A stretch of DNA of 64,000 nt, taken from assembly GCA_900169235.1 (NCBI GenBank), contig FWCC01000270.1, positions 1 to 64,000 on the forward strand. Direction: 5' to 3'. Positions 1 to 64,000 of the stretch are shown here, piece by piece. A model generated the notes under the pieces. It did not search any database. It saw only the letters and a program-made list of their open reading frames with translations, and was not told where the DNA came from. Within the stretch, counting starts at the first letter, position 1; every line of letters starts with the position of its first letter. Both the position numbers and the translations under genes were made by a program. This stretch comes from Zarea fungicola (lineage: Eukaryota; Ascomycota; Sordariomycetes; Hypocreales; Cordycipitaceae).

Positions 1-1441
1 ATTTAATTAGTGCTATACCATGACGCAACACTTGCAGCAGGTGGGGGACTACCAACAGCAGCGTGAAATGAGTGATGATGCAATGACTATGAGTAGATTT
101 ACTCCCGACCTTGGATACAATTCATCTTCTTTTTCTTCCCCCCTTTCTCTCTCATTTAAGCAGCAGTATATCCGAATTTAATTAAAAAAAAAATCCGAGA
201 AAAAGGGATAAGAAAAAAAAGAAAAGCGTCAGTGACCGGCATGTACCTCGCCTGCTCGGTTGCGTGGTGTCTGTCTGGTACGTTCGTTTCAGTGGCGATT
301 TGGTGCATTGACTGGTAACTTTCCGACAGTGGAGATGCAGCGTCGCCACAGTGGCGTCTTCAGGGAGGTTTACAGGGGCTTGCAGGATGCAAGTCCCTAC
401 CTGCAGGCTACCTGCAGGCTGTCTGCAGGCTGCACGTACCGCTAAAGAAAATAAAAGACTGCCAACAACCACTAAAGACCGCTAAAGCCCTGCCCCTGTT
501 TCAACCCGCCAAAACCGCTCCCTCCATCATCACCGTGTCGAAACACGCGCCCTGACCAAGACGCATCGTCATGACTCTGGTACCTTTGTTTCGGCCGGTT
601 TTGGCCCCTATTTCAAACTCTCATCACTCATTGCCAATATTAACATGGAATAATTAATACCAAGACGCGTCTCCAGCGCCACCGAAAACTATGTGCCAGC
701 GGAGCACCGTCTCCTCACTACATACCATCACCAGCAACCAAGGAAATGGAGAATGAGCGGATAAACTTGTTTCCTCTTCTCGCCAAAGCAACTGAGATGA
801 AGAAGAATTTTACATTGGCCCCCCCCTTTCTGCAAGCCATTAAATAACGCTGCATTCTTCACCATTCGAAATCGTTCCTCATCTACCTTGTCTTAGACAA
901 GTACGCTTCTTCGAGCCCTCCCTTGCGTAAAGGGATCCCTTCCAACCTAAATCACAAATGATGGCAAACAAAATAGTAAAAATGGTTTCCAGATTGCCCG
1001 AGACATGTGCCCGACTGCGTGGTTAAGCTGTTCAGCTCCCCGTCACTCCCGTCTGTCAGACACACACACAGCACTCCTCGCTCACGCGACCCTTCACCCC
1101 ATCAAGACTCCAAGGTAGAGGAAATATTTCATGCCTTCATCTAAATACGCCTATGCATGCCATGTAATCAAAATAAAGTGCTTTCGCCGCAATCATGCAG
1201 CAAATTTCAAAAATGTACAAGAATGCCCATCTCCATACTCTCCCAATAACCTGCTCTTTTGCCTTTTTTTGACTTGCCCTGAAAAATATGCTCCCTTATT
1301 CAAACGCCAAAACAACTCACAAGTCAATCGTACATCCCATGTCCTTTCTTTGTACATGTAGCAAAGTCCCAAGTCCATGCCAAAAAAGTAATTATCAAAA
1401 CAAGTCATTCCCATCAATCATTAAAACAAGAACACACACTT
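1..1441. other. Intergenic region downstream of the SIN scaffold gene
   Basis: I find no gene with family resemblance or plausible splicing here. The stretch contains T-rich and A-rich runs near 130-220 and three tandem copies of an 11-bp unit (core CTGCAGGCT) at 399-431. The part next to the scaffold gene's stop probably holds its 3' untranslated region and terminator. Short open frames on both strands do not resemble proteins. Confidence 0.5.
399..431. repeat. Three tandem copies of an 11-bp unit
   Basis: Copies ACCTGCAGGCT, ACCTGCAGGCT and GTCTGCAGGCT follow one another directly at 399, 410 and 421. Each contains a PstI palindrome. It is a small intergenic tandem repeat with no evident function. 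Confidence 0.85.
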
Positions 1442-4400
1442 TCACGCAAAGCTGTCTTCAGCATTCCATCGACTGCTTTTCAGCTCATCAACCGATTTTT
1501 CTTGCTTCTCAGTAGCGGCTGCTACATCCAGCTCTTCCTCGGCCGCATCCTTTTCGTGCGCTGCAGGACTCTCCACCAGACCCTCATCCACCAGCGTCTG
1601 GAACAAGCCATCCATGGCCAAAAGTTGCTGTCTTCGCACGGGCAATCCATCCAGCATCCGTAGTCGGCTACAGCTAGCCGCCAACACGACTTGGTGCAGA
1701 CGTCGCCGCAGCTTGGTCGGCTCATCCAGTCGGCTGGCGTATAGCTCGTCTCGCTGCTCATCGCCATCTGGTAGCGCAAATGGCGACGTAGTCGAGTTCT
1801 CGCCCCCATGAACCTGTACCAGCGCCTGTAGCGGTGCATAGAACCCCAGCGTCATGGGGTTGTCTCTCGTGTCCAGCCTTGTAATGTGTGGAAAGTCCAT
1901 CAGCAGCTTCGTCACCGACGTAGAGTCCGCCAGTCGATTGCCGGCCGCCATGAGCTTCTTGAGCCGAGGGATATACCGGAGCGGCTTCACTTTCGAAATG
2001 GCGTTAAAGTTTATGTTGAGCGACCGCAGGTTCGGCATGAGCTGGCCAAGGTTGTCCGGTAGACTGCTCAGCCCACAGTTGGCCAGCTCCAGGAGCTGCA
2101 GATTCAGCATGTCCACCTTCGGCTCAAACGACTCCAGGTAGTTGCCAGAGAGGTAAAGTTTGCGAATCTCATACGCCACAGACAGAAACCCAAGGTTAAA
2201 CGCCTCTTGGCATCGCTGTTCTCGCAGAGAAAGGCTGTCCAGTCGCCTTGTTCGCTGCAGCCCAGATACACTGGATAGTTGGTTGCCGTCTGCAAGAAGT
2301 GTGTGTAGATTCGGCAGCCCGCTGACATTGAGCTGCGTGAGCCTGTTCTGGCTGACGTCCAGGTGACGAATGGTCTTGGCAGAGGCGCCCACCTCAAACT
2401 TTTGCAGTCGGTTATTGGACAGCTTCAGCTTTGACAGGCATGGCGCAAGATGCAGGTTGCTAACCACGTCGATGCTGTTTTCCGCGAGGTCCAGCTCCGT
2501 AAGCCTGTCAAACGTACAGTCCTCAAAATCGAGCTCCTCAATCAGGTTGCCGCGCGCCCGCAACGACAAGAGCCCCTCGTGTGAATCCAATCCATCCAGG
2601 CTCCTAAGCTTATTATTATCTGCCTTGACGCTTCGCAGGTGTACGAGGTTTCGGAGCGCAGACAAGCTCTTGACTTCGTTGCCAGAGATGTCGACGTATT
2701 GCAGGTTCACCAGGTGATTCCATGAAGTGAGCTCAGTCAGCATATTCTGCGAGACCTTGAGCTGTCGGACACTCGAAGGCACGCCTTCCAAATGGCCGAG
2801 CACATTCTGTGATGCATCAAGAGTCACCACCTTACCGCAAAACTCTTCCAGCATGTGCAGACTCGACAGTCGCTTTTCGCTCAGGTTGAGCTCCTCCAGG
2901 TCCTGCCAGTATGGCTCACAGGGTTCAACCTCGCTCAGTTTTTCAACAAGCTCCCGCAACGCTAGCGACAGGACCTTCTTCGAGCCGTCACCGGTCGACA
3001 GGTGTCGATTGCCTAGCACATAGCTAACTTCGAACCCGAATGACTGGTCTGCTTGGTTGACATTGAAATCCGACAGTGGGCTGAGAGACATGTGACCAAT
3101 GTTATGTCCAATTATGGCGCTCTCGTCTCCAGCATATGCCAGGCTCTTATTTCCTGGTGTTCGGCTGATAATGACACTAAGCGAGGTTTGTCTGCTCTCC
3201 TGGCCAATGTAGTTCATCAGGCTCTTTTCTCCGACAAAACTAGCATGCTCCGATTCGTTCGCGGGTAGTTCAACCGTGGTGTCCTCGTCTTGCTCATTAA
3301 TCGGAGACACCGGCCTGCGAACAAAGTCCGGGCCTTGCATAGATGCATACCGCTTCGTTGGCGGCTTTGATCTGTTGTCCATCTGCCGCAGCGCTGGCTG
3401 GCCGGAAAACGAGTCTGGTGGCGATTGCTCCGGACTCCTGTCGTGGTCGATGATGCTACGCGGCGTTGACTGCGACTCAAAGCTATCCGCATTAGTCGCC
3501 AAGGCGTCGTGGATAATTGATGCGATGGGTGACGAAAAGGAAATGGTCATATTTCGTCTCTTTGCAGTTCCAGTTCGGGTGCTACATGTCCCTTCGGCTT
3601 GCGACTGATTTCTTATCGGCAGCTCTTCAACTTCATCGTCCCCATGCGGAGGTGATGACGGGATGAACCCATGCCGTGGCGCAGGCGGCGGCAGCGGCGA
3701 AGACTGCATGTCGGCTGCAGGAACGCCGCCACTGGCCATTACTCGTTTCAAGCTTCGCAGCTCCTGGGTCATATCGACGGTGAGGTCCGGGATGCTCGCG
3801 AATGGATCGTCCTCGCTGTCCTCCGTTGCCGCTATGCTATCGTTCTGACCTTGAGCAGTTGTCTCCTTCTTTTTGATCCAAATATTCTGGTCCTTGTCGA
3901 GGTACATGCTGCCAACCCTGTCAGGTATTAAATGCGAAACGCTTTCAGGCATAATTGTTTTTCTAGAGTCCGAGTTGCTCGATGATGTCGTGGGCATGCT
4001 GCCAGCTGACCGGATGGATGAATTGGAAGGGTATCCACGAGTCGGGCTCGCGGGCAGCGACGAGTCGAGGTATGGGCCAGAAATTCGCACATTGGCAAGA
4101 TCGCTTACAAGATCGCCAGTGACAGGCATAGGTTCAGAGGCCCGCCCGAATGTGGTTTGTTGGAGCTGTCGCTCCAGAGCTTGCGCTGCCCGGATTGCAT
4201 CTTGCGCCATGGTGACTGAGCGCATCGACGATGATACAATGTCGCCCATGTCGCTCATCTCCTTGTACTGCTTCAATCGCGCGTCCAGTTCTGGATCGTT
4301 GGGGCGCTCTTGATAGTTTGGCGACAGTTTGCCCTCACGACTTGGTGGTCGAGACAGGGGTTCGTATGTGGAGTCTGGTTGCGACCCTGCGGCAGAGTCT

Positions 4401-6613
4401 AGTTCAGCCTCTGCACCAGTATTTTGTTCCTCCTCTGACTCCTCCAAACTTGACAGTCCAGTCGGTTTCACTTGGTTACGGATCATGGCCATAATCTGCG
4501 CTGCCTGATCAACAAAATCCTGTGTCCGGATTGATGGCTTCCGCTCGGTCTCATTCGCATTGTCCCTGGGCTTCTCCAAACCATCCAAGGTCGCGTTGGA
4601 CTCTGAAGATTTTCTACTGGAGGCAGGGGAGACTGGTTGCAAAATGACTCTTGCAGCTAGAACATCAGCATCTGCAAGTTGAAAATTGCCTGGCCTGGCG
4701 TCTTTGCGCTTCCGTCCCATTACAGTCTGCATCAGCTGGTGTGCAGCATCCACTTGTGACAGCTGCTCAGTTCGTTCATCAGCAGCATCAGAGCGGCGCA
4801 ACGTTCTTCGGCGCTTGGGTGTAGGATCTTTTGCTGGCGAGTTTCTAGAACGCTTGGTGTCCATGTCACTCTTCTCACGTCCTGGAGTTCCTTGCAATTC
4901 GGGCGCAGTTTTGAGAATGTTTTCCCGAAGTGGCTCTGCCGCTGCTGATGCTGAGGCTGATTCTCCGGATCGATCCCGTCGTCTAGAGATGAGTAGCTTC
5001 GATGCATTTCCAAAAGACATGTCGCGGCGGGACCCCGTCGGAATCATATGCGCAGCCGGCGAAACATTCTCCTTGTCTGTCCCATCAAAGATTTCGGGAG
5101 CCTCAGAAAGGTCTGCCGTGAACTGGTAGTTATCCAATTGGCCGCCACCAAAATAGCTAACGGATCTTCGTGATTGATCCATGTTGTCCGCCTGGCTGGG
5201 GGATTCTTCGGCTATCCCAGGGCTTGTTGTTCCCGAGTCAACATCCTCAAACTGGCTTATGCGCCTGAGAAGGGTCTGGTTTGTAAAAGTGTCGTAGGGG
5301 CCAAAAAGCTTCAAGGGGCTGCCACTAGGGTTTAGGGCGCGCTTATCTGGGCTGGGGAATGGTGCTCTGGGTAGCGTCGGGCTGCCAATTGAGTGTGACG
5401 CGCCTCGGGAAGGCAATTGTGTTCGAATTGTTGGGAATTCCTTTGGTGTACTGGCTTGTAGTGATTCTTCAGGCAGCATTTCAGAAGTGTCGACACCCAG
5501 ATCGGGGCTTAGTGGCCTAGTATAAAATGAACCATCACCGGAGCGCCCTCCACGGCGCAAGTTGACTTGGCCCGCATTACGGACAAAGTGTTCAACTGCT
5601 TCGATATCGGATGCTCGATCAATCGTTGCGCCAAATGAGGGCGAATTGCCGAATGTATCGCTAGCCTGCCTCAGCTGCACGTGTTGAAGTCTCGCTTGTA
5701 ATTCTTGGATGGGTATATCTACGGCGCCAAACTTGACTTGGCCATCGTCTGCATCCTGCCGGCCAATTAAAATGGGACTAAAATCTTCGTCGTAAATGTC
5801 AGTCTGGCCGCTGATGTGACGCGAAGGGCCATCTGCCGGACGAGGTACGTTGAGCGGTACTTGATTGCGGCTCATGTCGCTAAGATGTTGTAGGGGTGAT
5901 TCCTCGATATGACTATCCCCCAGGTTCTGAAGGAAACTATGGTTGCCATTTGACGTAGATCGAAAATGAATGCTGCGGTATCCTCGCCTTGGACTCGGAC
6001 TAGGCGTCACTTGTTCGGGGAACTCATGGTCATCCTCTTGCGCAGAGTCTAGCAGGCGGTCGATATCTGCATCAGGCTCGTATTGGTACAGGGGTGGACT
6101 GGAGGGCATCGTCCGATCCGGATTCGGTTGTGCACTCTCGATGTTGTCTGATTCTGGGTGTAGCGGCCTGAACATGTCCTGCAGCCCCGTGGCAGCCGAG
6201 CAGAATAGATCCCGCTGTTCTCCGTACTGGACGTCGCCGTTGATCAAGCGGCGCTTCCACTCTGGAGTTGCTTCTTTGTTGGCTTGTACATCGGTAGCCT
6301 TGTGCACCACTGAGCCGCACGTTGCCGCTGAGACGGATCGCGAGTCCTTGGAGCTGAATTTGAGCTCGCGGGAGAGTTTTGACGGAAGCTTATTTTGAGA
6401 TTGATTTATTTCATTGGCTGTCCTCTCATTGAGAACCTGGCTACTGTTGCCAGTAACAGGAGAGTATATCGGTTTCGCGCCGGCGCGACGGGGTATTTTG
6501 CTCGGAGTGGTATCGGCTTGCGATTTCAGAGGAGGAAGCTGGACTTCAGATGCGTCAGAGCCAGGCTGAGAAACCCAGTCCTCCGAAAGAGAGTCAAGCC
6601 AAGCATGGTCCAT
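1442..6613 (-). CDS. cdc11: Septation initiation network scaffold, Cdc11/Nud1-like LRR protein
   Basis: A single 1723-residue frame. The N-terminus (MDHAWLDSLSEDWV) is of the type seen in fungal SIN scaffold proteins. Residues 1-1200 are low-complexity, Ser/Pro-rich and probably disordered, with many SP and TP sites. From about residue 1235 to 1600 come leucine-rich repeats of the LxxLxLSxNxL type, followed by an acidic and basic C-terminal tail. In fission yeast Cdc11 (Nud1 in budding yeast, SnaD in Aspergillus) anchors the SIN/MEN kinase cascade at the spindle pole body through the LRR half. The protein is longer than the roughly 1000-residue S. pombe Cdc11, as is usual when the disordered arm is expanded. 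The ATG at 6611-6613 is the first in frame. No intron is needed. Family assignment is recognition from motif and layout, so orthology is likely but untested. Confidence 0.88.
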   Translation of the reverse strand: MDHAWLDSLSEDWVSQPGSDASEVQLPPLKSQADTTPSKIPRRAGAKPIYSPVTGNSSQVLNERTANEINQSQNKLPSKLSRELKFSSKDSRSVSAATCGSVVHKATDVQANKEATPEWKRRLINGDVQYGEQRDLFCSAATGLQDMFRPLHPESDNIESAQPNPDRTMPSSPPLYQYEPDADIDRLLDSAQEDDHEFPEQVTPSPSPRRGYRSIHFRSTSNGNHSFLQNLGDSHIEESPLQHLSDMSRNQVPLNVPRPADGPSRHISGQTDIYDEDFSPILIGRQDADDGQVKFGAVDIPIQELQARLQHVQLRQASDTFGNSPSFGATIDRASDIEAVEHFVRNAGQVNLRRGGRSGDGSFYTRPLSPDLGVDTSEMLPEESLQASTPKEFPTIRTQLPSRGASHSIGSPTLPRAPFPSPDKRALNPSGSPLKLFGPYDTFTNQTLLRRISQFEDVDSGTTSPGIAEESPSQADNMDQSRRSVSYFGGGQLDNYQFTADLSEAPEIFDGTDKENVSPAAHMIPTGSRRDMSFGNASKLLISRRRDRSGESASASAAAEPLRENILKTAPELQGTPGREKSDMDTKRSRNSPAKDPTPKRRRTLRRSDAADERTEQLSQVDAAHQLMQTVMGRKRKDARPGNFQLADADVLAARVILQPVSPASSRKSSESNATLDGLEKPRDNANETERKPSIRTQDFVDQAAQIMAMIRNQVKPTGLSSLEESEEEQNTGAEAELDSAAGSQPDSTYEPLSRPPSREGKLSPNYQERPNDPELDARLKQYKEMSDMGDIVSSSMRSVTMAQDAIRAAQALERQLQQTTFGRASEPMPVTGDLVSDLANVRISGPYLDSSLPASPTRGYPSNSSIRSAGSMPTTSSSNSDSRKTIMPESVSHLIPDRVGSMYLDKDQNIWIKKKETTAQGQNDSIAATEDSEDDPFASIPDLTVDMTQELRSLKRVMASGGVPAADMQSSPLPPPAPRHGFIPSSPPHGDDEVEELPIRNQSQAEGTCSTRTGTAKRRNMTISFSSPIASIIHDALATNADSFESQSTPRSIIDHDRSPEQSPPDSFSGQPALRQMDNRSKPPTKRYASMQGPDFVRRPVSPINEQDEDTTVELPANESEHASFVGEKSLMNYIGQESRQTSLSVIISRTPGNKSLAYAGDESAIIGHNIGHMSLSPLSDFNVNQADQSFGFEVSYVLGNRHLSTGDGSKKVLSLALRELVEKLSEVEPCEPYWQDLEELNLSEKRLSSLHMLEEFCGKVVTLDASQNVLGHLEGVPSSVRQLKVSQNMLTELTSWNHLVNLQYVDISGNEVKSLSALRNLVHLRSVKADNNKLRSLDGLDSHEGLLSLRARGNLIEELDFEDCTFDRLTELDLAENSIDVVSNLHLAPCLSKLKLSNNRLQKFEVGASAKTIRHLDVSQNRLTQLNVSGLPNLHTLLADGNQLSSVSGLQRTRRLDSLSLREQRCQEAFNLGFLSVAYEIRKLYLSGNYLESFEPKVDMLNLQLLELANCGLSSLPDNLGQLMPNLRSLNINFNAISKVKPLRYIPRLKKLMAAGNRLADSTSVTKLLMDFPHITRLDTRDNPMTLGFYAPLQALVQVHGGENSTTSPFALPDGDEQRDELYASRLDEPTKLRRRLHQVVLAASCSRLRMLDGLPVRRQQLLAMDGLFQTLVDEGLVESPAAHEKDAAEEELDVAAATEKQEKSVDELKSSRWNAEDSFA

Positions 6614-8337
6614 CGCTTGAGGATATAGGTGCGCAAAGGGTAAAGATGGGGTAGGATATCGGCTGCAACTAAAATATCATTGCCATCCGATTGTTGTGTC
6701 GCAATACAATGTTTCGGGCGGGGTTGAGATATGATGTAGAACAAGGACACCGATGATGGTGCACCGCAAACGGTGTATGGATGGAAAAATGAACGGAATG
6801 AGGCGACTCTTGGCTAGAGTTTGAAAAGAAGGTATGGTCACTGTGATGGAGTTCTTTCGCTGGGAATTAGTTTTCTTGGTCAATGACGCGCGAATCAGTG
6901 GCTCGTGGCTGTTTGACCTAGTAAACAAACGAAGGATCCAGATCGGGTTAAGCGCAGTTGCTGTGCCAACGCAAGCTCGTAACACCAAGGGCCAAATGTA
7001 GCATGTTGAAGATTATTTCACTTTTTACATTAAATATTTTAATTCTCTAAAAAAAAAAAAATCTATTGATATGTTGATTGAGCTGTCAATCCTCGTGTAA
7101 ATGGCAGCTCCATGTTGGACAGATTCGTCCAGTTGAAACTTGCTGCGTCACCTTCGGCGTTCTGGCGTACCAAGGCTAATTTGTTACAAGGGCTTTTACT
7201 TCCTTTAGCGTCCTATTCCTAGAGACAGCAAGGCTAGACTTTACCTCCTTTATTAGCGTTCTGCTACAGCGAGGCGAACTTCTTAAAATACTTCACTGTC
7301 TTCCGCCGTTCTACTGCTACGACCCAGCTGGGACTACGTATCACTGCATTCATACCTCTGCCATCTGCCTGCCATTGACGTGTCAAGAATAGCCTCACCA
7401 ACATCTGGACTAATACGGCATCGAAAGCCGCGAAAGAAACAGTCCCGGCACTTGCATGCCTGCTGCTTTTACTTCCAGCATAGCGCGGCGTTAGTTGTGC
7501 CCTGTGCAGAGCAAATCGACAGGAGTGCCCGCCATCTTGTAGGTCCTGGCCGCCATCGTAATCCCGCCTGTGTGCTTGTGACAAACCTTGACCTGTCAAA
7601 GCTCATTCCAGCCAGATTACTATCTGGCAGAGGGAAGGGCGGGGTCGTTCATGTGTTGTATCGTAGTGAGAAATGGCTCCATTATATACGCCGTGGAAGG
7701 GAAATTGTCAATGGGCAATGGAAGAAAATAGAGTCCAAGGCCGCATCGGTGCACTTATTAGCCACTGTTAGCAGAGCAAGACATGTACGGAGTACGGTAA
7801 ACGGCCTAGTTTGTTGACTTGCTTGTAAGTAATATCGTCGGCTAAGCTTGCGCAATACCGGTCTGCTTACGCAATAATGACGACGCAGCATACGATGCCT
7901 CTACACGATACGAATAAAACCGATGCAACTATTTTCATGCAAGATAATGCTCTACTGTAGATCGATGCGGGCAGATGGCAGATGCGAATGAATGTTGTGA
8001 TAGACTGGCCTCACTGGCCGAGCGCCAGAATGCCAAAGGCGGTAAAGCGTTATTATAGGTGGGTCTCATTGAGTTCAGCGGCAGATTGCCAAAAGAAGTG
8101 CAGTTCGGTAGAGAAAAAAAGGTACGTACCGATTTATGGCCTTATACTCACGTGACTCATTTTCGGCCAATGCCTGGCAACCTCAAACCAGCTTACCTGC
8201 TTTTGCCGATACGATCCTCTTCCCGAGAAAGCTTCAAGTTATTCCGCAGCAGACGCAACCTCATCCGTCACGGTGCGCCGCCAATTGCAAACCCTCCAAT
8301 CATACTCTCCTGAAGCTAATTGAAGTCCCAATTGCAG
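6614..8337. other. Divergent intergenic region between the SIN scaffold gene and COX8
   Basis: This 1.7 kb lies between two divergently transcribed genes and must contain both promoters. No gene is supported. At 7096-7160 there is a segment with a diverged second copy at 36546-36600, and loosely related GCGTTCTG-type stretches continue to about 7330, suggesting an old, decayed dispersed element. The motif TACGGAGTAC occurs at 7786. Confidence 0.5.
7096..7160. repeat. Dispersed repeat, copy 1
   Basis: The segment beginning TAAATGGCAGCTCCATGTTG matches 36547 onward (TAAATGGCGGCTCTTTGTTG) and continues through a GGACAG-TCGTC-AG block and a CTGC-CACCTT-GGCG block with a few substitutions and small gaps. 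Both copies are intergenic and in the same orientation. This probably represents remnants of a non-coding mobile element. No terminal repeats are visible. Confidence 0.6.
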
Positions 8338-8670
8338 ATGTTCTCCGCCGCCGCCACCCGCACTACGACCACGCTGGTCACCCGCCGTGCTTTCCACGCC
8401 ACCCGTCCCCGTCTCTCGTCGCCTTACCACTACCCCGAGGGCCCCTACAGCAACTTGCCCTTCAACCCCCACAGCAAGTGGTTCGGAGCTGGGTACTGGG
8501 CTTTCATGGCCACTGGCTTCTTCGCTCCCTTTGGCATTGCCGGTACGGAACGACTCCTCTCACCCTGTGTCGCGCGAATTAGACGCAGAGCTGTCATGAC
8601 ATTTGGTTAATGGGATTGGGATACTAACACGCAATTTATAGTCTACCAGACCTACAAGTCCGACCCTTAA
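8338..8670 (+). CDS. COX8: Cytochrome c oxidase subunit Cox8 (mammalian VIIc family), mitochondrial
   Basis: Two exons, 8338-8542 and 8642-8670, join across a 99-bp GT-AG intron to give 77 residues. The N-terminal third is a mitochondrial presequence rich in Ala, Thr and Arg with no acidic residue (MFSAAATRTTTTLVTRRAFH). It is followed by the subunit signature PFNPHSKW and a single membrane helix around WAFMATGFFAPFGIAV, then a short polar tail ending YKSDP. This small subunit sits at the periphery of complex IV in the inner membrane. Without the splice the frame runs on into non-homologous sequence, and the splice restores the family's expected VYQT-type ending. The gene converges with the PPR gene downstream. 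Confidence 0.93.
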
Positions 8671-8994
8671 ATGACAAAACTCGAGATGGAACGAATTGGT
8701 TGGATGTCTTCAGCTACATGCAATGGCGGCAGACTGGGCAAGGCGATGAGGTGGATAACACTGTTGTGCTAAAAGAAGCTCGGATAGATTTTCCCGCAGT
8801 CATATGCACCGACTGTAACATAATTTCATTTGTTTATACAAATGCTCAAACCCGTTGTGAACATGCCATTGGCTCCATGTGTGTTTGATATTGATTGCTA
8901 CAGGAGACCCCCGTAGGGTCCGGTCTATGGTACAAGTATACATTGGAATTATACAAAACATATAAAGGGTCATCTTTTAGCCAGTACGCAGCTG
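8671..8994. other. Convergent 3' region between COX8 and the PPR gene
   Basis: About 320 bp shared by the 3' ends of two convergent genes. It includes a 62-codon open frame with no protein-like features, most likely COX8 3' untranslated sequence. No terminator motif is distinctive. Confidence 0.5.
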
Positions 8995-10980
8995 TTAGCG
9001 TATTACCTGGTCGCCCAACGCCCTTCGCCGATGGGTAACGCTTTCAAATATCCTCCACGCCGCCATGTCGTCATTCCTGCCAACCATCTTGTCGCAAACA
9101 TCAAGAATGTCCAACTGGCGCTCCGGGGGAATATTCCAGCGTCGAGATATCTCTTCAAACGTCTTTTCCAGCTTTTGTTTCGAACAGCACCGTTTGGTCG
9201 CTCGTAGCAGCCAGATGACCACCCATGCCTCGATGCGAAACGACTCGCCCATCTGGTCCTGGGTCTGGTACAGCGCCGCCACGACCGTGTCGAGGCGCTG
9301 CTCGCTCCAGTCTGTGCCCGGATAGCCGCCATGGAGGAAAAAGCCTCGAAAGACGCCGAGGAAAAGCGTTGGGTGCAGAGCTACCCCCTCGGCCTTCATC
9401 TCGTCCAAAAAGTACACCACCTTGCCCAGGTCGCCGACTCGCACGGCGTAGTGGTGGATGAAGAGTTTAAAGGTGCGCAAGTCGGGGGATATGCGGACAC
9501 CCTTTTGGAAATTCTTCTTCAGCGACGGATGGTCCCTCGCCACTTTGGTGAGCATCATGAGGGCTTTCGTAATCGCCTTGGACACCATGTAGCTCTTCTC
9601 GGGCTGCTCGGGGGCGACTTTCCCGGCCGCGCGCATCCGGCGATAGGTGTCTTCGGCGGCCGCCTCCTCGCCAGACCGGAGCAGTCCTGAGATGACGCAG
9701 TTCAGGGCAATCGAGTCCACTAGCTCGCCGGCCTCGACCATTTCCTTGTACGCTGCCCGTATGCCGTCCGAGTCGCGCTGTAGTCCAAAGTAGTATATGA
9801 GAGTAACGTGATGGAAATGGTTAAATGGGATATTGCGATTTTCCATTTCCTTGTAGATCATGTCGGCCAGGGCAAAACTGCCGGCCTTGGTTGCCGCATC
9901 AAAGAGAATATTAAAGGTGACGGCGTTGGCGGTCTGTCTGCCTTCTCGCTCCATTTCCCACCACAGCCGCAGGGCGGATTCAAGTTGGCGTGACTGCACC
10001 TTGGCGGTGTATTTGGCCGCAAATGCCAGCGCATAGTTCCATTGTCGCTTGCTTAACGTGAGCCCGGCATTCTTGACATCGGCCACCAGTGCAAAGTAGC
10101 GAATCATGCTGTTTGCATCCCGTTTCTTGGGCATTCCCATGACACGTAGCAGCTCCTTTCTCCAACCTCCGGTCAAATTCAGCATTCGTGGCTCAGGGAG
10201 CTCCTGGTATGTCTCGTGTATTTTGTCGAGGGACACCAGCTCTGGGTGTAGCAGTCGTTTCCTCACCGAGGTGCAGAGCTTATCGATTGTTTTTTGGGTG
10301 TCGGGCGAGAATCGATGCATATCGGCTTCCTTTGGAAACGAAACATCTTGTTTGGTATCAGACACCCGTATATTAGGCCCATCGGGAGCAGCAAAGCCGC
10401 CACGGAAGGGGTCTCGGTGTGCTTCATAGAATTCGGCCGCCGTACCGTCTACTGGACCCCCAACCAAGGATAGAAGCTGGTCCTTGTCCAATTCCAACGG
10501 TGGCTCCACGGGTCTGTGAGCGTCGGACGATATCAGCGAACGGCGTATAGCTCTTCGATGCTTTACGGTCTGCGGTGGTAGCACGGTAGCTGTCTGCTCC
10601 TGGGCAGTGCTAGTTGAGTGGCTCGAGTGTATAATCGTTGGTTCCGCGTCTTCTTCCACCACAATATATCTATCCGTTGATACTGCGTGGGCGATGGGCT
10701 TTCGAGGGCGCCGAGCGAAGGCGCCGATTGCCATCTTGTCGTACTGCTTTGGCAGCGGCGCCGGGCTGTGGTTTGGCGCAAAGGTGGAAAACAGCCATAT
10801 TGAGCTCCGGTGGCACTGTGAGGAGCGTTGTGGTTCAACCTGTGGCCGTCTTCCCTCCGCAGCAAAGCCATGGCGTCCAGTCAGAGCTACACCAGCTGCT
10901 CCGAGATGCAGAGGTACGGCGGTGCTGCCGTGGGACCGTATGGCGCTGCGGACTGGTCCCTGGACGCTGCTAGATTTCAT
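8995..10980 (-). CDS. Mitochondrial pentatricopeptide-repeat (PPR) protein
   Basis: A 661-residue intronless frame. The N-terminal 80 residues are basic and Ser/Arg-rich, compatible with mitochondrial import. From about residue 320 onward there are PPR-type helical hairpins, for example around NAVTFNILFDAATKAG, the following MIYKEMENRNIPF segment, and DSIALNCVISGLLRSG with DTYRRMRAAG. PPR proteins bind organellar RNA and act in processing, stability or translation of mitochondrial transcripts. I cannot say which transcript, or match it with confidence to a named yeast factor. It is divergent from the mitoribosomal mS23 gene, 420 bp away, and convergent with COX8, so three neighbouring genes serve mitochondrial gene expression or respiration. 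Confidence 0.82.
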   Translation of the reverse strand: MKSSSVQGPVRSAIRSHGSTAVPLHLGAAGVALTGRHGFAAEGRRPQVEPQRSSQCHRSSIWLFSTFAPNHSPAPLPKQYDKMAIGAFARRPRKPIAHAVSTDRYIVVEEDAEPTIIHSSHSTSTAQEQTATVLPPQTVKHRRAIRRSLISSDAHRPVEPPLELDKDQLLSLVGGPVDGTAAEFYEAHRDPFRGGFAAPDGPNIRVSDTKQDVSFPKEADMHRFSPDTQKTIDKLCTSVRKRLLHPELVSLDKIHETYQELPEPRMLNLTGGWRKELLRVMGMPKKRDANSMIRYFALVADVKNAGLTLSKRQWNYALAFAAKYTAKVQSRQLESALRLWWEMEREGRQTANAVTFNILFDAATKAGSFALADMIYKEMENRNIPFNHFHHVTLIYYFGLQRDSDGIRAAYKEMVEAGELVDSIALNCVISGLLRSGEEAAAEDTYRRMRAAGKVAPEQPEKSYMVSKAITKALMMLTKVARDHPSLKKNFQKGVRISPDLRTFKLFIHHYAVRVGDLGKVVYFLDEMKAEGVALHPTLFLGVFRGFFLHGGYPGTDWSEQRLDTVVAALYQTQDQMGESFRIEAWVVIWLLRATKRCCSKQKLEKTFEEISRRWNIPPERQLDILDVCDKMVGRNDDMAAWRIFESVTHRRRALGDQVIR

Positions 10981-11400
10981 TGTCGTGTAATTTCCATTTT
11001 AAACCCAATTCCCAGCAGGCGAGCTCAGAAAAAAACAGGAACGAGATAAATGATGAAGCCAAGAAAAAAGATATGAAGGAGGCTTTGAGGTTGGAGAGCA
11101 TGGGAGGTCGTGATACAAAAAAAGGTGGGCCTGGAAAATATACTGGTCGCGCCGCCTGGCATTTTCTCCTTGACGGCAGCTTTCCGGGCTTACGATATGC
11201 CGACCCCAAAATTCGATCCAGCTTGGTTGATTTAGTTTGTATCTACAACGTACCAATAGCAATTGAACAAGACGGCCTTTGATAATCATTCAATTGGCAG
11301 ATCCGTAGCCTGCTAGAGTGCACAGCCATCCACTACCTCACAGTCAACCCTTTCTGCTGTCGACGCTTCCCGACCGACGACACAATATCACAGCGACACC
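10981..11400. promoter_or_regulatory. Shared divergent promoter region, PPR gene and mS23
   Basis: The 420 bp between the two start codons must drive both mitochondrial genes. The segment just before the mS23 ATG is C-rich and ends in CAGCGACACC, a typical fungal start context. No specific regulator site can be named from sequence alone. Confidence 0.45.
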
Positions 11401-12206
11401 ATGCGAGGCCGCCAGATCAGGCCCGCAAGGGTCTTTCAAACCGTCAAGGAGGAGCTGAGCCGTGATGCCATGGGCGGCCAGAACACGTACCAGCCGCCGT
11501 GGTTCAAGATTGTCGCCTCCGTCCCACCCTCGGAGACGCTCGTCCGCACCATCCCCCAGCAGCTCAACGAGGAGGCGGCCCTCCTACAGCACAGCAAGGC
11601 CAGGAAGCCGAGAAACATTTACCGCCCGCAAAAGATTGTCTACCTCGAGGACAAGCTGCGCACCATCTTCTACAAGGACCACCCCTGGGAGCTGGCGCGG
11701 CCGCGCATCATCCTCGAGTCGGACGGCAAGGACAGCCAGCGCTGCGACTGGAGCAGGGGTGTGCGTCAATCTGGCATGGCTCTAACGGGAGAGAGGTGAT
11801 TTTTTTTTCCTATACCCAAGCTCTGACGAGTATTCTAACAGTTCATGTAAAATGTAGTGTCGTTCAACGCCAATTATGGCTCATGGACGTGGAAAAGATG
11901 ACCCAGAACCAGGCCTACGACACGGCGCGCCGCGAATTCTACAAGCTGCGCCAGGCAGAGGAGATTGAGCGCAGGGTGGCGCTGGAGGAGGCCCGCCACG
12001 TCGGCGCCTACTTTGGCAAGACGAGGTCAGAGGTCGGCATGCTGCTCGAGGACCACGAGTTTGAGAACTGGAAGATTTGGGCGGGCAAGAAGACGGAGGC
12101 CGCCGCCGCCGCGCGAGAGGCCTCGGACGGGGAGACGTTTGATGTCGAGGAGAGCAGCAGCGACCTTTCCGCAGAGACGACGGGTGATGCACAGCCTTCA
12201 GCATAG
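11401..12206 (+). CDS. RSM25: Mitochondrial small ribosomal subunit protein mS23 (Rsm25)
   Basis: Exons 11401-11795 and 11858-12206 splice across a 62-bp intron (GAG-AG/GTGATT to TGTAG/TGTC) into 247 residues. The start [13 protein letters not shown], the central [21 protein letters not shown] block and the DWS..R..G...GE-SVVQR segment match the fungal Rsm25/mS23 family, and the splice exactly restores the conserved GE-S-VVQRQ stretch. The C-terminal half is a long charged helix ([20 protein letters not shown]), then an acidic, Ser-rich tail. The protein is a component of the mitoribosomal small subunit. It lies head to head with the PPR gene and is convergent, 148 bp, with ALG14. Confidence 0.93.
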
Positions 12207-12354
12207 GCCGTGGACAAGCGAGGATGAAAATGGCTAAAAGATGTCGATGAGAGGCGGCCAATGTACTCACAAAAAGTGTAGCTCTTTCATTTTCAAATCT
12301 TTAAAATACTGTACAATATGTGTATTAAATAAAAATACCAAACTTTTTTTGCTC

Positions 12355-13296
12355 TCAATTCTTTTCTGTATATTCATCCCGTCGCGCATTAAACACCATT
12401 TGTCCTACATGCCGCACGCCATACCGTCTCGCCACCTCTGCATGCTGCACGGCAAAGTAGTCGGCCAGCCCCGTCGCATGCAGCAGCTTGCCCGTGAGCG
12501 ACAGCGTGGATATGCGCGCCCACGACTCAATGTACACGAACCGCGCGCTCTCCACGGGCAGCACGTACACCATCTTGAGCAGGTGAATCGCCGCGGCGAC
12601 AAAGAACCCCGTGGCCGGACCGTTGGAGAAGACGAGCGACGGGTATGCCGTCGTCGTGCGACTACTCTTCTCTGGCCGCGAGAGCAGCGCCGGCACGATA
12701 TCCAGCACGCTGCGCAGCGCGGTGAGCGGCGTGGTGAGGATGCTCTGGTGGACGCGCCGCGCGCGGGTGACGAGGACGGCGTCGTGCGTGCCCGGGTTTG
12801 TCCCGCGCGATGCGCAGAGCCTCGTCAGGGCGTCCTCGTAGTCGAGCATGTGGTTGGCGGACATGGTGTCGCCGCTGGAGATGAGGTAGCGCCGGTGCGC
12901 GCCGGGCGGGAAGTCGCAGGTGCCGTCGTCCATCATCATGAGCATCTCCTTGGTGTGGCCGCCGGAGCCGAGGACGAAGAGGTGGTAGCCGCCGTGGACT
13001 TTGCCGCGAGAGGATGACCGAGGTGAGGCGGCCGCGGGCCATTGTAAACGGCGCTTTGCGGACAGCAGTTGGATGTGACGGACCTAGTAATAAATGTTAG
13101 AATGAAGCTTTCTCGGTGAGGGTAAAGAGTAATAAATTGGTGGGAGACTTGTACGTACGGTGATGAATATGATGGCTTGGATGCTGAGAGCCGTTATTGA
13201 GAGGAATATGACGGGCCAGGAAAAGAAGGACAATGCTGAGCCAATGGCAATGGCAACGCCAGCACCAACCAGGCCGGCCACGATAAGCACGCCCAT
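12355..13296 (-). CDS. ALG14: UDP-GlcNAc transferase subunit Alg14
   Basis: Exons 13296-13159 and 13083-12355 join across a 75-bp intron (donor GTACGT, acceptor TTACTAG) to give 288 residues. Exon 1 encodes a 46-residue, very hydrophobic N-terminal ER anchor. Exon 2 begins with a basic stretch and the Gly-rich VLGSGGHTKEML motif at about residues 83-94. The family blocks SNGPATG (LCNGPGT in other species), YIESWAR and LSLTGKLL follow. Alg14 recruits catalytic Alg13 to the ER membrane for the second step of dolichol-linked oligosaccharide assembly. The start chosen is the first ATG of the hydrophobic exon, and length fits the fungal family. A C-terminal LVF-type ending (MVFNARRDEYTEKN) completes it. 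Confidence 0.93.
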
Positions 13297-14288
13297 CTCA
13301 GCGAGATTCAAAACGATCGAGTTAGGAACCAGGTAGCTGCCTCAATGGCACGAAAGTTGTCGCCGTTTGAATAGAAGGTGACACGTATGAGGGTCGGCGC
13401 GTATTTCTTGTGGCAGCTTCCAGTCGCAAGCGCATACGTCTTTTAATGGAAACGGACAATCCTCCGTTCTAAAATCACGGCAAATTGTACCAAGTTAAAA
13501 AAGAAGAAAAAAAACGCCGTTCCTGTCAAGAAGTTATAGTTGAAGGAAAATGTTGTCAGTTTGATGTTTGGCTCAAATCACGGCAATCTAGCAACAGTGG
13601 GTCAAGCACAACTTAAACGCAACAAGTCTTCAACATATTATATCCCGATTCTTTTCCTTGTAAAAATTTAATTAAATAAAAAAAAACCCCTTTGTAAGAA
13701 GAATTCGCTTATTCCGTTGAAATTCAACATTTTCTTCCAAACAAGTAAAATCTCCAGAATCACCTATTCAATTCCCTCTCCCAAAGCCATCTAGCTTTAG
13801 GGTATTCTAGACAGCATGGCAAGCTAAGATCATTTGTCCCTCATTATCGAGCGTTTCTATATTTATTGGGAGAGGATATGACGTTGAAAATGTAGACTTC
13901 TACTTTACATTGGGGCGTCCAGCTCACTATGCTGTCCAGCTCGCTATGCATCCATGTTAGCTTTTTGCCTTAAAGGAGCCCTCAAATCAACACACTCTAA
14001 ATGGTATTGTGACAAAGGGCTTTGTAAGGGTTTGCAATAGTAATTCAATTTCAATGGTAATCTTGTAAATATAGTATCAAGGGTCCTGCGTTTTGATCCC
14101 AATCCCTTGGCCAAGGTCTCCCAATTTATGCCGACAAAGACCCCTTGAGCCCAAGGCTCTACTGATTTCCTCGCCATCATGTTGTGTAACCAATATCGTA
14201 ACCAACAACGTCCGGCGCCTCTGTGAGTCCTGTGTTGAGTAACTTGAGTCCCATGAAAAGTCCCGTGTGACATATATGAGCCTGAAAG
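13297..14288. other. Intergenic region at the edge of the AT-rich island
   Basis: About 1 kb upstream of ALG14 and downstream of the first secreted-protein gene. It contains A-rich runs near 13495-13515 and 13676-13690 but no supported coding sequence. Base composition falls toward AT from here to about 18.6 kb. Confidence 0.45.
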
Positions 14289-14681
14289 CTAGGCAGGTAT
14301 TCTAGAGACATCGCAACCCCAGTATTGTACCCCTGACCCTCCAAAAGCATTATACAGTCCTGCTGCCAACACGTTTGCCTGATGTGTAGGTGATTCTTTG
14401 TCAAAGACAAGCTTAGCAACCAATATGTTCTGATTGCCTCCTTTTCTTTTGGTCTCACAGCGCTCAATGTGGAATTTGAGCTTGCTTTTGTCAGCTTTGA
14501 CAGCTTCATTTATTCGTTTGTTCAGGCTGCCGCAAATGCTGCTCTCAGAACCATCGTCTACCCTCCCTCCGACAAGGTGGAAAGTATTGCCGTTGCTGCA
14601 GTGACTGACACCGCACTTTACCAAGGCAGTAGCGTTGGCACACGCAGTATATGCCGCCAAGAGGAAGATGGTTGCCTTCAT
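14289..14681 (-). CDS. Small secreted protein, family 1 member a (130 aa, five mature cysteines)
   Basis: Intronless frame of 130 residues. Residues 1-18 form a signal peptide (MKATIFLLAAYTACANAT). The mature part has five cysteines, in the contexts VKCG, SHC, SSICGS, ERC and WGCDV, and is rich in polar residues. It is clearly paralogous to the plus-strand gene at 18623-19021: the blocks DGSESSICGS and AFGGSGV-Y--CDVSR-P align without gaps and all five cysteines are conserved. I do not recognise the fold and propose no activity. Size and secretion resemble fungal effectors or secreted toxins, but that is inference. It is divergent from the family 2 gene at 15318. An odd cysteine count leaves one free thiol or suggests dimerisation. 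Confidence 0.8.
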   Translation of the reverse strand: MKATIFLLAAYTACANATALVKCGVSHCSNGNTFHLVGGRVDDGSESSICGSLNKRINEAVKADKSKLKFHIERCETKRKGGNQNILVAKLVFDKESPTHQANVLAAGLYNAFGGSGVQYWGCDVSRIPA

Positions 14682-15317
14682 TGCACAAGAGTAAATGCTT
14701 CAAGATAGATAGTAAGTAGTCGAAATATTAATGATATTCAAAAGGTTGGCAAGGCAAGAAGGGGATGAGGAGCCAAGCACTCGGCATTTAGTAGTCATTA
14801 CGTCTCAGGTTTTATAACCTGTTCTAATGTGAAGACAGAGGTTTATTGTTCAATAGGCTAAGCAGCCCCATTAGTTTCTAGTCGTATTTAACCCTAGTAT
14901 TAACCATAAATAGTGACAAGTTCCTCTTGTGATGGGGCCTGGGCCTATTTCGACGTAATGTCCCCTGCACTACACCTCGTGTAAGATTTCAGTTCGCATA
15001 GGACCCTCTGTCTTCAATACTAATCTTGTATAAGATTAAGAGGGTAATATTACTAAACACTAGTAGACCTAAGAATATTGCAAAGTAAAGGTTTAAGAAA
15101 AGTGTTTCAGGCCTAAAAGTATCTTACTATTACCTTTGTGGTAAGACAGCAAAGGCTAAAATTAGCAACTACTTTGTCCTCCAATAACCTACCTAAGAAA
15201 AGTATAAGACTCACATTATAACCAAAGGTTTCTTGCTATCTTCTCTTTTTCTTTCTCTTGGTGTATCCATCTGCGTCTAAACTCCAAGGCTTCTCAATTT
15301 CAATAGATCCAAAGTAC
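14682..15317. promoter_or_regulatory. Divergent promoter region of the left secreted-protein pair
   Basis: These 636 bp separate the start codons of two divergent secreted-protein genes. The stretch is AT-rich and ends in a T/C-rich tract (TCTTCTCTTTTTCTTTCTCT) about 60 bp before the family 2 ATG, which is typical of fungal promoters. It has no clear alignment with the corresponding region of the right-hand pair. Confidence 0.4.
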
Positions 15318-15715
15318 ATGATGCATTCCCGGTTTCTTTTTGCTGCTGCTATTCTCCCTCTAGCAATTTGCAGGCCGAGTCAGGAGGCAAATGAAAACAG
15401 CAATTTAGAAGGTTTGCAAGCCTTTACTTTCGTGGCTCGAGATATATGCTAATTAAAACAAGCTCGAGTCATAGGTGCCGCTTGCAGTGAATGCCTCCTG
15501 AACTGCGTCATTGTGTACAATAACCCGGTACTACAGTAAGTCTCTAACCCTTTCCCACATATTCTAGACACAAGTTAACAATATACAGGTGCCGTAAGTA
15601 CCCTTAGGCCAACCCCTTCCAATCATAACTAATAGAAATAGTCGCTGGCTGCGCTCATGAATGCGCTTCTGCCACTGCTGCGGACATCTACGATGCCTGT
15701 GGATATCCATTCTAG
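15318..15715 (+). CDS. Small Cys-rich secreted protein, family 2 member a, with 5-nt microexon
   Basis: Proposed exons 15318-15411, 15475-15535, 15589-15593 (5 nt) and 15642-15715 give 77 residues. All introns are GT-AG (63, 53 and 48 bp). Donors at introns 2 and 3 are GTAAGT, and TAACTAAT precedes the last acceptor. The first 18 residues are a signal peptide (MMHSRFLFAAAILPLAIC). The mature part has seven cysteines as CSECLLNC, then QCLAGCAHEC, then ACGYPF at the end. The 5-nt exon is needed: joining exon 2 directly to exon 4 hits a stop within seven codons, and using the earlier TTCTAG acceptor would require a 32-bp intron. The gene at 16814-17190 has the same structure, including the same exon 1 length, which is strong support. 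Function is unknown. No expression evidence is available here. Confidence 0.68.
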
Positions 15716-16422
15716 GGATAGAGTTAATTTACGGTTAGATTAAGGCAGTTGATTGGGGTCGAGCCGTAGATGGCGGCAGTTTAACTAGGTTAGATGGCCG
15801 GTTTAGCCGGGGAGCCCCTGTGACGAGGTGCGCTGTCACGAGCACATACTGGTAGTTGCTCCATTGAATTTCGTCGCCAGATGAATAAATTACACATGTA
15901 CAATGAATGTACATATGAATGCGTTGGGGGAGGGGTTCCGCAGTGCGTCGTGTCAGACTTTAACGGCTCGAGATTTGCCACAACACAACAGTCCTGAAAT
16001 AGCCCACCACCTACTCCATAGTACGCCATGACTAAACAAGTAAAACTAATTGTTATTGTCTTACGAGGGACCACATTCTGCCCAATAAACTATCTTTTTG
16101 CGTTACCGTGCACTATTAGTGATAAAGTTGTCTTCTATCTGCTCATTTAGCATGGTTCAGACGTCTATTCTAAAACTGTGTATTTATACACTAAACAATT
16201 AAAACAAGATATCAAGTGTCCCAATTGCACGCTTTTTGTATATTTGCCCGTATTTTTTTTCTTTTATCAAATCTGCTTACATTACTCGATTTTTCCTGCT
16301 TTCTTTCAGGCTCTTCCGACCTTCTATTGTGCCTTGGCGAGCAGTTCCTCCTCTCTAACCGCGACTATTTAACACACCTTTTCAACTTATAAAACACCAC
16401 CATTTTATGGATGATATTCATT
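15716..16422. other. Centre of the mirrored cassette, left part
   Basis: AT-rich sequence downstream of the family 2a gene. Both family 2 genes point toward this centre, so it should carry the 3' region of the left one. Frames at 15790-16074 (-) and 16178-16372 (+) do not look protein-like. No further gene is supported. Confidence 0.4.
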
Positions 16423-16734
16423 TTATTTTTTAGCAAGCCTCTTTGTTTTTAGGCATTCAGCCTTATTAAGTTCGACGGCTAGGGCTGGGTTACCGTACCC
16501 AAACCGGGTTACACGGCGCTTAAATTCATCTAACCTTTCACCATAAAGTACCACAACGGTTAAATTCTTTAAATCAGCTTTGGTATAATACCAGCTAACA
16601 TCCAATTGACGAAAAGGCTATGGTGTTTTAAAAGGTGATGAATAGAGCTGGTTATTTGGTGTAATTGAAGGCGTTGGCGTTGGAGGTTCTTCCACTTCTT
16701 CCTCAGCATCTATTGAGTGTAAACGGCGGAGTTT
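16423..16734 (-). pseudogene. Relic of a transposon-type protein with an in-frame TAG
   Basis: Reading the minus strand from 16734, an acidic stretch (DAEEEVEEPPTPTPS) leads through SSPFKTP to a TAG at 16620-16618. The same frame then continues as PFRQLDVSWYYTKADL and on to a Lys-rich end, LKTKRLAKK, and stop. The frame is coherent on both sides of the TAG, which is what a CAG-to-TAG change would leave. The frame is closed upstream by a TAA that could also derive from CAA. This pattern fits RIP acting on a repeated element. I cannot name the element family, and the mobile-element origin is inferred from composition and decay. Confidence 0.5.
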
Positions 16735-16813
16735 TTACACAACTTATTTATAATTGAAAGCACGCACTAGAGTATCTAGAACCTTGAATTGCTATCCTAC
16801 CACTAAACACCAT

Positions 16814-17190
16814 CTAAGCTTTTTGCTTGCAGTATGCTTCGACAGTACACACAGCGGCACACGCGCCCCCTTTATTTGTTAGCCTATTATATATTCTCTT
16901 ATTTTATTAACTTACATGCACTAATTTTTTAATTAGTTAGCAGATGTCAAGTCTATGAATGAATAATATGACTTACAAAGTTGCGTTATAGCCTTGCCTA
17001 GCGAGATTGAAAAGGCATGCCAGACACGCAGGATTATCGGCACGAGCTGTCTTATAATCAGTTCTATATCTAGTTAATAATAAGAAAAAGCCGTACCCTC
17101 GACCAACTCGGTTTTGCTATCCAAATCACCGATAGGGACGGAAAACACAACAGGTAAGAAACACCCAAGAATCACAGTACTGGGCTTCAT
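16814..17190 (-). CDS. Small Cys-rich secreted protein, family 2 member b, with 5-nt microexon
   Basis: Proposed exons, in transcription order, are 17190-17097, 17046-16977, 16920-16916 (5 nt) and 16869-16814, giving 74 residues. Introns are 50, 56 and 46 bp, all GT-AG. Donors two and three are GTAAGT, with CTAAC branch sites in introns 2 and 3. The signal peptide is MKPSTVILGCFLPVVFS. The mature part has five cysteines: ACLACLFN, then WGACAAVC, then EAYC before the end. It aligns with the gene at 15318-15715 as C-x2-C-L-x-N, 14-15 residues, C-A-x2-C, C. Both genes have a 94-nt first exon, the same intron phases and a 5-nt third exon. Retained frame and splice sites in an otherwise decayed region suggest a functional gene. 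Activity is unknown. Confidence 0.68.
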
Positions 17191-18622
17191 TTTCGTCGGG
17201 CAAATAAAGGTATGGCTTTATTAGGGGTAGAAAGGTGGTCAAGGTGTGATAATAGTATAAATCTTCAGTGTTTTGATGGCGGTTAGGGGTAGATATAATA
17301 GTATTCTCTTGTCCCATTGAGTGAGGTAGCCTAGAATATATACCTTGGTTGAGTCGTAGAGTGGAACACTGCTAATTAGTAAACTCTTGACAGTGAGATT
17401 ATAATTCATAGAAGCATTTTCCTATTTTTAGTCTATAAAATAAATATAGAGCGTGAATTAAACATGAAGTTTTAGAATAACTAAGAACTGCAGTAAGCGA
17501 CGAACTCGAGTCATCTTGTCTAGGATCCACCCCTGCCAGTAATTTCACGGTTCCGTTACGACTACTTATCCACAGCTTACCAATGGGGCTTCTTTACTGG
17601 TCCTGGACAAACATAGTGTTACGCAGGGCAGTTACTAGTCATGGAACAGGTGTTCATTGATGGAGAGTGTGGCCTGTCTGGTGGCCAGACTTGGAGATAC
17701 TTCCTAACTCCTACAGGGTGTCCACCAACAGGTCAAACCCCAGTCTAAATTATATTAACTAAAGGGTGCAGCCATTAGTAAAGTGGCTGTTGGTTGTTCC
17801 TGTCGAAACTTGTCACCTAGTCTGGCTTTGCTGATTAGTGGGCTTCAGCTTATTATAACGGGACTGTGGCAAACCTTGAGAGTTATAGAAATGACACGAG
17901 ACTACTAGTTCATCCTGCACATCCTAGTTATAAGTCCCATTTCTCCTATGTAGGGCTGTAATAAAGTAGCCTTAGTGTTAGCGTCTACTTTTATTTTACG
18001 CCATAGCGGGACTGCGGCAAACCTTATAACCCGAACTGGCAATAATAAGAAATGACACGAGACTACTAGTTCATCTTGCATATCCTAGTTATGAGGCGCA
18101 TGTCTCATGCATAGGGCGGTAATAAAACAATCTTGGGGTTAGTGTCTACTTTCGTCTTTTTTCCTCAGCGCTAGCTAGTCATTGCTCTGTCCTTTTGGAT
18201 ATGGAATTACTTTGCTGGGTAAATGATCAATTGCCGCACTGGTGCCAGTATACAAAGAGCATGAGAGCTTACGTCTCGAGTTAGCCGAGTAGCGCTTACA
18301 CGCAACAAGTAGCGAACCATTGGTTCCATCCCCGGCAGTTGAGTTCGTACTTGCCCATCACATACCAAATTAGGGTCAAGTAACCAAAACAACTCAATTT
18401 CTATACTTTCTAGCAGTGGGTAACTTGGATTCTTCGGCATAAAGTTCTATTACACTGAATTCTATATTAGTACTACTCTGCTTACATAGAGGGAGATATA
18501 TATAGTTTTACAAATATATATATATATATCATAACCCAGGACTAGAATCTACAAATTCTTCATCTATTCTCACCAGCTTCAGCAACCTCTTCTTACCATT
18601 TCCCATTACATCTCTTTTCAAA
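17191..18622. other. Divergent intergenic region of the right secreted-protein pair
   Basis: These 1.4 kb lie between the start codons of family 2b (-) and family 1b (+), more than twice the equivalent left interval. Part of the excess is a 148-bp-period tandem duplication at 17859-18156. A (TA)n run sits at about 18510-18529, followed by a C/T-rich leader before the 18623 ATG. A 35-codon frame at 17641 is not convincing. Confidence 0.45.
17859..18156. repeat. Two tandem copies of a ~140-bp unit, period 148 bp
   Basis: Copy 1 spans about 17859-17995 and copy 2 about 18007-18156. Both start CGGGACTG-GGCAAACCTT, share GAAATGACACGAGACTACTA followed by GTTCATC-TGCA-ATCCTAG, and end in GTCTACTTT-. 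Copy 2 has a short insertion after CAAACCTT and scattered substitutions. It lies in the promoter interval of the right-hand secreted-protein pair. Confidence 0.85.
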
Positions 18623-19021
18623 ATGAAGACCATCAGCTTACTACTCTTTGGAGCGTGCATCCCAGCAGTACTCTCCACTGCGCAAGTTGCTTGCGTTGAT
18701 ACAAAGCATTGTACGGATGGCAATGAGTACACCATTGTGGGAACAAACATTGCCGATGGGTCTGAATCAAGCATTTGCGGCAGTATTGAGTCAACACTGA
18801 AAAAGGCGATAAATAACAACGGAAAATCAGTTATTCTCCGATTTGACAAGTGCGGCACAAGGCGACAGAACGGCGGGCAAAGCATTCTAGTCGCCTACTT
18901 GAAAATGGACAAGCAATCGCCGACTTTCCAGTCCAATCTGCTGACGGGTGCCGTCAACACCGCTTTTGGAGGCTCGGGCGTTTCTTATAAAGCGTGCGAC
19001 GTTTCCCGCTTGCCAAGTTAG
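18623..19021 (+). CDS. Small secreted protein, family 1 member b (132 aa, five mature cysteines)
   Basis: Intronless frame of 132 residues with signal peptide MKTISLLLFGACIPAVLS. The five mature cysteines lie in the contexts VAC, KHC, SSICGS, DKC and KACDV and correspond one to one with the paralogue at 14289-14681. Shared blocks are DGSESSICGS, a QSILVA/QNILVA strand, QSPT/ESPT and AFGGSGV-Y--CDVSR. The ATG context AAAATGAAG is a good fungal start. Together with the neighbouring family 2b gene (divergent, 1.4 kb) it mirrors the left pair. There is no recognised domain. It might be an effector, antimicrobial or toxin-type protein, but nothing in the sequence decides this. Confidence 0.82.
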   Translation: MKTISLLLFGACIPAVLSTAQVACVDTKHCTDGNEYTIVGTNIADGSESSICGSIESTLKKAINNNGKSVILRFDKCGTRRQNGGQSILVAYLKMDKQSPTFQSNLLTGAVNTAFGGSGVSYKACDVSRLPS

Positions 19022-19343
19022 AGGATGAAGCGTCATGCAAATGTCTGAGATGATTTATCAGACAGGCCTCGTGGGAGTTGGATCATGGAGCGATTGAGGA
19101 GCATCCGGAGAGTTTTGAACTTTAAAAGTATGCTGTTTAGGTGAAGGTACTTACTCCGCATTCCAGTGCGCCGTCTACCTGCAGCTCTGATATACTGTTT
19201 CTGTTCTATAGTGCTTTCTGGTCTATATAGTAGCTAGTGTTGTTAGTAGGAAATCGTTGGGTTATTCTGTGCTCAAGTTGTGCTTAAATGGATGGAAGAA
19301 ACTCAGATTATCGAGATTATTCTATTACAATGTAGATGGAATA
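19022..19343. other. Convergent 3' region after the secreted-protein island
   Basis: About 320 bp between the family 1b stop and the stop of the minus-strand GTPase. Nothing beyond presumed 3' untranslated sequence is seen. Confidence 0.45.
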
Positions 19344-20848
19344 TTAATCCTTCATCCTCTTGCCTACATAAAGCGAATACTCCCTCTCCACAACACGTCT
19401 CGTCGCCTCCGCCGCCGTCTCCTCCACCAACAAGTCCACGCCCTCGCCCGAGAGCGCCGAGCACTCAAAGTACCGCGCCTGGAGGTACTTGGCCTGCCAC
19501 GCCGCCTGCGCGCTCGAAACAAACTCTGTAGTCGTCGAAGCCAGGATCGACTGGGCAGAAGCAGACAGGCCCAGCGGCTGGTTGTAAAAGTAGCCGCTCA
19601 GGCTGAAGCGGCGCGCGGCCCGGCGGTGGCGGAGGTCCTTTTTGGTGCCGACGAGGTACAGAGCTGGGGGTGTTTCTGTTTCGGCTTTGTCCTTCACAAA
19701 GAGGTTCTCCGCTGTGATTTTCCACTGTCATTGACACAAGTTGGTCAGTAGAGGAAAAGAACTAGTTTTGAAAATAAGTGGTTTGGGAAATGTGTTACCC
19801 ATTCCACAATATCCTGCAGAGACGCGGCGTCGCCAACGTCAAAGCAGAGGAATATCGCATCCCAGTGAATATGCGAGAGCAGCTGCACCGTCGCCAGGTC
19901 CGGCGCGCCCGAGGTATCCTAGAGCTCGATGCGCGTGCTGCTCGTCTGTGGCTGATACGTGTATGTTTCGTAGCGAGTTCGTGGCATGGCCGAGGTCTAA
20001 AAGGAACGCAAAAGAAGAAAAAAAGTCAGCCTTGCTTTCGTGATATAAATTTGGTATCTTAAAGTGTAATTTTGTTCTTACATCCGGAAAGTAGCCATAG
20101 CGAATGCGACTAAAAAAGTATGTTAGTAATAAAGAACCAAAAGATACACTTGAAGAAATCAAACGTACTAGAGCAGCGAAGTCTGTCCCGACGACGGACG
20201 TCCCACAAACAAGAAATTCAAATGTAGCGGCTTCGTGATAACCGGCTCCATCACCACCGTCGACGAGCCATCCGTCTTTGTCGGCGAGAGCTGCGGCTTC
20301 TGCTCCCCATTGTCGACGAGCACAATCTCTCTGCTGTAGGCGCAGTATTCATCCGCTTCTTCAAAGTCTTGTCGGCTGCGCTTCCTGCCGCGTGAGAATA
20401 AGGCGGACAGAAATCCCCTCTTCCTCTTCCTCTTTTTTGGTGTTGTTGTCCCTTTCGAACCATTGTCCCTGGCAGTACGCGTCATTGAGAATGCCGTATT
20501 GGGCCGCTGATAGATGGTAGCTTCGTCGTCACTGCTATATCCAGAAACAGCTGGTTGATCCTGGTGCTGCTGCTGCTTGGGAGTAAAGAACTTGGAGCGA
20601 AAAAGACTAAAGCGCGATACGGGACGTTCTTCCTCCTGCGGGGGATCCTGTTCTCGAAATGTCTATCATCAAATTAGTTCAAAGATGGGACAATGACTGA
20701 GATGTGGTGCATGGAAACGTGGCAGTACCAGCCGAGTTACAGGCCTCTCGCCAAAGCCATCATTGGCAAACGGATCTTCGCGCTCGAGGCGGCTGGGCAC
20801 CGAATGCCGCCAAGAATCAATATCAATAGCTGATTCGTATATACTCAT
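19344..20848 (-). pseudogene. Rho/Ras-type small GTPase gene with an in-frame stop in the G3 motif
   Basis: Five exons, in order 20848-20729, 20662-20169, 20109-20082, 19996-19799 and 19724-19344, keep frame through four GT-AG introns for 406 codons. A basic, disordered N-terminal half precedes a G domain: G1 GRPSSGQTSLL, a YETYTYQP switch I segment, G3 DTSG, G4 GTKKDL and G5 ECSAL. Two defects stand out. The P-loop Lys is Gln (GxxxxGQT), and codon 240, at 19921-19919, is TAG where Rho proteins have the Trp of ELWDT-G, a TGG-to-TAG change. As read, translation would stop before G3. Either the gene is a recent pseudogene, or an acceptor at the same TAG is used to skip most of exon 4's first third, which would delete switch I. 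The Rho-like label rests on the ELWDT context. The role is unknown. Confidence 0.72.
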
Positions 20849-21121
20849 TGAAGCAAAAGGCGAAAAAAAAATGTAAAAAAGAATAAATAGTAAGCAATTG
20901 TTCGTCAAAGGCTATAAAGGTAATAGGAAAGGCGTGTCAAAAGTAAACAGATAAACAAATCCAGGTCATGGGCAAAACAAGCGAGCTAATGTACAAAATA
21001 GACGAGACGAGACGTGTGCGTCACGCGCTTTCGGCTGCAGAAAAACGGCCCGTCAAACAAGACGGAAAATTCGAACCTTTTCATAGGACTCTTGTTTACC
21101 AAATATCTTCCAGGTGAGGCA

Positions 21122-22823
21122 TTATAATTCATCACCGAGATTCTTCAAATCAGCCCTCTTCAGCCTTGCCTCGTCAATCGCAACAGCATCCCGTGGGAAC
21201 CAACAATTCAAGCAGCCCCCCGGTCGACCGGGATACTTGGTCAGATTATCCTTGTCCTGGCCAGCCATCAAAATGCCCCCCGCCGCACCACTGAGATACG
21301 ACCACACCATGCCCTCGCCGTTGAAGCCAGCCGCGATCCACTCGCCAGAGCCGCGGCGACCACCCACGCCGGCACCATTGTAGTTGTTTGGTCGCTGCGT
21401 GATGCTCTGCGGCAGCTGGCCAACAAAGGGCAGTGAATCGCCGGTAAAGCCCATGATGCCCGTCCAGTCCTTCTTCAGGCTGCCCACGGTAGGGCTGCTC
21501 CCCCCGCCCCAGTTGGGCTGGAAGAGAGTCGGCATGACACCTCGGACGTGGATCAGCGGCAGTACATCTCTCTGGCTATCATCCCACTGCCCGGCCAGAT
21601 CGATGCCGCCAAGCTTGGTGGAGTGTCTTCCGCCACCGACCATGACATCGCCTGCCGAGCCGTTCTTGTCAGGTCGCTGCGTCACATAGTCCTCACCTGG
21701 AGTATAGATGGCTGACCATGAGCGGTTGCCGTGTGTCACGGGAAAGTTTTTACCGCCATCCTGGGCAGACATGCAGCCACGAACACCAGTGAGGCTGCTT
21801 CGAAGACGGGGAACAAGACTCGGCGTGTAGGCATTCGTGGCATAGAGGACGTGGCGCGTTCTGATGGTCCCCTGGGGTGTTACCAGTGCGTACGGATGCT
21901 CTGGAGAATTCGGGGCTACATAGACGGATTGGACAGGTGTGTTGCCACGGAGAACCAGCTCCGGGTACGTTTTCATGAGACCCTTCCATGTACCAGTGAC
22001 AAGGCGGAACGGGAATGCCGCGCCGGCTGAATAGGATATGGCTCCAACAACAAGTTGATTATAGCCAAACTGTCACGGTTAGCATCTTGACCCTTTTTTT
22101 TCCTTTCTTATTAAGATCTTCTTTTGTAGGTAGGCATACCTTCTTTCTGGCATCTGATGCTGGCCAAACCTTGACTTTGATCTGGGGTATATACTGGTTC
22201 AGGTCCTCCACCAACTTTGTAGCCGCATCAAAGTCTTCCTTTTCGAAAAACATGTCCACCGTCTCAACATCACGCACCTCACCCTCTGGCACACTCTTGC
22301 CCAGCTCCTTGAGCATATCGTAATGAAGGCGCATAAACGCGAGGGCCTCCTTGGCCTTGTCCGCGCCGAGCGTCTTCTTCAGCTGCGCAAACTCCCTGTA
22401 CGGGTTCGCCTTGATGTGCCCGCCGTTGCGCCCCGTCGCGCCGCCGCACACGTCGCGCGCGTCGAGGGCCACCACGCGGAGCGGCATCTCCGTGTGCTGG
22501 TTGTGGCTAATCTCCAGCACCGTCTTGGCGGCGCCGAGGCCCGTGATGCCCGTGCCGATGATGACATAGTCGGCAATGTCGGGAAGGGGCTTCTGGTTCA
22601 GATTGACCTCGGGGAAGGGCGGGTCGTCCATCCAGTACGACGAGGTGGCGTTGGCAACGGGCATGGCGGCGCCATGCAGAGCGCGGTCCAAGAAGGCCGC
22701 ATAGCCCGCCTGGAACTGGGAAATGATCTGGCAAATTTATTTTAGTTTGGGCATTGCCTTTTTTTTTTTCTTTTTTTTTTTTTCTTCTCATGTGACAAAA
22801 GGGTGTAAACTTACCATGTCCAT
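21122..22823 (-). CDS. FAD-dependent oxidoreductase (DAO family)
   Basis: Exons, in order 22823-22815 (three codons, M-D-M), 22727-22140 and 22069-21122, give 514 residues with introns of 87 and 70 bp. The tiny first exon is supported by the donor GTAAGT and an in-frame junction to IISQFQAGYAAFLDRAL, which is a usual N-terminus for this fungal family. The dinucleotide-binding motif YVIIGTGITGLGAA lies near residue 65, followed by GGATGRNGGH, the FAD-contact segment of DAO-type enzymes. The C-terminal part carries GFTGDSLPFVGQLP and GFNGEGM, conserved in the family. These flavoenzymes oxidise amines or amino acids. The substrate cannot be read from sequence. No secretion signal is seen, so it is likely cytosolic or peroxisomal. 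Confidence 0.88.
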
Positions 22824-23972
22824 GTTGGAAGGTTTCTCGCTAGCGCGTTGATGAGCACCCGTTGGATCAGTCGTTGAAGATGAGTATAAGACGACCCGGG
22901 GACTTTGATCCAGCGATGCATCGTGGACCGTCATTTTTACTCGGACCGTTGGCACGGTTTAAGTAGTCGCGGCGGAATAGACCGAGACACGACTCGCTTC
23001 GACAGCCAGAAATGGTGGATCAATACTTGCTCGCTTCGCGATCAATAGCTCTCCTGTTGGTGATGGCGCGAGTGTGCATCACAAGGCTCGCGTCATGAGA
23101 GTTGTGGAATGTAACCCAGCGTTCGACCCCGTGTTGGTGTGGTGGGGGGTGGTGAGCTCCCTTCAACGCCAGAGGACCGAGGGCAGGTATTCATTCGCTG
23201 CCAATAGTCTCGGGCTACTGGGATTAAGGATTGACGTGGCTAAAAATAAAGGACCAGGGGAAGGCGCGGAGAATTTAGCCATTGCGCTTTCTTTCGGTTG
23301 AAATGCTCGCTGGACCTGCCAAAGGCCCGATGGTGGTGCTAACGCCACCACGCATTGGAATGAGGATCGTCCGATAAAGCTTGGCCGTGCCAGTTATTAG
23401 CTCCTACACAGAGATGCAAGACCAAGGCCCGGAGCAAAAAGTCAGGCTAAAACTTGAGCAATGGGAGTTAATTGACGAGGCTAACTAAATATAGATACTC
23501 AGTGTCAATTGAAGGATATCAGTACTACCACACAAGACACGTGCTTCAACAAGCGTTCAACATCATCAACAGCTGATATGCCTTGTTTAAAGGAGAGAGA
23601 GAAAAAAATCATAATGCGCCTATAGTCTATGCGTAGCGGGGTATTTCTTCCTCAATCTTCCATGCTCTAAGTACATTGCTTCCCCAATCGCTCATATAAT
23701 AAGAATAAAGAAAGCAGACATGAAAGCATCATGGGGCCATTCATCCCTCTCACCTCTTTTTAACCAGTCTTCGTCCCGTGAGGTTCGATTCATTTTTGCG
23801 CCGACTGCCTGTCAGTGCTTTTCCGTGTTTATTTTTGTAGAAAAAAAGTCAACGCCGTCCCATTCCCAAACAAAACGAAAGAAAGCGACGCTATGCATAG
23901 CGTCTGAAAAAAAAAACATGGCCCAGAAATATATAGCTCCGTCTCTCCTATCCGGGTTCAGGGACCGTCGAT
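22824..23972. other. Intergenic region between the oxidoreductase and KCS1
   Basis: About 1.15 kb containing the oxidoreductase promoter and the KCS1 3' region. No gene is supported. Short frames at 23074 and 23720 lack protein character. Confidence 0.45.
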
Positions 23973-26900
23973 TTATACACTGACCATTCCAGTGTCTTCT
24001 TCCAACTGCAGCGACTCCATGTCCTGCACCTCTGTTGCGGCACGACCGAGGGGGTCCAAGCCGAGCTCGGCGCGCACATCTCGCTGGATTTGCAAAAAGT
24101 ACATTGTGAGGCTCTGTAGCCCCTTTAGGAATCCGCCGTCTGCCTCGCCAGGGTGCTGAGGCGGGCAGGGCTTGTCGTCAATATTGTCAAATGGCGTGAC
24201 ACTATTTGCAAAATCTGCCACCTTGAAATCGATCTCTCTGACGTTTCTCTTGCGTCTTCGTGGTGCATCTTCCGTGTCCGTCGCGGCGTCGGTAGCGGAC
24301 TCATACACAGTTTCATCTCCTGGTCCGTCTTCAGACATGTCGCCGTCATAAAACATGAGCAGGCTCGCCGCATAGAATCGGTACCCTCGCAGGCCCTGTA
24401 CAATGTTCTCCAGCTGGGCTAGCTTGCGCAGAATGACCGGAATGTGGCGGAGAATGCTGTGCAGGTCAACACCATTATAGAGAAACTTTTGGAGAGCATG
24501 TTGAAACTCGGATCCGGCCTTGACCCTGCGGCCAAAGTACTTGTCCTGGAAATCGTAGCGCTGTGTCTTGTTGTTCCAGACCTGTAGGCCACAGATGCGT
24601 ACACCGAGCTCCTGGGATGTAGTTGTCCTGCACTTTTCCTTCTGCGAAAGTTGCTTCTTGGGGGTTGCCTCCACGCCATACTGCCGGGTTCCCATCTTCA
24701 AATCCATCATGCAAGGCCGTTTCATGCCGGCGGTAAGATCCTCCAGCAAAAGGAAATATTCGATGCGGTCGCGCTGCGATTTAGCCTCCTTTGGATTGAC
24801 GGGCCGTGGAATCTTCTTGAATTCAACAGTAGGGCTCGGAAGCTCCGAGGCAACAGTCGAGCATGCTGTTGAGTACGCAAGGTCGAGCATCTGAGGGCGA
24901 GGCTTTGACTCGAGAATATCCGACTCAAAAATGCCTTCGTCGTCACCATTTTCATGCTTGTCACTGGCTTCCGGTGTCATCTCATCCTCTCTATTGGCCT
25001 TTTGGGTCGCGTTACGCTCGCGCTGATAGTCGGCATCATCTGCTTCTTCGAAATACTTGAGGTCGCCCCTCGACTCACGCACGTCTTCTGGTCTTCTGCG
25101 AAGCCCACCGGCTGAGTATCGTCGCTTCTTCTTAGCAGCGAGAGGGTTGTTCTTCAAGATTTCTGGCTCAGGGGCGCTAGTGCCAGTGACATCATGGACA
25201 CTAGTAGAGGCCTCTTCGGCTTCAATGGCAGGGAACTGCAGGGTCATGGCTCCAAGGTCGCTCCTCGTTTCGGTCGGCATTGGTGGTGGCGCAGGCGTGA
25301 CGACCACTGGTGGCGATATTTTCTCCTTTGACGGTATCCTTCCAATATTCGGATCAGAGTTGCTTGGTCGCACGAGTCTCTGCAGCGTTGGGCGAGGAAT
25401 AGAGCGCTGGTGCGGTCGGCGATGTCTCTGCACTTCAACGGGTTGCTTGAGAAAAGCATCGTTGAAAACCTCGTTGCGTAGTCTCTTGTTTATCGTCGTA
25501 GCACCCCAGCTGTTGGGTCTGTTATCCATCTGCGGTCGCTGGTACGTAGGCATTGGCGCCTGCGGCAGCTTAGTTGCAGAAGCGCTTCTTTTCCGGTAGT
25601 ACTCGGGGGGTGGTGTGGGTTGCAAAAGGCTGCGCGGCAGAATGTGTTTATTGTTATCGAACGTGACAGTTGGTATTTGTAGGGCACTGTTTGCGAGCGA
25701 TTGGCTAACCACCCGACCCGAAAATGATCCGTTAAGGCCAGTTCCGTGGGAGACAGCCGGCGACTCGTCACCACGGCCGTTGACCAAGACTTCTGCAGCC
25801 GCAGCACCCTGAAGCCTCTTGCGTTCGGCTGCCGCCTGGTCGTCTTTCTTGGACACACTCTTACGTCTCATTTGCTTCTGGAAGGTAACGTTGAGGACAC
25901 CAATGTACCTAGTATAAACACGATTAGTGCAAGGGAAGAATGAATGAGAGCTGGATTTACACTAACCGAGGGAGAAAGGGCAGGAGATCGCGATGGTACC
26001 TCTCGATCGTCTCATAAAATTCATTCTCTCTATTATTCAATTGTTTGCAAACAGCCCGGCGAGAAAATCGCCACAGGGTTGTGTGTCCGCCGACCTGGTG
26101 CTTGTAGGGGATAAGCTCGATCGCTTCGAGAGGCTCTCTGGTATGATTGTGGGTGTGGTCATGGATATGCTCCTCATGAGGAGTTATGATGCGAGGCCGG
26201 GACGAGTGTTTGATGGTCTTGGGTTCAATGTCGACTTCAATGGGTCGAGGATCGGCCTGCACAGCTTCTTGCTCAACACGGCGAGGTGCCAAGTTCTCTC
26301 GCGATCGGCGATGGGATAATTCGTACGGCTTTTCATCCTGCTCTGCAATTTCGGGCTCCGGTTCGTCGGCCTTGACAAGCCACGGATGTGGCTGGCTATG
26401 AGATTGGGTTCGAGGGCGAAGATTATCATCTGGACTTGGGCTCTCTACCTCGTCTCTAGGGTCATCGGCGAGTTCTTGATGTGGAACAAAGACGGCAGAC
26501 GAAATCTTCTCTTCGCCCGACTCCTCGGCGTCCGGGTCGCCACTGTCGCAGGAATCTCGGCCCTTTGGTGTAGCAGGTGACGGCAGGTCCTTGGGTGCAG
26601 TAACGGAGGCCGGAATCGGCCCCACATCAAGTGGCGGTAGCGAACTGGTGTCAGGTTGATCGTGGTCAGCGGGTCGCGCAACAGGAGTCTCGTCGCCCGC
26701 GACGTCATCCTGCTCTGTATTAACATTTTCAATGGTTTCGGAAGTGTGGGACGTTTTCTGTAGTGTCTTTTCTTCCGTTTGCTGCAATGGCTGTGGCTGG
26801 GGAGCCTGTTCATTGTCGGAAGGCACCACCACCACCTCGGCGCCCTTGGAGGCGACAGAAGCAGTCGGCTCTTGCTCTTCCAAAGTCGGTATCAATTTTT

Positions 26901-28326
26901 CGCGGGGCGTTTTGGTATCCTTGCGCCGCGGTTTTTCTTCGTTGGGTAGAGCTTCCTTGAAGAAGCGTAGACTGTAGCTGGCCTTGCGACTTCGGGTGTT
27001 GGGCTCTACACCAGCCATGGCCTCGGCAACCGATTTTTCGACGAGACCATCCTCCTCACTGCCTTCACCGGCGCCGATGGACCAAATCTTTTCCGTCTTT
27101 TCAGTGCCGTTTGCTGCTCGGTGGTCAAAAGCACCATGGCGGCCATACTGTCGTTGATCGGGTGCCGTGGAGTCTCGTAGTTTAGAGGGGGAGGTGGTGG
27201 TTCGGTCAAAGTAGTAGGTCGACGTCGCAGTGTCCAAGTCATCGGGGCTCGTAGAATAGGAGAAGGGATGGTCGAAAGGTAGCTCGAATGTCTTGCGATC
27301 TATCTCGAGGGAGGATGAGGTGCGGCCACGAGTTCGGTCTAGAAATTCTCTATGTTCCATGAGCGACTCGCGGATATGTGCAATTGTTTGGTCAGAGAAG
27401 GATGCAGCGCCGGGCATAACATCGCGGCTAGTGAATGGCTGGGCGACCCTGGATGGCACAGCAGGAGCAGCCATGGCTGCGGCGGTGTCGTTGCTGGTTT
27501 TGTGAGTTGTCAACAAGCTCACAGGGTTGTCGTGCTGTGCCAGCTTCTCATCGTTGCGGTGGGTAGAGACTTGGTTGGGATTGGTGGTCGTCGTAGCCGT
27601 AGCGGTAGTGGTAGTGGTAGTGGTATCTGATGGAGCGCCGTTATCTTTGAGGGGATCTGACGCTACTGTCGATGACTGGGCTGCGTATCTCTGCTTATCT
27701 GTAGGGACTTGCTGCTTGGACGGGATGCCCCGGGCAGTGGCTAGAGCCCGCGATAAGAGCGAAGGCGTCGTAGACGGACGTTGGGAAACGTTTGGGCCGG
27801 AGCTGGGGGTGGCAGCGGCAGCTACGAGGCGGCTAGGCTGGGGCTTTATATCAGCAGCATCCGCAGGTATGCCTGGTTGGGCTGCATTACCGTAGAGTGG
27901 TGTCGCGGGCAGGGGAAGGGGGTGTGAGTCGGAGGCAGAAGTAGAAGAAGCAGATGCAGGAGCAGGATGAGTGGGAGGCGTGAGATGCGCTGGAGGTGTG
28001 AGAGTATGAGAAGGAGAAAGAGCAGCAGCAGCAACAGCAGCTGATGTTTGTTGTTGTGGTATGTCGCCTTGGTTATGTTGCTGGGAGGAGGAAGAAGTGG
28101 ACAGGCTACCGTGGCCAGGGCCTTGGCTGTCTTGATCCTCTTTCGAGCATGCCAGCGGCTCCAGCATGACCATTCGATCGGGACGAGCAGTGGCTGTTTG
28201 TGGTGGTGCTGGCGGCAGGGTATGTGGTGATTCTAAGAGTCCATCACGGCGGTCATGGTTGTTCTTGTCCAGGCTCACTGGGGCAAGTGGTGCGCCAATT
28301 TCCGGCTGGCTACTCGGGCTCGACAT
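23973..28326 (-). CDS. KCS1: Inositol hexakisphosphate kinase Kcs1
   Basis: Two exons, 28326-25967 and 25908-23973, join across a 58-bp intron (CG/GTTAGT to ACTAG/GTAC) into 1431 residues. The junction rebuilds the family sequence [15 protein letters not shown]. The N-terminal 780 residues are disordered and rich in Pro, Ser and Thr. The kinase half starts with the YKHQVGGHT block before the intron and carries the inositol-polyphosphate-kinase motif PCMMDLKMG near residue 1190. [14 protein letters not shown] and the DFANS metal-binding segment follow near 1350. Kcs1 phosphorylates InsP6 at position 5 to make 5-PP-InsP5 (InsP7), a phosphate and stress signal. A more upstream in-frame start lacks an ATG, so MSSPSSQPE is chosen. 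The same window encodes a Siw14-type phosphatase of the opposing reaction. Confidence 0.93.
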
Positions 28327-31300
28327 GGGAACGACATCTGGGCGCAACAGGGCGACGGTCGACTGGGCGTGGGTGAGATGATTCGTGGCAGAATCGGCGG
28401 CTGGGGTGTGATGCAGGTTGTTTGGTAGGCAAGATTTTAGTTTCAAAGGTGGCCGTCGATGACCCAGGATGATGTTTTTGGTGGGAAACGTGGGAAAAAC
28501 GGAGGGAGGGGTGGGGGGAGAAAAGATTGGGCGTGAAAAGAGAGGGCTTATTAACTACGAGTATCCGGGCCTCGCTGGCGGGGGTGCTTTGGTTTTAGCT
28601 TGGAATGTGTATTATGTTGTGTTACAAATTCTTATAAACTGCGGAATTTTTATTATTTTCTATTTATTTATTTCGCCTGGCTTTGATTTTTGGGGCAAAT
28701 CCAGTGGCAAAAAGCTTGTCCATGTGCAGCTTGAGGTGGTTGCACAGGTTCGTGGTGGTTGGGTGTGTCGGTGAATACCTATCGCAGGTACTAGAGGTCC
28801 ACGATTCACACCATCAGTACAGTTGAGTACAGGGCCGAGGCGCTGTAATACAGGGCATGGTGGCTGCAGCCAGTGCGTTTACCGTTGCAATTAGGGGCGT
28901 CTGCTAGGGGCGGTGGGGAGTCATGTTAGTGCAGCCTATGAACCGCTGCGTACCGGGAGCATGGCCCCTAAGAAGCTACAACGGACCTCATCCAGACGGT
29001 GCACCAAGATCCAATACAGCCATGGCAAACTATTGTACCCATCTGGTCAATGCTGCTTATTTTTGCCTAATTGAGGTCCGCAGGTATTACAGCAATTACT
29101 CAATCAGTACGGAGTACGGAGTAATGGCAATGACTTGCCTAAAGCAAACATTGGTAACCCATCTATGTATGTACTCCATACCCCGTCTTGCCCGTACAGT
29201 GGGTGCAGCGTGGATCACCAAAGGCATAGGCTGTCCATAGTGCTGGGCCGCTGGACCACAAGGCCAAATCGCGGGGTTTTAGTGGCTACAGCGGTCACCC
29301 GCCTTGGGCCGCCCGCAGGCCAGTGTTTCTTCCCACTTGTCTCCTCTCGTCCCTCTATTGTTGCCCGTGTTTCCTCTGTCCTCGTCCTCTCTTGTCCTGT
29401 CCTGTCCTGTACTCAGTCTCCCGCATAACCACTGTCTCAAGCCATCCAGACACCCTCCAGCTAACCTGATTGCCTGATCCTCCCCGATCCATTCGTCAAT
29501 ACCGTTCCCAAATCATGCTTCTCGCCATTGGACCCATCTCGGTCCGGCCTCTGCAAGTCTAACTTGCTGCTTGTTTGCCGCGCCGCCTCTCGCGATGCCA
29601 CGTGCAAACACTATCCAACACCGTCACCGAACTTAAACACTCTATCCTCCCGAGACACACTTACTCGCTACTACTACTACCAACTACCTAGTTACACTAC
29701 TCGTTTCCGGAATCCTGGCTCAGGGGCCGCTGCTCATCACTCAATTGTCCGCGCCTCTCGCTAATGTCCATTGTCCTTGCCGCACAGCCTTTTCGGCACA
29801 TTTGGTCCCAGAGTGGAGGCCACAGCGCAGCAAACGCCACGCCCCTGTTCTTCTAGAATGTTGGATGATTTCCGTACCCTGTCCAGGGAGGCTGTCTTGT
29901 ACCAGGGATCCCTTGTTGGTCTTGTCATTGCCGCATCTGGACGATACAATGGATGCATTGGCAACTGTCTACCGAATACTCCGTAACTAATGCATACTCG
30001 TAGCCTCCTGGGCCTACTTCTCTTGCTGCATTGCAGTATTGGGAACTTGGGACCAAAGATCAAGGGCCAATTATGGGCTGCCGTGCGGGCATGCAGCCTC
30101 TCTCCAAACCTATGGTCTTGCTTTTTCGAAGTTTCAATTCTCCACTGGCCAGTCAGCTTCACAGGTCTACTGACTGACCGGTTGCTGTGTTTATATTCTA
30201 AACAGCTCTCTCGCCGTCTTTGACACCGAGGATTCCAACAGGCAATGGCTCGTTTCTCTTGCCCAGACTCTGCACCACATTGGACGGTAAATTACCAGTA
30301 TTAACCAGCAACTCGCTTCTTCCCACGTGCGACAGTCTCTCCCAATGCGTCAACAGCCACTGCTAACTGAACCTTGGCATCTGCGACTGCCTGTCAGATG
30401 CCATCTTTCCCCCACGCTCATTTAGCGCTGATTTCTAAAGATATACAGAAGCCCGCCGTCATTCTAGCGCCCAGCACGACGAGCAATGTTCTGTTATTGT
30501 TAAATGAGCAGAGTCATGATGCCAGGAAGCTAATATCAAAATTAAATTCAGGAACGTGTCCCCGACTCCTAGACAGACGAGCAGTCCCGCCCGGAAACTA
30601 CGGGACACAGCCACCGCCTGCACAAAAGAAGCCGGCGACAGGGGTGCTGATGCTTGACGTATCCCTCATTCTCCAGGCTGTTGGTGTGTACAGGGAACTC
30701 ACCCAGGATTGAAGAAAACCAAACCTTGGTTTCTGGTGACATAAAACACTGGCAGCGTTTCTCCAAAAGGAAATATGAAATGAATGGGACACTCTGTACC
30801 AGCACCAAGCAAGTATCAGTAGACTATTGTCTTTCAAACCGCATAGCAAACGCCACATGGTGCAGACCTTGTTCAGTCATTGGTAGAAGGCTCTCCTGGG
30901 AAAATTTGTTGAGCTGGGCTACTTTACCGCAATGCCTCGGGTGGACAAGACACCACCTATCCTCTTGCCTCCTTCCCACGGGTGGACAAGACACCGCCTA
31001 TCCTCTTTCCTTCCCACGGCTGGCCCTGGCTCATAACAGAGGAACGGTGTATTCAGCTCGATTGCGGTATGCAGAGTTGACCCGCAGGATTATGAGGTGC
31101 CATTTCAACTGCGCGAGCACATCTGCACACCATGACGCTGCATGCACTCGGTTAGCTGCGCCAACTGCAGCTGTTAAGCCTCAATATTCCGATGGTACCG
31201 GCTTATCTACTGGGATAAAGGCAGTACCAACGCCCATGAAGACTTTCTGGATCCTCCCTGATGCGCAGTGGATGGATTCTAATTCTGTGTCCAGTGCGAC

Positions 31301-32698
31301 GTGATATGCCGATTCCCCATTACTGCACGACACTGATTGACGATATCTCTACTCCATACTCCACGTCCAAGAAACGGGGTGCGTACGAACTAGGTACATT
31401 AATCACGCGCGGTCAATTTGTGTTTGCTGGTAAGATTTTGCATTCTTTCAACCTGGTCCCTGCGTTTCATGATATGTTGAGACAAATGTACATAGTTATG
31501 CCTTTGTCCCTTTTTTCGGACACTTGCATATCTATGTCAGAGTTGGAGGGGGGCGTGTGTTCTGCACTTGCCCCTTTCCGTCAGCTTTTTTTTTTTTGTC
31601 CTTCTCTTCCTTTGTCGACCATGCTCCCATAATTTAGTGGTAGAACTGTGGCCAACCATTTGGAAAGACATGGGCTCTGACATGGGCTCTCTTCGTTTCC
31701 TACCCCGGCCAGTTTGTCTCTCCCACGTTTAGACTGCCGGCCTGGCAATTGGACGGTCCGGCGCTTCTCCACTTCCCACCCCGGCCCCACATCCGTCTTG
31801 GCCCTTCCCGGAACTCATCAATGGGACTTGCCAGTATTGTTTGAATCAAATGAATTCCTCCCAAAAGGTATCGTCATAATTCATAAAAGAAATATATCTT
31901 CTTTTTGCATCCCTTGCATGAATTGATGAATTTGTAAATTGTTTCTCCCGTTGGCGCAGTGACTGTAGCACAAGAAGAAAAGAATGAGAACAGGGAGCGG
32001 GGAAAGGTGCATGGCGTGCCTGGACGTGCATACGCCACACAGCGGCCACCAAGCAGCCACTGGGCAGCAATTCACTGGCTACTACCCTACATTATGCGGC
32101 TATAGATTAAGCAGCCCAAAAAATGACCATCAGTTTTGTAATAGAGGGAAGTTTTGGTTTTTTTTTTTTTTATATATATGAATAAAAAGAGATGACGTGG
32201 AAATCATTACGATGAGCGCTTTTCAATATGCCGTCTTTGTGCGTTGTGTGTGTGTGTATATGTGTTGCATTGTGGCGCATTTTGTTAATGCCTAAAATGT
32301 AAACCTCTATGCAAGCCATACCAACTTGAGCAAAGATGCACCCGAGTGGCGTGATGTGTTGAGAAATACACATCATAATCTCTGCTTTTGTTAGCATTCT
32401 CAACGAAAACGTAAGAATTTTATGTATGAGCAACTTGAGAGTGAACTGCATAGTATGGTATAATAATAATATATATAGTATAGCTCTGTGATGTAAAGTC
32501 TAGTCGGATGTAAAGCTCATTTACTTCATGTACGTCTACTCTCTCTTTGCAAAAGGTAAGGATATCCGCCGCTCAACGCTTAAAAACATTCAAAGGAGCC
32601 CAGCCTAAAATATAGAGGCCAAGGAAAGCAACAACAACAAAAAAAAATAGAGTAAAATAAACGCCCAAAAGATGAAAAGCCCATCATATTGTTTCTCA
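28327..32698. other. 4.4-kb region with no recognisable gene upstream of KCS1
   Basis: I find no supported protein in this interval on either strand. From about 29330 to 29720 the plus strand is strongly C/T-rich, like a promoter or 5' leader for a rightward transcript, but no convincing frame follows. TACGGAGTA-type motifs occur at 29108-29123 (two overlapping copies) and 29977-29985. A two-copy minisatellite lies at 30939-31017. GT-rich microsatellite sequence is near 32238-32262. The region could carry a long non-coding RNA or the long KCS1 leader. Confidence 0.45.
30939..31017. repeat. Two-copy minisatellite, 41 + 38 bp
   Basis: GGGTGGACAAGACACC-CCTA followed by TCCTCTT-CC-CCTTCCCAC occurs at 30939-30979 and again, three bases shorter, at 30980-31017. 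The copies are directly adjacent. It is a recent tandem duplication in intergenic DNA. Confidence 0.9.
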
Positions 32699-35600
32699 TC
32701 ATCGCCATGTCTGCTGTGACTGAGATCCCAACGTAGGAATGTCAGACTGCGTCTTCTTCGCTGCGTCAAGCTCGGCGTCTACATCCCACGCCTGCCAAAA
32801 GTCGCCCATCTCTCGTACCATGTCCTCTACCATGTCCATCGGTTCGACGGACATGGTTGCCTCCCTTGCACGCAGCGGCGCGTCTCTGTTCTCAACGTCC
32901 ACGGCATCGTCTCCCGGAGCATCCCTCCTCGCCGCGTCGAAGCTACTGCTGGTGCTGCTCTTGGCGACATAGCTGGAGCCCTGACTCTGACTCTGACTCT
33001 GACTGCCGCCAGCACCACGGACAGTGGGAGCGTCAACCGTAGAATCTATATCAGCTGACACGTGAAACCGGTGACGCAGCCCGTCTGTACGCTTCACCAC
33101 TGACGAAAAGTGTTTGCCAAACTTTTCATTGGACGCCGTGGGGAGCTCGGCGAGCGGCGTCCTAGGCGGCGGCGACGATCGTCCGCCACGGAGTGCTTTT
33201 GGGACATGAGCAGCGGCAGCATCATCATCACTGCCGCTCGATGCATTGCTCGTAGCGGCGGTGCATGGCCCTTCTTCACCTGGTAAAATTGCCCAGGATA
33301 CTCGGTTGTTTGTCCGGCGGGCCGCACCAGGCTCCCGCGACGATAGGATGCCACTCAGGCCAGGGTGTCGAAGCCTCGATCCTGGGAGTGTGTGGCGCTT
33401 TCGCACACGGAGACGCTCTGGAGACGGTGTTGAAAAGGCGGCAAACGATTTGAACGTGAAGCGAGGCTCCGTGCCGCCTTTACTAGCCTGCGCATGTACA
33501 TCTGTCGTCGGAGTACTAGGTGGAGGAGGAGTGGTAGCCGCTGAGCCGGAAAGATGCGACTCCACCGGTGCAGCGGATGGCCTTTTGGAAGAAGCAGACA
33601 AGGTAGATGCCTCGGCGGATAGTTGCTCGGGTTCGTTGTGTATCGTGGCTGAAGTGGATTCCCCAGTCTCCTCCGTTGCAGACATGGACAGCCCCCTCGT
33701 TGCACCGTTTTGCTGATGCTTTGGTGATAAAGCATGACATGTAGGAGCGACGGTGTTGTCAGTAACCAGCTCTGGCGTACTGCGTCGAGGTGTCTGTGGC
33801 GCCGGCAGAGCTGCATCGCAAACTTGCCCAGAAGGTAGTCGGCACCGCTTGTTTGCTTGTTCAATAACTGCCTCGTAAGAACTTGAAGCCGGTACTGATG
33901 ACTCTTCTGCACCAACTTCACTGTTCGTCACAGCCTGCTCATTCGCCACAACATTCTCAGCTTCGACACTTGGTAGTACACACTCTTGCGTAACCTCCAG
34001 GCTGTGTTGCACAGTGCTAGAGGTTAGTCGCGTTAGCTGTACCCATTTACTAGTGGGAACAAAGCTTTTTAACATGGCCTTGAGCGAAAATTCAGACGGC
34101 TCTTGCTTGATTTTCGGCGAGGCTTCGATTGGATTTCTCGACGTCGTAAATGGTTGGGTCAATGCGTCGGCCGCGGAAGTCGGTATTTCCTCATTATCTT
34201 GCTGCTCTTCCGGAGCGAGGGCTGAACTGCACGTGTTATTTGCTGGGGCAGTTTCGGGCCCATTTACCACTGTTTCCAATATAGCTGACTTGTTGATAAC
34301 TGTGTCTGACGCATGAGCTGATTCGCCATCTATATTTGACAGACGTGAATCCTCAATCTGACGTGGCTCGTCATGTGTCATGATAACTTCCTTGGACTCC
34401 GTAGAGTTAATCGTATGCTGAAGGATCTCTGTGTCTGTTGCTTCTTCGGCTACAACAGGATTGATAAAAGTCGACGCATCCGTCTCGTCCGTATCCGACG
34501 AACCGGCAGCCTCCGTGGCCGCCTCAGCCATGACCACGTCACTCGATTCTTCGTGTTCGACCATGTGAAGGCCGCCAGTAGCTCTGCTTTCGGTATCCTC
34601 CTCCAATTCATCACCTGCTTCCGCAGACGATTCTGCATCTTCCGCACATTCTCCTAGCTCTGAAATATCTGGAGAGTAAGAGAGTTCGGTAAGATCAGAG
34701 TCAGAATCCGATGTATTGTCATTTTCTGAACAGCTTTCATTCTCAAGAGTCGTTGGTCTCGGCTGCGCTTCTTCAGATACAGCGTCACTTGCGCGGTCGC
34801 TTCCGTTTTCACTTTCTGACAAGTCCGACAACTCTGACAGCTCTGACAACTCCTCGTCGTCGCTATCTGATAAATCCGGCAACTCGGGGCACGAGTCAAG
34901 AGTGACATTGATGACAAATTCTTCATCTTGAAAGGCTCTTACCGGGTTGCCGTTGTGGATATTTGATGCACCTTGATTGGACGCTGGACTAGGAGATTTG
35001 CTGCGCGACTCTGCTGATGATGAATCCGACGAGTTCGACGTATTATGCATATTCCCTTTAAACTTCAGCGGAGATGGCTGTGCTTCCATCTTTTCCTGCT
35101 TCACCTTTCTAAGAGAAACAGGGGACGACAATGTCGCTGCAGCTTGCGCGTCTCTGCTCAGCTTTTCGCCATGTTCATTGTTGGGAACGGTGGGGCTTGC
35201 CGGATTCTTAGTCTTTGGCTGTTGCTTGGGAGGTGAAATAAGCTGGCTGGTAAATTCTCTCTTTATAAGTTTTGTTGTCGGCTGCAATGCTGTGTTTGCC
35301 GTTCTTGGTTCCTCTTTAACGACCACTAAACTTGGTTGGCCGGCACACGGAATAGGCCGCGAGCTTTCTAATCTTTCGGGCGCACTGGCGAAAGACTTCA
35401 TAACGACACCTTCTGAAATGCTCTCAGAAGCCTCAACTCTTGGTTTCTTAGGGGCAACTGTTCTCAGCCAGTTGTGGCCCGCCTTTCGTTTTCGACTCAC
35501 GGCAGCACCACATGCTTGCGAGTCGGCCTGCACCGGTGCTTGCGTCGTAGTCGGCTCTGATTCTTGTACACTATGGCGCCATGCTTGAACAACGTTCAAA

Positions 35601-36178
35601 TCCTCGTCATCAAGGAATGCATGTCTCTCGGAGGATAATGATGCTGTATTGAGGCTCCGCGGACTAGGCAGATGGCACTCTGGATTACTGGATGCCGCAT
35701 GTGTGGTTAATTGTTCTGTATAGTTGGGGAGCTGGGCAGTCGTATTCAGGTTTGTCCGAACTATTCTCGCCCATGGAAATGGCGGTCGCTCTTGATTCGG
35801 CTGTTCCTTGCTGGATGCTGGATGCGTGATTCCTTGGTCTACATGGTTGAGGACCGGGGCAGTCGTATACGATTTTGGCCAACTTATTCTCGCCCATGGG
35901 GGTATCGGTCGATCTGGATTCGGCTGCTTCTTGCTGGCCCAGGGATTCCTCCAGCCTTTGCTGCTTTCAAAGGGTCCCCTCAGTGAGGATGAAAGCAATC
36001 TTGGCGTCGAGCCTGCGAGGAAACGTTGGCCAGCCAGCTCATACCGGCGTTTTCTCTCTCTCGGATTCTCGTATTGGTCGTCGTCGGATCCAAAGTAAAA
36101 GACGTCTTCATCGGGACACTTGGCCTCGCAGTAGATTGTATCGACGGGCCTGTTTGGCCGAGATTGTCTGGCCGACAT
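32699..36178 (-). CDS. Large disordered, probably nuclear protein (1159 aa) with internal tandem repeat
   Basis: A single frame. The ATG at 36178 (MSARQSRPNRP) is preferred over an upstream in-frame ATG at 36313, because the latter segment is unlike the rest and adds nothing conserved. The N-terminal 80 residues look ordered (ELAGQRFLAGSTPRLLSSS, then GWRNPWASKK). Residues 82-163 are two 41-residue tandem repeats containing PWARI. Basic clusters (SRKRKAGHNWLRTVAPKKPR) suggest nuclear import. A long acidic Ser/Asp/Glu stretch follows in the middle (SDSDDEELSELSELSDLSES). The C-terminus GDFWQAWDVDAELDAAKK looks like a short helix that may bind a partner. I recognise no domain and assign no function. 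Confidence 0.75.
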   Translation of the reverse strand: MSARQSRPNRPVDTIYCEAKCPDEDVFYFGSDDDQYENPRERKRRYELAGQRFLAGSTPRLLSSSLRGPFESSKGWRNPWASKKQPNPDRPIPPWARISWPKSYTTAPVLNHVDQGITHPASSKEQPNQERPPFPWARIVRTNLNTTAQLPNYTEQLTTHAASSNPECHLPSPRSLNTASLSSERHAFLDDEDLNVVQAWRHSVQESEPTTTQAPVQADSQACGAAVSRKRKAGHNWLRTVAPKKPRVEASESISEGVVMKSFASAPERLESSRPIPCAGQPSLVVVKEEPRTANTALQPTTKLIKREFTSQLISPPKQQPKTKNPASPTVPNNEHGEKLSRDAQAAATLSSPVSLRKVKQEKMEAQPSPLKFKGNMHNTSNSSDSSSAESRSKSPSPASNQGASNIHNGNPVRAFQDEEFVINVTLDSCPELPDLSDSDDEELSELSELSDLSESENGSDRASDAVSEEAQPRPTTLENESCSENDNTSDSDSDLTELSYSPDISELGECAEDAESSAEAGDELEEDTESRATGGLHMVEHEESSDVVMAEAATEAAGSSDTDETDASTFINPVVAEEATDTEILQHTINSTESKEVIMTHDEPRQIEDSRLSNIDGESAHASDTVINKSAILETVVNGPETAPANNTCSSALAPEEQQDNEEIPTSAADALTQPFTTSRNPIEASPKIKQEPSEFSLKAMLKSFVPTSKWVQLTRLTSSTVQHSLEVTQECVLPSVEAENVVANEQAVTNSEVGAEESSVPASSSYEAVIEQANKRCRLPSGQVCDAALPAPQTPRRSTPELVTDNTVAPTCHALSPKHQQNGATRGLSMSATEETGESTSATIHNEPEQLSAEASTLSASSKRPSAAPVESHLSGSAATTPPPPSTPTTDVHAQASKGGTEPRFTFKSFAAFSTPSPERLRVRKRHTLPGSRLRHPGLSGILSSREPGAARRTNNRVSWAILPGEEGPCTAATSNASSGSDDDAAAAHVPKALRGGRSSPPPRTPLAELPTASNEKFGKHFSSVVKRTDGLRHRFHVSADIDSTVDAPTVRGAGGSQSQSQSQGSSYVAKSSTSSSFDAARRDAPGDDAVDVENRDAPLRAREATMSVEPMDMVEDMVREMGDFWQAWDVDAELDAAKKTQSDIPTLGSQSQQTWR
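35690..35935 (-). repeat. In-frame tandem repeat, 2 x 123 bp
   Basis: Two 41-codon units at 35935-35813 and 35812-35690 encode S-K-K/E-Q-P-N blocks that include PWARI and end in H-A/P-A-S. They are homologous but diverged, so the duplication is old and kept in frame. Confidence 0.75.
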
Positions 36179-37003
36179 GGCGTGCAACAGTCGACACGAA
36201 ATTATTGACTTTGGAGATTCATGGAATTCGTCATTACCACAGCAATGCCAATGACGTTCAAGGGCAAGGGGGGCTTGAGGCTCGGTGTTTCCCAGCCAAT
36301 GGCTTAATCTCATTCATGTCTCAGGCAGGCAAAAGTTCACGAACTGTCACCCACAAACGCGTCCTGCGCGCGTTTCCACGTGACGGCGCGTAAAGAGTAC
36401 TGTTTCGCGTTTGCCAACAGCTCACCAGACGATTAAATTTGGAATATTAAGAAAATTATTTTGCCCTTTCAATCTTTTACTTTTGAAAATTTAAATCCGT
36501 TTATTTTATTTCCGCCGATATTTTTGTTTAGTTGGAAAACCTTGCCTAAATGGCGGCTCTTTGTTGGACAGAGTCGTCTAGATGAGGCTGCTTTTCACCT
36601 TTGGCGCCTAAAGGCAGGGAATAAGAATGGCGCCATTTTAAGCCTTCACAAGGTAACAAAAAACATGCTACAGTAATTACTAATAACAAATAAATAGAAA
36701 AGAATAATGCTAATAGTAAATATTCTACATACAAGACCAGGATCAAGACTGGGGAAACTGGCATACAATGAATTGGCTTAAGGATATGACATTTAGCTTG
36801 GTCTAGGAGGTCATGAAGCATGTTAAAATAATTAAGCAGAAGTTAGTTCTCATGTTTCCTAACCAGGCGCCGACGGAGAATAGTCTACGCCTAGCCTCCT
36901 AGTACTCCGTACTGTCGAGGCGGACGTTGCCCAGGCGATGTACCTCCTTCTCCCGGTGTAGCCTTTGGCTCCTCTGCGGTAGGGAAGTTCAATAGTTCCA
37001 TCT
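36179..37003. other. Intergenic region with the second copy of a dispersed repeat
   Basis: Contains the promoter of the large disordered protein gene and, at 36546-36600, the second copy of the repeat seen at 7096. TACTCCGTAC occurs at 36903-36912. A hydrophobic open frame across 36546-36821 overlaps the repeat and is not believed. Confidence 0.45.
36546..36600. repeat. Dispersed repeat, copy 2
   Basis: Diverged copy of the segment at 7096-7160, in the same orientation, including TAAATGGC-GCTC, GTTGGACAGA, TCGTC-AG and GCTGC--CACCTT-GGCG blocks. It lies in intergenic sequence. Confidence 0.6.
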
Positions 37004-37780
37004 TTAATAGTAGAAAAAGCGTAGTAAAATATGCGACAAAATCCAGCCAGCCTGGTATTCATAACTCTCCTCTGTTTGCTAGTCAAAGAAGATTCGATTT
37101 TGTTCACGAGATTGCCCTTTCTCATGAGACGAAATCTACAAACCTTCATCCTGTGTAGTGTTCTTATCATTGCCGGCACGACTGATAAGAATTCCAAAGA
37201 CGACAGGGGATCGCTGGCCTGGCCGGAGAGACGCAAGAATCTTCTCATTCTGTGTGAGGCGCCGGCGGTCTCCGTGTACGTCATGGTAGCCGTGTTCTCA
37301 CCCGTGGAATTGCAAGAGAGGGTTTTCATCCGTCGCATTACAAGTAAGTCGACCAAAATGCCGAAAGAACGGGATGCATTGATACGGAATATCGCTTCCA
37401 GAGCTCTGCATCCATCTGAAAAGGCCATGAACCAAAGTCGGACTCTATCCAGAGGGATTCCGCCTCAAGCTTGGTTATTACTGCTACTCGTATAATAGTA
37501 TTTACGCATTGTTGTTGAACTGCACTCTTGTCTGATTCTTGCCGGGCTACCGAGTAAATGTTGATGGCGTTGATTGGTCATTTGATGATTTTGTTGTCCC
37601 TGTCTTAACAGTCGACGGTGTCTTTTCCTGCGAGGGTTCATACATACTTGTGGCGTCGAGATGCTCGTGCAGTTGCAGGCCGGCTTCAATAAATCGTCCA
37701 GATCAACGTCACGATATTCTAGAAATAAACAGTACTTTTCCACGAGAAACAATGTTGAGTGATCTCTAGCAACACACCTG
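37004..37780 (-). other. Fragments of an unresolved spliced gene or pseudogene
   Basis: Several minus-strand open segments look like protein but lie in different frames. Within 37577-37341 there is a segment with ITKLEAESLWIESDFGSWPF and MDAELWKRYSVSMHPVL. Within 37297-37144 there is QNEKILASLRPGQRSPVVFG followed by ILISRAGNDKNTTQDE. The latter splices cleanly across a 72-bp GT-AG intron to 37071-37004 (EESYEYQAGWILSHILLRF, then stop). Upstream segments around 37670-37735 and 37600 are also protein-like. I could not find a consistent intron joining the first two segments, so this may be a gene with weak splice sites or a decaying one. A competing unspliced frame on the same strand (36859-37428, 189 codons) is possible. 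No family is recognised. Confidence 0.35.
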
Positions 37781-38187
37781 AGGTTGTAGGTGGGCCTCGC
37801 TGGCTCTAGTGGCAGACCTCCAAAAGTGGTGGAGCAGAGTGGACCAGAAATCGCAACGGTCACCGCCTGCCTTGTTGACTGGCAGGTTTTTATTTTGCCG
37901 CCTTGACCATTGGGAAGAAAAGATAATTGCTGTGATGCTCCATAGCTCAGCAGGTTCTGCTTCTCAAGGGAACGTGTGGCCTGCATATTTCTTGCTTTCC
38001 CGACATACAAACGACGGCGAAATTCAATTTGCTGCCCGACGCCGCACACAAACTTCCAGTCTTAATTAAATATTTACGGTCGACAGACAAAGCCTAGGTC
38101 AAAGCTGCACTACACCAGCCAACTTTTTTCCCACCTTCTCCATCTGGTCCTGGTAGCTTCAGCCGAAGCCAAACACGGTTGCCCACC
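37781..38187. promoter_or_regulatory. Upstream region of MTR4
   Basis: About 400 bp before the MTR4 start, containing its promoter and possibly the 5' end of the uncertain minus-strand gene. The leader just before the ATG ends in GCCCACC, a strong start context. Confidence 0.4.
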
Positions 38188-41100
38188 ATGGACGAAATGT
38201 TTGATGTGTTTGAGGGCAACGCCGACCCTGCGAGTGCGAGCGAGGACGAAAGAGTGCAGACCAAGAAAACCACCAGAGACCACACCAAGAAGAGAAAGGC
38301 AGACGAGGCCATGAACGGCAAGGGTGCCGCCGAAACCCACACTGAGAATGCCACAGAAGATGCTGAGATGGGCGAGACTAGCGAGGCGCCCTCCAGAGAT
38401 GAAGAGGCCGAACAGGACGACGACTCGGACACGCCCAGCCAGCAGGACAAGAAACGCCGTAAGAAGGAAGATGCAGCGGTGCCTGTCATGGCCGATACCT
38501 TTGAGACAGCGCAATCCAGAGAAGTCGCCGGCGCGGCCACATTTGTTCCCCAGGACTCGTCGCTCATCCTGTCACACAATATTCAGCATCAGGTCGCACT
38601 GCCACCAGACCTGGACTACGAATACGTCCCGCTATCAGAGCACAAGTCGCCTGCCGAGCCGGCGCGAACATATCCCTTCAAGCTGGATCCTTTCCAGAGC
38701 TTGTCGGTTGCTTCAATTGAGCGCGATGAGAGTGTGCTCGTCTCTGCGCACACCTCTGCCGGTAAGACAGTTGTCGCCGAATACGCTGTCGCGCAGTGCT
38801 TGAAGCGCAACCAGCGTGTCATCTATACCAGCCCCATCAAGGCCCTGAGCAACCAGAAATACAGAGACTTTGAGGCCATCTTCGGCGATGTCGGTCTAAT
38901 GACTGGTGATGTCACAATTAACCCGACTGCCAGCTGTCTGGTCATGACGACGGAGATTTTGCGGTCCATGCTGTATCGCGGCTCCGAGATTATGCGAGAA
39001 GTCGCGTGGGTCGTATTTGACGAGATTCACTACATGCGCGACAAGACACGAGGTGTCGTCTGGGAAGAGACCATCATCATGCTGCCCGACAAGGTCCGCT
39101 ACGTCTTTCTCTCCGCCACCATTCCCAACGCCTTTCAGTTTGCCGAATGGATTGCCAAGATCCACCACCAGGCCTGCCACGTTGTATATACCGACTTCCG
39201 ACCCACGCCCCTGCAAAACTACTTTTACCCGGCCGGTGGCTCCGGTGCGCGCATTGTCGTCGACGAAAAGGGCAACTTCAATGAGGACAACTTCAACATA
39301 GTAATGAAGGAGGTTGAGGAGAAGAAGGGCGCCGACCCCAACGATATCAATGCCAAGACGACTGGCAAGGGCAAGAACAAGAAAACCCACAAGGGAGGTG
39401 CCGATGACGGCTCCGACATGAGCAAGATTATCCGCATGACGATTCGAAAGAGCTTCAACCCTGTCATTGTTTTCAACTTCAGCAAGCGAGAGTGCGAGAA
39501 CATGGCCATTAGCATCTCAAAACTGAGCCTCAATGACGACTCTGAAAAGGCCATGGTCAACAAGGTTTTCCAGAGTGCTATTGAGAGCTTGTCGGAGCAG
39601 GACCGTGACCTGCCTCAAATCAAGAATCTGCTGCCTCTTCTGGTGCGTGGTATCGGTGTCCATCACTCTGGTCTCCTGCCCATTCTGAAGGAGACTATTG
39701 AGATTCTTTTCCAAGAATCTCTCATCAAGGTTCTCTTCGCTACTGAAACATTCTCCATTGGCTTGAACATGCCTGCCAAGACTGTCGTGTTCACCCAGGT
39801 TACCAAGTGGGATGGTGTGAAGCGTCGCCCTCTCACATCGTCCGAGTACGTGCAGATGGCTGGTCGTGCTGGTCGTCGTGGTCTCGACGCCCGAGGTATT
39901 GTTATCATGATGATTGACGACAAGCTGGAGCCTGACACCGCCAAGGAGATTGTCACTGGCCAACAGGACAGACTCAACTCTGCCTTTTACCTGGGCTACA
40001 ACATGATTCTCAACTTGCTGAGAATCGAGGCTATTTCTCCCGAGTTTATGCTGGAGAGATGCTTCCACCAGTTCCAGAATGCTGCCAGTGTCCCCTCGCT
40101 CGAAAGGGAACTCATGGCGCTACAGCAGGAGAGGGACGGTGCCGTCATTCCCGATGAGGCAACCATCAAGGACTATTACCAGATTCGACAACAACTCAAC
40201 ACATATACAAGGGATATGCGCTCCGTCATTCAGCTCCCCAACTACAGTCTCGACTTCCTTCAGCCTGGCCGCTTGGTGCAGATTTACAACCCCAAAGAGT
40301 CGCCCGACAACGTTGCCGGTGGCCTGGACTTTGGCTGGGGTGTAATTGTCAACCACTACCCGCGCCGCAGCCCCAAGCTTGGCGAGCCAGAGCACATCCC
40401 GCAGGAGTCCTACATTATCGATGTACTGCTTACGATATCTGCGTCGAGTGCCGATATTGTTCCTGGACAGCCTGCCTCCGAGATGCCTACTGGCCTCGTG
40501 CCGGCCAATGGCGACCAAAGCACCATCACTGCCGTTGTTCCTTGTCTTCTCACCTGCATCAAGGCCATTAGCCAGATTCGTCTCTTTATGCCTAAAGACG
40601 GTCTCAAGGCTGACAAGGACCGCGAAACCGTGCAAAAGTCTCTTGCCGAAGTGAAGCGCCGCTTCCCCGACGGCCTGCCGATTCTCGATCCCCTTGAGAA
40701 CATGGACATAACTGATGACTCGTTCAAGAAGCTGCTGCGCAAGATTGAAGTGCTCGAGTCACGACTGCTGGCCAACCCGCTCCATCTCTCACCACTGCTG
40801 CCGTCTCTGTGGGACCAGTACCATGCCAAGACGGTGCTGTCGGAGCAGATCAAGGCCAAGAAGAAGTCGATTTCCAAGGCCCACAGCATCTCGCAGATGG
40901 ACGAGCTCAAGTCGCGCAAGCGTGTCCTTCGCCGCCTTGGCTTCATCAACGACGCCGAAGTGGTGCAGCTCAAGGCGCGCGTTGCCTGCGAGATTTCATC
41001 CACCGAGGGCCACGAGCTGGTGCTCTCGGAGCTGCTGTTTGACCGCTTCTTCAACGAGATGACGCCGGAGACGTGCGCGGCCATTCTCAGCTGCTTCATC

Positions 41101-41547
41101 TTTGACGAAAAGGTGGAGGCGACGGCGCTGAAGGAGGACCTGCAGAAGCCGTTTCGCGAGATTCAGGCCAAGGCACGCATCGTGGCCAAGGTTAGCCAGG
41201 AGTGCAAGCTGGATGTGAATGAGGAGGAGTACGCGGCCAGCCTGAAGTGGCAGCTCATGGAGACTGTGTTTGCATGGGCACAGGGCCGACCGTTTTCTGA
41301 AATTTGGTCAGTTGCTATTCACGCAGAATAAAATGTAAAGTGATTGCTAACCTTTTTTTTTTGTAGCAAAATGACAAATGTCTATGAAGGATCACTGATC
41401 CGACTGTTCCGCCGCCTGGAAGAATTGCTTCGCCAAATGGGCCAGGCCGCCAAGGTTATGGGCAACGACGATCTCACCAAGAAGTTTGACGATAGCTTGC
41501 AGAAGATTAGAAGAGACATTGTGGCTGCGCAGAGTCTGTACCTATAG
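38188..41547 (+). CDS. MTR4: Exosome-associated ATP-dependent RNA helicase Mtr4
   Basis: Exons 38188-41306 and 41367-41547 join across a 60-bp intron with a GCTAAC branch site to give 1099 residues. The splice restores the family ending FSEICKMTNVYEGSLIRLFRR and the terminal IVAAQSLYL. After an acidic, disordered N-terminus the Ski2-like core carries motif I AHTSAGKT (Lys near 193), motif II DEIH (near 278), motif III SATIPN and motif VI QMAGRAGRRG. The arch or stalk insertion and the C-terminal helical domain follow. Mtr4 is the helicase of the TRAMP complex and feeds RNA substrates to the nuclear exosome for rRNA, snoRNA and cryptic-transcript processing. The start MDEMFDVFEG is the usual N-terminus. 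Nothing is unusual. Confidence 0.97.
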
Positions 41548-41951
41548 CGGGCATCTTTGTGTGTCTCGGCTATGTTTCAACTAGTTTTTTTGTCAGCGTC
41601 TTTTGTCATGGTTTCTTTTCGTCAACAAGGGTCGTAATGGAGTCTTAGGGATATGAATTTTCATAAATATGCTTCTTGATTAGACTAGTTTTAAAAGTCC
41701 AGTTTAGCATTTTTTTTTGCTAGGCTGCGGAGGAGTCTGAAGTGGAGGGCATTCGCATTCAGGATGAGGAGATGATAGTATAAACGTAAATGGAAGATGT
41801 TTCTAACTGTTCCAAGGTATGCTGATCTATTCCAGCAAATCTCAAAATAATAAACCAAAAAGTAAAAGTTATAGAATCCCAAAACGCCCGCCACGGAAAA
41901 TCGTACTGTGAGAAAAAGATAATAATGAGCAGTAAAAGTAAAGACATTGGG

Positions 41952-42854
41952 TCACCTCTCGCTCGACATGGTCATGAAAATACCAACCGTCAAGCTCAGG
42001 ACGACGCCGGACCCGACAAAGATGCGCCACTTCTCGCCCCAGACGTCCTGCCGCAGTAGCCAGGTCATGCTCCCGAGCGGGAAGAAGAAGCCAATCATCA
42101 TGGCGCGAATCATTATGTCCAGGACGCTCGACATGTTGGTGATGTCGTCCTCGAGCGGGCTCGCCGACGAGGGGAGCTCGCCGGCGTTGCCGTCGATCCA
42201 CGCGTCCTCCATGCCGCGCATCGTGTCGGGCGAGGGCATGGCGTCCGGGGCGAAGCGCTCCGTGTGGATGGAGACGAACTGGGTCCGCAGCGTGGCAATC
42301 TCGGACTGCGTGAAGCCCGCCTGCAGGAGCCTGTCGAAGCCGCGCGGGCGTGTCTTTTTCCACGCCGCGGTCGCGGCTGCCTGAGCGCCGCCGTCCTGAT
42401 CCTGACTCTGGTCCTCTGGGGGTCTCTCTGCGGCTTCCCTCTCGGCGGCGAGCTCTGCGGTGCTCAACTCATCGCCGATGGAGCAGTTGAGATAGACCCT
42501 CAGCGGGACGGGCTTGTCGACGGCTTTGCCCTTGCCCTTGACATCTTGCGATGAGGTAGAAGGGGGGGGAGGAGGAGTACGTGAATGTGGTGGTGGTGGT
42601 GCTGGCGAGGCGGACGTTGGGAGTGGTTTGAGGACCGCGGACAGGGACGAGCCGTCTGTGAGGATGCGACCCTGGTAGATGAGGCGGAGGCGGCTCCGGG
42701 AGGTGATGCGGTTGCGCAGGGTCTGCTTGAAGGCGAGCACCGTGGTGGTCTGCGGGGAGGGCACGTCAATGTCTTGATCTTTCAGGCCGCTGGAGAAGCG
42801 GACGGTTACGAGGAGACCTGCGGGCACGGGCACGGGCAGGGTTGACGAAGCCAT
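41952..42854 (-). CDS. dsc3: DSC E3 ubiquitin ligase complex subunit 3
   Basis: An intronless 300-residue frame from the ATG at 42854 (MASSTLPVPVPAGLL). The N-terminal 90 residues form a ubiquitin-like domain (LLVTVRFSSGLKDQDIDVP, then LRLIYQGRILTDGSSLSAVL). A Pro/Ser linker and a conserved C-terminal domain follow (PRGFDRLLQAGFTQSEIATL, then RTQF). The end has two membrane segments, around MMIGFFFPLGSMTWLL and IFVGSGVVLSLTVGIFM. This is the layout of fungal Dsc3 (DUF2407 family), a Golgi or endosomal membrane subunit of the Dsc ligase. That complex promotes SREBP cleavage and degrades orphan membrane proteins. It is divergent from IMA1. Earlier in-frame Met codons lie in the presumed leader. 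Confidence 0.92.
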   Translation of the reverse strand: MASSTLPVPVPAGLLVTVRFSSGLKDQDIDVPSPQTTTVLAFKQTLRNRITSRSRLRLIYQGRILTDGSSLSAVLKPLPTSASPAPPPPHSRTPPPPPSTSSQDVKGKGKAVDKPVPLRVYLNCSIGDELSTAELAAEREAAERPPEDQSQDQDGGAQAAATAAWKKTRPRGFDRLLQAGFTQSEIATLRTQFVSIHTERFAPDAMPSPDTMRGMEDAWIDGNAGELPSSASPLEDDITNMSSVLDIMIRAMMIGFFFPLGSMTWLLRQDVWGEKWRIFVGSGVVLSLTVGIFMTMSSER

Positions 42855-43335
42855 GATGCTGACATGCTGGGCGCGGCAGACGCCGACGTTGAGATGGCCA
42901 AAGAGGTTGAATTGAGAGATGAATGAGATTGTTTTTTTGAAACAAATGTGAAGCTGTGTAAGATGCGATTGATTGACGCTTGTCATTGTCAATCAATAGC
43001 TCCTCCTCCCCACAATGGCGGCCCACTGAAGCTCCCCGAAGCGGCGACGCTACAGGCGACATCCACAGCAGAACAGGGCGCTAAAGCCTGCGACACAGCA
43101 CCTGTACGGGAAGTTTCTTACAGGGGGGCGGTTCACTATTGTCTTGTCTTGGGAACAATTGTTGACTGACCGCCCTGGGCAGAATTTCTTCCCACTACCA
43201 CACTTTCTTGCATCAGGAGCTCTGCATCGACAGCTTTGATTTTGCTTGTCTATTTTTTGCTGGACCTGGTTTTCTTTGCTATTGGAATTTGGCACTACAT
43301 CTTGCTTCTGCTGAAGCGGCGCATCTTTGCATGTC
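42855..43335. promoter_or_regulatory. Shared divergent promoter region, DSC3 and IMA1
   Basis: 480 bp between two start codons pointing away from each other. It contains a C-rich patch near 43010-43060 and a T/C-rich leader before the IMA1 ATG. No named site is recognised. Confidence 0.45.
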
Positions 43336-45698
43336 ATGGCGCGCATAGGGCGGTCCAGGTATCTCAGCTGCTTCTACTGTGGCAAGCAATCCCGTCTAAA
43401 GTATGACGGCACAATCACCAACTTTCTATGCCTTTCCTGCGACGCAACAAATTACTTGGACGAGGTACGCTCTTCAGCCGCTAAAATGACCTCAACAATC
43501 CTTTTATGCTAATCTCAACCTCCCCTCTAGAATGGCGAAATCACAGACCCCCCCGTCGCGACGGAGCGCGAGGCCGCACCATCGCAATACGCAAAGCAGC
43601 CGTCCGTTGCGGCCACCACAGCCTCCGAGCAAGACTCCGTCTTTTGTGAAAAGTGCCGAAAGAATCAGCGACTCTTCACTGCCTCCCTGGCCCAGTACCT
43701 GCCCGACGACCCGTCACACCCCGACTACGAGGAGCTCGATCGAAACTACTACCGCTATAGACGGAATCTCGAGAAGCGCTACCCGCAGGTCTGCGACGAG
43801 TGCGAGGACAAGGTCCAGGAGCGCATACGGCAGGCTGGGTACACGGCCAAGACCGACCATCTCCGCCGCATGATGGACAAGAGCCGCGGGCGCAAAACTA
43901 CACAGAGGACGGGTGCCCTCGACGTGGCCAGCCGGCTCGGCGGTTGGCTCTGGCGTGGAGGTCTCGTTGCGCAACTGCTGTGGCATCTCGTATGCATCAC
44001 ACAGGCTTTGGAGCAATCCGAAAATGGAATGCGCGATCCCGACGACACGAGCATTGTCACAACGGCGCTTGAATGGACGAAAACGGGGCTTGGCTGGCTG
44101 CCTGATGGTGATGCGCTGATACGGATAAGCATTGCAACCGCAATTCTGTCGTCGTGGTGGAACCCGCACTTTGTACAGTTTACAAGGGGATTTACAAGAC
44201 ATTTGCTGGGATTTTCGCGGTGGTACTCCTTTCAAGGGCTAATCGTCTTCTTCCGCATCCTTTTTCGAAGTGTCTTGGGAATGGAAGGAGGAGAGGCGCG
44301 TTCACAGAGTGCGCAGCTCAGCGTGCACATGGCCACAGCAGCCATCATGTGCTTTGTAGGTTTACTGATTTGTCCATTTGAAAGTCTTGATCGCTAATGG
44401 TTTGCGTAACGTAGATATATGTCATGGCGAGCAAGTCTATAAGAGTTGACACAACGCCGCTGTTCAGACCTGAAGACAAGCCCGCGACACCACGCCGGAC
44501 AATGACGCCGGCCAAGCGCAAAGAAGAAGACTCCAAGACTTTTTCTGAGCTCTTCAACGAAGCACTCGACTCTACGCCGCAAAACGGTGGCTTAGGGTCG
44601 CTGAACGGGACACCAGGCACCCCAAGTTATGCATCGGGGAATGCCTTTGTCCCTCAGAGTCAAATAAAGATGATGCAGCAACAACATTCCAGGTTCAATG
44701 ACTCGCCATTATCAGCTGCGCCAATCTTTCAACCACCTCAGCCGATGCAACAGCAGCAAGTTGATTACGGTGACGAGATGGACTGGTCGCCAAGTCAGCC
44801 GCAACATCGCGCCCTTCGAAGCAGCCCACAGCACAATGACACCGCCGCGCGGCGGTTGCCCTTTGGCCAGTCCCCGACGCAAGGCGAAGACAAGAACCCT
44901 TTTTGGTTCAAAGTGCCCGCCGCACCCACCAACCCGGCGCGGCAGCTCCGGAACCCAGCCAATATGCCTGTGCTGCGCAAGAAGCCCGTGGAGAAGGACC
45001 AAGTCTTTTTCACAAGTCGTCGCGACAGCGCAGAATACAAGAAACAGCAGGAGGGGCAGAGGACAGGCGCGGAAGATAATGGCAGCGTTGGCAGCACGAG
45101 CTTCAAGCATCCGCGCTTCTTTGCGCCCGAGGAGAATGACGAGGCTAACTCGCTGGCTGATATGCTGGGGCAGAGCTTTAGTTTGAGCCAAGACCAGCAA
45201 CAGCAGCAAAATGCACAGATGGATGAGGATGCCCATCATCGCGGGACGTCGTCGTCGCCGTTTTCTGTAAAGGGAGCGTCGACGAGACTAGGCCACCAGG
45301 ACCACGGCATCCGTCACGGGACGACCCAGAAATCGACTGTTGCACGCCACATTGAACTGCTGGTGCTGTGCGTTTTACTACCGCTGTGGCTTTTGCCATC
45401 GTTGATCCCCTCGGTGCCGTATCAGTTGGAGCTGCGGGCTGTGATTCTCGTCGGCGCTGGTGTGATTGCCCTCAGCGGCACGAGCCAAACGCAGGACTAC
45501 CAGACAAAGCAGCAGCAGCGACCAGCTCCTCCTAAACTGTCAGACGCGGTGCTCTCGGCGCTCGGCATCATGGAGCTCGCGGGGTTGTGCTGGGTCGGCT
45601 GGGAGACGTGGACGGCGCGTATGGATGTTGAGGGATACGGGACAGGTGTGTTGGTAGTTATGCTTGGGCATTATGCCTGGAAAGCAGTAAAAGTATGA
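43336..45698 (+). CDS. IMA1: Inner nuclear membrane protein Ima1
   Basis: Exons 43336-43464, 43531-44355 and 44415-45698 (introns of 66 and 59 bp) give 745 residues. The N-terminal Ima1 domain has zinc-type Cys pairs in SCFYCGKQSR and LCLSCDATNYL, and further pairs in FCEKCRK and VCDECED. After several membrane segments (for example GLVAQLLWHLVCITQAL and a stretch ending AAIMCFIYV across the second junction) comes a long nucleoplasmic, Gln- and Pro-rich region with VDTTPLFRP. Then C-terminal membrane helices appear, around IELLVLCVLLPLWLLPSL and VILVGAGVIAL. Fission yeast Ima1 (human SAMP1/NET5) sits in the inner nuclear membrane and links chromatin or microtubules to the envelope. The splice sites restore continuous family sequence, so the reading is firm. 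Confidence 0.92.
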
Positions 45699-46372
45699 AT
45701 GCAGGGGGAAGACTCCTTACTTTATACACGACGGTTTTCATTCATTTTATGGAGTTTTATGTTAGGACGGAAGGAAGAATGGAAGGAGAAGGAGTTGAAG
45801 GGAATTTTATGATATTGCGGCCATTGGATTGAATCTTGCTTTTCTTTCTTTTTGGAAAGATTTACTTTTTTGCAGAAACTGCATAATCACCATTATCGGG
45901 GTGGAAGCGAAGAAAAGGGTGGTATATATACACATCAACAATATGAAAGGCTTTGGACATTTTATATACACATCAGTGCCCTTTTAAGAACGTGGATTCT
46001 TAAGCTCTTTTTTTCGCTATTTTGCAGCTTGTCAACTGGAACACTTGGTTTATATCGACAATAATTTACGACTGCTTATTCGCTAACTCCCTGATGCCTC
46101 AATTCGTTTTACTGGTCAACACGAGGTTAGGCGGCAGCGGGCATGTGGAGGCGAATATTGGTCCCCTGAGCAACATAATGGATGGCTAACATTAAAATCA
46201 GGCTTAATAGCTGCGAACATGAACTGCCCCCCTGGCATATGGCTTAAATTACCATGTTCCCTACAACCAAAAGTGCAGGGGGCTTCCAAGCACGCCGGAT
46301 TTTAACTATTTCCAACAGTACGCTCACTTGCAACGGTTTTACACTTCAACTCACTGCGAGTTTTTATCTCTC
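45699..46372. other. Intergenic region between IMA1 and the first PDFGTREED paralogue
   Basis: About 670 bp holding the IMA1 3' region and the next gene's promoter. No gene is supported. Confidence 0.45.
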
Positions 46373-47701
46373 ATGGCCGACCCCCGTGAATCTCAGCCTG
46401 ACTTCGGGACAAGGGAAGAAGACCGGCCTGGCATAGATGCGGACCCGGACACGGAAGAGGGCCGCGAGGCCATACGGCGGACCGAGCTTGCCCTGCACAC
46501 GAGCATCGGGCGCTCCATAGAACGCCGACGACTGGCACAGAAGCAGGCATATGACAGTCTGTATCCTGATATCCCGGAAGCGCTGTACGTCAAAGCAGAA
46601 ACCCAGCAGGAAGCCTTGACTGAGGCGGAACGTCATCTGCTCCTCAGCCGCCCGGACTCGTTGACCAAGGCCGAGATGTACGCGGTGCTCATGTACCCGT
46701 CGCCGAGCGTAGTCTCTTCCAACATTCAGCGTGTCACGAATGGTGTCTTTAGCACGCCGGGCGAGGTATACGCCACGGCCAAGGGCGTACTGGACCGCGG
46801 GCAGCCCCTCACAACGGTGCTGACGGACGAGGCTATTGCGCTACCCCTGCGCCTATTCCACGCAGTTGGCGATGACAGATTTATGAGAGCGTTCATGGCA
46901 AGGGGGCGCGTACCGGGGAAACAGCAGGCTTCCAATCTACTTCATAACCGGCTTGGTCTGGGGGATGACGTCTTGCGGGCCTGTTGCACACAGAGCGCGA
47001 AACAAATGCGACAACCACAACGGCCCGATGGCACCCTTATCATCCGGCGCCCTGTTCGTGAGACCATTATGTTACTGCAGATGCTCTATAATGCACATGA
47101 TCACGGGATTACATCCGACCAGAATGTTGTGGCCCGCAGCGCAGAGTATCTACAAGAGCTTCAAGAAGGGTACCAGCCTGTCACTCACCTCCACGTCGAC
47201 GAACTCATCGCGAGTATGACCGCCCTTAGAGGACAGTGCGAGCTACACAATATAACAGACCAAGAGTTCGCAGACGGCAGCAAACAGACCCTTTCCAACT
47301 ACAAGGCTGCCGTCGCTCCATATGCACCAATTCCCTCTTCAAACCTGCCAGCCCATATTATGTCTGAAAACTACTTGGCTGGAACAAACCTCCAGCCATT
47401 CCAACCAGCGCCAGCTCTGGAACAATCGTCTAGCAGCTCTCAGGACTGGCCACTGGCACCAGACACACCGCCGCTGTATCGGTATCCGGAGAATCTGTCC
47501 ATCCCCGGGGCTCCACGGGAAAGAATGTCGGGGCTTGTGAGTAGGCCTACTCCCATCACCGGGTTCAAAGTCTTTCGAGACGAGCAGGGGCCGGTCGTTG
47601 CCCTAGAGCATGCCATGACACTCTACCTGGCTTTAACAGAAGAACACAGGTCGACATACGTGGACAAAGCTAAAGCTCTGTACGATATCCCTGCTATATA
47701 A
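46373..47701 (+). CDS. Lineage-specific protein, PDFGTREED family, one C-terminal HMG-like module
   Basis: The 442-residue start at MADPRESQPDFGTREED is chosen because the paralogue at 51747 begins MAQARINHPDFGTREED. The shared N-terminal 300 residues include DTEE-RE, LY-KAE-Q---LT--ER--L-SR and SNIQRVT-G-F-TP-E-YA. The F-HA--D-F segment, a mostly helical stretch and a Pro/Ser-rich linker follow. The C-terminal 50 residues (TGFKVFRDEQGP, then YLALTEEHRSTYVDKAKAL) resemble the last HMG-box-like module of the paralogue, with the Phe/Tyr and helix pattern of HMG boxes. I know of no function. DNA binding is an inference from the weak HMG similarity. There are no introns and no signal peptide. Confidence 0.72.
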   Translation: MADPRESQPDFGTREEDRPGIDADPDTEEGREAIRRTELALHTSIGRSIERRRLAQKQAYDSLYPDIPEALYVKAETQQEALTEAERHLLLSRPDSLTKAEMYAVLMYPSPSVVSSNIQRVTNGVFSTPGEVYATAKGVLDRGQPLTTVLTDEAIALPLRLFHAVGDDRFMRAFMARGRVPGKQQASNLLHNRLGLGDDVLRACCTQSAKQMRQPQRPDGTLIIRRPVRETIMLLQMLYNAHDHGITSDQNVVARSAEYLQELQEGYQPVTHLHVDELIASMTALRGQCELHNITDQEFADGSKQTLSNYKAAVAPYAPIPSSNLPAHIMSENYLAGTNLQPFQPAPALEQSSSSSQDWPLAPDTPPLYRYPENLSIPGAPRERMSGLVSRPTPITGFKVFRDEQGPVVALEHAMTLYLALTEEHRSTYVDKAKALYDIPAI

Positions 47702-48664
47702 ATTTTATTACCGCTACTGTGGTACAAGACAAGCTACACCAGTTGTAGTACAATATCTCTCCTGACATAATACCGAGTTTGTGAAATTTCAACGTTTTAA
47801 AAATAGAGATTTAAGATAGATAATAACTTGTGAAAGTATAGTAATACAATGTTCTGCGCATGGGCAATGGGCAATGGGCTGTGAATGAATGCCGAGCCTG
47901 TGAGAAAATACCCTAGGCTCTCGTGAAAAAGCACCTTATTAGCTCCAATTTTGGGCAGAAAGCTGCTTCATGCTGACCATGTTAGCCACATGTCATGCAA
48001 ATATACTGGCTGCGCATGTTATTTTGTTATTGTTGTTGTATTGTTGTACAAGTAGTTATTCTACTTGCTCCGGCCTGTCAGAACTCTCCGTGACACAGCC
48101 CGTCAGGCACCACATCCACACGATTCACAATACTGCTGCCATGCCAGGCTCAACGTACTGTTGACATAAGTTTTAAATAAGAGAAAGCATTAAAGCAAAG
48201 GGTTCCACTATGGCAGCAACAATATACCTGAGAGGCAACGCTTCTGACAAGTAAACAGGAGCCGCCATCCGTCTGAAAGGGTACACTGACCAAAGTACCA
48301 CAATGGCCTGTCATAGTCCATCTACAGCTGTGATCAAATGCCTTTTTATTCTAGAACTGTTGTTAGGAGGCGTTAAATTAGCCGACGTAAAACTATAAAT
48401 ATATTTCCCTTCCCCTTCCCCTTCCCAGCAACCAAATAGACCACAAAAACCACAAAGACATAAAAGATCCTGCAATAACCAGCCGTGGCCGGATATCTCT
48501 AGCATCCAATACGAACCATCAGTCCGTCGCTCTACACCGATCATTAGCATCATCAAAACTCTCAATTTTATACTTGAATTTTACCACCATCTTCCGCCTC
48601 TTCCTAGTATGCTGCTTCTTAACCATGTAGAGATTCTAAGCTAACATGTTTACCTAGGCGTAAG
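47702..48664. other. Intergenic region without a supported gene
   Basis: Nearly 1 kb of AT-rich sequence. The (CCTTCC)-type tract at about 48406-48427 and short T/G-rich runs are the only visible structure. Confidence 0.4.
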
Positions 48665-48877
48665 ATGTGTCAAGATCATTTCAACTACCACATGTGTAAC
48701 AATTGTGGATACAAAGAGATGCAGGATATTGGCGTTGACAAATGTCGGAAGAGAGCTGAGCTTGAGGCAGAGTTTGGTGAGAACAGCGCCGAAGTGTTGG
48801 CACATCCCATTGAACCCTTTTTTGTGATGAATGACCATGTTGAGAGCTGTGCAAAGTGCCCACCCAAGAAGGAATAG
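48665..48877 (+). CDS. Small Cys/His-rich putative metal-binding protein (70 aa)
   Basis: The frame MCQDHFNYHMCNNCGYKEM has cysteines at 2, 11, 14 and 27 and a C-terminal pair in ESCAKCPP, with nearby histidines, as in small fungal zinc-binding proteins. There is no signal peptide. The length, the regular Cys spacing and the lack of low complexity favour a real gene. However, the ATG is preceded by a CTAAC branch-like site and an AG, so an upstream exon is possible. Function unknown. It converges with the HNH-like gene, whose stop lies 266 bp downstream. Confidence 0.5.
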   Translation: MCQDHFNYHMCNNCGYKEMQDIGVDKCRKRAELEAEFGENSAEVLAHPIEPFFVMNDHVESCAKCPPKKE

Positions 48878-49143
48878 TAGATTCCAACGCAGCTTGCGCG
48901 CCCGGATTATTATTTGAATCTCACTGGCTTCCTTATACATCCATCTCCAGCATCGATTGAGTGAATTGCCAACCGAAAAGATTCTTGGTATCTGAAAACT
49001 GGCCCTGTTCAAGTCTTTCAACCATCTTGATATGGCGATGAAAAGAGTCCTTGGTCGTGAGCTTGGTGGGATGTGCAGCCCCGTGGCAGCCCATAAAATA
49101 ATAAGAAAAAGAATAAAGCAAGAAAGGTAAAGAAAACGAGGAA

Positions 49144-50411
49144 TCAATTACATCTGGGACATTCCTCAAATCTCTCATCGATAAATTCCTGCCGCATCCA
49201 ATCTTGCTCTTCAGGGGGCATGAAAAGCGCATCAGTGGACATTCCCGATACTCCAGCCATGAGCATGACACGCTGCAAATCCCATCGCAGTTGGAGAGCC
49301 TCGAACATTCTGCTCCCGTCTCCTTCCTCGCAGTCAATTTCATAAATATTGCCAGAATAAACCGGCTGACCCGTCCTGATATTGACTTCATTGGTGTCTG
49401 CCACACTGTCCTCCAAAAGCAGGTTCTCAAACATGATGTCGACAGCGTCCTTGCCGGGAGTGACATCTGCCAGATACCGGTGCCTCGTTCCGCTAATATT
49501 GAGGAACCAGTGGAAGCGGACACGAATCTTGACCGTCGTGTCGAATACCGTCGTGTTGGATAATGGAAGCGGCTCCAGGCTAAACTGATCAGTATTCCAC
49601 TGGTGGTTCATGTCCTTGGACAGAGGGAGGAAGTTCCAGGAGTGTTCTGTGCAGCCTGGTCCTTTGAGAAGTGCATCCAGTGCGTCAGCCCGCTGGCGGC
49701 CAAACATTCGCGTCGCAACATGCCAGCGGCGTTGGCGTGTTTTGTCGTCGATGGCCGTTGCAAAGCCACTATAGGGGATGATCTGGCACAGGTCTGTCGC
49801 GTTTCTTTTACCAGTGATGATGCATCTGCCGCCATCGCGGCGCGGGATCTATTTGTAGAGACTTTTTGTTGGTGACTTGGGCCTTTGATTGCTAATGGAA
49901 GAAGGGAACTTACTTTATACGAATGCATACATCGATAAGCTTCTTTGCCCTTTCCATCTGGTGATTGTAGATCAAATGGAACCTCTGTGTTTCCACGTAA
50001 AACTAGAGTAGAGCATGATTAAATTAGGTGATGACGCCAATTAAATATGCGGACAAGCCTACCTTGGCAGATGAATGGATAGGAGTCTTTCATGAATGTA
50101 TTAATTGTGGCCATGTCTGAACAGCATAAATCGCGAAGTTCAGTCTCAGATAGATAGAATAGACATCCAAGATGCCAATATAAAAATGGTCTAAAGTCGT
50201 TGGCAGGACCAGTGTAGAGGTGGAAGATGGTGGTAATATGTCGGAGCTTTACAGCCGTCTCGTCGGGATTAGGGATGAGTGTTTTGGGAATACGCTCCTG
50301 TGACTTGGTAAGGAGACTGCTTATCCAACGTTTCTCATGGTGCAAGAGGCCTGGACGCTGCAGATAGCTACTGAGGGCTTCCGTCAAGGTCGTCAAGGAG
50401 TAATAATCCAT
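49144..50411 (-). CDS. Fungal HNH-like protein with first catalytic His replaced by Gln
   Basis: Exons, in order 50411-50063, 50002-49914 and 49848-49144, give 380 residues with introns of 60 and 65 bp. The first 120 residues are helical and unassigned. Across the second junction the protein reads RRDGGRCIITGKRNATDLCQ then IIPYSGFATA, which is the fungal HNH_2-type start, normally with CHI-P-S. Here the His is Gln (codon 49785-49783). The Asn (SWNFLPLSKD) and second His (MNHQWN) of the motif are present. Without the first His a nuclease would be expected to be inactive, so a binding-only role is possible. It ends in ECPRCN. It sits between two paralogous PDFGTREED genes. Confidence 0.75.
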
Positions 50412-51746
50412 TTTGTGCAAAAGAGGCAACGAAACGGGCTGTGGAAGAAAAAGAAAGAAAAAGAAAGAAAAGGAGAAAGCAAGGAGGAAGTGGAATCAGG
50501 AAAATATTTAAATGCCACCTTTTATTTAGAGTTCGCACCAGAAAGCACATGGACGATGCAGGTGTTGGCCCGTACAAGAGTATAACACAGCCACGTTAAC
50601 ATGTGCGGGTACTACAGCATCTGCTGCCTAAAGTTACAGTCTCTATAGTACAGTCTTTAATTCTATGATATATTCTTCTAATAATGCAAAGATACATCAA
50701 CTCCATGGACGCCAACACTTTGCAAATCTCACGATGCAACGGAGCCGACAGAAAAGGCACTTCGCTATGGGTTCCATCTCGCGCGCGCCAATCTCTTTTA
50801 CCTCACACTGCAGTGTCGGAGCCGAGTCAGTCGGCGTCATGAAGATTCGGTGCATGATATTTACCGTCCGCGGACCTACTGCCGGCACCAGTCGCGGCCT
50901 GCTCCGTGAATCGCGGCGGCCGACATGGCTCTGGGATACGCTGCCTAACACGCCGCATTAACACCGATTCGAATGAGCCTTCCTGGCAGTTTCTATCTAG
51001 ATTTGATGAAATAAGATGTACTGTCTTAAAGCGCAATCGAAAGGCGCTGCCATCTTGGTTTTCCCAGATGAATGGTGGTTCTAGAATTCCAAGTGGAGGA
51101 GTTAACATGCTGCAATGCGTGAATGGAATACAAACACATTAAACGCTCGCTACTTTTAATAATATTGAGATGTATCATGTAAATAATGTTCAATTTATCT
51201 TACATTTACTTTACTCCTGGAACTTTTTTTCAGCTCCGAAATCTGGACAAAAGGGCGCCACATATCAACATCAGTCCTAGCATTATCACCGACAGAGATG
51301 GAAATGCAATGAGGCTGAAACAGACCAATCGTACGTCGTACGTCGTACACGCAGCGCCAACACCGCAGGTTCAATAGCTAATTTGCAGTATTCCACAGTT
51401 GGGATGGATTCAGGCTCTGACCTGGATCTAGTCAGTATGCTTTCCTTCAAGAACCAGGCAACAGCGCGGGACCGACAGGGGGTATATCCATAGTAAATAC
51501 GGGACTTTCGAAGCCCCCTTGGAACTATTCCTCTTTTACTTGTATAGAGTACTAATATTATTTGGACCGTTAATTTCAACACACACAAGGCTATTCAATA
51601 ATAACAATGCCTTTAGCCAGCTGATAAATTCATTATCAAGGCCTACTCCTATAAAGAACCCAGCCGTTCCTACTATGAACCCTCTAGCCCCCTTCACGAT
51701 TTGTGCCCCCGACGACATATTCACGCTACAATCACCCAGCCTTCCC
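50412..51746. other. Intergenic region upstream of the second PDFGTREED paralogue
   Basis: 1.3 kb with a purine-rich tract at about 50440-50500 (on the minus strand a C/T-rich leader of the HNH-like gene). I see no supported gene. Confidence 0.4.
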
Positions 51747-53909
51747 ATGGCACAAGCACGTATCAATCACCCCGACTTCGGGACCAGGGAGGAAGACTGG
51801 CCAGAATTAGATATAGACTCTGATACGGAAGAATACCGCGAGAAGCAAGAGCTATTTGAAGCGGCCCTCTCCGCCTCTATTCACCGCTCCATTGCTAAGC
51901 AAGAGCAGCAAACCCGTTTTCCTCATATCCCTCCTTCGCTGTACTTGAAGGCCAAGGAGAATCAGGATCAGCTTACCATGGAAGAGCGCAGTCTACTCGT
52001 CAGCCGCGGGGACTTGATCGGCAAGGCCCTCGGCGATCTAGCTTCCATCACCGACGAGGAGATGCACAAGCTCTTCTCATGGCCGCCGCCAGATGTGGTG
52101 CGCGCCAATATCCAACGCGTCACGGGGGGGAGTTTTACCACGCCAACCGAGCTCTACGCCAAGATGAAGGAGGCCATTGACCACGGCGAGCTGGTAAATA
52201 CATTCAGCGACGAGACAATCAGGCTGGTTGCGCGCCGGTTCCATGCCTTGGATGATGCCACGTTCAACATTGCTGATGGAATGCAGTTTGCGCATGTCCA
52301 AGGCTGGGGGGAAGCCATGAGTGTGCTGCGCAGTCGGCAGGAGGGATTAGATATGTCTGTGTTTATGGCTTGCAGTATATACAGCCTGGACAGCAGAACC
52401 ACCGACAGAGAAGAGGAACCCGCCTGGGTAACTGCCATGAAGGAAAGTCTCAGGGTCGTCCCAGAGGCTGTAAATGATGTTTGCGGCAAGATGATGGGAT
52501 TGCATTGGGAGCGTGACACCGGTGTGCTATCGGACCAAGACCTCGTCAGCCGCAGCTGGGAACATCTAGCGAGTCTCAAGGTTGCCGCCGGGCCGCAGCC
52601 AATCTCTTATCTGCCCCTGAGCACATTGATTGGCAGCTTGAGCTCCATTGAGCAAGAGCAGGGGCAAGGCAAAGTAGCGATCGAAGAGGTTGTCCAGCGC
52701 ATCAAGGTCTGCCTAACCGACTTCGAAACGGCCATGAGCCCTAAACTGGAAGATGATTCCGAGTCAATCCTTCCCAGCTTTAAACCGCTCGTCTCAGGGG
52801 ATGACAGGATTGGTACCGGCCACTGGCCGCGGGGGAGTCAGCCTGTTTCTCCATATGGCCTTTACCTACGAGAAACACCAACACTTTCGGGGCGTGCGGC
52901 TGAGGAAGCGTGGGCAGCCCTCAATGAAGCCGAAAGGGTCGCGTATAGAGCTCAGAAGGAATCACTCCGTCTCGCAGCCTGGGAAACTCAACACCAAGCG
53001 AGTATCGCAGCGGACGAGCCAGCGCTACCGAGCGTCGTAGCGGGCGAACCTGAGCCACCGAGCGTCCCAGCGAGCGAGCCAGAGCTACCAAAACTTCTTC
53101 AACCGTTCCGACTCTATTGTCAAGAGCTAGGTGCTGGAGTAGAGTTCGCGGCCGCAGCGGCTGGCTGGTCTGCGCTGCCTACCACGCAGAGAGATGCGTA
53201 CAAGGACAGGGCGGATGCACGGAACAAGGCAATAATGGCCGAGGGTGAAAGACTGGCACACCTTAAACCGCGGCCCGTACAGGATGACAAGACATGTTCC
53301 GGCTACTGGCCTGAGGGGAGCCGGCACTTTACTCCCTATGGCCTTTTCCTACGACAAACAGCAACAACAACAACACTCTCGGGGCTCGCGGCCGAGGAGG
53401 CGTGGGCAGCCCTCTCTGATGTTGAAAAGGCCGCGTATAGGGTTAAGAAGGAGACGCTCCGTCTCATAGCCTGGAGGGATCATCAACACCAAGAGAGAGC
53501 CGCCGCGAAGGGCATCTCGACCGTGGCTCCTCTCCTCCCGAGCAGGGATCAAGTTCTGGCGATGGGTATTCAGGAAAAGCTGCCTCAGCTTCGGAAGGTG
53601 CGACGGTACGAAAGAAACCCTGTGCTAGGGCCAGACTCAGTGTATGTTGGGGGGCCAGAGATGCCGGGAATGACTACTGGGCTCAGGGTATATCGTGACG
53701 AGGTGGCCGTTGGGGTGGAATTTGAAACCGCAGTGGCTGGCTGGGATGCGCTGACTACGACGCAGTGGAATGAATATGAGGCCAAGGCGGCAGAGAGGGA
53801 CAAGGTAGCAAGGGCTAAGTTTCAGAAAGAGTTCGACGCTTTTCTGCACAGCAGTCAGAATCGCTGCAAATGCCAAGAGATTGCTCATGGCGATGTCTTC
53901 ACATCTTAG
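51747..53909 (+). CDS. Lineage-specific protein, PDFGTREED family, four HMG-like modules
   Basis: The 720-residue start MAQARINHPDFGTREED is chosen by alignment with the paralogue at 46373. An in-frame ATG at 51675 would add 24 residues. The N-terminal 330 residues are homologous to the paralogue. The C-terminal half alternates two module types. Type A (G-WP-GS----PYGL-LR-T, then W-AL---E--AYR-KKE) is at about residues 358-405 and 518-570. Type B (F-LY--E---GVEF--A--GW-AL, then T-Q---Y---A--R-K) is at about 450-498 and 642-690. Both types have the aromatic and helix spacing of HMG boxes. A degenerate Glu/Pro/Ser repeat (ASEPELP-type) links A1 to B1. Function unknown. Sequence-specific DNA binding is only an inference. 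Confidence 0.72.
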   Translation: MAQARINHPDFGTREEDWPELDIDSDTEEYREKQELFEAALSASIHRSIAKQEQQTRFPHIPPSLYLKAKENQDQLTMEERSLLVSRGDLIGKALGDLASITDEEMHKLFSWPPPDVVRANIQRVTGGSFTTPTELYAKMKEAIDHGELVNTFSDETIRLVARRFHALDDATFNIADGMQFAHVQGWGEAMSVLRSRQEGLDMSVFMACSIYSLDSRTTDREEEPAWVTAMKESLRVVPEAVNDVCGKMMGLHWERDTGVLSDQDLVSRSWEHLASLKVAAGPQPISYLPLSTLIGSLSSIEQEQGQGKVAIEEVVQRIKVCLTDFETAMSPKLEDDSESILPSFKPLVSGDDRIGTGHWPRGSQPVSPYGLYLRETPTLSGRAAEEAWAALNEAERVAYRAQKESLRLAAWETQHQASIAADEPALPSVVAGEPEPPSVPASEPELPKLLQPFRLYCQELGAGVEFAAAAAGWSALPTTQRDAYKDRADARNKAIMAEGERLAHLKPRPVQDDKTCSGYWPEGSRHFTPYGLFLRQTATTTTLSGLAAEEAWAALSDVEKAAYRVKKETLRLIAWRDHQHQERAAAKGISTVAPLLPSRDQVLAMGIQEKLPQLRKVRRYERNPVLGPDSVYVGGPEMPGMTTGLRVYRDEVAVGVEFETAVAGWDALTTTQWNEYEAKAAERDKVARAKFQKEFDAFLHSSQNRCKCQEIAHGDVFTS

Positions 53910-56900
53910 CGGAGTGGTTATTAGTTTAGATGTAGCGATGTAGACAGAGCTCCTAGTTGGTGGAGGGTATTGACAAGCACGGCAGATAGTTATTATCCCA
54001 TAGCTCAGTTATCTGCGCCTAATACAGACAGCACCAGATGCTAGATGCTTTACATCCCGCGTCACAATCTGCTGCGCCAACAGCAGTTTTCAGTCCACAC
54101 ACGCGCTCCCACTCAGACCGCGCCGGCGACATGTACAACCTCATGTCCCTTCCACCTAATAGCAACGGCGTCTGTACCGATACAAACTGCCAAGTTGGTT
54201 CTCTTGATATTGCGCGCCGCCGACAGTTGCCTTGACGGCCAGATTTGGCTAAGCAACGGGGAAGAGCCTGTGCTGCAAGTGGTTTGATCAAGGTTCAGCT
54301 ATTTGACCAAGGTTCCCGCTATCAATTATTGTTTCACTCGGTTATAGTGATTCGTTCAGTAATGTAGACTACGGAACCTGCTAGTGACACCAAGGCGTGA
54401 AGAATAATAAAAACACACGTTTTCTATCCCTACGCACCTACAAAGTTACTACAACAGACCATCGGTGGTTGGTTTATTAAAGTTTGCCCGACGCGCGACG
54501 CGGTTTCCACGCCAATATGAAAGTCTCGCGCAAATAAATTACCAAAGTTTACTGTAGCGGCGTGATGTAGTGTCTCCAATTCTCCACGAGTGCTTGTTGG
54601 GGAGCATTTCAATGTCGATTCTTTGCATCTTGCTGTGGCTGCGGCTAAGCCGATAATGATGTGTTTCGATTAGACCCTATTCTGGCAGGGGACGGGAAAA
54701 GAAATCTCCGTCCACATTGGCAAATCGTCGTAATCATCCATCGTGTTCTATGTTTGGCGACTGGATATGGCGAGAAAGAGCCACTACCCAGTAACTACAG
54801 GTTTGAAGTACAGGACCAGTTCGGGCACATGCGTGTCGGTGCCGAATTGGGACGGTGCGCAGGGGGGCTGGTCCTTGTCCACACGGCTCAACCCGTTTGT
54901 TCGGTGAATTAAAAAGGCAGTCAATCGCGTGAAGGAATTGACAAGGCAGCAGTGCGTACTCGGTAGAGGCAAAAGTATTAAAGTGATGGCAATTTCATCG
55001 ATTGGCCGGAAAAGGCAATTGCATCCCGCAAAACATGGGTTTCTTGGCACATACTTCGGCAAGGGACGCTCGGGGAGACAAAGTTGCAGCTGGCGCCGGG
55101 GTAGGTCTCAGTGGCGCAACCACTCTGGAATGTCCCTGGCAGACGAACTACTGCCTATTCTGCTTGCGGCAGTCTGTCGCGTGAGTTGTTTCTCGTCTCA
55201 AACAATCATAGAAAGGAACATGACAGAGTAGAAGCCTCGGGTGCAAGTAAAATCACCGCCATGGTCGCAACAGAGAGCCCATGATTTCCAAGACATGATG
55301 CAACTGTATCACGGCGTAGGCGAGTACGAATAAATTAAATCCGTGTCTGAAGCGGGACCACCAGTAGTGGCAGAGGGTCTGAAAGTAAAAACGACAGCGC
55401 TAATGAACAAGGTCTCCTCTGTATCGGCAGTCCCTGGTTGACTGGCTGCTCCATTCTGGCTGCGTAAAAGTAGGTTGAGCACCAACAACCCTTGTTGGAG
55501 ACTCTTGGAGGGCCGAGAACGCTCCGACGGTTCCATCTCCGAGCTTACCGTAATTACGATGTTGCCGCCCTGTGCACTGGGCTACCTGTGGTGTGCCTGC
55601 AGTAGCACAAAATGCAGAGTACTGGTAACTGGGTCGAGCTCGTGCAGCTACCCAGTAAGGAGTAAAGTGAAGTAATAGGCTGCTGCATCGTGGGGAGCCA
55701 TGTCGCCGAGAAGCTTACCGGCCCCGACTTCTTTCATTGCTGGTCAGCGGTCAGTGCCGGGTTGGCTTGGATGGGAATTTGGCCAAGTGTCTTGCAGCCA
55801 ACAAGAGGACGTCCATTTCCAAAGCTTATTTTCAACCCCCTTTTCCTCCTGAATTGACCCTCATATGTACTGTACGCCATGGCGGCGGATACTCAATAAT
55901 ACTCTGCAGCAAGTGGGTGCCAGTGGGAATTCCACAGTTGTTCGAGACAGGTCAGTTCCTGAGACTGTAACAAGAGATCTAGGCCTGCCAGAAAATGGCC
56001 GAGAAACGAGTGAGCTAGATGCCAGTGGCGCTGTGGTGGGCAACGGATTTAGCGGATTTCAAGTAGAGTTGCGCAGTGCGTTGTCAATGGGTGCACAGCA
56101 AGCTTTTTCGGCATGTCGCGTCGCGGGTCGGCTGTTGCTACGTACGTTGGCAAGTTGGCAATTGGTTAGAACCTAGCTAACAAGTGACTTTTTACCGTAG
56201 CAAGCCTGCAAACGTAGCATGCGTAACGAATAAAGTACAAGATTGCCACTAGATGTCTGCGCATTGAGCAGCAGAGTCTTGGTAAAATAGGACGATCTTG
56301 TGTCGTATGACATACTGGCTTGGGCAGGCCACGTCTTCATTGCTTGGTAGCTGGACCAGTCGGGAGCACTGGGATCCAAAAGTGGCGAGACATCCATGGC
56401 ATACCCCGGGATTCCGTCCGTTCAAAGACAGGGACATGCCAGTTGCTGCCATTGTATTGTGCCACCAAGGCCCAGCTAGGACCAAATAGACAAGGTAACT
56501 ATGCAGGGCCAAAAGAGGGGTCGGGCTTATTCCGTCGGTAGGCAGATGGGCATGGCCTGCTGCAATGCTACAGCGTCGACGCTGCACCAAACCTAGAGAG
56601 GCAAGACGGGGCAGGTGCTGGCGAGGAGCGACCAATGCGTGCCACAAGAAAAAAAAAAAAAAGGTTTTTGTGGCTTTGGACGAGAGTGACGCCGGAGGCG
56701 CACTATGGAATCGTTCGACACGCTAGAGTCGCGACTCGAGTTGAACCGCCAGCAGAAAACGGTGAGTAGCGGATCACACAAAGTCTAGATTCATTTTTGG
56801 GCGCACAAGTTGTCAACAAACGATGAGCAAGTCTCATTTTGGTGATGGTGACAATACCTGTTTGCCCAGGTATCCATGCCTAGGTCTGGCTGTTTGTGTG

Positions 56901-58004
56901 GCCTGTTTATTTCTTCAGATTGTCGCACACGTTGCAGGGCTTCCCAAGGTCCACGCCATTATTACGGATAAGGAGAGATGATCCGTAATGCAGATGATGT
57001 GGAGGCTCTAGCAGGGTTCGGGGAGGGGAATGTAATGGAGGTATTGGAGACGGAGACTTGGGACAAGATGTGGAAAATGAGACTTGATTCTGGCTTTTTT
57101 TAGCAGCAATGCAGTGAAATTCAGTCAGTGTTGCAGGGCACAATGGCCTGTAGGCGGCTGGGCAAAGACAGTCGCTAACGCGTAGAGTGGCACAGTACCT
57201 GTCTCATCACCAGCGGCCGGTAGAACTGCAGGTATCCACTACATGGCCAAGATGCCTGCATATTTTGTAGATCCAGGGTGGTCCCCACATTCATCATCTC
57301 GCCCATGGACGGGCTCGTCGGGCCAGCCAGCAGCCAGTTGCCAGGAAGCCACAGGGGTTTGCCCGCTGTTCTGCCCGCTGTGACGCTGTCGAGGGCCGGC
57401 TGCTACAGTGCTCAAGGGGCTGAACAAGGTTTTTTATTTCCTCTTGCCCTGACAGGCTGGCTTGCATACGCTAAAAAGCATCGACTCGCCTCGCCGCCCT
57501 GCTGCCCCCGTCATCTCTCCCACCACCCCGGTCGCAGCCTAACACATCACACCTAACAAAGTAACGGAGGAACTACGCAACGACCATCTCCAACCAAAAC
57601 CCCCATCCTTGCCGCTCTCTCCTCGCTTCTACCATCCTACATTGTCCATTCTCTCTCACCGAAGGACACTCGATCCGATACATCACTATTCTCCCTTCCT
57701 TTTTAACCAGACAAAATGGCCGCCTTTGTCAAACTCGTCTCCATCATGTCTTCCAGTAGACAGTAGCCTCACGCTGCTGTTGCACGCGGGCCCTGCTTGG
57801 ATCTCTTTGTATCCAACAGTGCTCTTTTTTTGCTTTCGACTCCCGATATTCACGCTCAATATTCACGTCCATCAACACTCCTTTGTTCGACTTGTTCAAC
57901 ACATCCTCTGATTTAAATTCACAAACGCCCACCCGCTCCTCCGCTCGCCATCGTTTGTTCACCCGACACCTCCGAACAAACGCCTGTATTAGTCACACAG
58001 TAGA
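53910..58004. other. 4-kb region without a supported gene, upstream of the Siw14-like gene
   Basis: No coding sequence is convincing on either strand. A short frame at 56705 (MESFDTLESRLELNRQQKT) followed by GTGAGT looks like a first exon, but I find no following exon. From about 57480 to 58000 the plus strand is C- and T-rich, which fits the promoter and long leader of the phosphatase gene. Poly-A sequence lies at 56646-56662. Confidence 0.4.
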
Positions 58005-58970
58005 ATGGCAAAGCGAAACTCCCGAGTATACGCAGACGAACCCGTCTTTTTCGACGATTCAAGCTATACATCTTCCTCCAGTTCCTACCAGTCCCGGCGG
58101 AGCTCCAGGAGTTCATTCATGGAGGACCTGTTTGAGTCTACCGTCGAAATGGAAGAAGGGAAGCGCAATGTCGTGCCCATGAAGGACGCCGTCGCTGCAC
58201 TGCGCTATCAAACCGGCTTTCTCGGTGCAAACGATTCTGCTGGACTCGAAAAGTCAGGTATGCAGCCGGCACTGCCGCATCAACAGCCTCGCATGCCTGA
58301 CGCAGTCTCTGCAGGCAAACTACCTACCATTCCACAAGAGTCCGAATACCCCCTGGTACCGTTGGACGGGAGACCTTTAAACTTTGGTGTTATTGTCCCT
58401 GGATTCTATCGCAGCAGCTATCCAAAGCAGCATGATCACGACTTTATCCGCGGTCTCAAACTCAAAACCATAGTCACTCTGGTCAGGAAAGAGGAGTTCG
58501 AGGACGAGCTAAAGTCGTTTGTGGACGTCAACGGCATCCGCCATGTGACGTTTGACATGAAGGGCACGAAAAAGGAGGCTATTCCCATTGACACCATGGC
58601 CGCCATTTTGCAACTTGTCCTCGACAAGCGAAACTATCCCCTTCTTGTCCACTGCAACCACGGCAAGCACCGCACTGGCTGCGTCGCTGCCGTCGCCCGC
58701 AGAGTCGCCGGATGGGAGCTTGAACCTGCCCTGGACGAATACCGGACATTCGCCTCGCCCAAAATTCGGGACTGTGATATCGACTATATCAATGCCTTTC
58801 AGTCGTCCCTCATCCCGAGACGCGAAGACGAGGTTGCTCCCCACAACCCTGTCCAGGTCAGGACGTTTGCTCGAACCCTCCTGTTCTCGACAGTGGTTGT
58901 TGTAATATGGATCGTATCCGGGTCACAGATGGGCTCATCCCCAGTAGCCACAGAGGGCTACCAAGGTTGA
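58005..58970 (+). CDS. SIW14: Siw14-type atypical dual-specificity phosphatase (PFA-DSP)
   Basis: An intronless 321-residue protein. The first 120 residues are Ser-rich and disordered. The phosphatase domain begins at PLNFGVIVPGFYRSSYP, the family's standard opening, and carries the active site HCNHGKHRTGC with Cys217 and Arg223 (CX5R). In yeast the PFA-DSP Siw14 removes the beta-phosphate at position 5 of inositol pyrophosphates, and the Lys/His-rich loop favours that substrate over phosphotyrosine. A hydrophobic segment near the C-terminus (TLLFSTVVVVIWIVSG) could anchor it in a membrane, which yeast Siw14 is not known to have. Other PFA-DSPs (Oca1 type) are possible, but the NxGKHRTGC loop favours Siw14. 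Confidence 0.88.
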   Translation: MAKRNSRVYADEPVFFDDSSYTSSSSSYQSRRSSRSSFMEDLFESTVEMEEGKRNVVPMKDAVAALRYQTGFLGANDSAGLEKSGMQPALPHQQPRMPDAVSAGKLPTIPQESEYPLVPLDGRPLNFGVIVPGFYRSSYPKQHDHDFIRGLKLKTIVTLVRKEEFEDELKSFVDVNGIRHVTFDMKGTKKEAIPIDTMAAILQLVLDKRNYPLLVHCNHGKHRTGCVAAVARRVAGWELEPALDEYRTFASPKIRDCDIDYINAFQSSLIPRREDEVAPHNPVQVRTFARTLLFSTVVVVIWIVSGSQMGSSPVATEGYQG

Positions 58971-61859
58971 CCATTTTGTTTCCCAGAACGATTTGAATTT
59001 TGTATGACTTGACAAAAGTGCCTGACTGCAGACACTTCGGACGTTTGACGTTTCGTTGATGCTTGGGTTAGAGTTTGCATTTTTACTTATAGATGATGGC
59101 AAGCAGGAGGTGTATTGCCATTGTTTTTGATTCTGGGTTTAGAATTGGGGGAAAGATACAGAAGAATACACACGCCCGAGGAAGACATCAAGAGCTGAGG
59201 CTCCCTCAATTTGGCGAGAATGGGAAGATGGGCCAGGCTTAGGCTCTGCATTTTTTTTTTTTACCTTTGCTTTCTTTTGTATATTTTTTTTGCTCTGGCG
59301 TACGGATTCTTATCATTGCGACAATCGCACAAGATTTTCTTTGTTGTCATGCGCTGGTGCAGACCAACCAGACTGACCGGTCAATACATGGATAGGGAGA
59401 AATAAATGTTCTCCCTTGACTCTTGATGAAGAATTGTGAATGCTTGTGACTTGTAGACGTGATGTAGGGCTCGTCAAGAGTATTATTTGCCGTATTAGTA
59501 GAACTGTAAACGCGGTGATGTCTTTTGCATGGAAGGAAACCACCCAGCGGAACTCCAAGACGCTGCCTTGCGAATCTCGAGCCGCGGTGCAGGAGAAACT
59601 ACACGCAGATGCAGACGAAGAATTCAACACAATTGGAACCGAGCCTGAAGCAGATTCGCCCAACAAAAAAAGGACCCCTGTGGACGAAATGAAAGATGCA
59701 GAAATGGTATATCTCGATCAAACTGTCATCACTCTTTGCACCGATGTATACGACGTCGTTTCTCCATAGTCTCGCCTTTTGATGAAACCCTCTCAGATTG
59801 AAAGAGACCTCTCCCAAGGCGGTGGGCTGGACATTCCTCCCCAGAACAGATGCTAATGTCAAACTGGTGACTGGTGACTGGTGTTTTGTCCAATAGTTGC
59901 TGCAGAAGCCGGCGCCCCCTGATACCGCACATGGTTTTTTGCGCAACCCACGACTCTGAAAGACAATTCATGCTGAGGGGGTAGGGACTTGATTTGCCTC
60001 TATGCTACGCCCAGCAGCAACGGAATCGAACCACGCTCTTCGGCTAGGCGTTTGTCACAACGGTACCAGCACACAAAACGGTGCCGGGATACAGGTCATG
60101 GCTTAGCTGCGCTGCTTGCGGTCGGAGTTTCAGAGGGTGTATGACAGAGGAAGGATGGCAGCTGTTCTGGTTGAGAAGTTTTTTGCTCTTTGCATTTCAT
60201 TGACTAAACTTCTTGTACTTGGTTGCTTTCGTCTTGACGTCGTTCTTCTGTTTCTGTCGTATGTCTTTGCTTGGGAAATAAGTTCATGTAAAAACGCGGG
60301 TTCTTGTAGATCAAAACACACACACAATACATATATATATTCCCAAGCTCATGGCCAGTATTGCGCAATTGAGTGTGGTTTTGGCTAGTCGGCCGAGAAC
60401 ATCTTCAATGCCATGCCCAAGTGACTGGCCGGCAGGGGTGCAAGCCGTTGCCAGCTCTGGAGCCAGATGTTTCCCCGACTCTAGCCCCTCCTCTAATGAG
60501 CTCGATGCCCGTTTTAAAAAAAAAACAATGGGTGATTTGATTCGAGAGATTAGGGATATTTTCGAGGGCAGAATCTCTCGTTCGAGCGAGGCAGGGCGCG
60601 CGCCTCGGCATCGGCGTCTTCCACGCCCGTTGCAAAAGTTCAGTCTCTTGGGGTCGGCATTCGCATCGAAATTAACCATGTCATGCTCGAAAATATACGA
60701 GGACTCCAAGGAAATAAAGGTTCGTCAACGTTGCGTACATCGCCGCCCACACCTCTCATGGCACGCAGCGTGGACAATGTTGGCCCCTTTCATTCTGTGT
60801 TGTGAAAATAGTCTCTGAGCTTGGAAAGTAAACTCTATTTAAATAAACGCTTCGTGTGCTCAACCTAGGTGGTCTAGTCGCATATTCTGGCCGGCAGACC
60901 ACTTGCTTATCGAATTCTGGAGAGGATAGGTTCTGCATCTTTGGGGTGGTGGGCGGGTGCGAGCGAGGCCGCTTATATGAACTGGATTCTGCAACTGCTG
61001 GGTTTTGATAGTAAGTTTCCCCTTTTATCATCTACTAGTGCCTTCAGTTTCCCTGCCTTGAGCTGGTCAACAAATGGGGCACAGTACATTAGATGTCACC
61101 ATTAGTGGCGCGGAGAGCGACTTGCATGCATACAGGACACTCGACAACGGCGTGGGGGCCAGCCAGCTGGTGCTCTACAGAGAAGCAGACTAGTAATGAC
61201 GCACACCGCCGGTAACCAGACCAAGCTGAAGGCGACAAAAGGTGGCGAGAATTGAATCTGTGAGTGGGTGGGCGTATCTAGCACGTCTTCAACGTTGCGG
61301 GAAGGCGGCTAAAGCTGTTCTTGTCGCATAGGCTCATACAAGATCTTGGCTACAAAGGGCAGGGGTGGTAAGCGATGCCTTAATTGTGTCTTTAATGTAA
61401 AGAATGTAATCTATGGCTCAAGCTCGGAACCATTAGATGCAGCTCTGGTTCCAGAGTCTGTCAACGAATCCTGGCCATGCGCGAGCATGATGGCAAGTTG
61501 CAAATCGTCCACAATTATTTCAGCTCTATTTCTTTCATCGCATAGACAGGTGGTGTATGTATTGTAATTAATGTTCTGTCAGTGTACCCAGTGTCTTCAC
61601 TTTGGTTCTGCTCCATGGTGGAATCCTTTGCCCAAGTTCCGAGCAGACTGATTTGTTTGAGAGTCCAGGAAGGCAACTTGCCCGTATTTTCCCCGTTTCC
61701 AAACATGCAAAAGTTCAATTACACCGAATGGAGTTGAAATATTCAAAAATACTATAGTTATACCAAGAACCCGATTTCTGGTCATTTCTCGCACTCTTAC
61801 ACGATTGTATCGAGGAAGCATCAGAGTATCAATGTTGCCAATGACCTACCCTACACTTC
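58971..61859. other. Gene-poor region before the transposon
   Basis: About 2.9 kb in which I find no supported gene. Frames at 59440-59769 (+), 60351-60818 (+) and 60311-60709 (-) lack family resemblance or regular composition. A GGTTCGATTCC T-loop-like stretch on the minus strand at about 60022-60032 does not fold into a proper tRNA. Confidence 0.4.
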
Positions 61860-61912
61860 AGATAGTCGACTACGGGACCTACCCGGCGGGTTGACTAAGC
61901 ACACGCTACGCT

Positions 61913-61949
61913 GGGAGCTTAGGCTCCCCCCTCTCCCTTGGAGAGGGGG
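61913..61949. repeat. Two overlapping hairpins at the edge of the AT-rich tail
   Basis: GGGAGC-TTAG-GCTCCC at 61913-61928 is a perfect 6-bp stem, and CCCCCTCTCC-CTT-GGAGAGGGGG at 61927-61949 is a perfect 10-bp stem with a 3-base loop. They lie about 100 bp before base composition drops sharply. They may mark the end of an inserted element, but no matching right end is inside the window. Confidence 0.6.
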
Positions 61950-62039
61950 CGATAGTACCTGTATCTGCGTCGCTTGCGTATCTAGGTTTCGTAACTTCGG
62001 AATAAGTCAATATCACTAATTTACATCTAATTGATCTCA

Positions 62040-64000
62040 AAACTTGTATAGAGCTTCTTAGGCATTTATATTTAATATAATATAAATATTAGATAAATCT
62101 AGAGCTATTGCTGTGGCTGCTACTTATGCCTATCTCTTAGGTAAGACTGTTACACGCATAACTTATGGGAACCCTGCCCTTCCTTATAGGATGACTATCT
62201 ATAAGGTGGCTCATTTACACTATGCTATTAAGCCCCTAATAAAGAAATATATCTATTTATTAAAATCTAGGAAGAAGCTTCCTTCTTCTAGTAATAAGGG
62301 TAGTTATTTACCTGCTCTAATGGATAGTAAAGAGTATGCTTTAGTTACCTTTATCTAAGGTATTGAAAAAAGTGTATTTGCTATTATTGAGCGTTGTATT
62401 TATAACTATGCTAGTTTTCTATAAAAATATTATATTGAAGGCCCTTAACTTAAGGTCTTATAGGCCTAGGTTCAAAGGTTTAAATAGCGCTATCTAGAGT
62501 TATAGTATAAGAGTCTAAAGGTCAAGGAAGTCATTAGGGCCGGGGTAGAGCTCAATCTCTCTAGCCTAGAAGCCTGGTACTAGGAGTTTAAGGCTATTGT
62601 TAATGAGTTATATATAAATTTTGTAAATCTTTGGAATTTTAATGAAATACCTCTCTAGCTAGACTAGGCAGATAGTAGCATAAGGATATTCTTAACCTAG
62701 ATGAAGAAGAATACTTGACTTATAATATTCTAATTAGGGAATAAGGAATCGCTTATATCTATCGATATAGTTAGTATAGGAGGAAAATCTATACCTTCCT
62801 TCCTTATCCTTATAGTAAAAGTTATTTTAGAGGAATATGCTATAGCTACTATTAATAAGAGCGTTATCTTAATGTCTATATTATTAGGTTTTAATAATGC
62901 TTATAGAGCCTAGCAATAGCTATAGTATTTTAATTATTACTTATTTATTTAAAGTGATGATTTTTATGGCTTTTTAATTAAGGCTTGGTTTAGGTATACT
63001 CTTAATATTATATAGGAAAGATAAAGCTATGAGGTAGTAAATATCGCCTTATAGAAGATATAGAAAGTAATGCTAGTATTTTGAATGCTTATTATAGATG
63101 GATTTTCTGCCTATAAAGACCTTGATTTTATATGGTATTATTATATATTTAATATTATCCCTTTCTGCCTGCCTTTATATATTAGCCATCTAATGTAGCC
63201 TCTTAATGTTAAAGTTTACTAGTATCTTAAAAGGGAATAATGGGCAGCCTTAGGGGATTTTATTTAAGCTAGCGGTATATAGATCTTATAATATGATTTC
63301 TTAAACTAGTGGAATAGGCTCTATAAGGCAGTATTTAAAGCATGCTATATATATGCCGGATTTAAGAAGGCGGGACTAATGTTAATAGATCGGGAAGCTA
63401 TATTAGGGCCTCTTTATTAGGCTGTAAAGTATCTAGAAGAGCCCTTATTCCCTAAGATCCTCTAGAGCTAAGCTATTATACTATGCAAGGCCAAAAGGGA
63501 CCTTACTATAATATAGAAGCAGTGAAAGTTAGATATCTTAAGTAGCCTTATAAGAGTAACTATCTTATATGCTAAGGCCTGTCTTGACCTAGCTATTATT
63601 ATATAATTAGCCTAAAAGCATATTATTTAATTATAATAAGAACGCTTAGCTCTAGTGGCTTACTGCGCTTAAACTCGCCGTTAAATTCAGGTTAATAATA
63701 GGGCCTTTATTATAAAGGAATTATATGAGAAAGTTACTATATGAGCTTATAAGGACTAAAATAAGGAAGTAATAAAGTAAAAGTGTAAGTAAGAAGATCT
63801 TTTCTATTAACTTTAAAAAGAAGCATTAGATGAGAAAAGGGAGATTAAAAGGCCATAGATCTACAGCTAGATAGCAGTAGTAAAGTCATAAGTAGTTAGA
63901 GTAGTTAAAAATAGTATTCTTTTATAAGAAAATTGCAATTAAGTAATTCTAAAAGAGGATAAGGTGGCTATTATAAAATTATAGGAAATATAGAAAAAGG
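62040..64000 (+). mobile_element. Degenerate Fot1/Pogo-type (DDE) transposon, RIP-like decay, truncated by window end
   Basis: Although full of stops, the plus strand still shows Pogo-family transposase blocks. These include LGNKESL then GGKSIPSFLIL (about 62738-62815), IIDGFSAYKDLDFIWYY (about 63095-63145), and NIIPFCLPLYISHLM then PLNV (to about 63210). AGFKKAGLMLIDREAI follows at about 63357. The expected DGH-SH catalytic Asp region is recognisable. Several stops are TAG exactly where the family has Gln (SHLLQPLDV, VYQ-LK), so they are CAG-to-TAG changes, the mark of RIP. The very high TA content of the whole tail agrees. The left boundary may be near 61.9-62.1 kb and the right end is outside. 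An open frame at 62113-62358 is part of the decayed element. Confidence 0.75.

Follow-up and report, generated by a model that had tools for sequence, protein, structure and literature searches.

Two small, predicted secreted protein families are encoded by recurrent head-to-head gene pairs and may act as partners

Two unrelated families of small proteins, here called F1 and F2, both with signal peptides as judged by eye, are encoded by adjacent divergent genes in five units of one genome. Two of these lie in the window, the whole 64,000-nucleotide stretch of DNA that was analysed, and three are remote, on contigs C148, C144 and C451. F1 and F2 are proposed to be a lineage-specific, co-expressed partner pair that is possibly disulfide-linked, and it seems fairly probable that the two proteins work together.

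Across positions 14289-19021 of the window the order is F1 (-), F2 (+), a transposon relic, F2 (-) and F1 (+), which makes two divergent pairs in mirror arrangement (Table 1). The open reading frames, exon models, GT..AG introns and stop codons bear out the earlier note, which had described four secreted-protein genes in mirror order around a relic, and its view that two unrelated families stand divergent and intact in both halves is also supported.

Table 1. Features of the island in the window
Feature	Position	Strand	Description
F1, left unit	14289..14681	-	intronless ORF, 130 aa, 5 cysteines after signal peptide
Left intergenic region	14682..15317	.	636 bp, common to left pair; presumed two-way promoter
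F2, left unit	15318..15715	+	exons 15318-15411, 15463-15535, 15589-15593, 15642-15715; 81-aa prepro-peptide; 7 cysteines after EAR
Micro-exon, left F2	15589..15593	+	5 nt
Transposon relic	16339..16722	-	part of transposase gene; resembles 2-kb element at C153
F2, right unit	16814..17190	-	exons 17190-17097, 17046-16977, 16920-16916, 16869-16814; 74-aa prepro-peptide; 5 cysteines after EAR
Micro-exon, right F2	16916..16920	-	5 nt; own upstream CTAAC branch site, downstream GTAAGT donor
Right intergenic region	17191..18622	.	1432 bp; large parts align with C148 and C144 intergenic DNA
Imperfect direct duplication	17855..18152	.	about 150 bp, inside right intergenic region
F1, right unit	18623..19021	+	intronless ORF, 132 aa, 5 cysteines after signal peptide

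The mirror order had also been read as the simple outcome of inverted duplication about a mobile-element remnant, which is not supported: the right F1 is 69-76% identical to the F1s on C148, C144 and C451 (together with the right unit, the right-type copies), but only 45% identical to that of its mirror half (E 6e-39). The left unit represents a very old split, with identities of 43-45% in F1 and 26-31% in F2. A recent inverted duplication or an assembly artefact, to which the clean mirror layout around a relic might point, is hardly credible, as the divergence between the halves is 55% in F1 and 73% in F2, with alignable DNA at one short F1 match only. This match, the sole one between the halves in a self-comparison, covers 30 nt at 83%; beyond F1 the DNA of the two halves does not align, and the left and right intergenic regions give chance-level matches only. 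"Inverted duplication" is a name for the layout and not for a recent event. The 2-kb element at C153 that the relic resembles has 101-bp terminal inverted repeats, and one of the two pieces of it that were tested matches Pfam DDE_1 just above the cut-off (22.8 versus 22 bits); the relic is presumably what is left of a pogo/Fot1-like DNA transposon.

F2 is a prepro-peptide of 71-81 aa encoded by four exons with GT..AG introns, and in 5/5 copies exon 1 measures 94 nt and exon 3 only 5 nt. The left and right F2 are only 27% identical, and they are read as homologous because the sizes of exons 1 and 3 are constant and because the left F2 matches a profile of six other F2s (E 3e-5 in one comparison, probability 73%, first 47 residues). 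The predicted mature peptide after the Glu-Ala-Arg (EAR) motif has 38-48 residues, and its structural model is poor (pLDDT 56.8), being helical at low confidence. Single F2 members gave weak scattered rows in Pfam (best E 0.021), and the F2 profile gave one match among PDB sequences at E 0.14. An F2-like match at C99 (E 0.15) was dismissed as chance, the ORFs there including no convincing F2 and no F1.

The right F1 is predicted to fold as beta-beta-alpha-beta-beta-alpha-beta, that is, five strands and two helices (pLDDT 81, pTM 0.73), and fold searches returned widespread alpha/beta folds with weak scores only. The two window F1s had no match in Pfam, where single members of the family gave weak scattered rows (best E 0.071). 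One member of 14 matched an NCBIfam bacterial enzyme model at E 8.3e-4, which was judged to be chance, the other rows being scattered. The F1 profile found nothing among PDB sequences, and the left F1 alone gave one match there at E 7.3. A profile search for F1, by a method that needs shared 5-residue words, returned 10 proteins at E up to 1, none of them named SIX5 or PSE1.

The genome search covered 43,144,919 bases in 456 contigs, and each of the F2 genes found has an F1 beside it that points the other way, the two starts being 636-1491 bp apart. The repetition of the pair on three other contigs, with the head-to-head order unchanged, goes beyond chance. All five F1 and all five F2 of the units have open frames. 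The statement that both partners are kept together thus extends from the window to 5/5 units found in the genome, and in addition to one pair of Zarea fungicola. Routine unlinking of homologues, which the earlier note had held would speak against it, is not seen for F2 (5/5 beside an F1). For F1 there are two remote relatives in the genome, an intact one at C389 and a broken one at C410, beside which no convincing F2 came up when the micro-exon pattern and CxxC motifs were looked for, a scan that is weak for a diverged peptide gene.

Alternatively, F1 and F2 may have unrelated jobs and be kept as a pair only via segmental duplication of a few-kb block, which is rather unlikely. The units on C148, C144 and the right side of the window align over much of their intergenic DNA (66-81% in the longer stretches), and some of the sequence past the F2 end is common to C148 and C144 as well, therefore blocks were copied. 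Block copying would carry both genes even without joint function, so the 5/5 co-retention is moderate evidence only. On the other hand, there are five units, of which the left one is very old by its divergence, and neither gene is lost or broken in any of them; furthermore, the odd cysteine number of both families survives the deep split despite two extra cysteines in the left F2. The right intergenic region hardly aligns with C451 or the left unit. The right unit ceases to align with C148 and with C144 at nearly the same place, near 19204-19205. A mobile cassette with defined ends was nevertheless set aside, since 0/6 inverted-repeat pairs found lie at the ends of the unit, the similarity between C148 and C144 reaches further on the F2 side, and that with C451 is shorter. 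In a search that passes over very frequent words, a C144 intergenic stretch has matches in C148, in the window and over 79 bp at C123, a contig where genome searches found no F1 or F2 and the ORFs gave no lead.

Ratios of dN/dS were calculated from pairwise NG86 estimates, some with dS near saturation. They are 0.13-0.44 in 6/6 comparisons of right-type F1 and 0.05-0.44 in the 5/6 comparisons of right-type F2 that yielded a value, whereas dS was undefined in 5/8 comparisons with the left unit, the remaining three giving 0.19, 0.23 and 0.81. As judged by these ratios, selection acts among the four right-type units, and on the left pair it is poorly measured.

Main-type F1 has 5 cysteines in 9/9 distinct sequences, 6 of which have a known F2 neighbour, and F2 after EAR has 5 or 7 in 7/7 (P0004, read through an intron, was omitted); this parity depends on cleavage sites judged by eye, in sequences related by descent. 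Three remote F1 relatives have 6 cysteines. Four F1 cysteines (Cys24, 52, 77 and 125) are common to the remote lineage and invariant in the alignment, which leaves Cys30 over. The odd number in each mature protein leads us to propose that F1 and F2 bond via free cysteines, a link that is possible, though doubtful. In the mechanism envisaged for the partner pair, F1 would be secreted and fold as a small alpha/beta protein, and F2 would leave the cell as a prepro-peptide, from which cleavage behind the invariant Glu-Ala-Arg would release a cysteine-rich peptide. One promoter region common to both genes would drive them, and so the two proteins would be made together. The free cysteine of F1 (Cys30 in the right copy) would then bond a free cysteine of F2, and the heterodimer would act outside the cell, in contact with another organism.

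The co-occurrence in 5/5 units and the small, cysteine-rich nature of both products would also fit a toxic protein with its modulator, in which one product harms other cells, the second inhibits it or guards the producer, and copies are tolerated only when paired. This is highly unlikely: F1 and F2 both look secreted, and secretion is unusual for an immunity protein; moreover, neither convincingly matches any known family or solved structure by sequence, and solitary F1-like genes exist, though they are remote.

In Zarea fungicola (Cordycipitaceae), g4783 (F2) and g4782 (F1) bear consecutive gene numbers, and we infer that they lie on one contig because both list the same contig size of 17,930. 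The former is 86% identical to the F2 and the latter 90% identical to the F1 of C144, and in trees with moderate, unstarred support g4783 pairs with the C144 F2 (91/94) and g4782 groups with the C144 F1 and one unnamed protein (86/99). Some observations count against partnership: for Zarea g6616 (F1) and g1834 (F2) the annotated partner is absent from the profile-search results, the remote F1s at C389 and C410 have no detected F2, and the C148 F2 is more diverged from the other right-type copies (52-56% identity) than its F1 (70-75%).

In their arrangement the F1-F2 genes resemble the Avr2-SIX5 and SIX8-PSE1 pairs of Fusarium oxysporum, and no match linking the proteins was found. The earlier note knew of no described system with this pairing; by their published outlines, however, head-to-head effector pairs with different proteins were already described, namely Avr2-SIX5, SIX8-PSE1/PSL1 and AsCEP19-AsCEP20. 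Avr2 (SIX3) and SIX5 of F. oxysporum f. sp. lycopersici are divergent neighbours that have a promoter in common and function jointly (PMC10942635, PMC9373983), and like F1 and F2 they encode two different small secreted proteins; they differ in being other proteins, with no sequence match seen, and in that the Avr2 partner is ToxA-like, whereas mature F2 is a short peptide of 38-48 residues. SIX8 and PSE1 are head-to-head at an intergenic distance of 1057 bp (PMC8190069), and the SIX8-PSE1/PSL1 heterodimer has one disulfide between free cysteines, one per partner (PMC10942635), which is the link proposed for F1-F2. As outlined there, pairs of the same two structural families recur in one Fusarium genome (Avr2-SIX5, SIX8-PSL1 and a suspected SIX7-SIX12), like the F1-F2 units here. 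A difference is that SIX8 is ToxA-like and PSL1 is KP6-like by model. The KP6-like fold, as described for SIX5 and SIX14, combines two helices with four to six strands (PMC10942635), and the F1 model agrees with this, the topology being very common; the weak matches from the fold searches speak neither for nor against a likeness to KP6 or Zt-KP6 structures. Neither family looks ToxA-like, F1 having an alpha/beta fold with two helices by its model and mature F2 being too short compared with SIX8 50-141 (PMC10942635) and helical in its low-confidence model. In addition, the SIX8-PSE1 intergenic region holds a mimp repeat, by its description, whereas the duplicated stretch of the right unit (17840-18160, 321 bp) matched only itself in the genome when searched with very frequent words left out, and a mimp-like promoter repeat was rejected. 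AsCEP19-AsCEP20 of Alternaria solani is a lineage-specific, co-expressed head-to-head secreted pair (PMC11302675), comparable by description with F1-F2, but it is one locus in a plant pathogen versus five units in one genome.

The head-to-head effector pairs compared here come, by their descriptions, from plant pathogens, and in some plant-infecting fungi this layout marks secreted proteins that work as partners. The titles and abstract openings listed by PMC searches on effector pairs and mushroom pathogens did not describe the F1-F2 pair, which is no proof of its absence in print. With five diverged units in one genome of a Zarea-related fungus, partner specificity, co-evolution and mix-and-match could be tested. 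The units would also point the way to secreted partner proteins of fungi like the mushroom pathogen Lecanicillium fungicola, which is the same species as Zarea fungicola. The interaction of L. fungicola with its host is far from fully characterized (PMC6509529).

A bolder reading, which is distinctly unlikely, sees in the units a modular, two-part secreted weapon of Hypocreales that attack fungi: each of the five diverged cassettes would encode a unit-specific disulfide-linked F1-F2 heterodimer. The micro-exon would decide whether the C-terminal tail carries the conserved cysteine pattern, and the partner could thus be turned on or off through splicing. An in-frame alternative that lacks the micro-exon, exon 4 then starting from an acceptor 14 nt further upstream, was seen by eye in the four right-type copies. 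It was set aside as the less likely version, as it would put the conserved CTAAC branch site inside an exon and the two Zarea F2 proteins fit the micro-exon version. Both of these proteins contain a Phe-Ala-Trp-Gly stretch, which in the copies of the window genome requires the 5-nt exon, and a conserved micro-exon of this size in a gene family of filamentous fungi is of separate interest.

The island spans ~6 kb and carries four small genes in mirror order, each half holding one head-to-head pair of the two secreted-protein families F1 and F2. It is bordered on the left by a gene with an Alg14 domain and on the right by a Ras-like gene (Pfam), and its GC content is 0.38–0.45 (1-kb bins 13001 to 19000) versus 0.60 and 0.52 in the adjoining bins. 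GC also falls to 30% at window 62001–64000, close to the contig end. The left and right F1 proteins share 45% identity.

Coordinates of the features (contig handles start with C, loci cut from contigs with L; other positions are those of the window)
Feature	Position	Strand or place	Description
F1 left	14289-14681	-	intronless, 130 aa
F2 left	15318-15715	+	four exons, 81 aa
F2 micro-exon, left	15589-15593	+	5 nt
Transposon relic	16339-16722	between halves	similar to a stretch of the C153 element's transposase gene
F2 right	17190-16814	-	four exons, 74 aa
F2 micro-exon, right	16916-16920	-	5 nt
F1 right	18623-19021	+	intronless, 132 aa
F2 micro-exons, other three units	L017 7195-7199, L018 3823-3827, L019 5248-5252		5 nt
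Remote F1 relative, C389	L020 4950-5330	-	intact, 126 aa, 6 cysteines
Remote F1 relative, C410	C410:93559-93870 (within L024)	+	decayed, three in-frame stop codons

The pair recurs elsewhere in the genome. With the island DNA as query, three further contigs (C148, C144 and C451) match in their F2 and F1 parts in unchanged order, and two different F2 queries place F2 at these five units only, besides a chance-level match at C99. A genome-wide F1 search hit six places, of which five hold the main type and the sixth, C389, a remote relative, and using a remote relative as query added an F1-like place at C410; a weak scan detected no F2 near the C389 gene, which has two further relatives, the database proteins P0012 and P0013. 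The start-to-start gaps between F1 and F2 are 636 (left), 1432 (right), 1258 (C148), 1491 (C144) and 901 bp (C451), and in their intergenic DNA the right, C148 and C144 units align well with each other and scarcely with either C451 or the left unit. The right intergenic region contains an imperfect direct duplication of ~150 bp (window 17855–18152), with which a genome search returned the self-match only. A 79-bp match (78%) links C123:105499-105577 (L025) to the C144 intergenic DNA (L018 4711-4791), and neither F1 nor F2 was found at the C123 place.

In protein databases, a single-sequence F1 search recovered the query's own protein only, and an F1 profile recovered 10 proteins including it, of which two carry a species name (both Zarea fungicola) and three of the other seven have exact counterparts among this genome's copies. 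With the F2 profile, three proteins were recovered, two from Zarea (Cordycipitaceae, Hypocreales), and since the protein search depends on common 5-residue words, this apparent lineage restriction is a lower bound on the spread. Zarea fungicola, which we take to be the same species as Lecanicillium fungicola, encodes g4782 (F1) and g4783 (F2), which bear successive gene numbers and are each listed on a 17,930-bp contig; in both families the nearest copy is the C144 pair, and the trees concur with moderate, unstarred support. Zarea g6616 (F1) and g1834 (F2) are without an annotated partner, but small multi-exon genes are easily missed, so either may still have one. The partnership of the two proteins proposed earlier is plausible and gains support from the recurrence of the pair in the genome and from one pair in a second species (Zarea g4782/g4783); its mechanism is put forward here as a proposal only.

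The F2 gene model is conserved in all five copies, with a 94-nt exon 1, a 5-nt exon 3 in the context AG-NNNNN-GTAAGT, and introns of 46–58 nt with GT..AG ends. When a CTAAY branch site upstream is required as well, the window has a single match, at the right F2 (0.01 expected), and the F2 genes of C148, C144 and C451 match too; the left F2 falls outside this tighter pattern and has a slightly different branch site. The Zarea proteins g4783 and g1834 contain a Phe-Ala-Trp-Gly stretch, for which this genome's copies require the 5-nt exon. Skipping of the micro-exon is predicted to cause a frameshift and an altered tail in 5/5 F2 genes, whereby the conserved C-terminal cysteine spacing would be lost, leaving 2–3 cysteines in another spacing in the four right-type copies (the right, C148, C144 and C451 units) and none in that part of the left F2.

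Six comparisons among right-type copies (NG86) gave dN of 0.16–0.26 and dS of 0.39–2.06 for F1, and dN of 0.16–0.36 for F2, with dS of 0.73–5.1 in five and undefined in one. Five of the eight left-unit comparisons yielded no dS (dN/dS was 0.19, 0.23 and 0.81 in the remaining three), so for the left unit the case for selection rests on its uninterrupted frames and retained cysteines. The mirror order of the F1/F2 pairs described in the earlier note is confirmed, and its account as a duplication is corrected: the left unit forms a long branch in both trees, with 43–45% (F1) and 26–31% (F2) identity to the other four copies, and hence is no recent mirror copy of its neighbour. The layout may stem either from an old inverted duplication or from two units having met by insertion. 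The C153 element related to the relic (L022 4426-6434) is a DNA transposon of ~2 kb; its terminal inverted repeats measure 101 bp and are 99% identical, and stops interrupt its DDE_1-type transposase gene. One of two tested pieces matched DDE_1, narrowly over the cut-off. The relic looks old, because its region matched just two other places in the genome, at 68–71%.

Past the signal peptide, the F1 model is mostly confident (five strands, two helices; pLDDT 81, pTM 0.73), and fold searches returned widespread alpha/beta folds only; the Zarea F2 model, built from two sequences, is helical and poor (pLDDT 56.8). Glu-Ala-Arg is invariant ahead of the cysteine-rich part in 7/7 aligned F2s and may be read as a processing site. 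Counted after this motif in F2 and after the signal peptide, judged by eye, in F1, cysteines come in odd numbers in either partner of all six known pairs (g4782/g4783 besides the five units), with 5 in F1 and 5 or 7 in F2, a parity from sequences of shared ancestry rather than many independent observations. Three remote F1 relatives have 6 each; in P0013, 5 lie past residue 18 and the sixth, at residue 17, comes after a leader that is shorter. The main and remote F1 lineages share four invariant cysteines, and Cys30 (Cys28 in the left copy) is confined to the main one. These observations point to one free cysteine in each partner, and these two could be linked by a disulfide.

Such an arrangement, one free cysteine per partner, has been shown by experiment for SIX8-PSL1 of Fusarium (PMC10942635). 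The F1-F2 organisation resembles the head-to-head pairs Avr2-SIX5, SIX8-PSE1/PSL1 and AsCEP19-AsCEP20 of Alternaria solani, as described in PMC10942635, PMC8190069, PMC11302675 and PMC9373983. We keep F1-F2 outside the Fusarium pair families, because the 5-residue-word protein search turned up no homology to them and F2 falls short of the size of a ToxA-like partner. Repeated pairs of two structural families within a single genome are likewise described for Fusarium, as Avr2-SIX5, SIX8-PSL1 and the suspected SIX7-SIX12 (PMC10942635).
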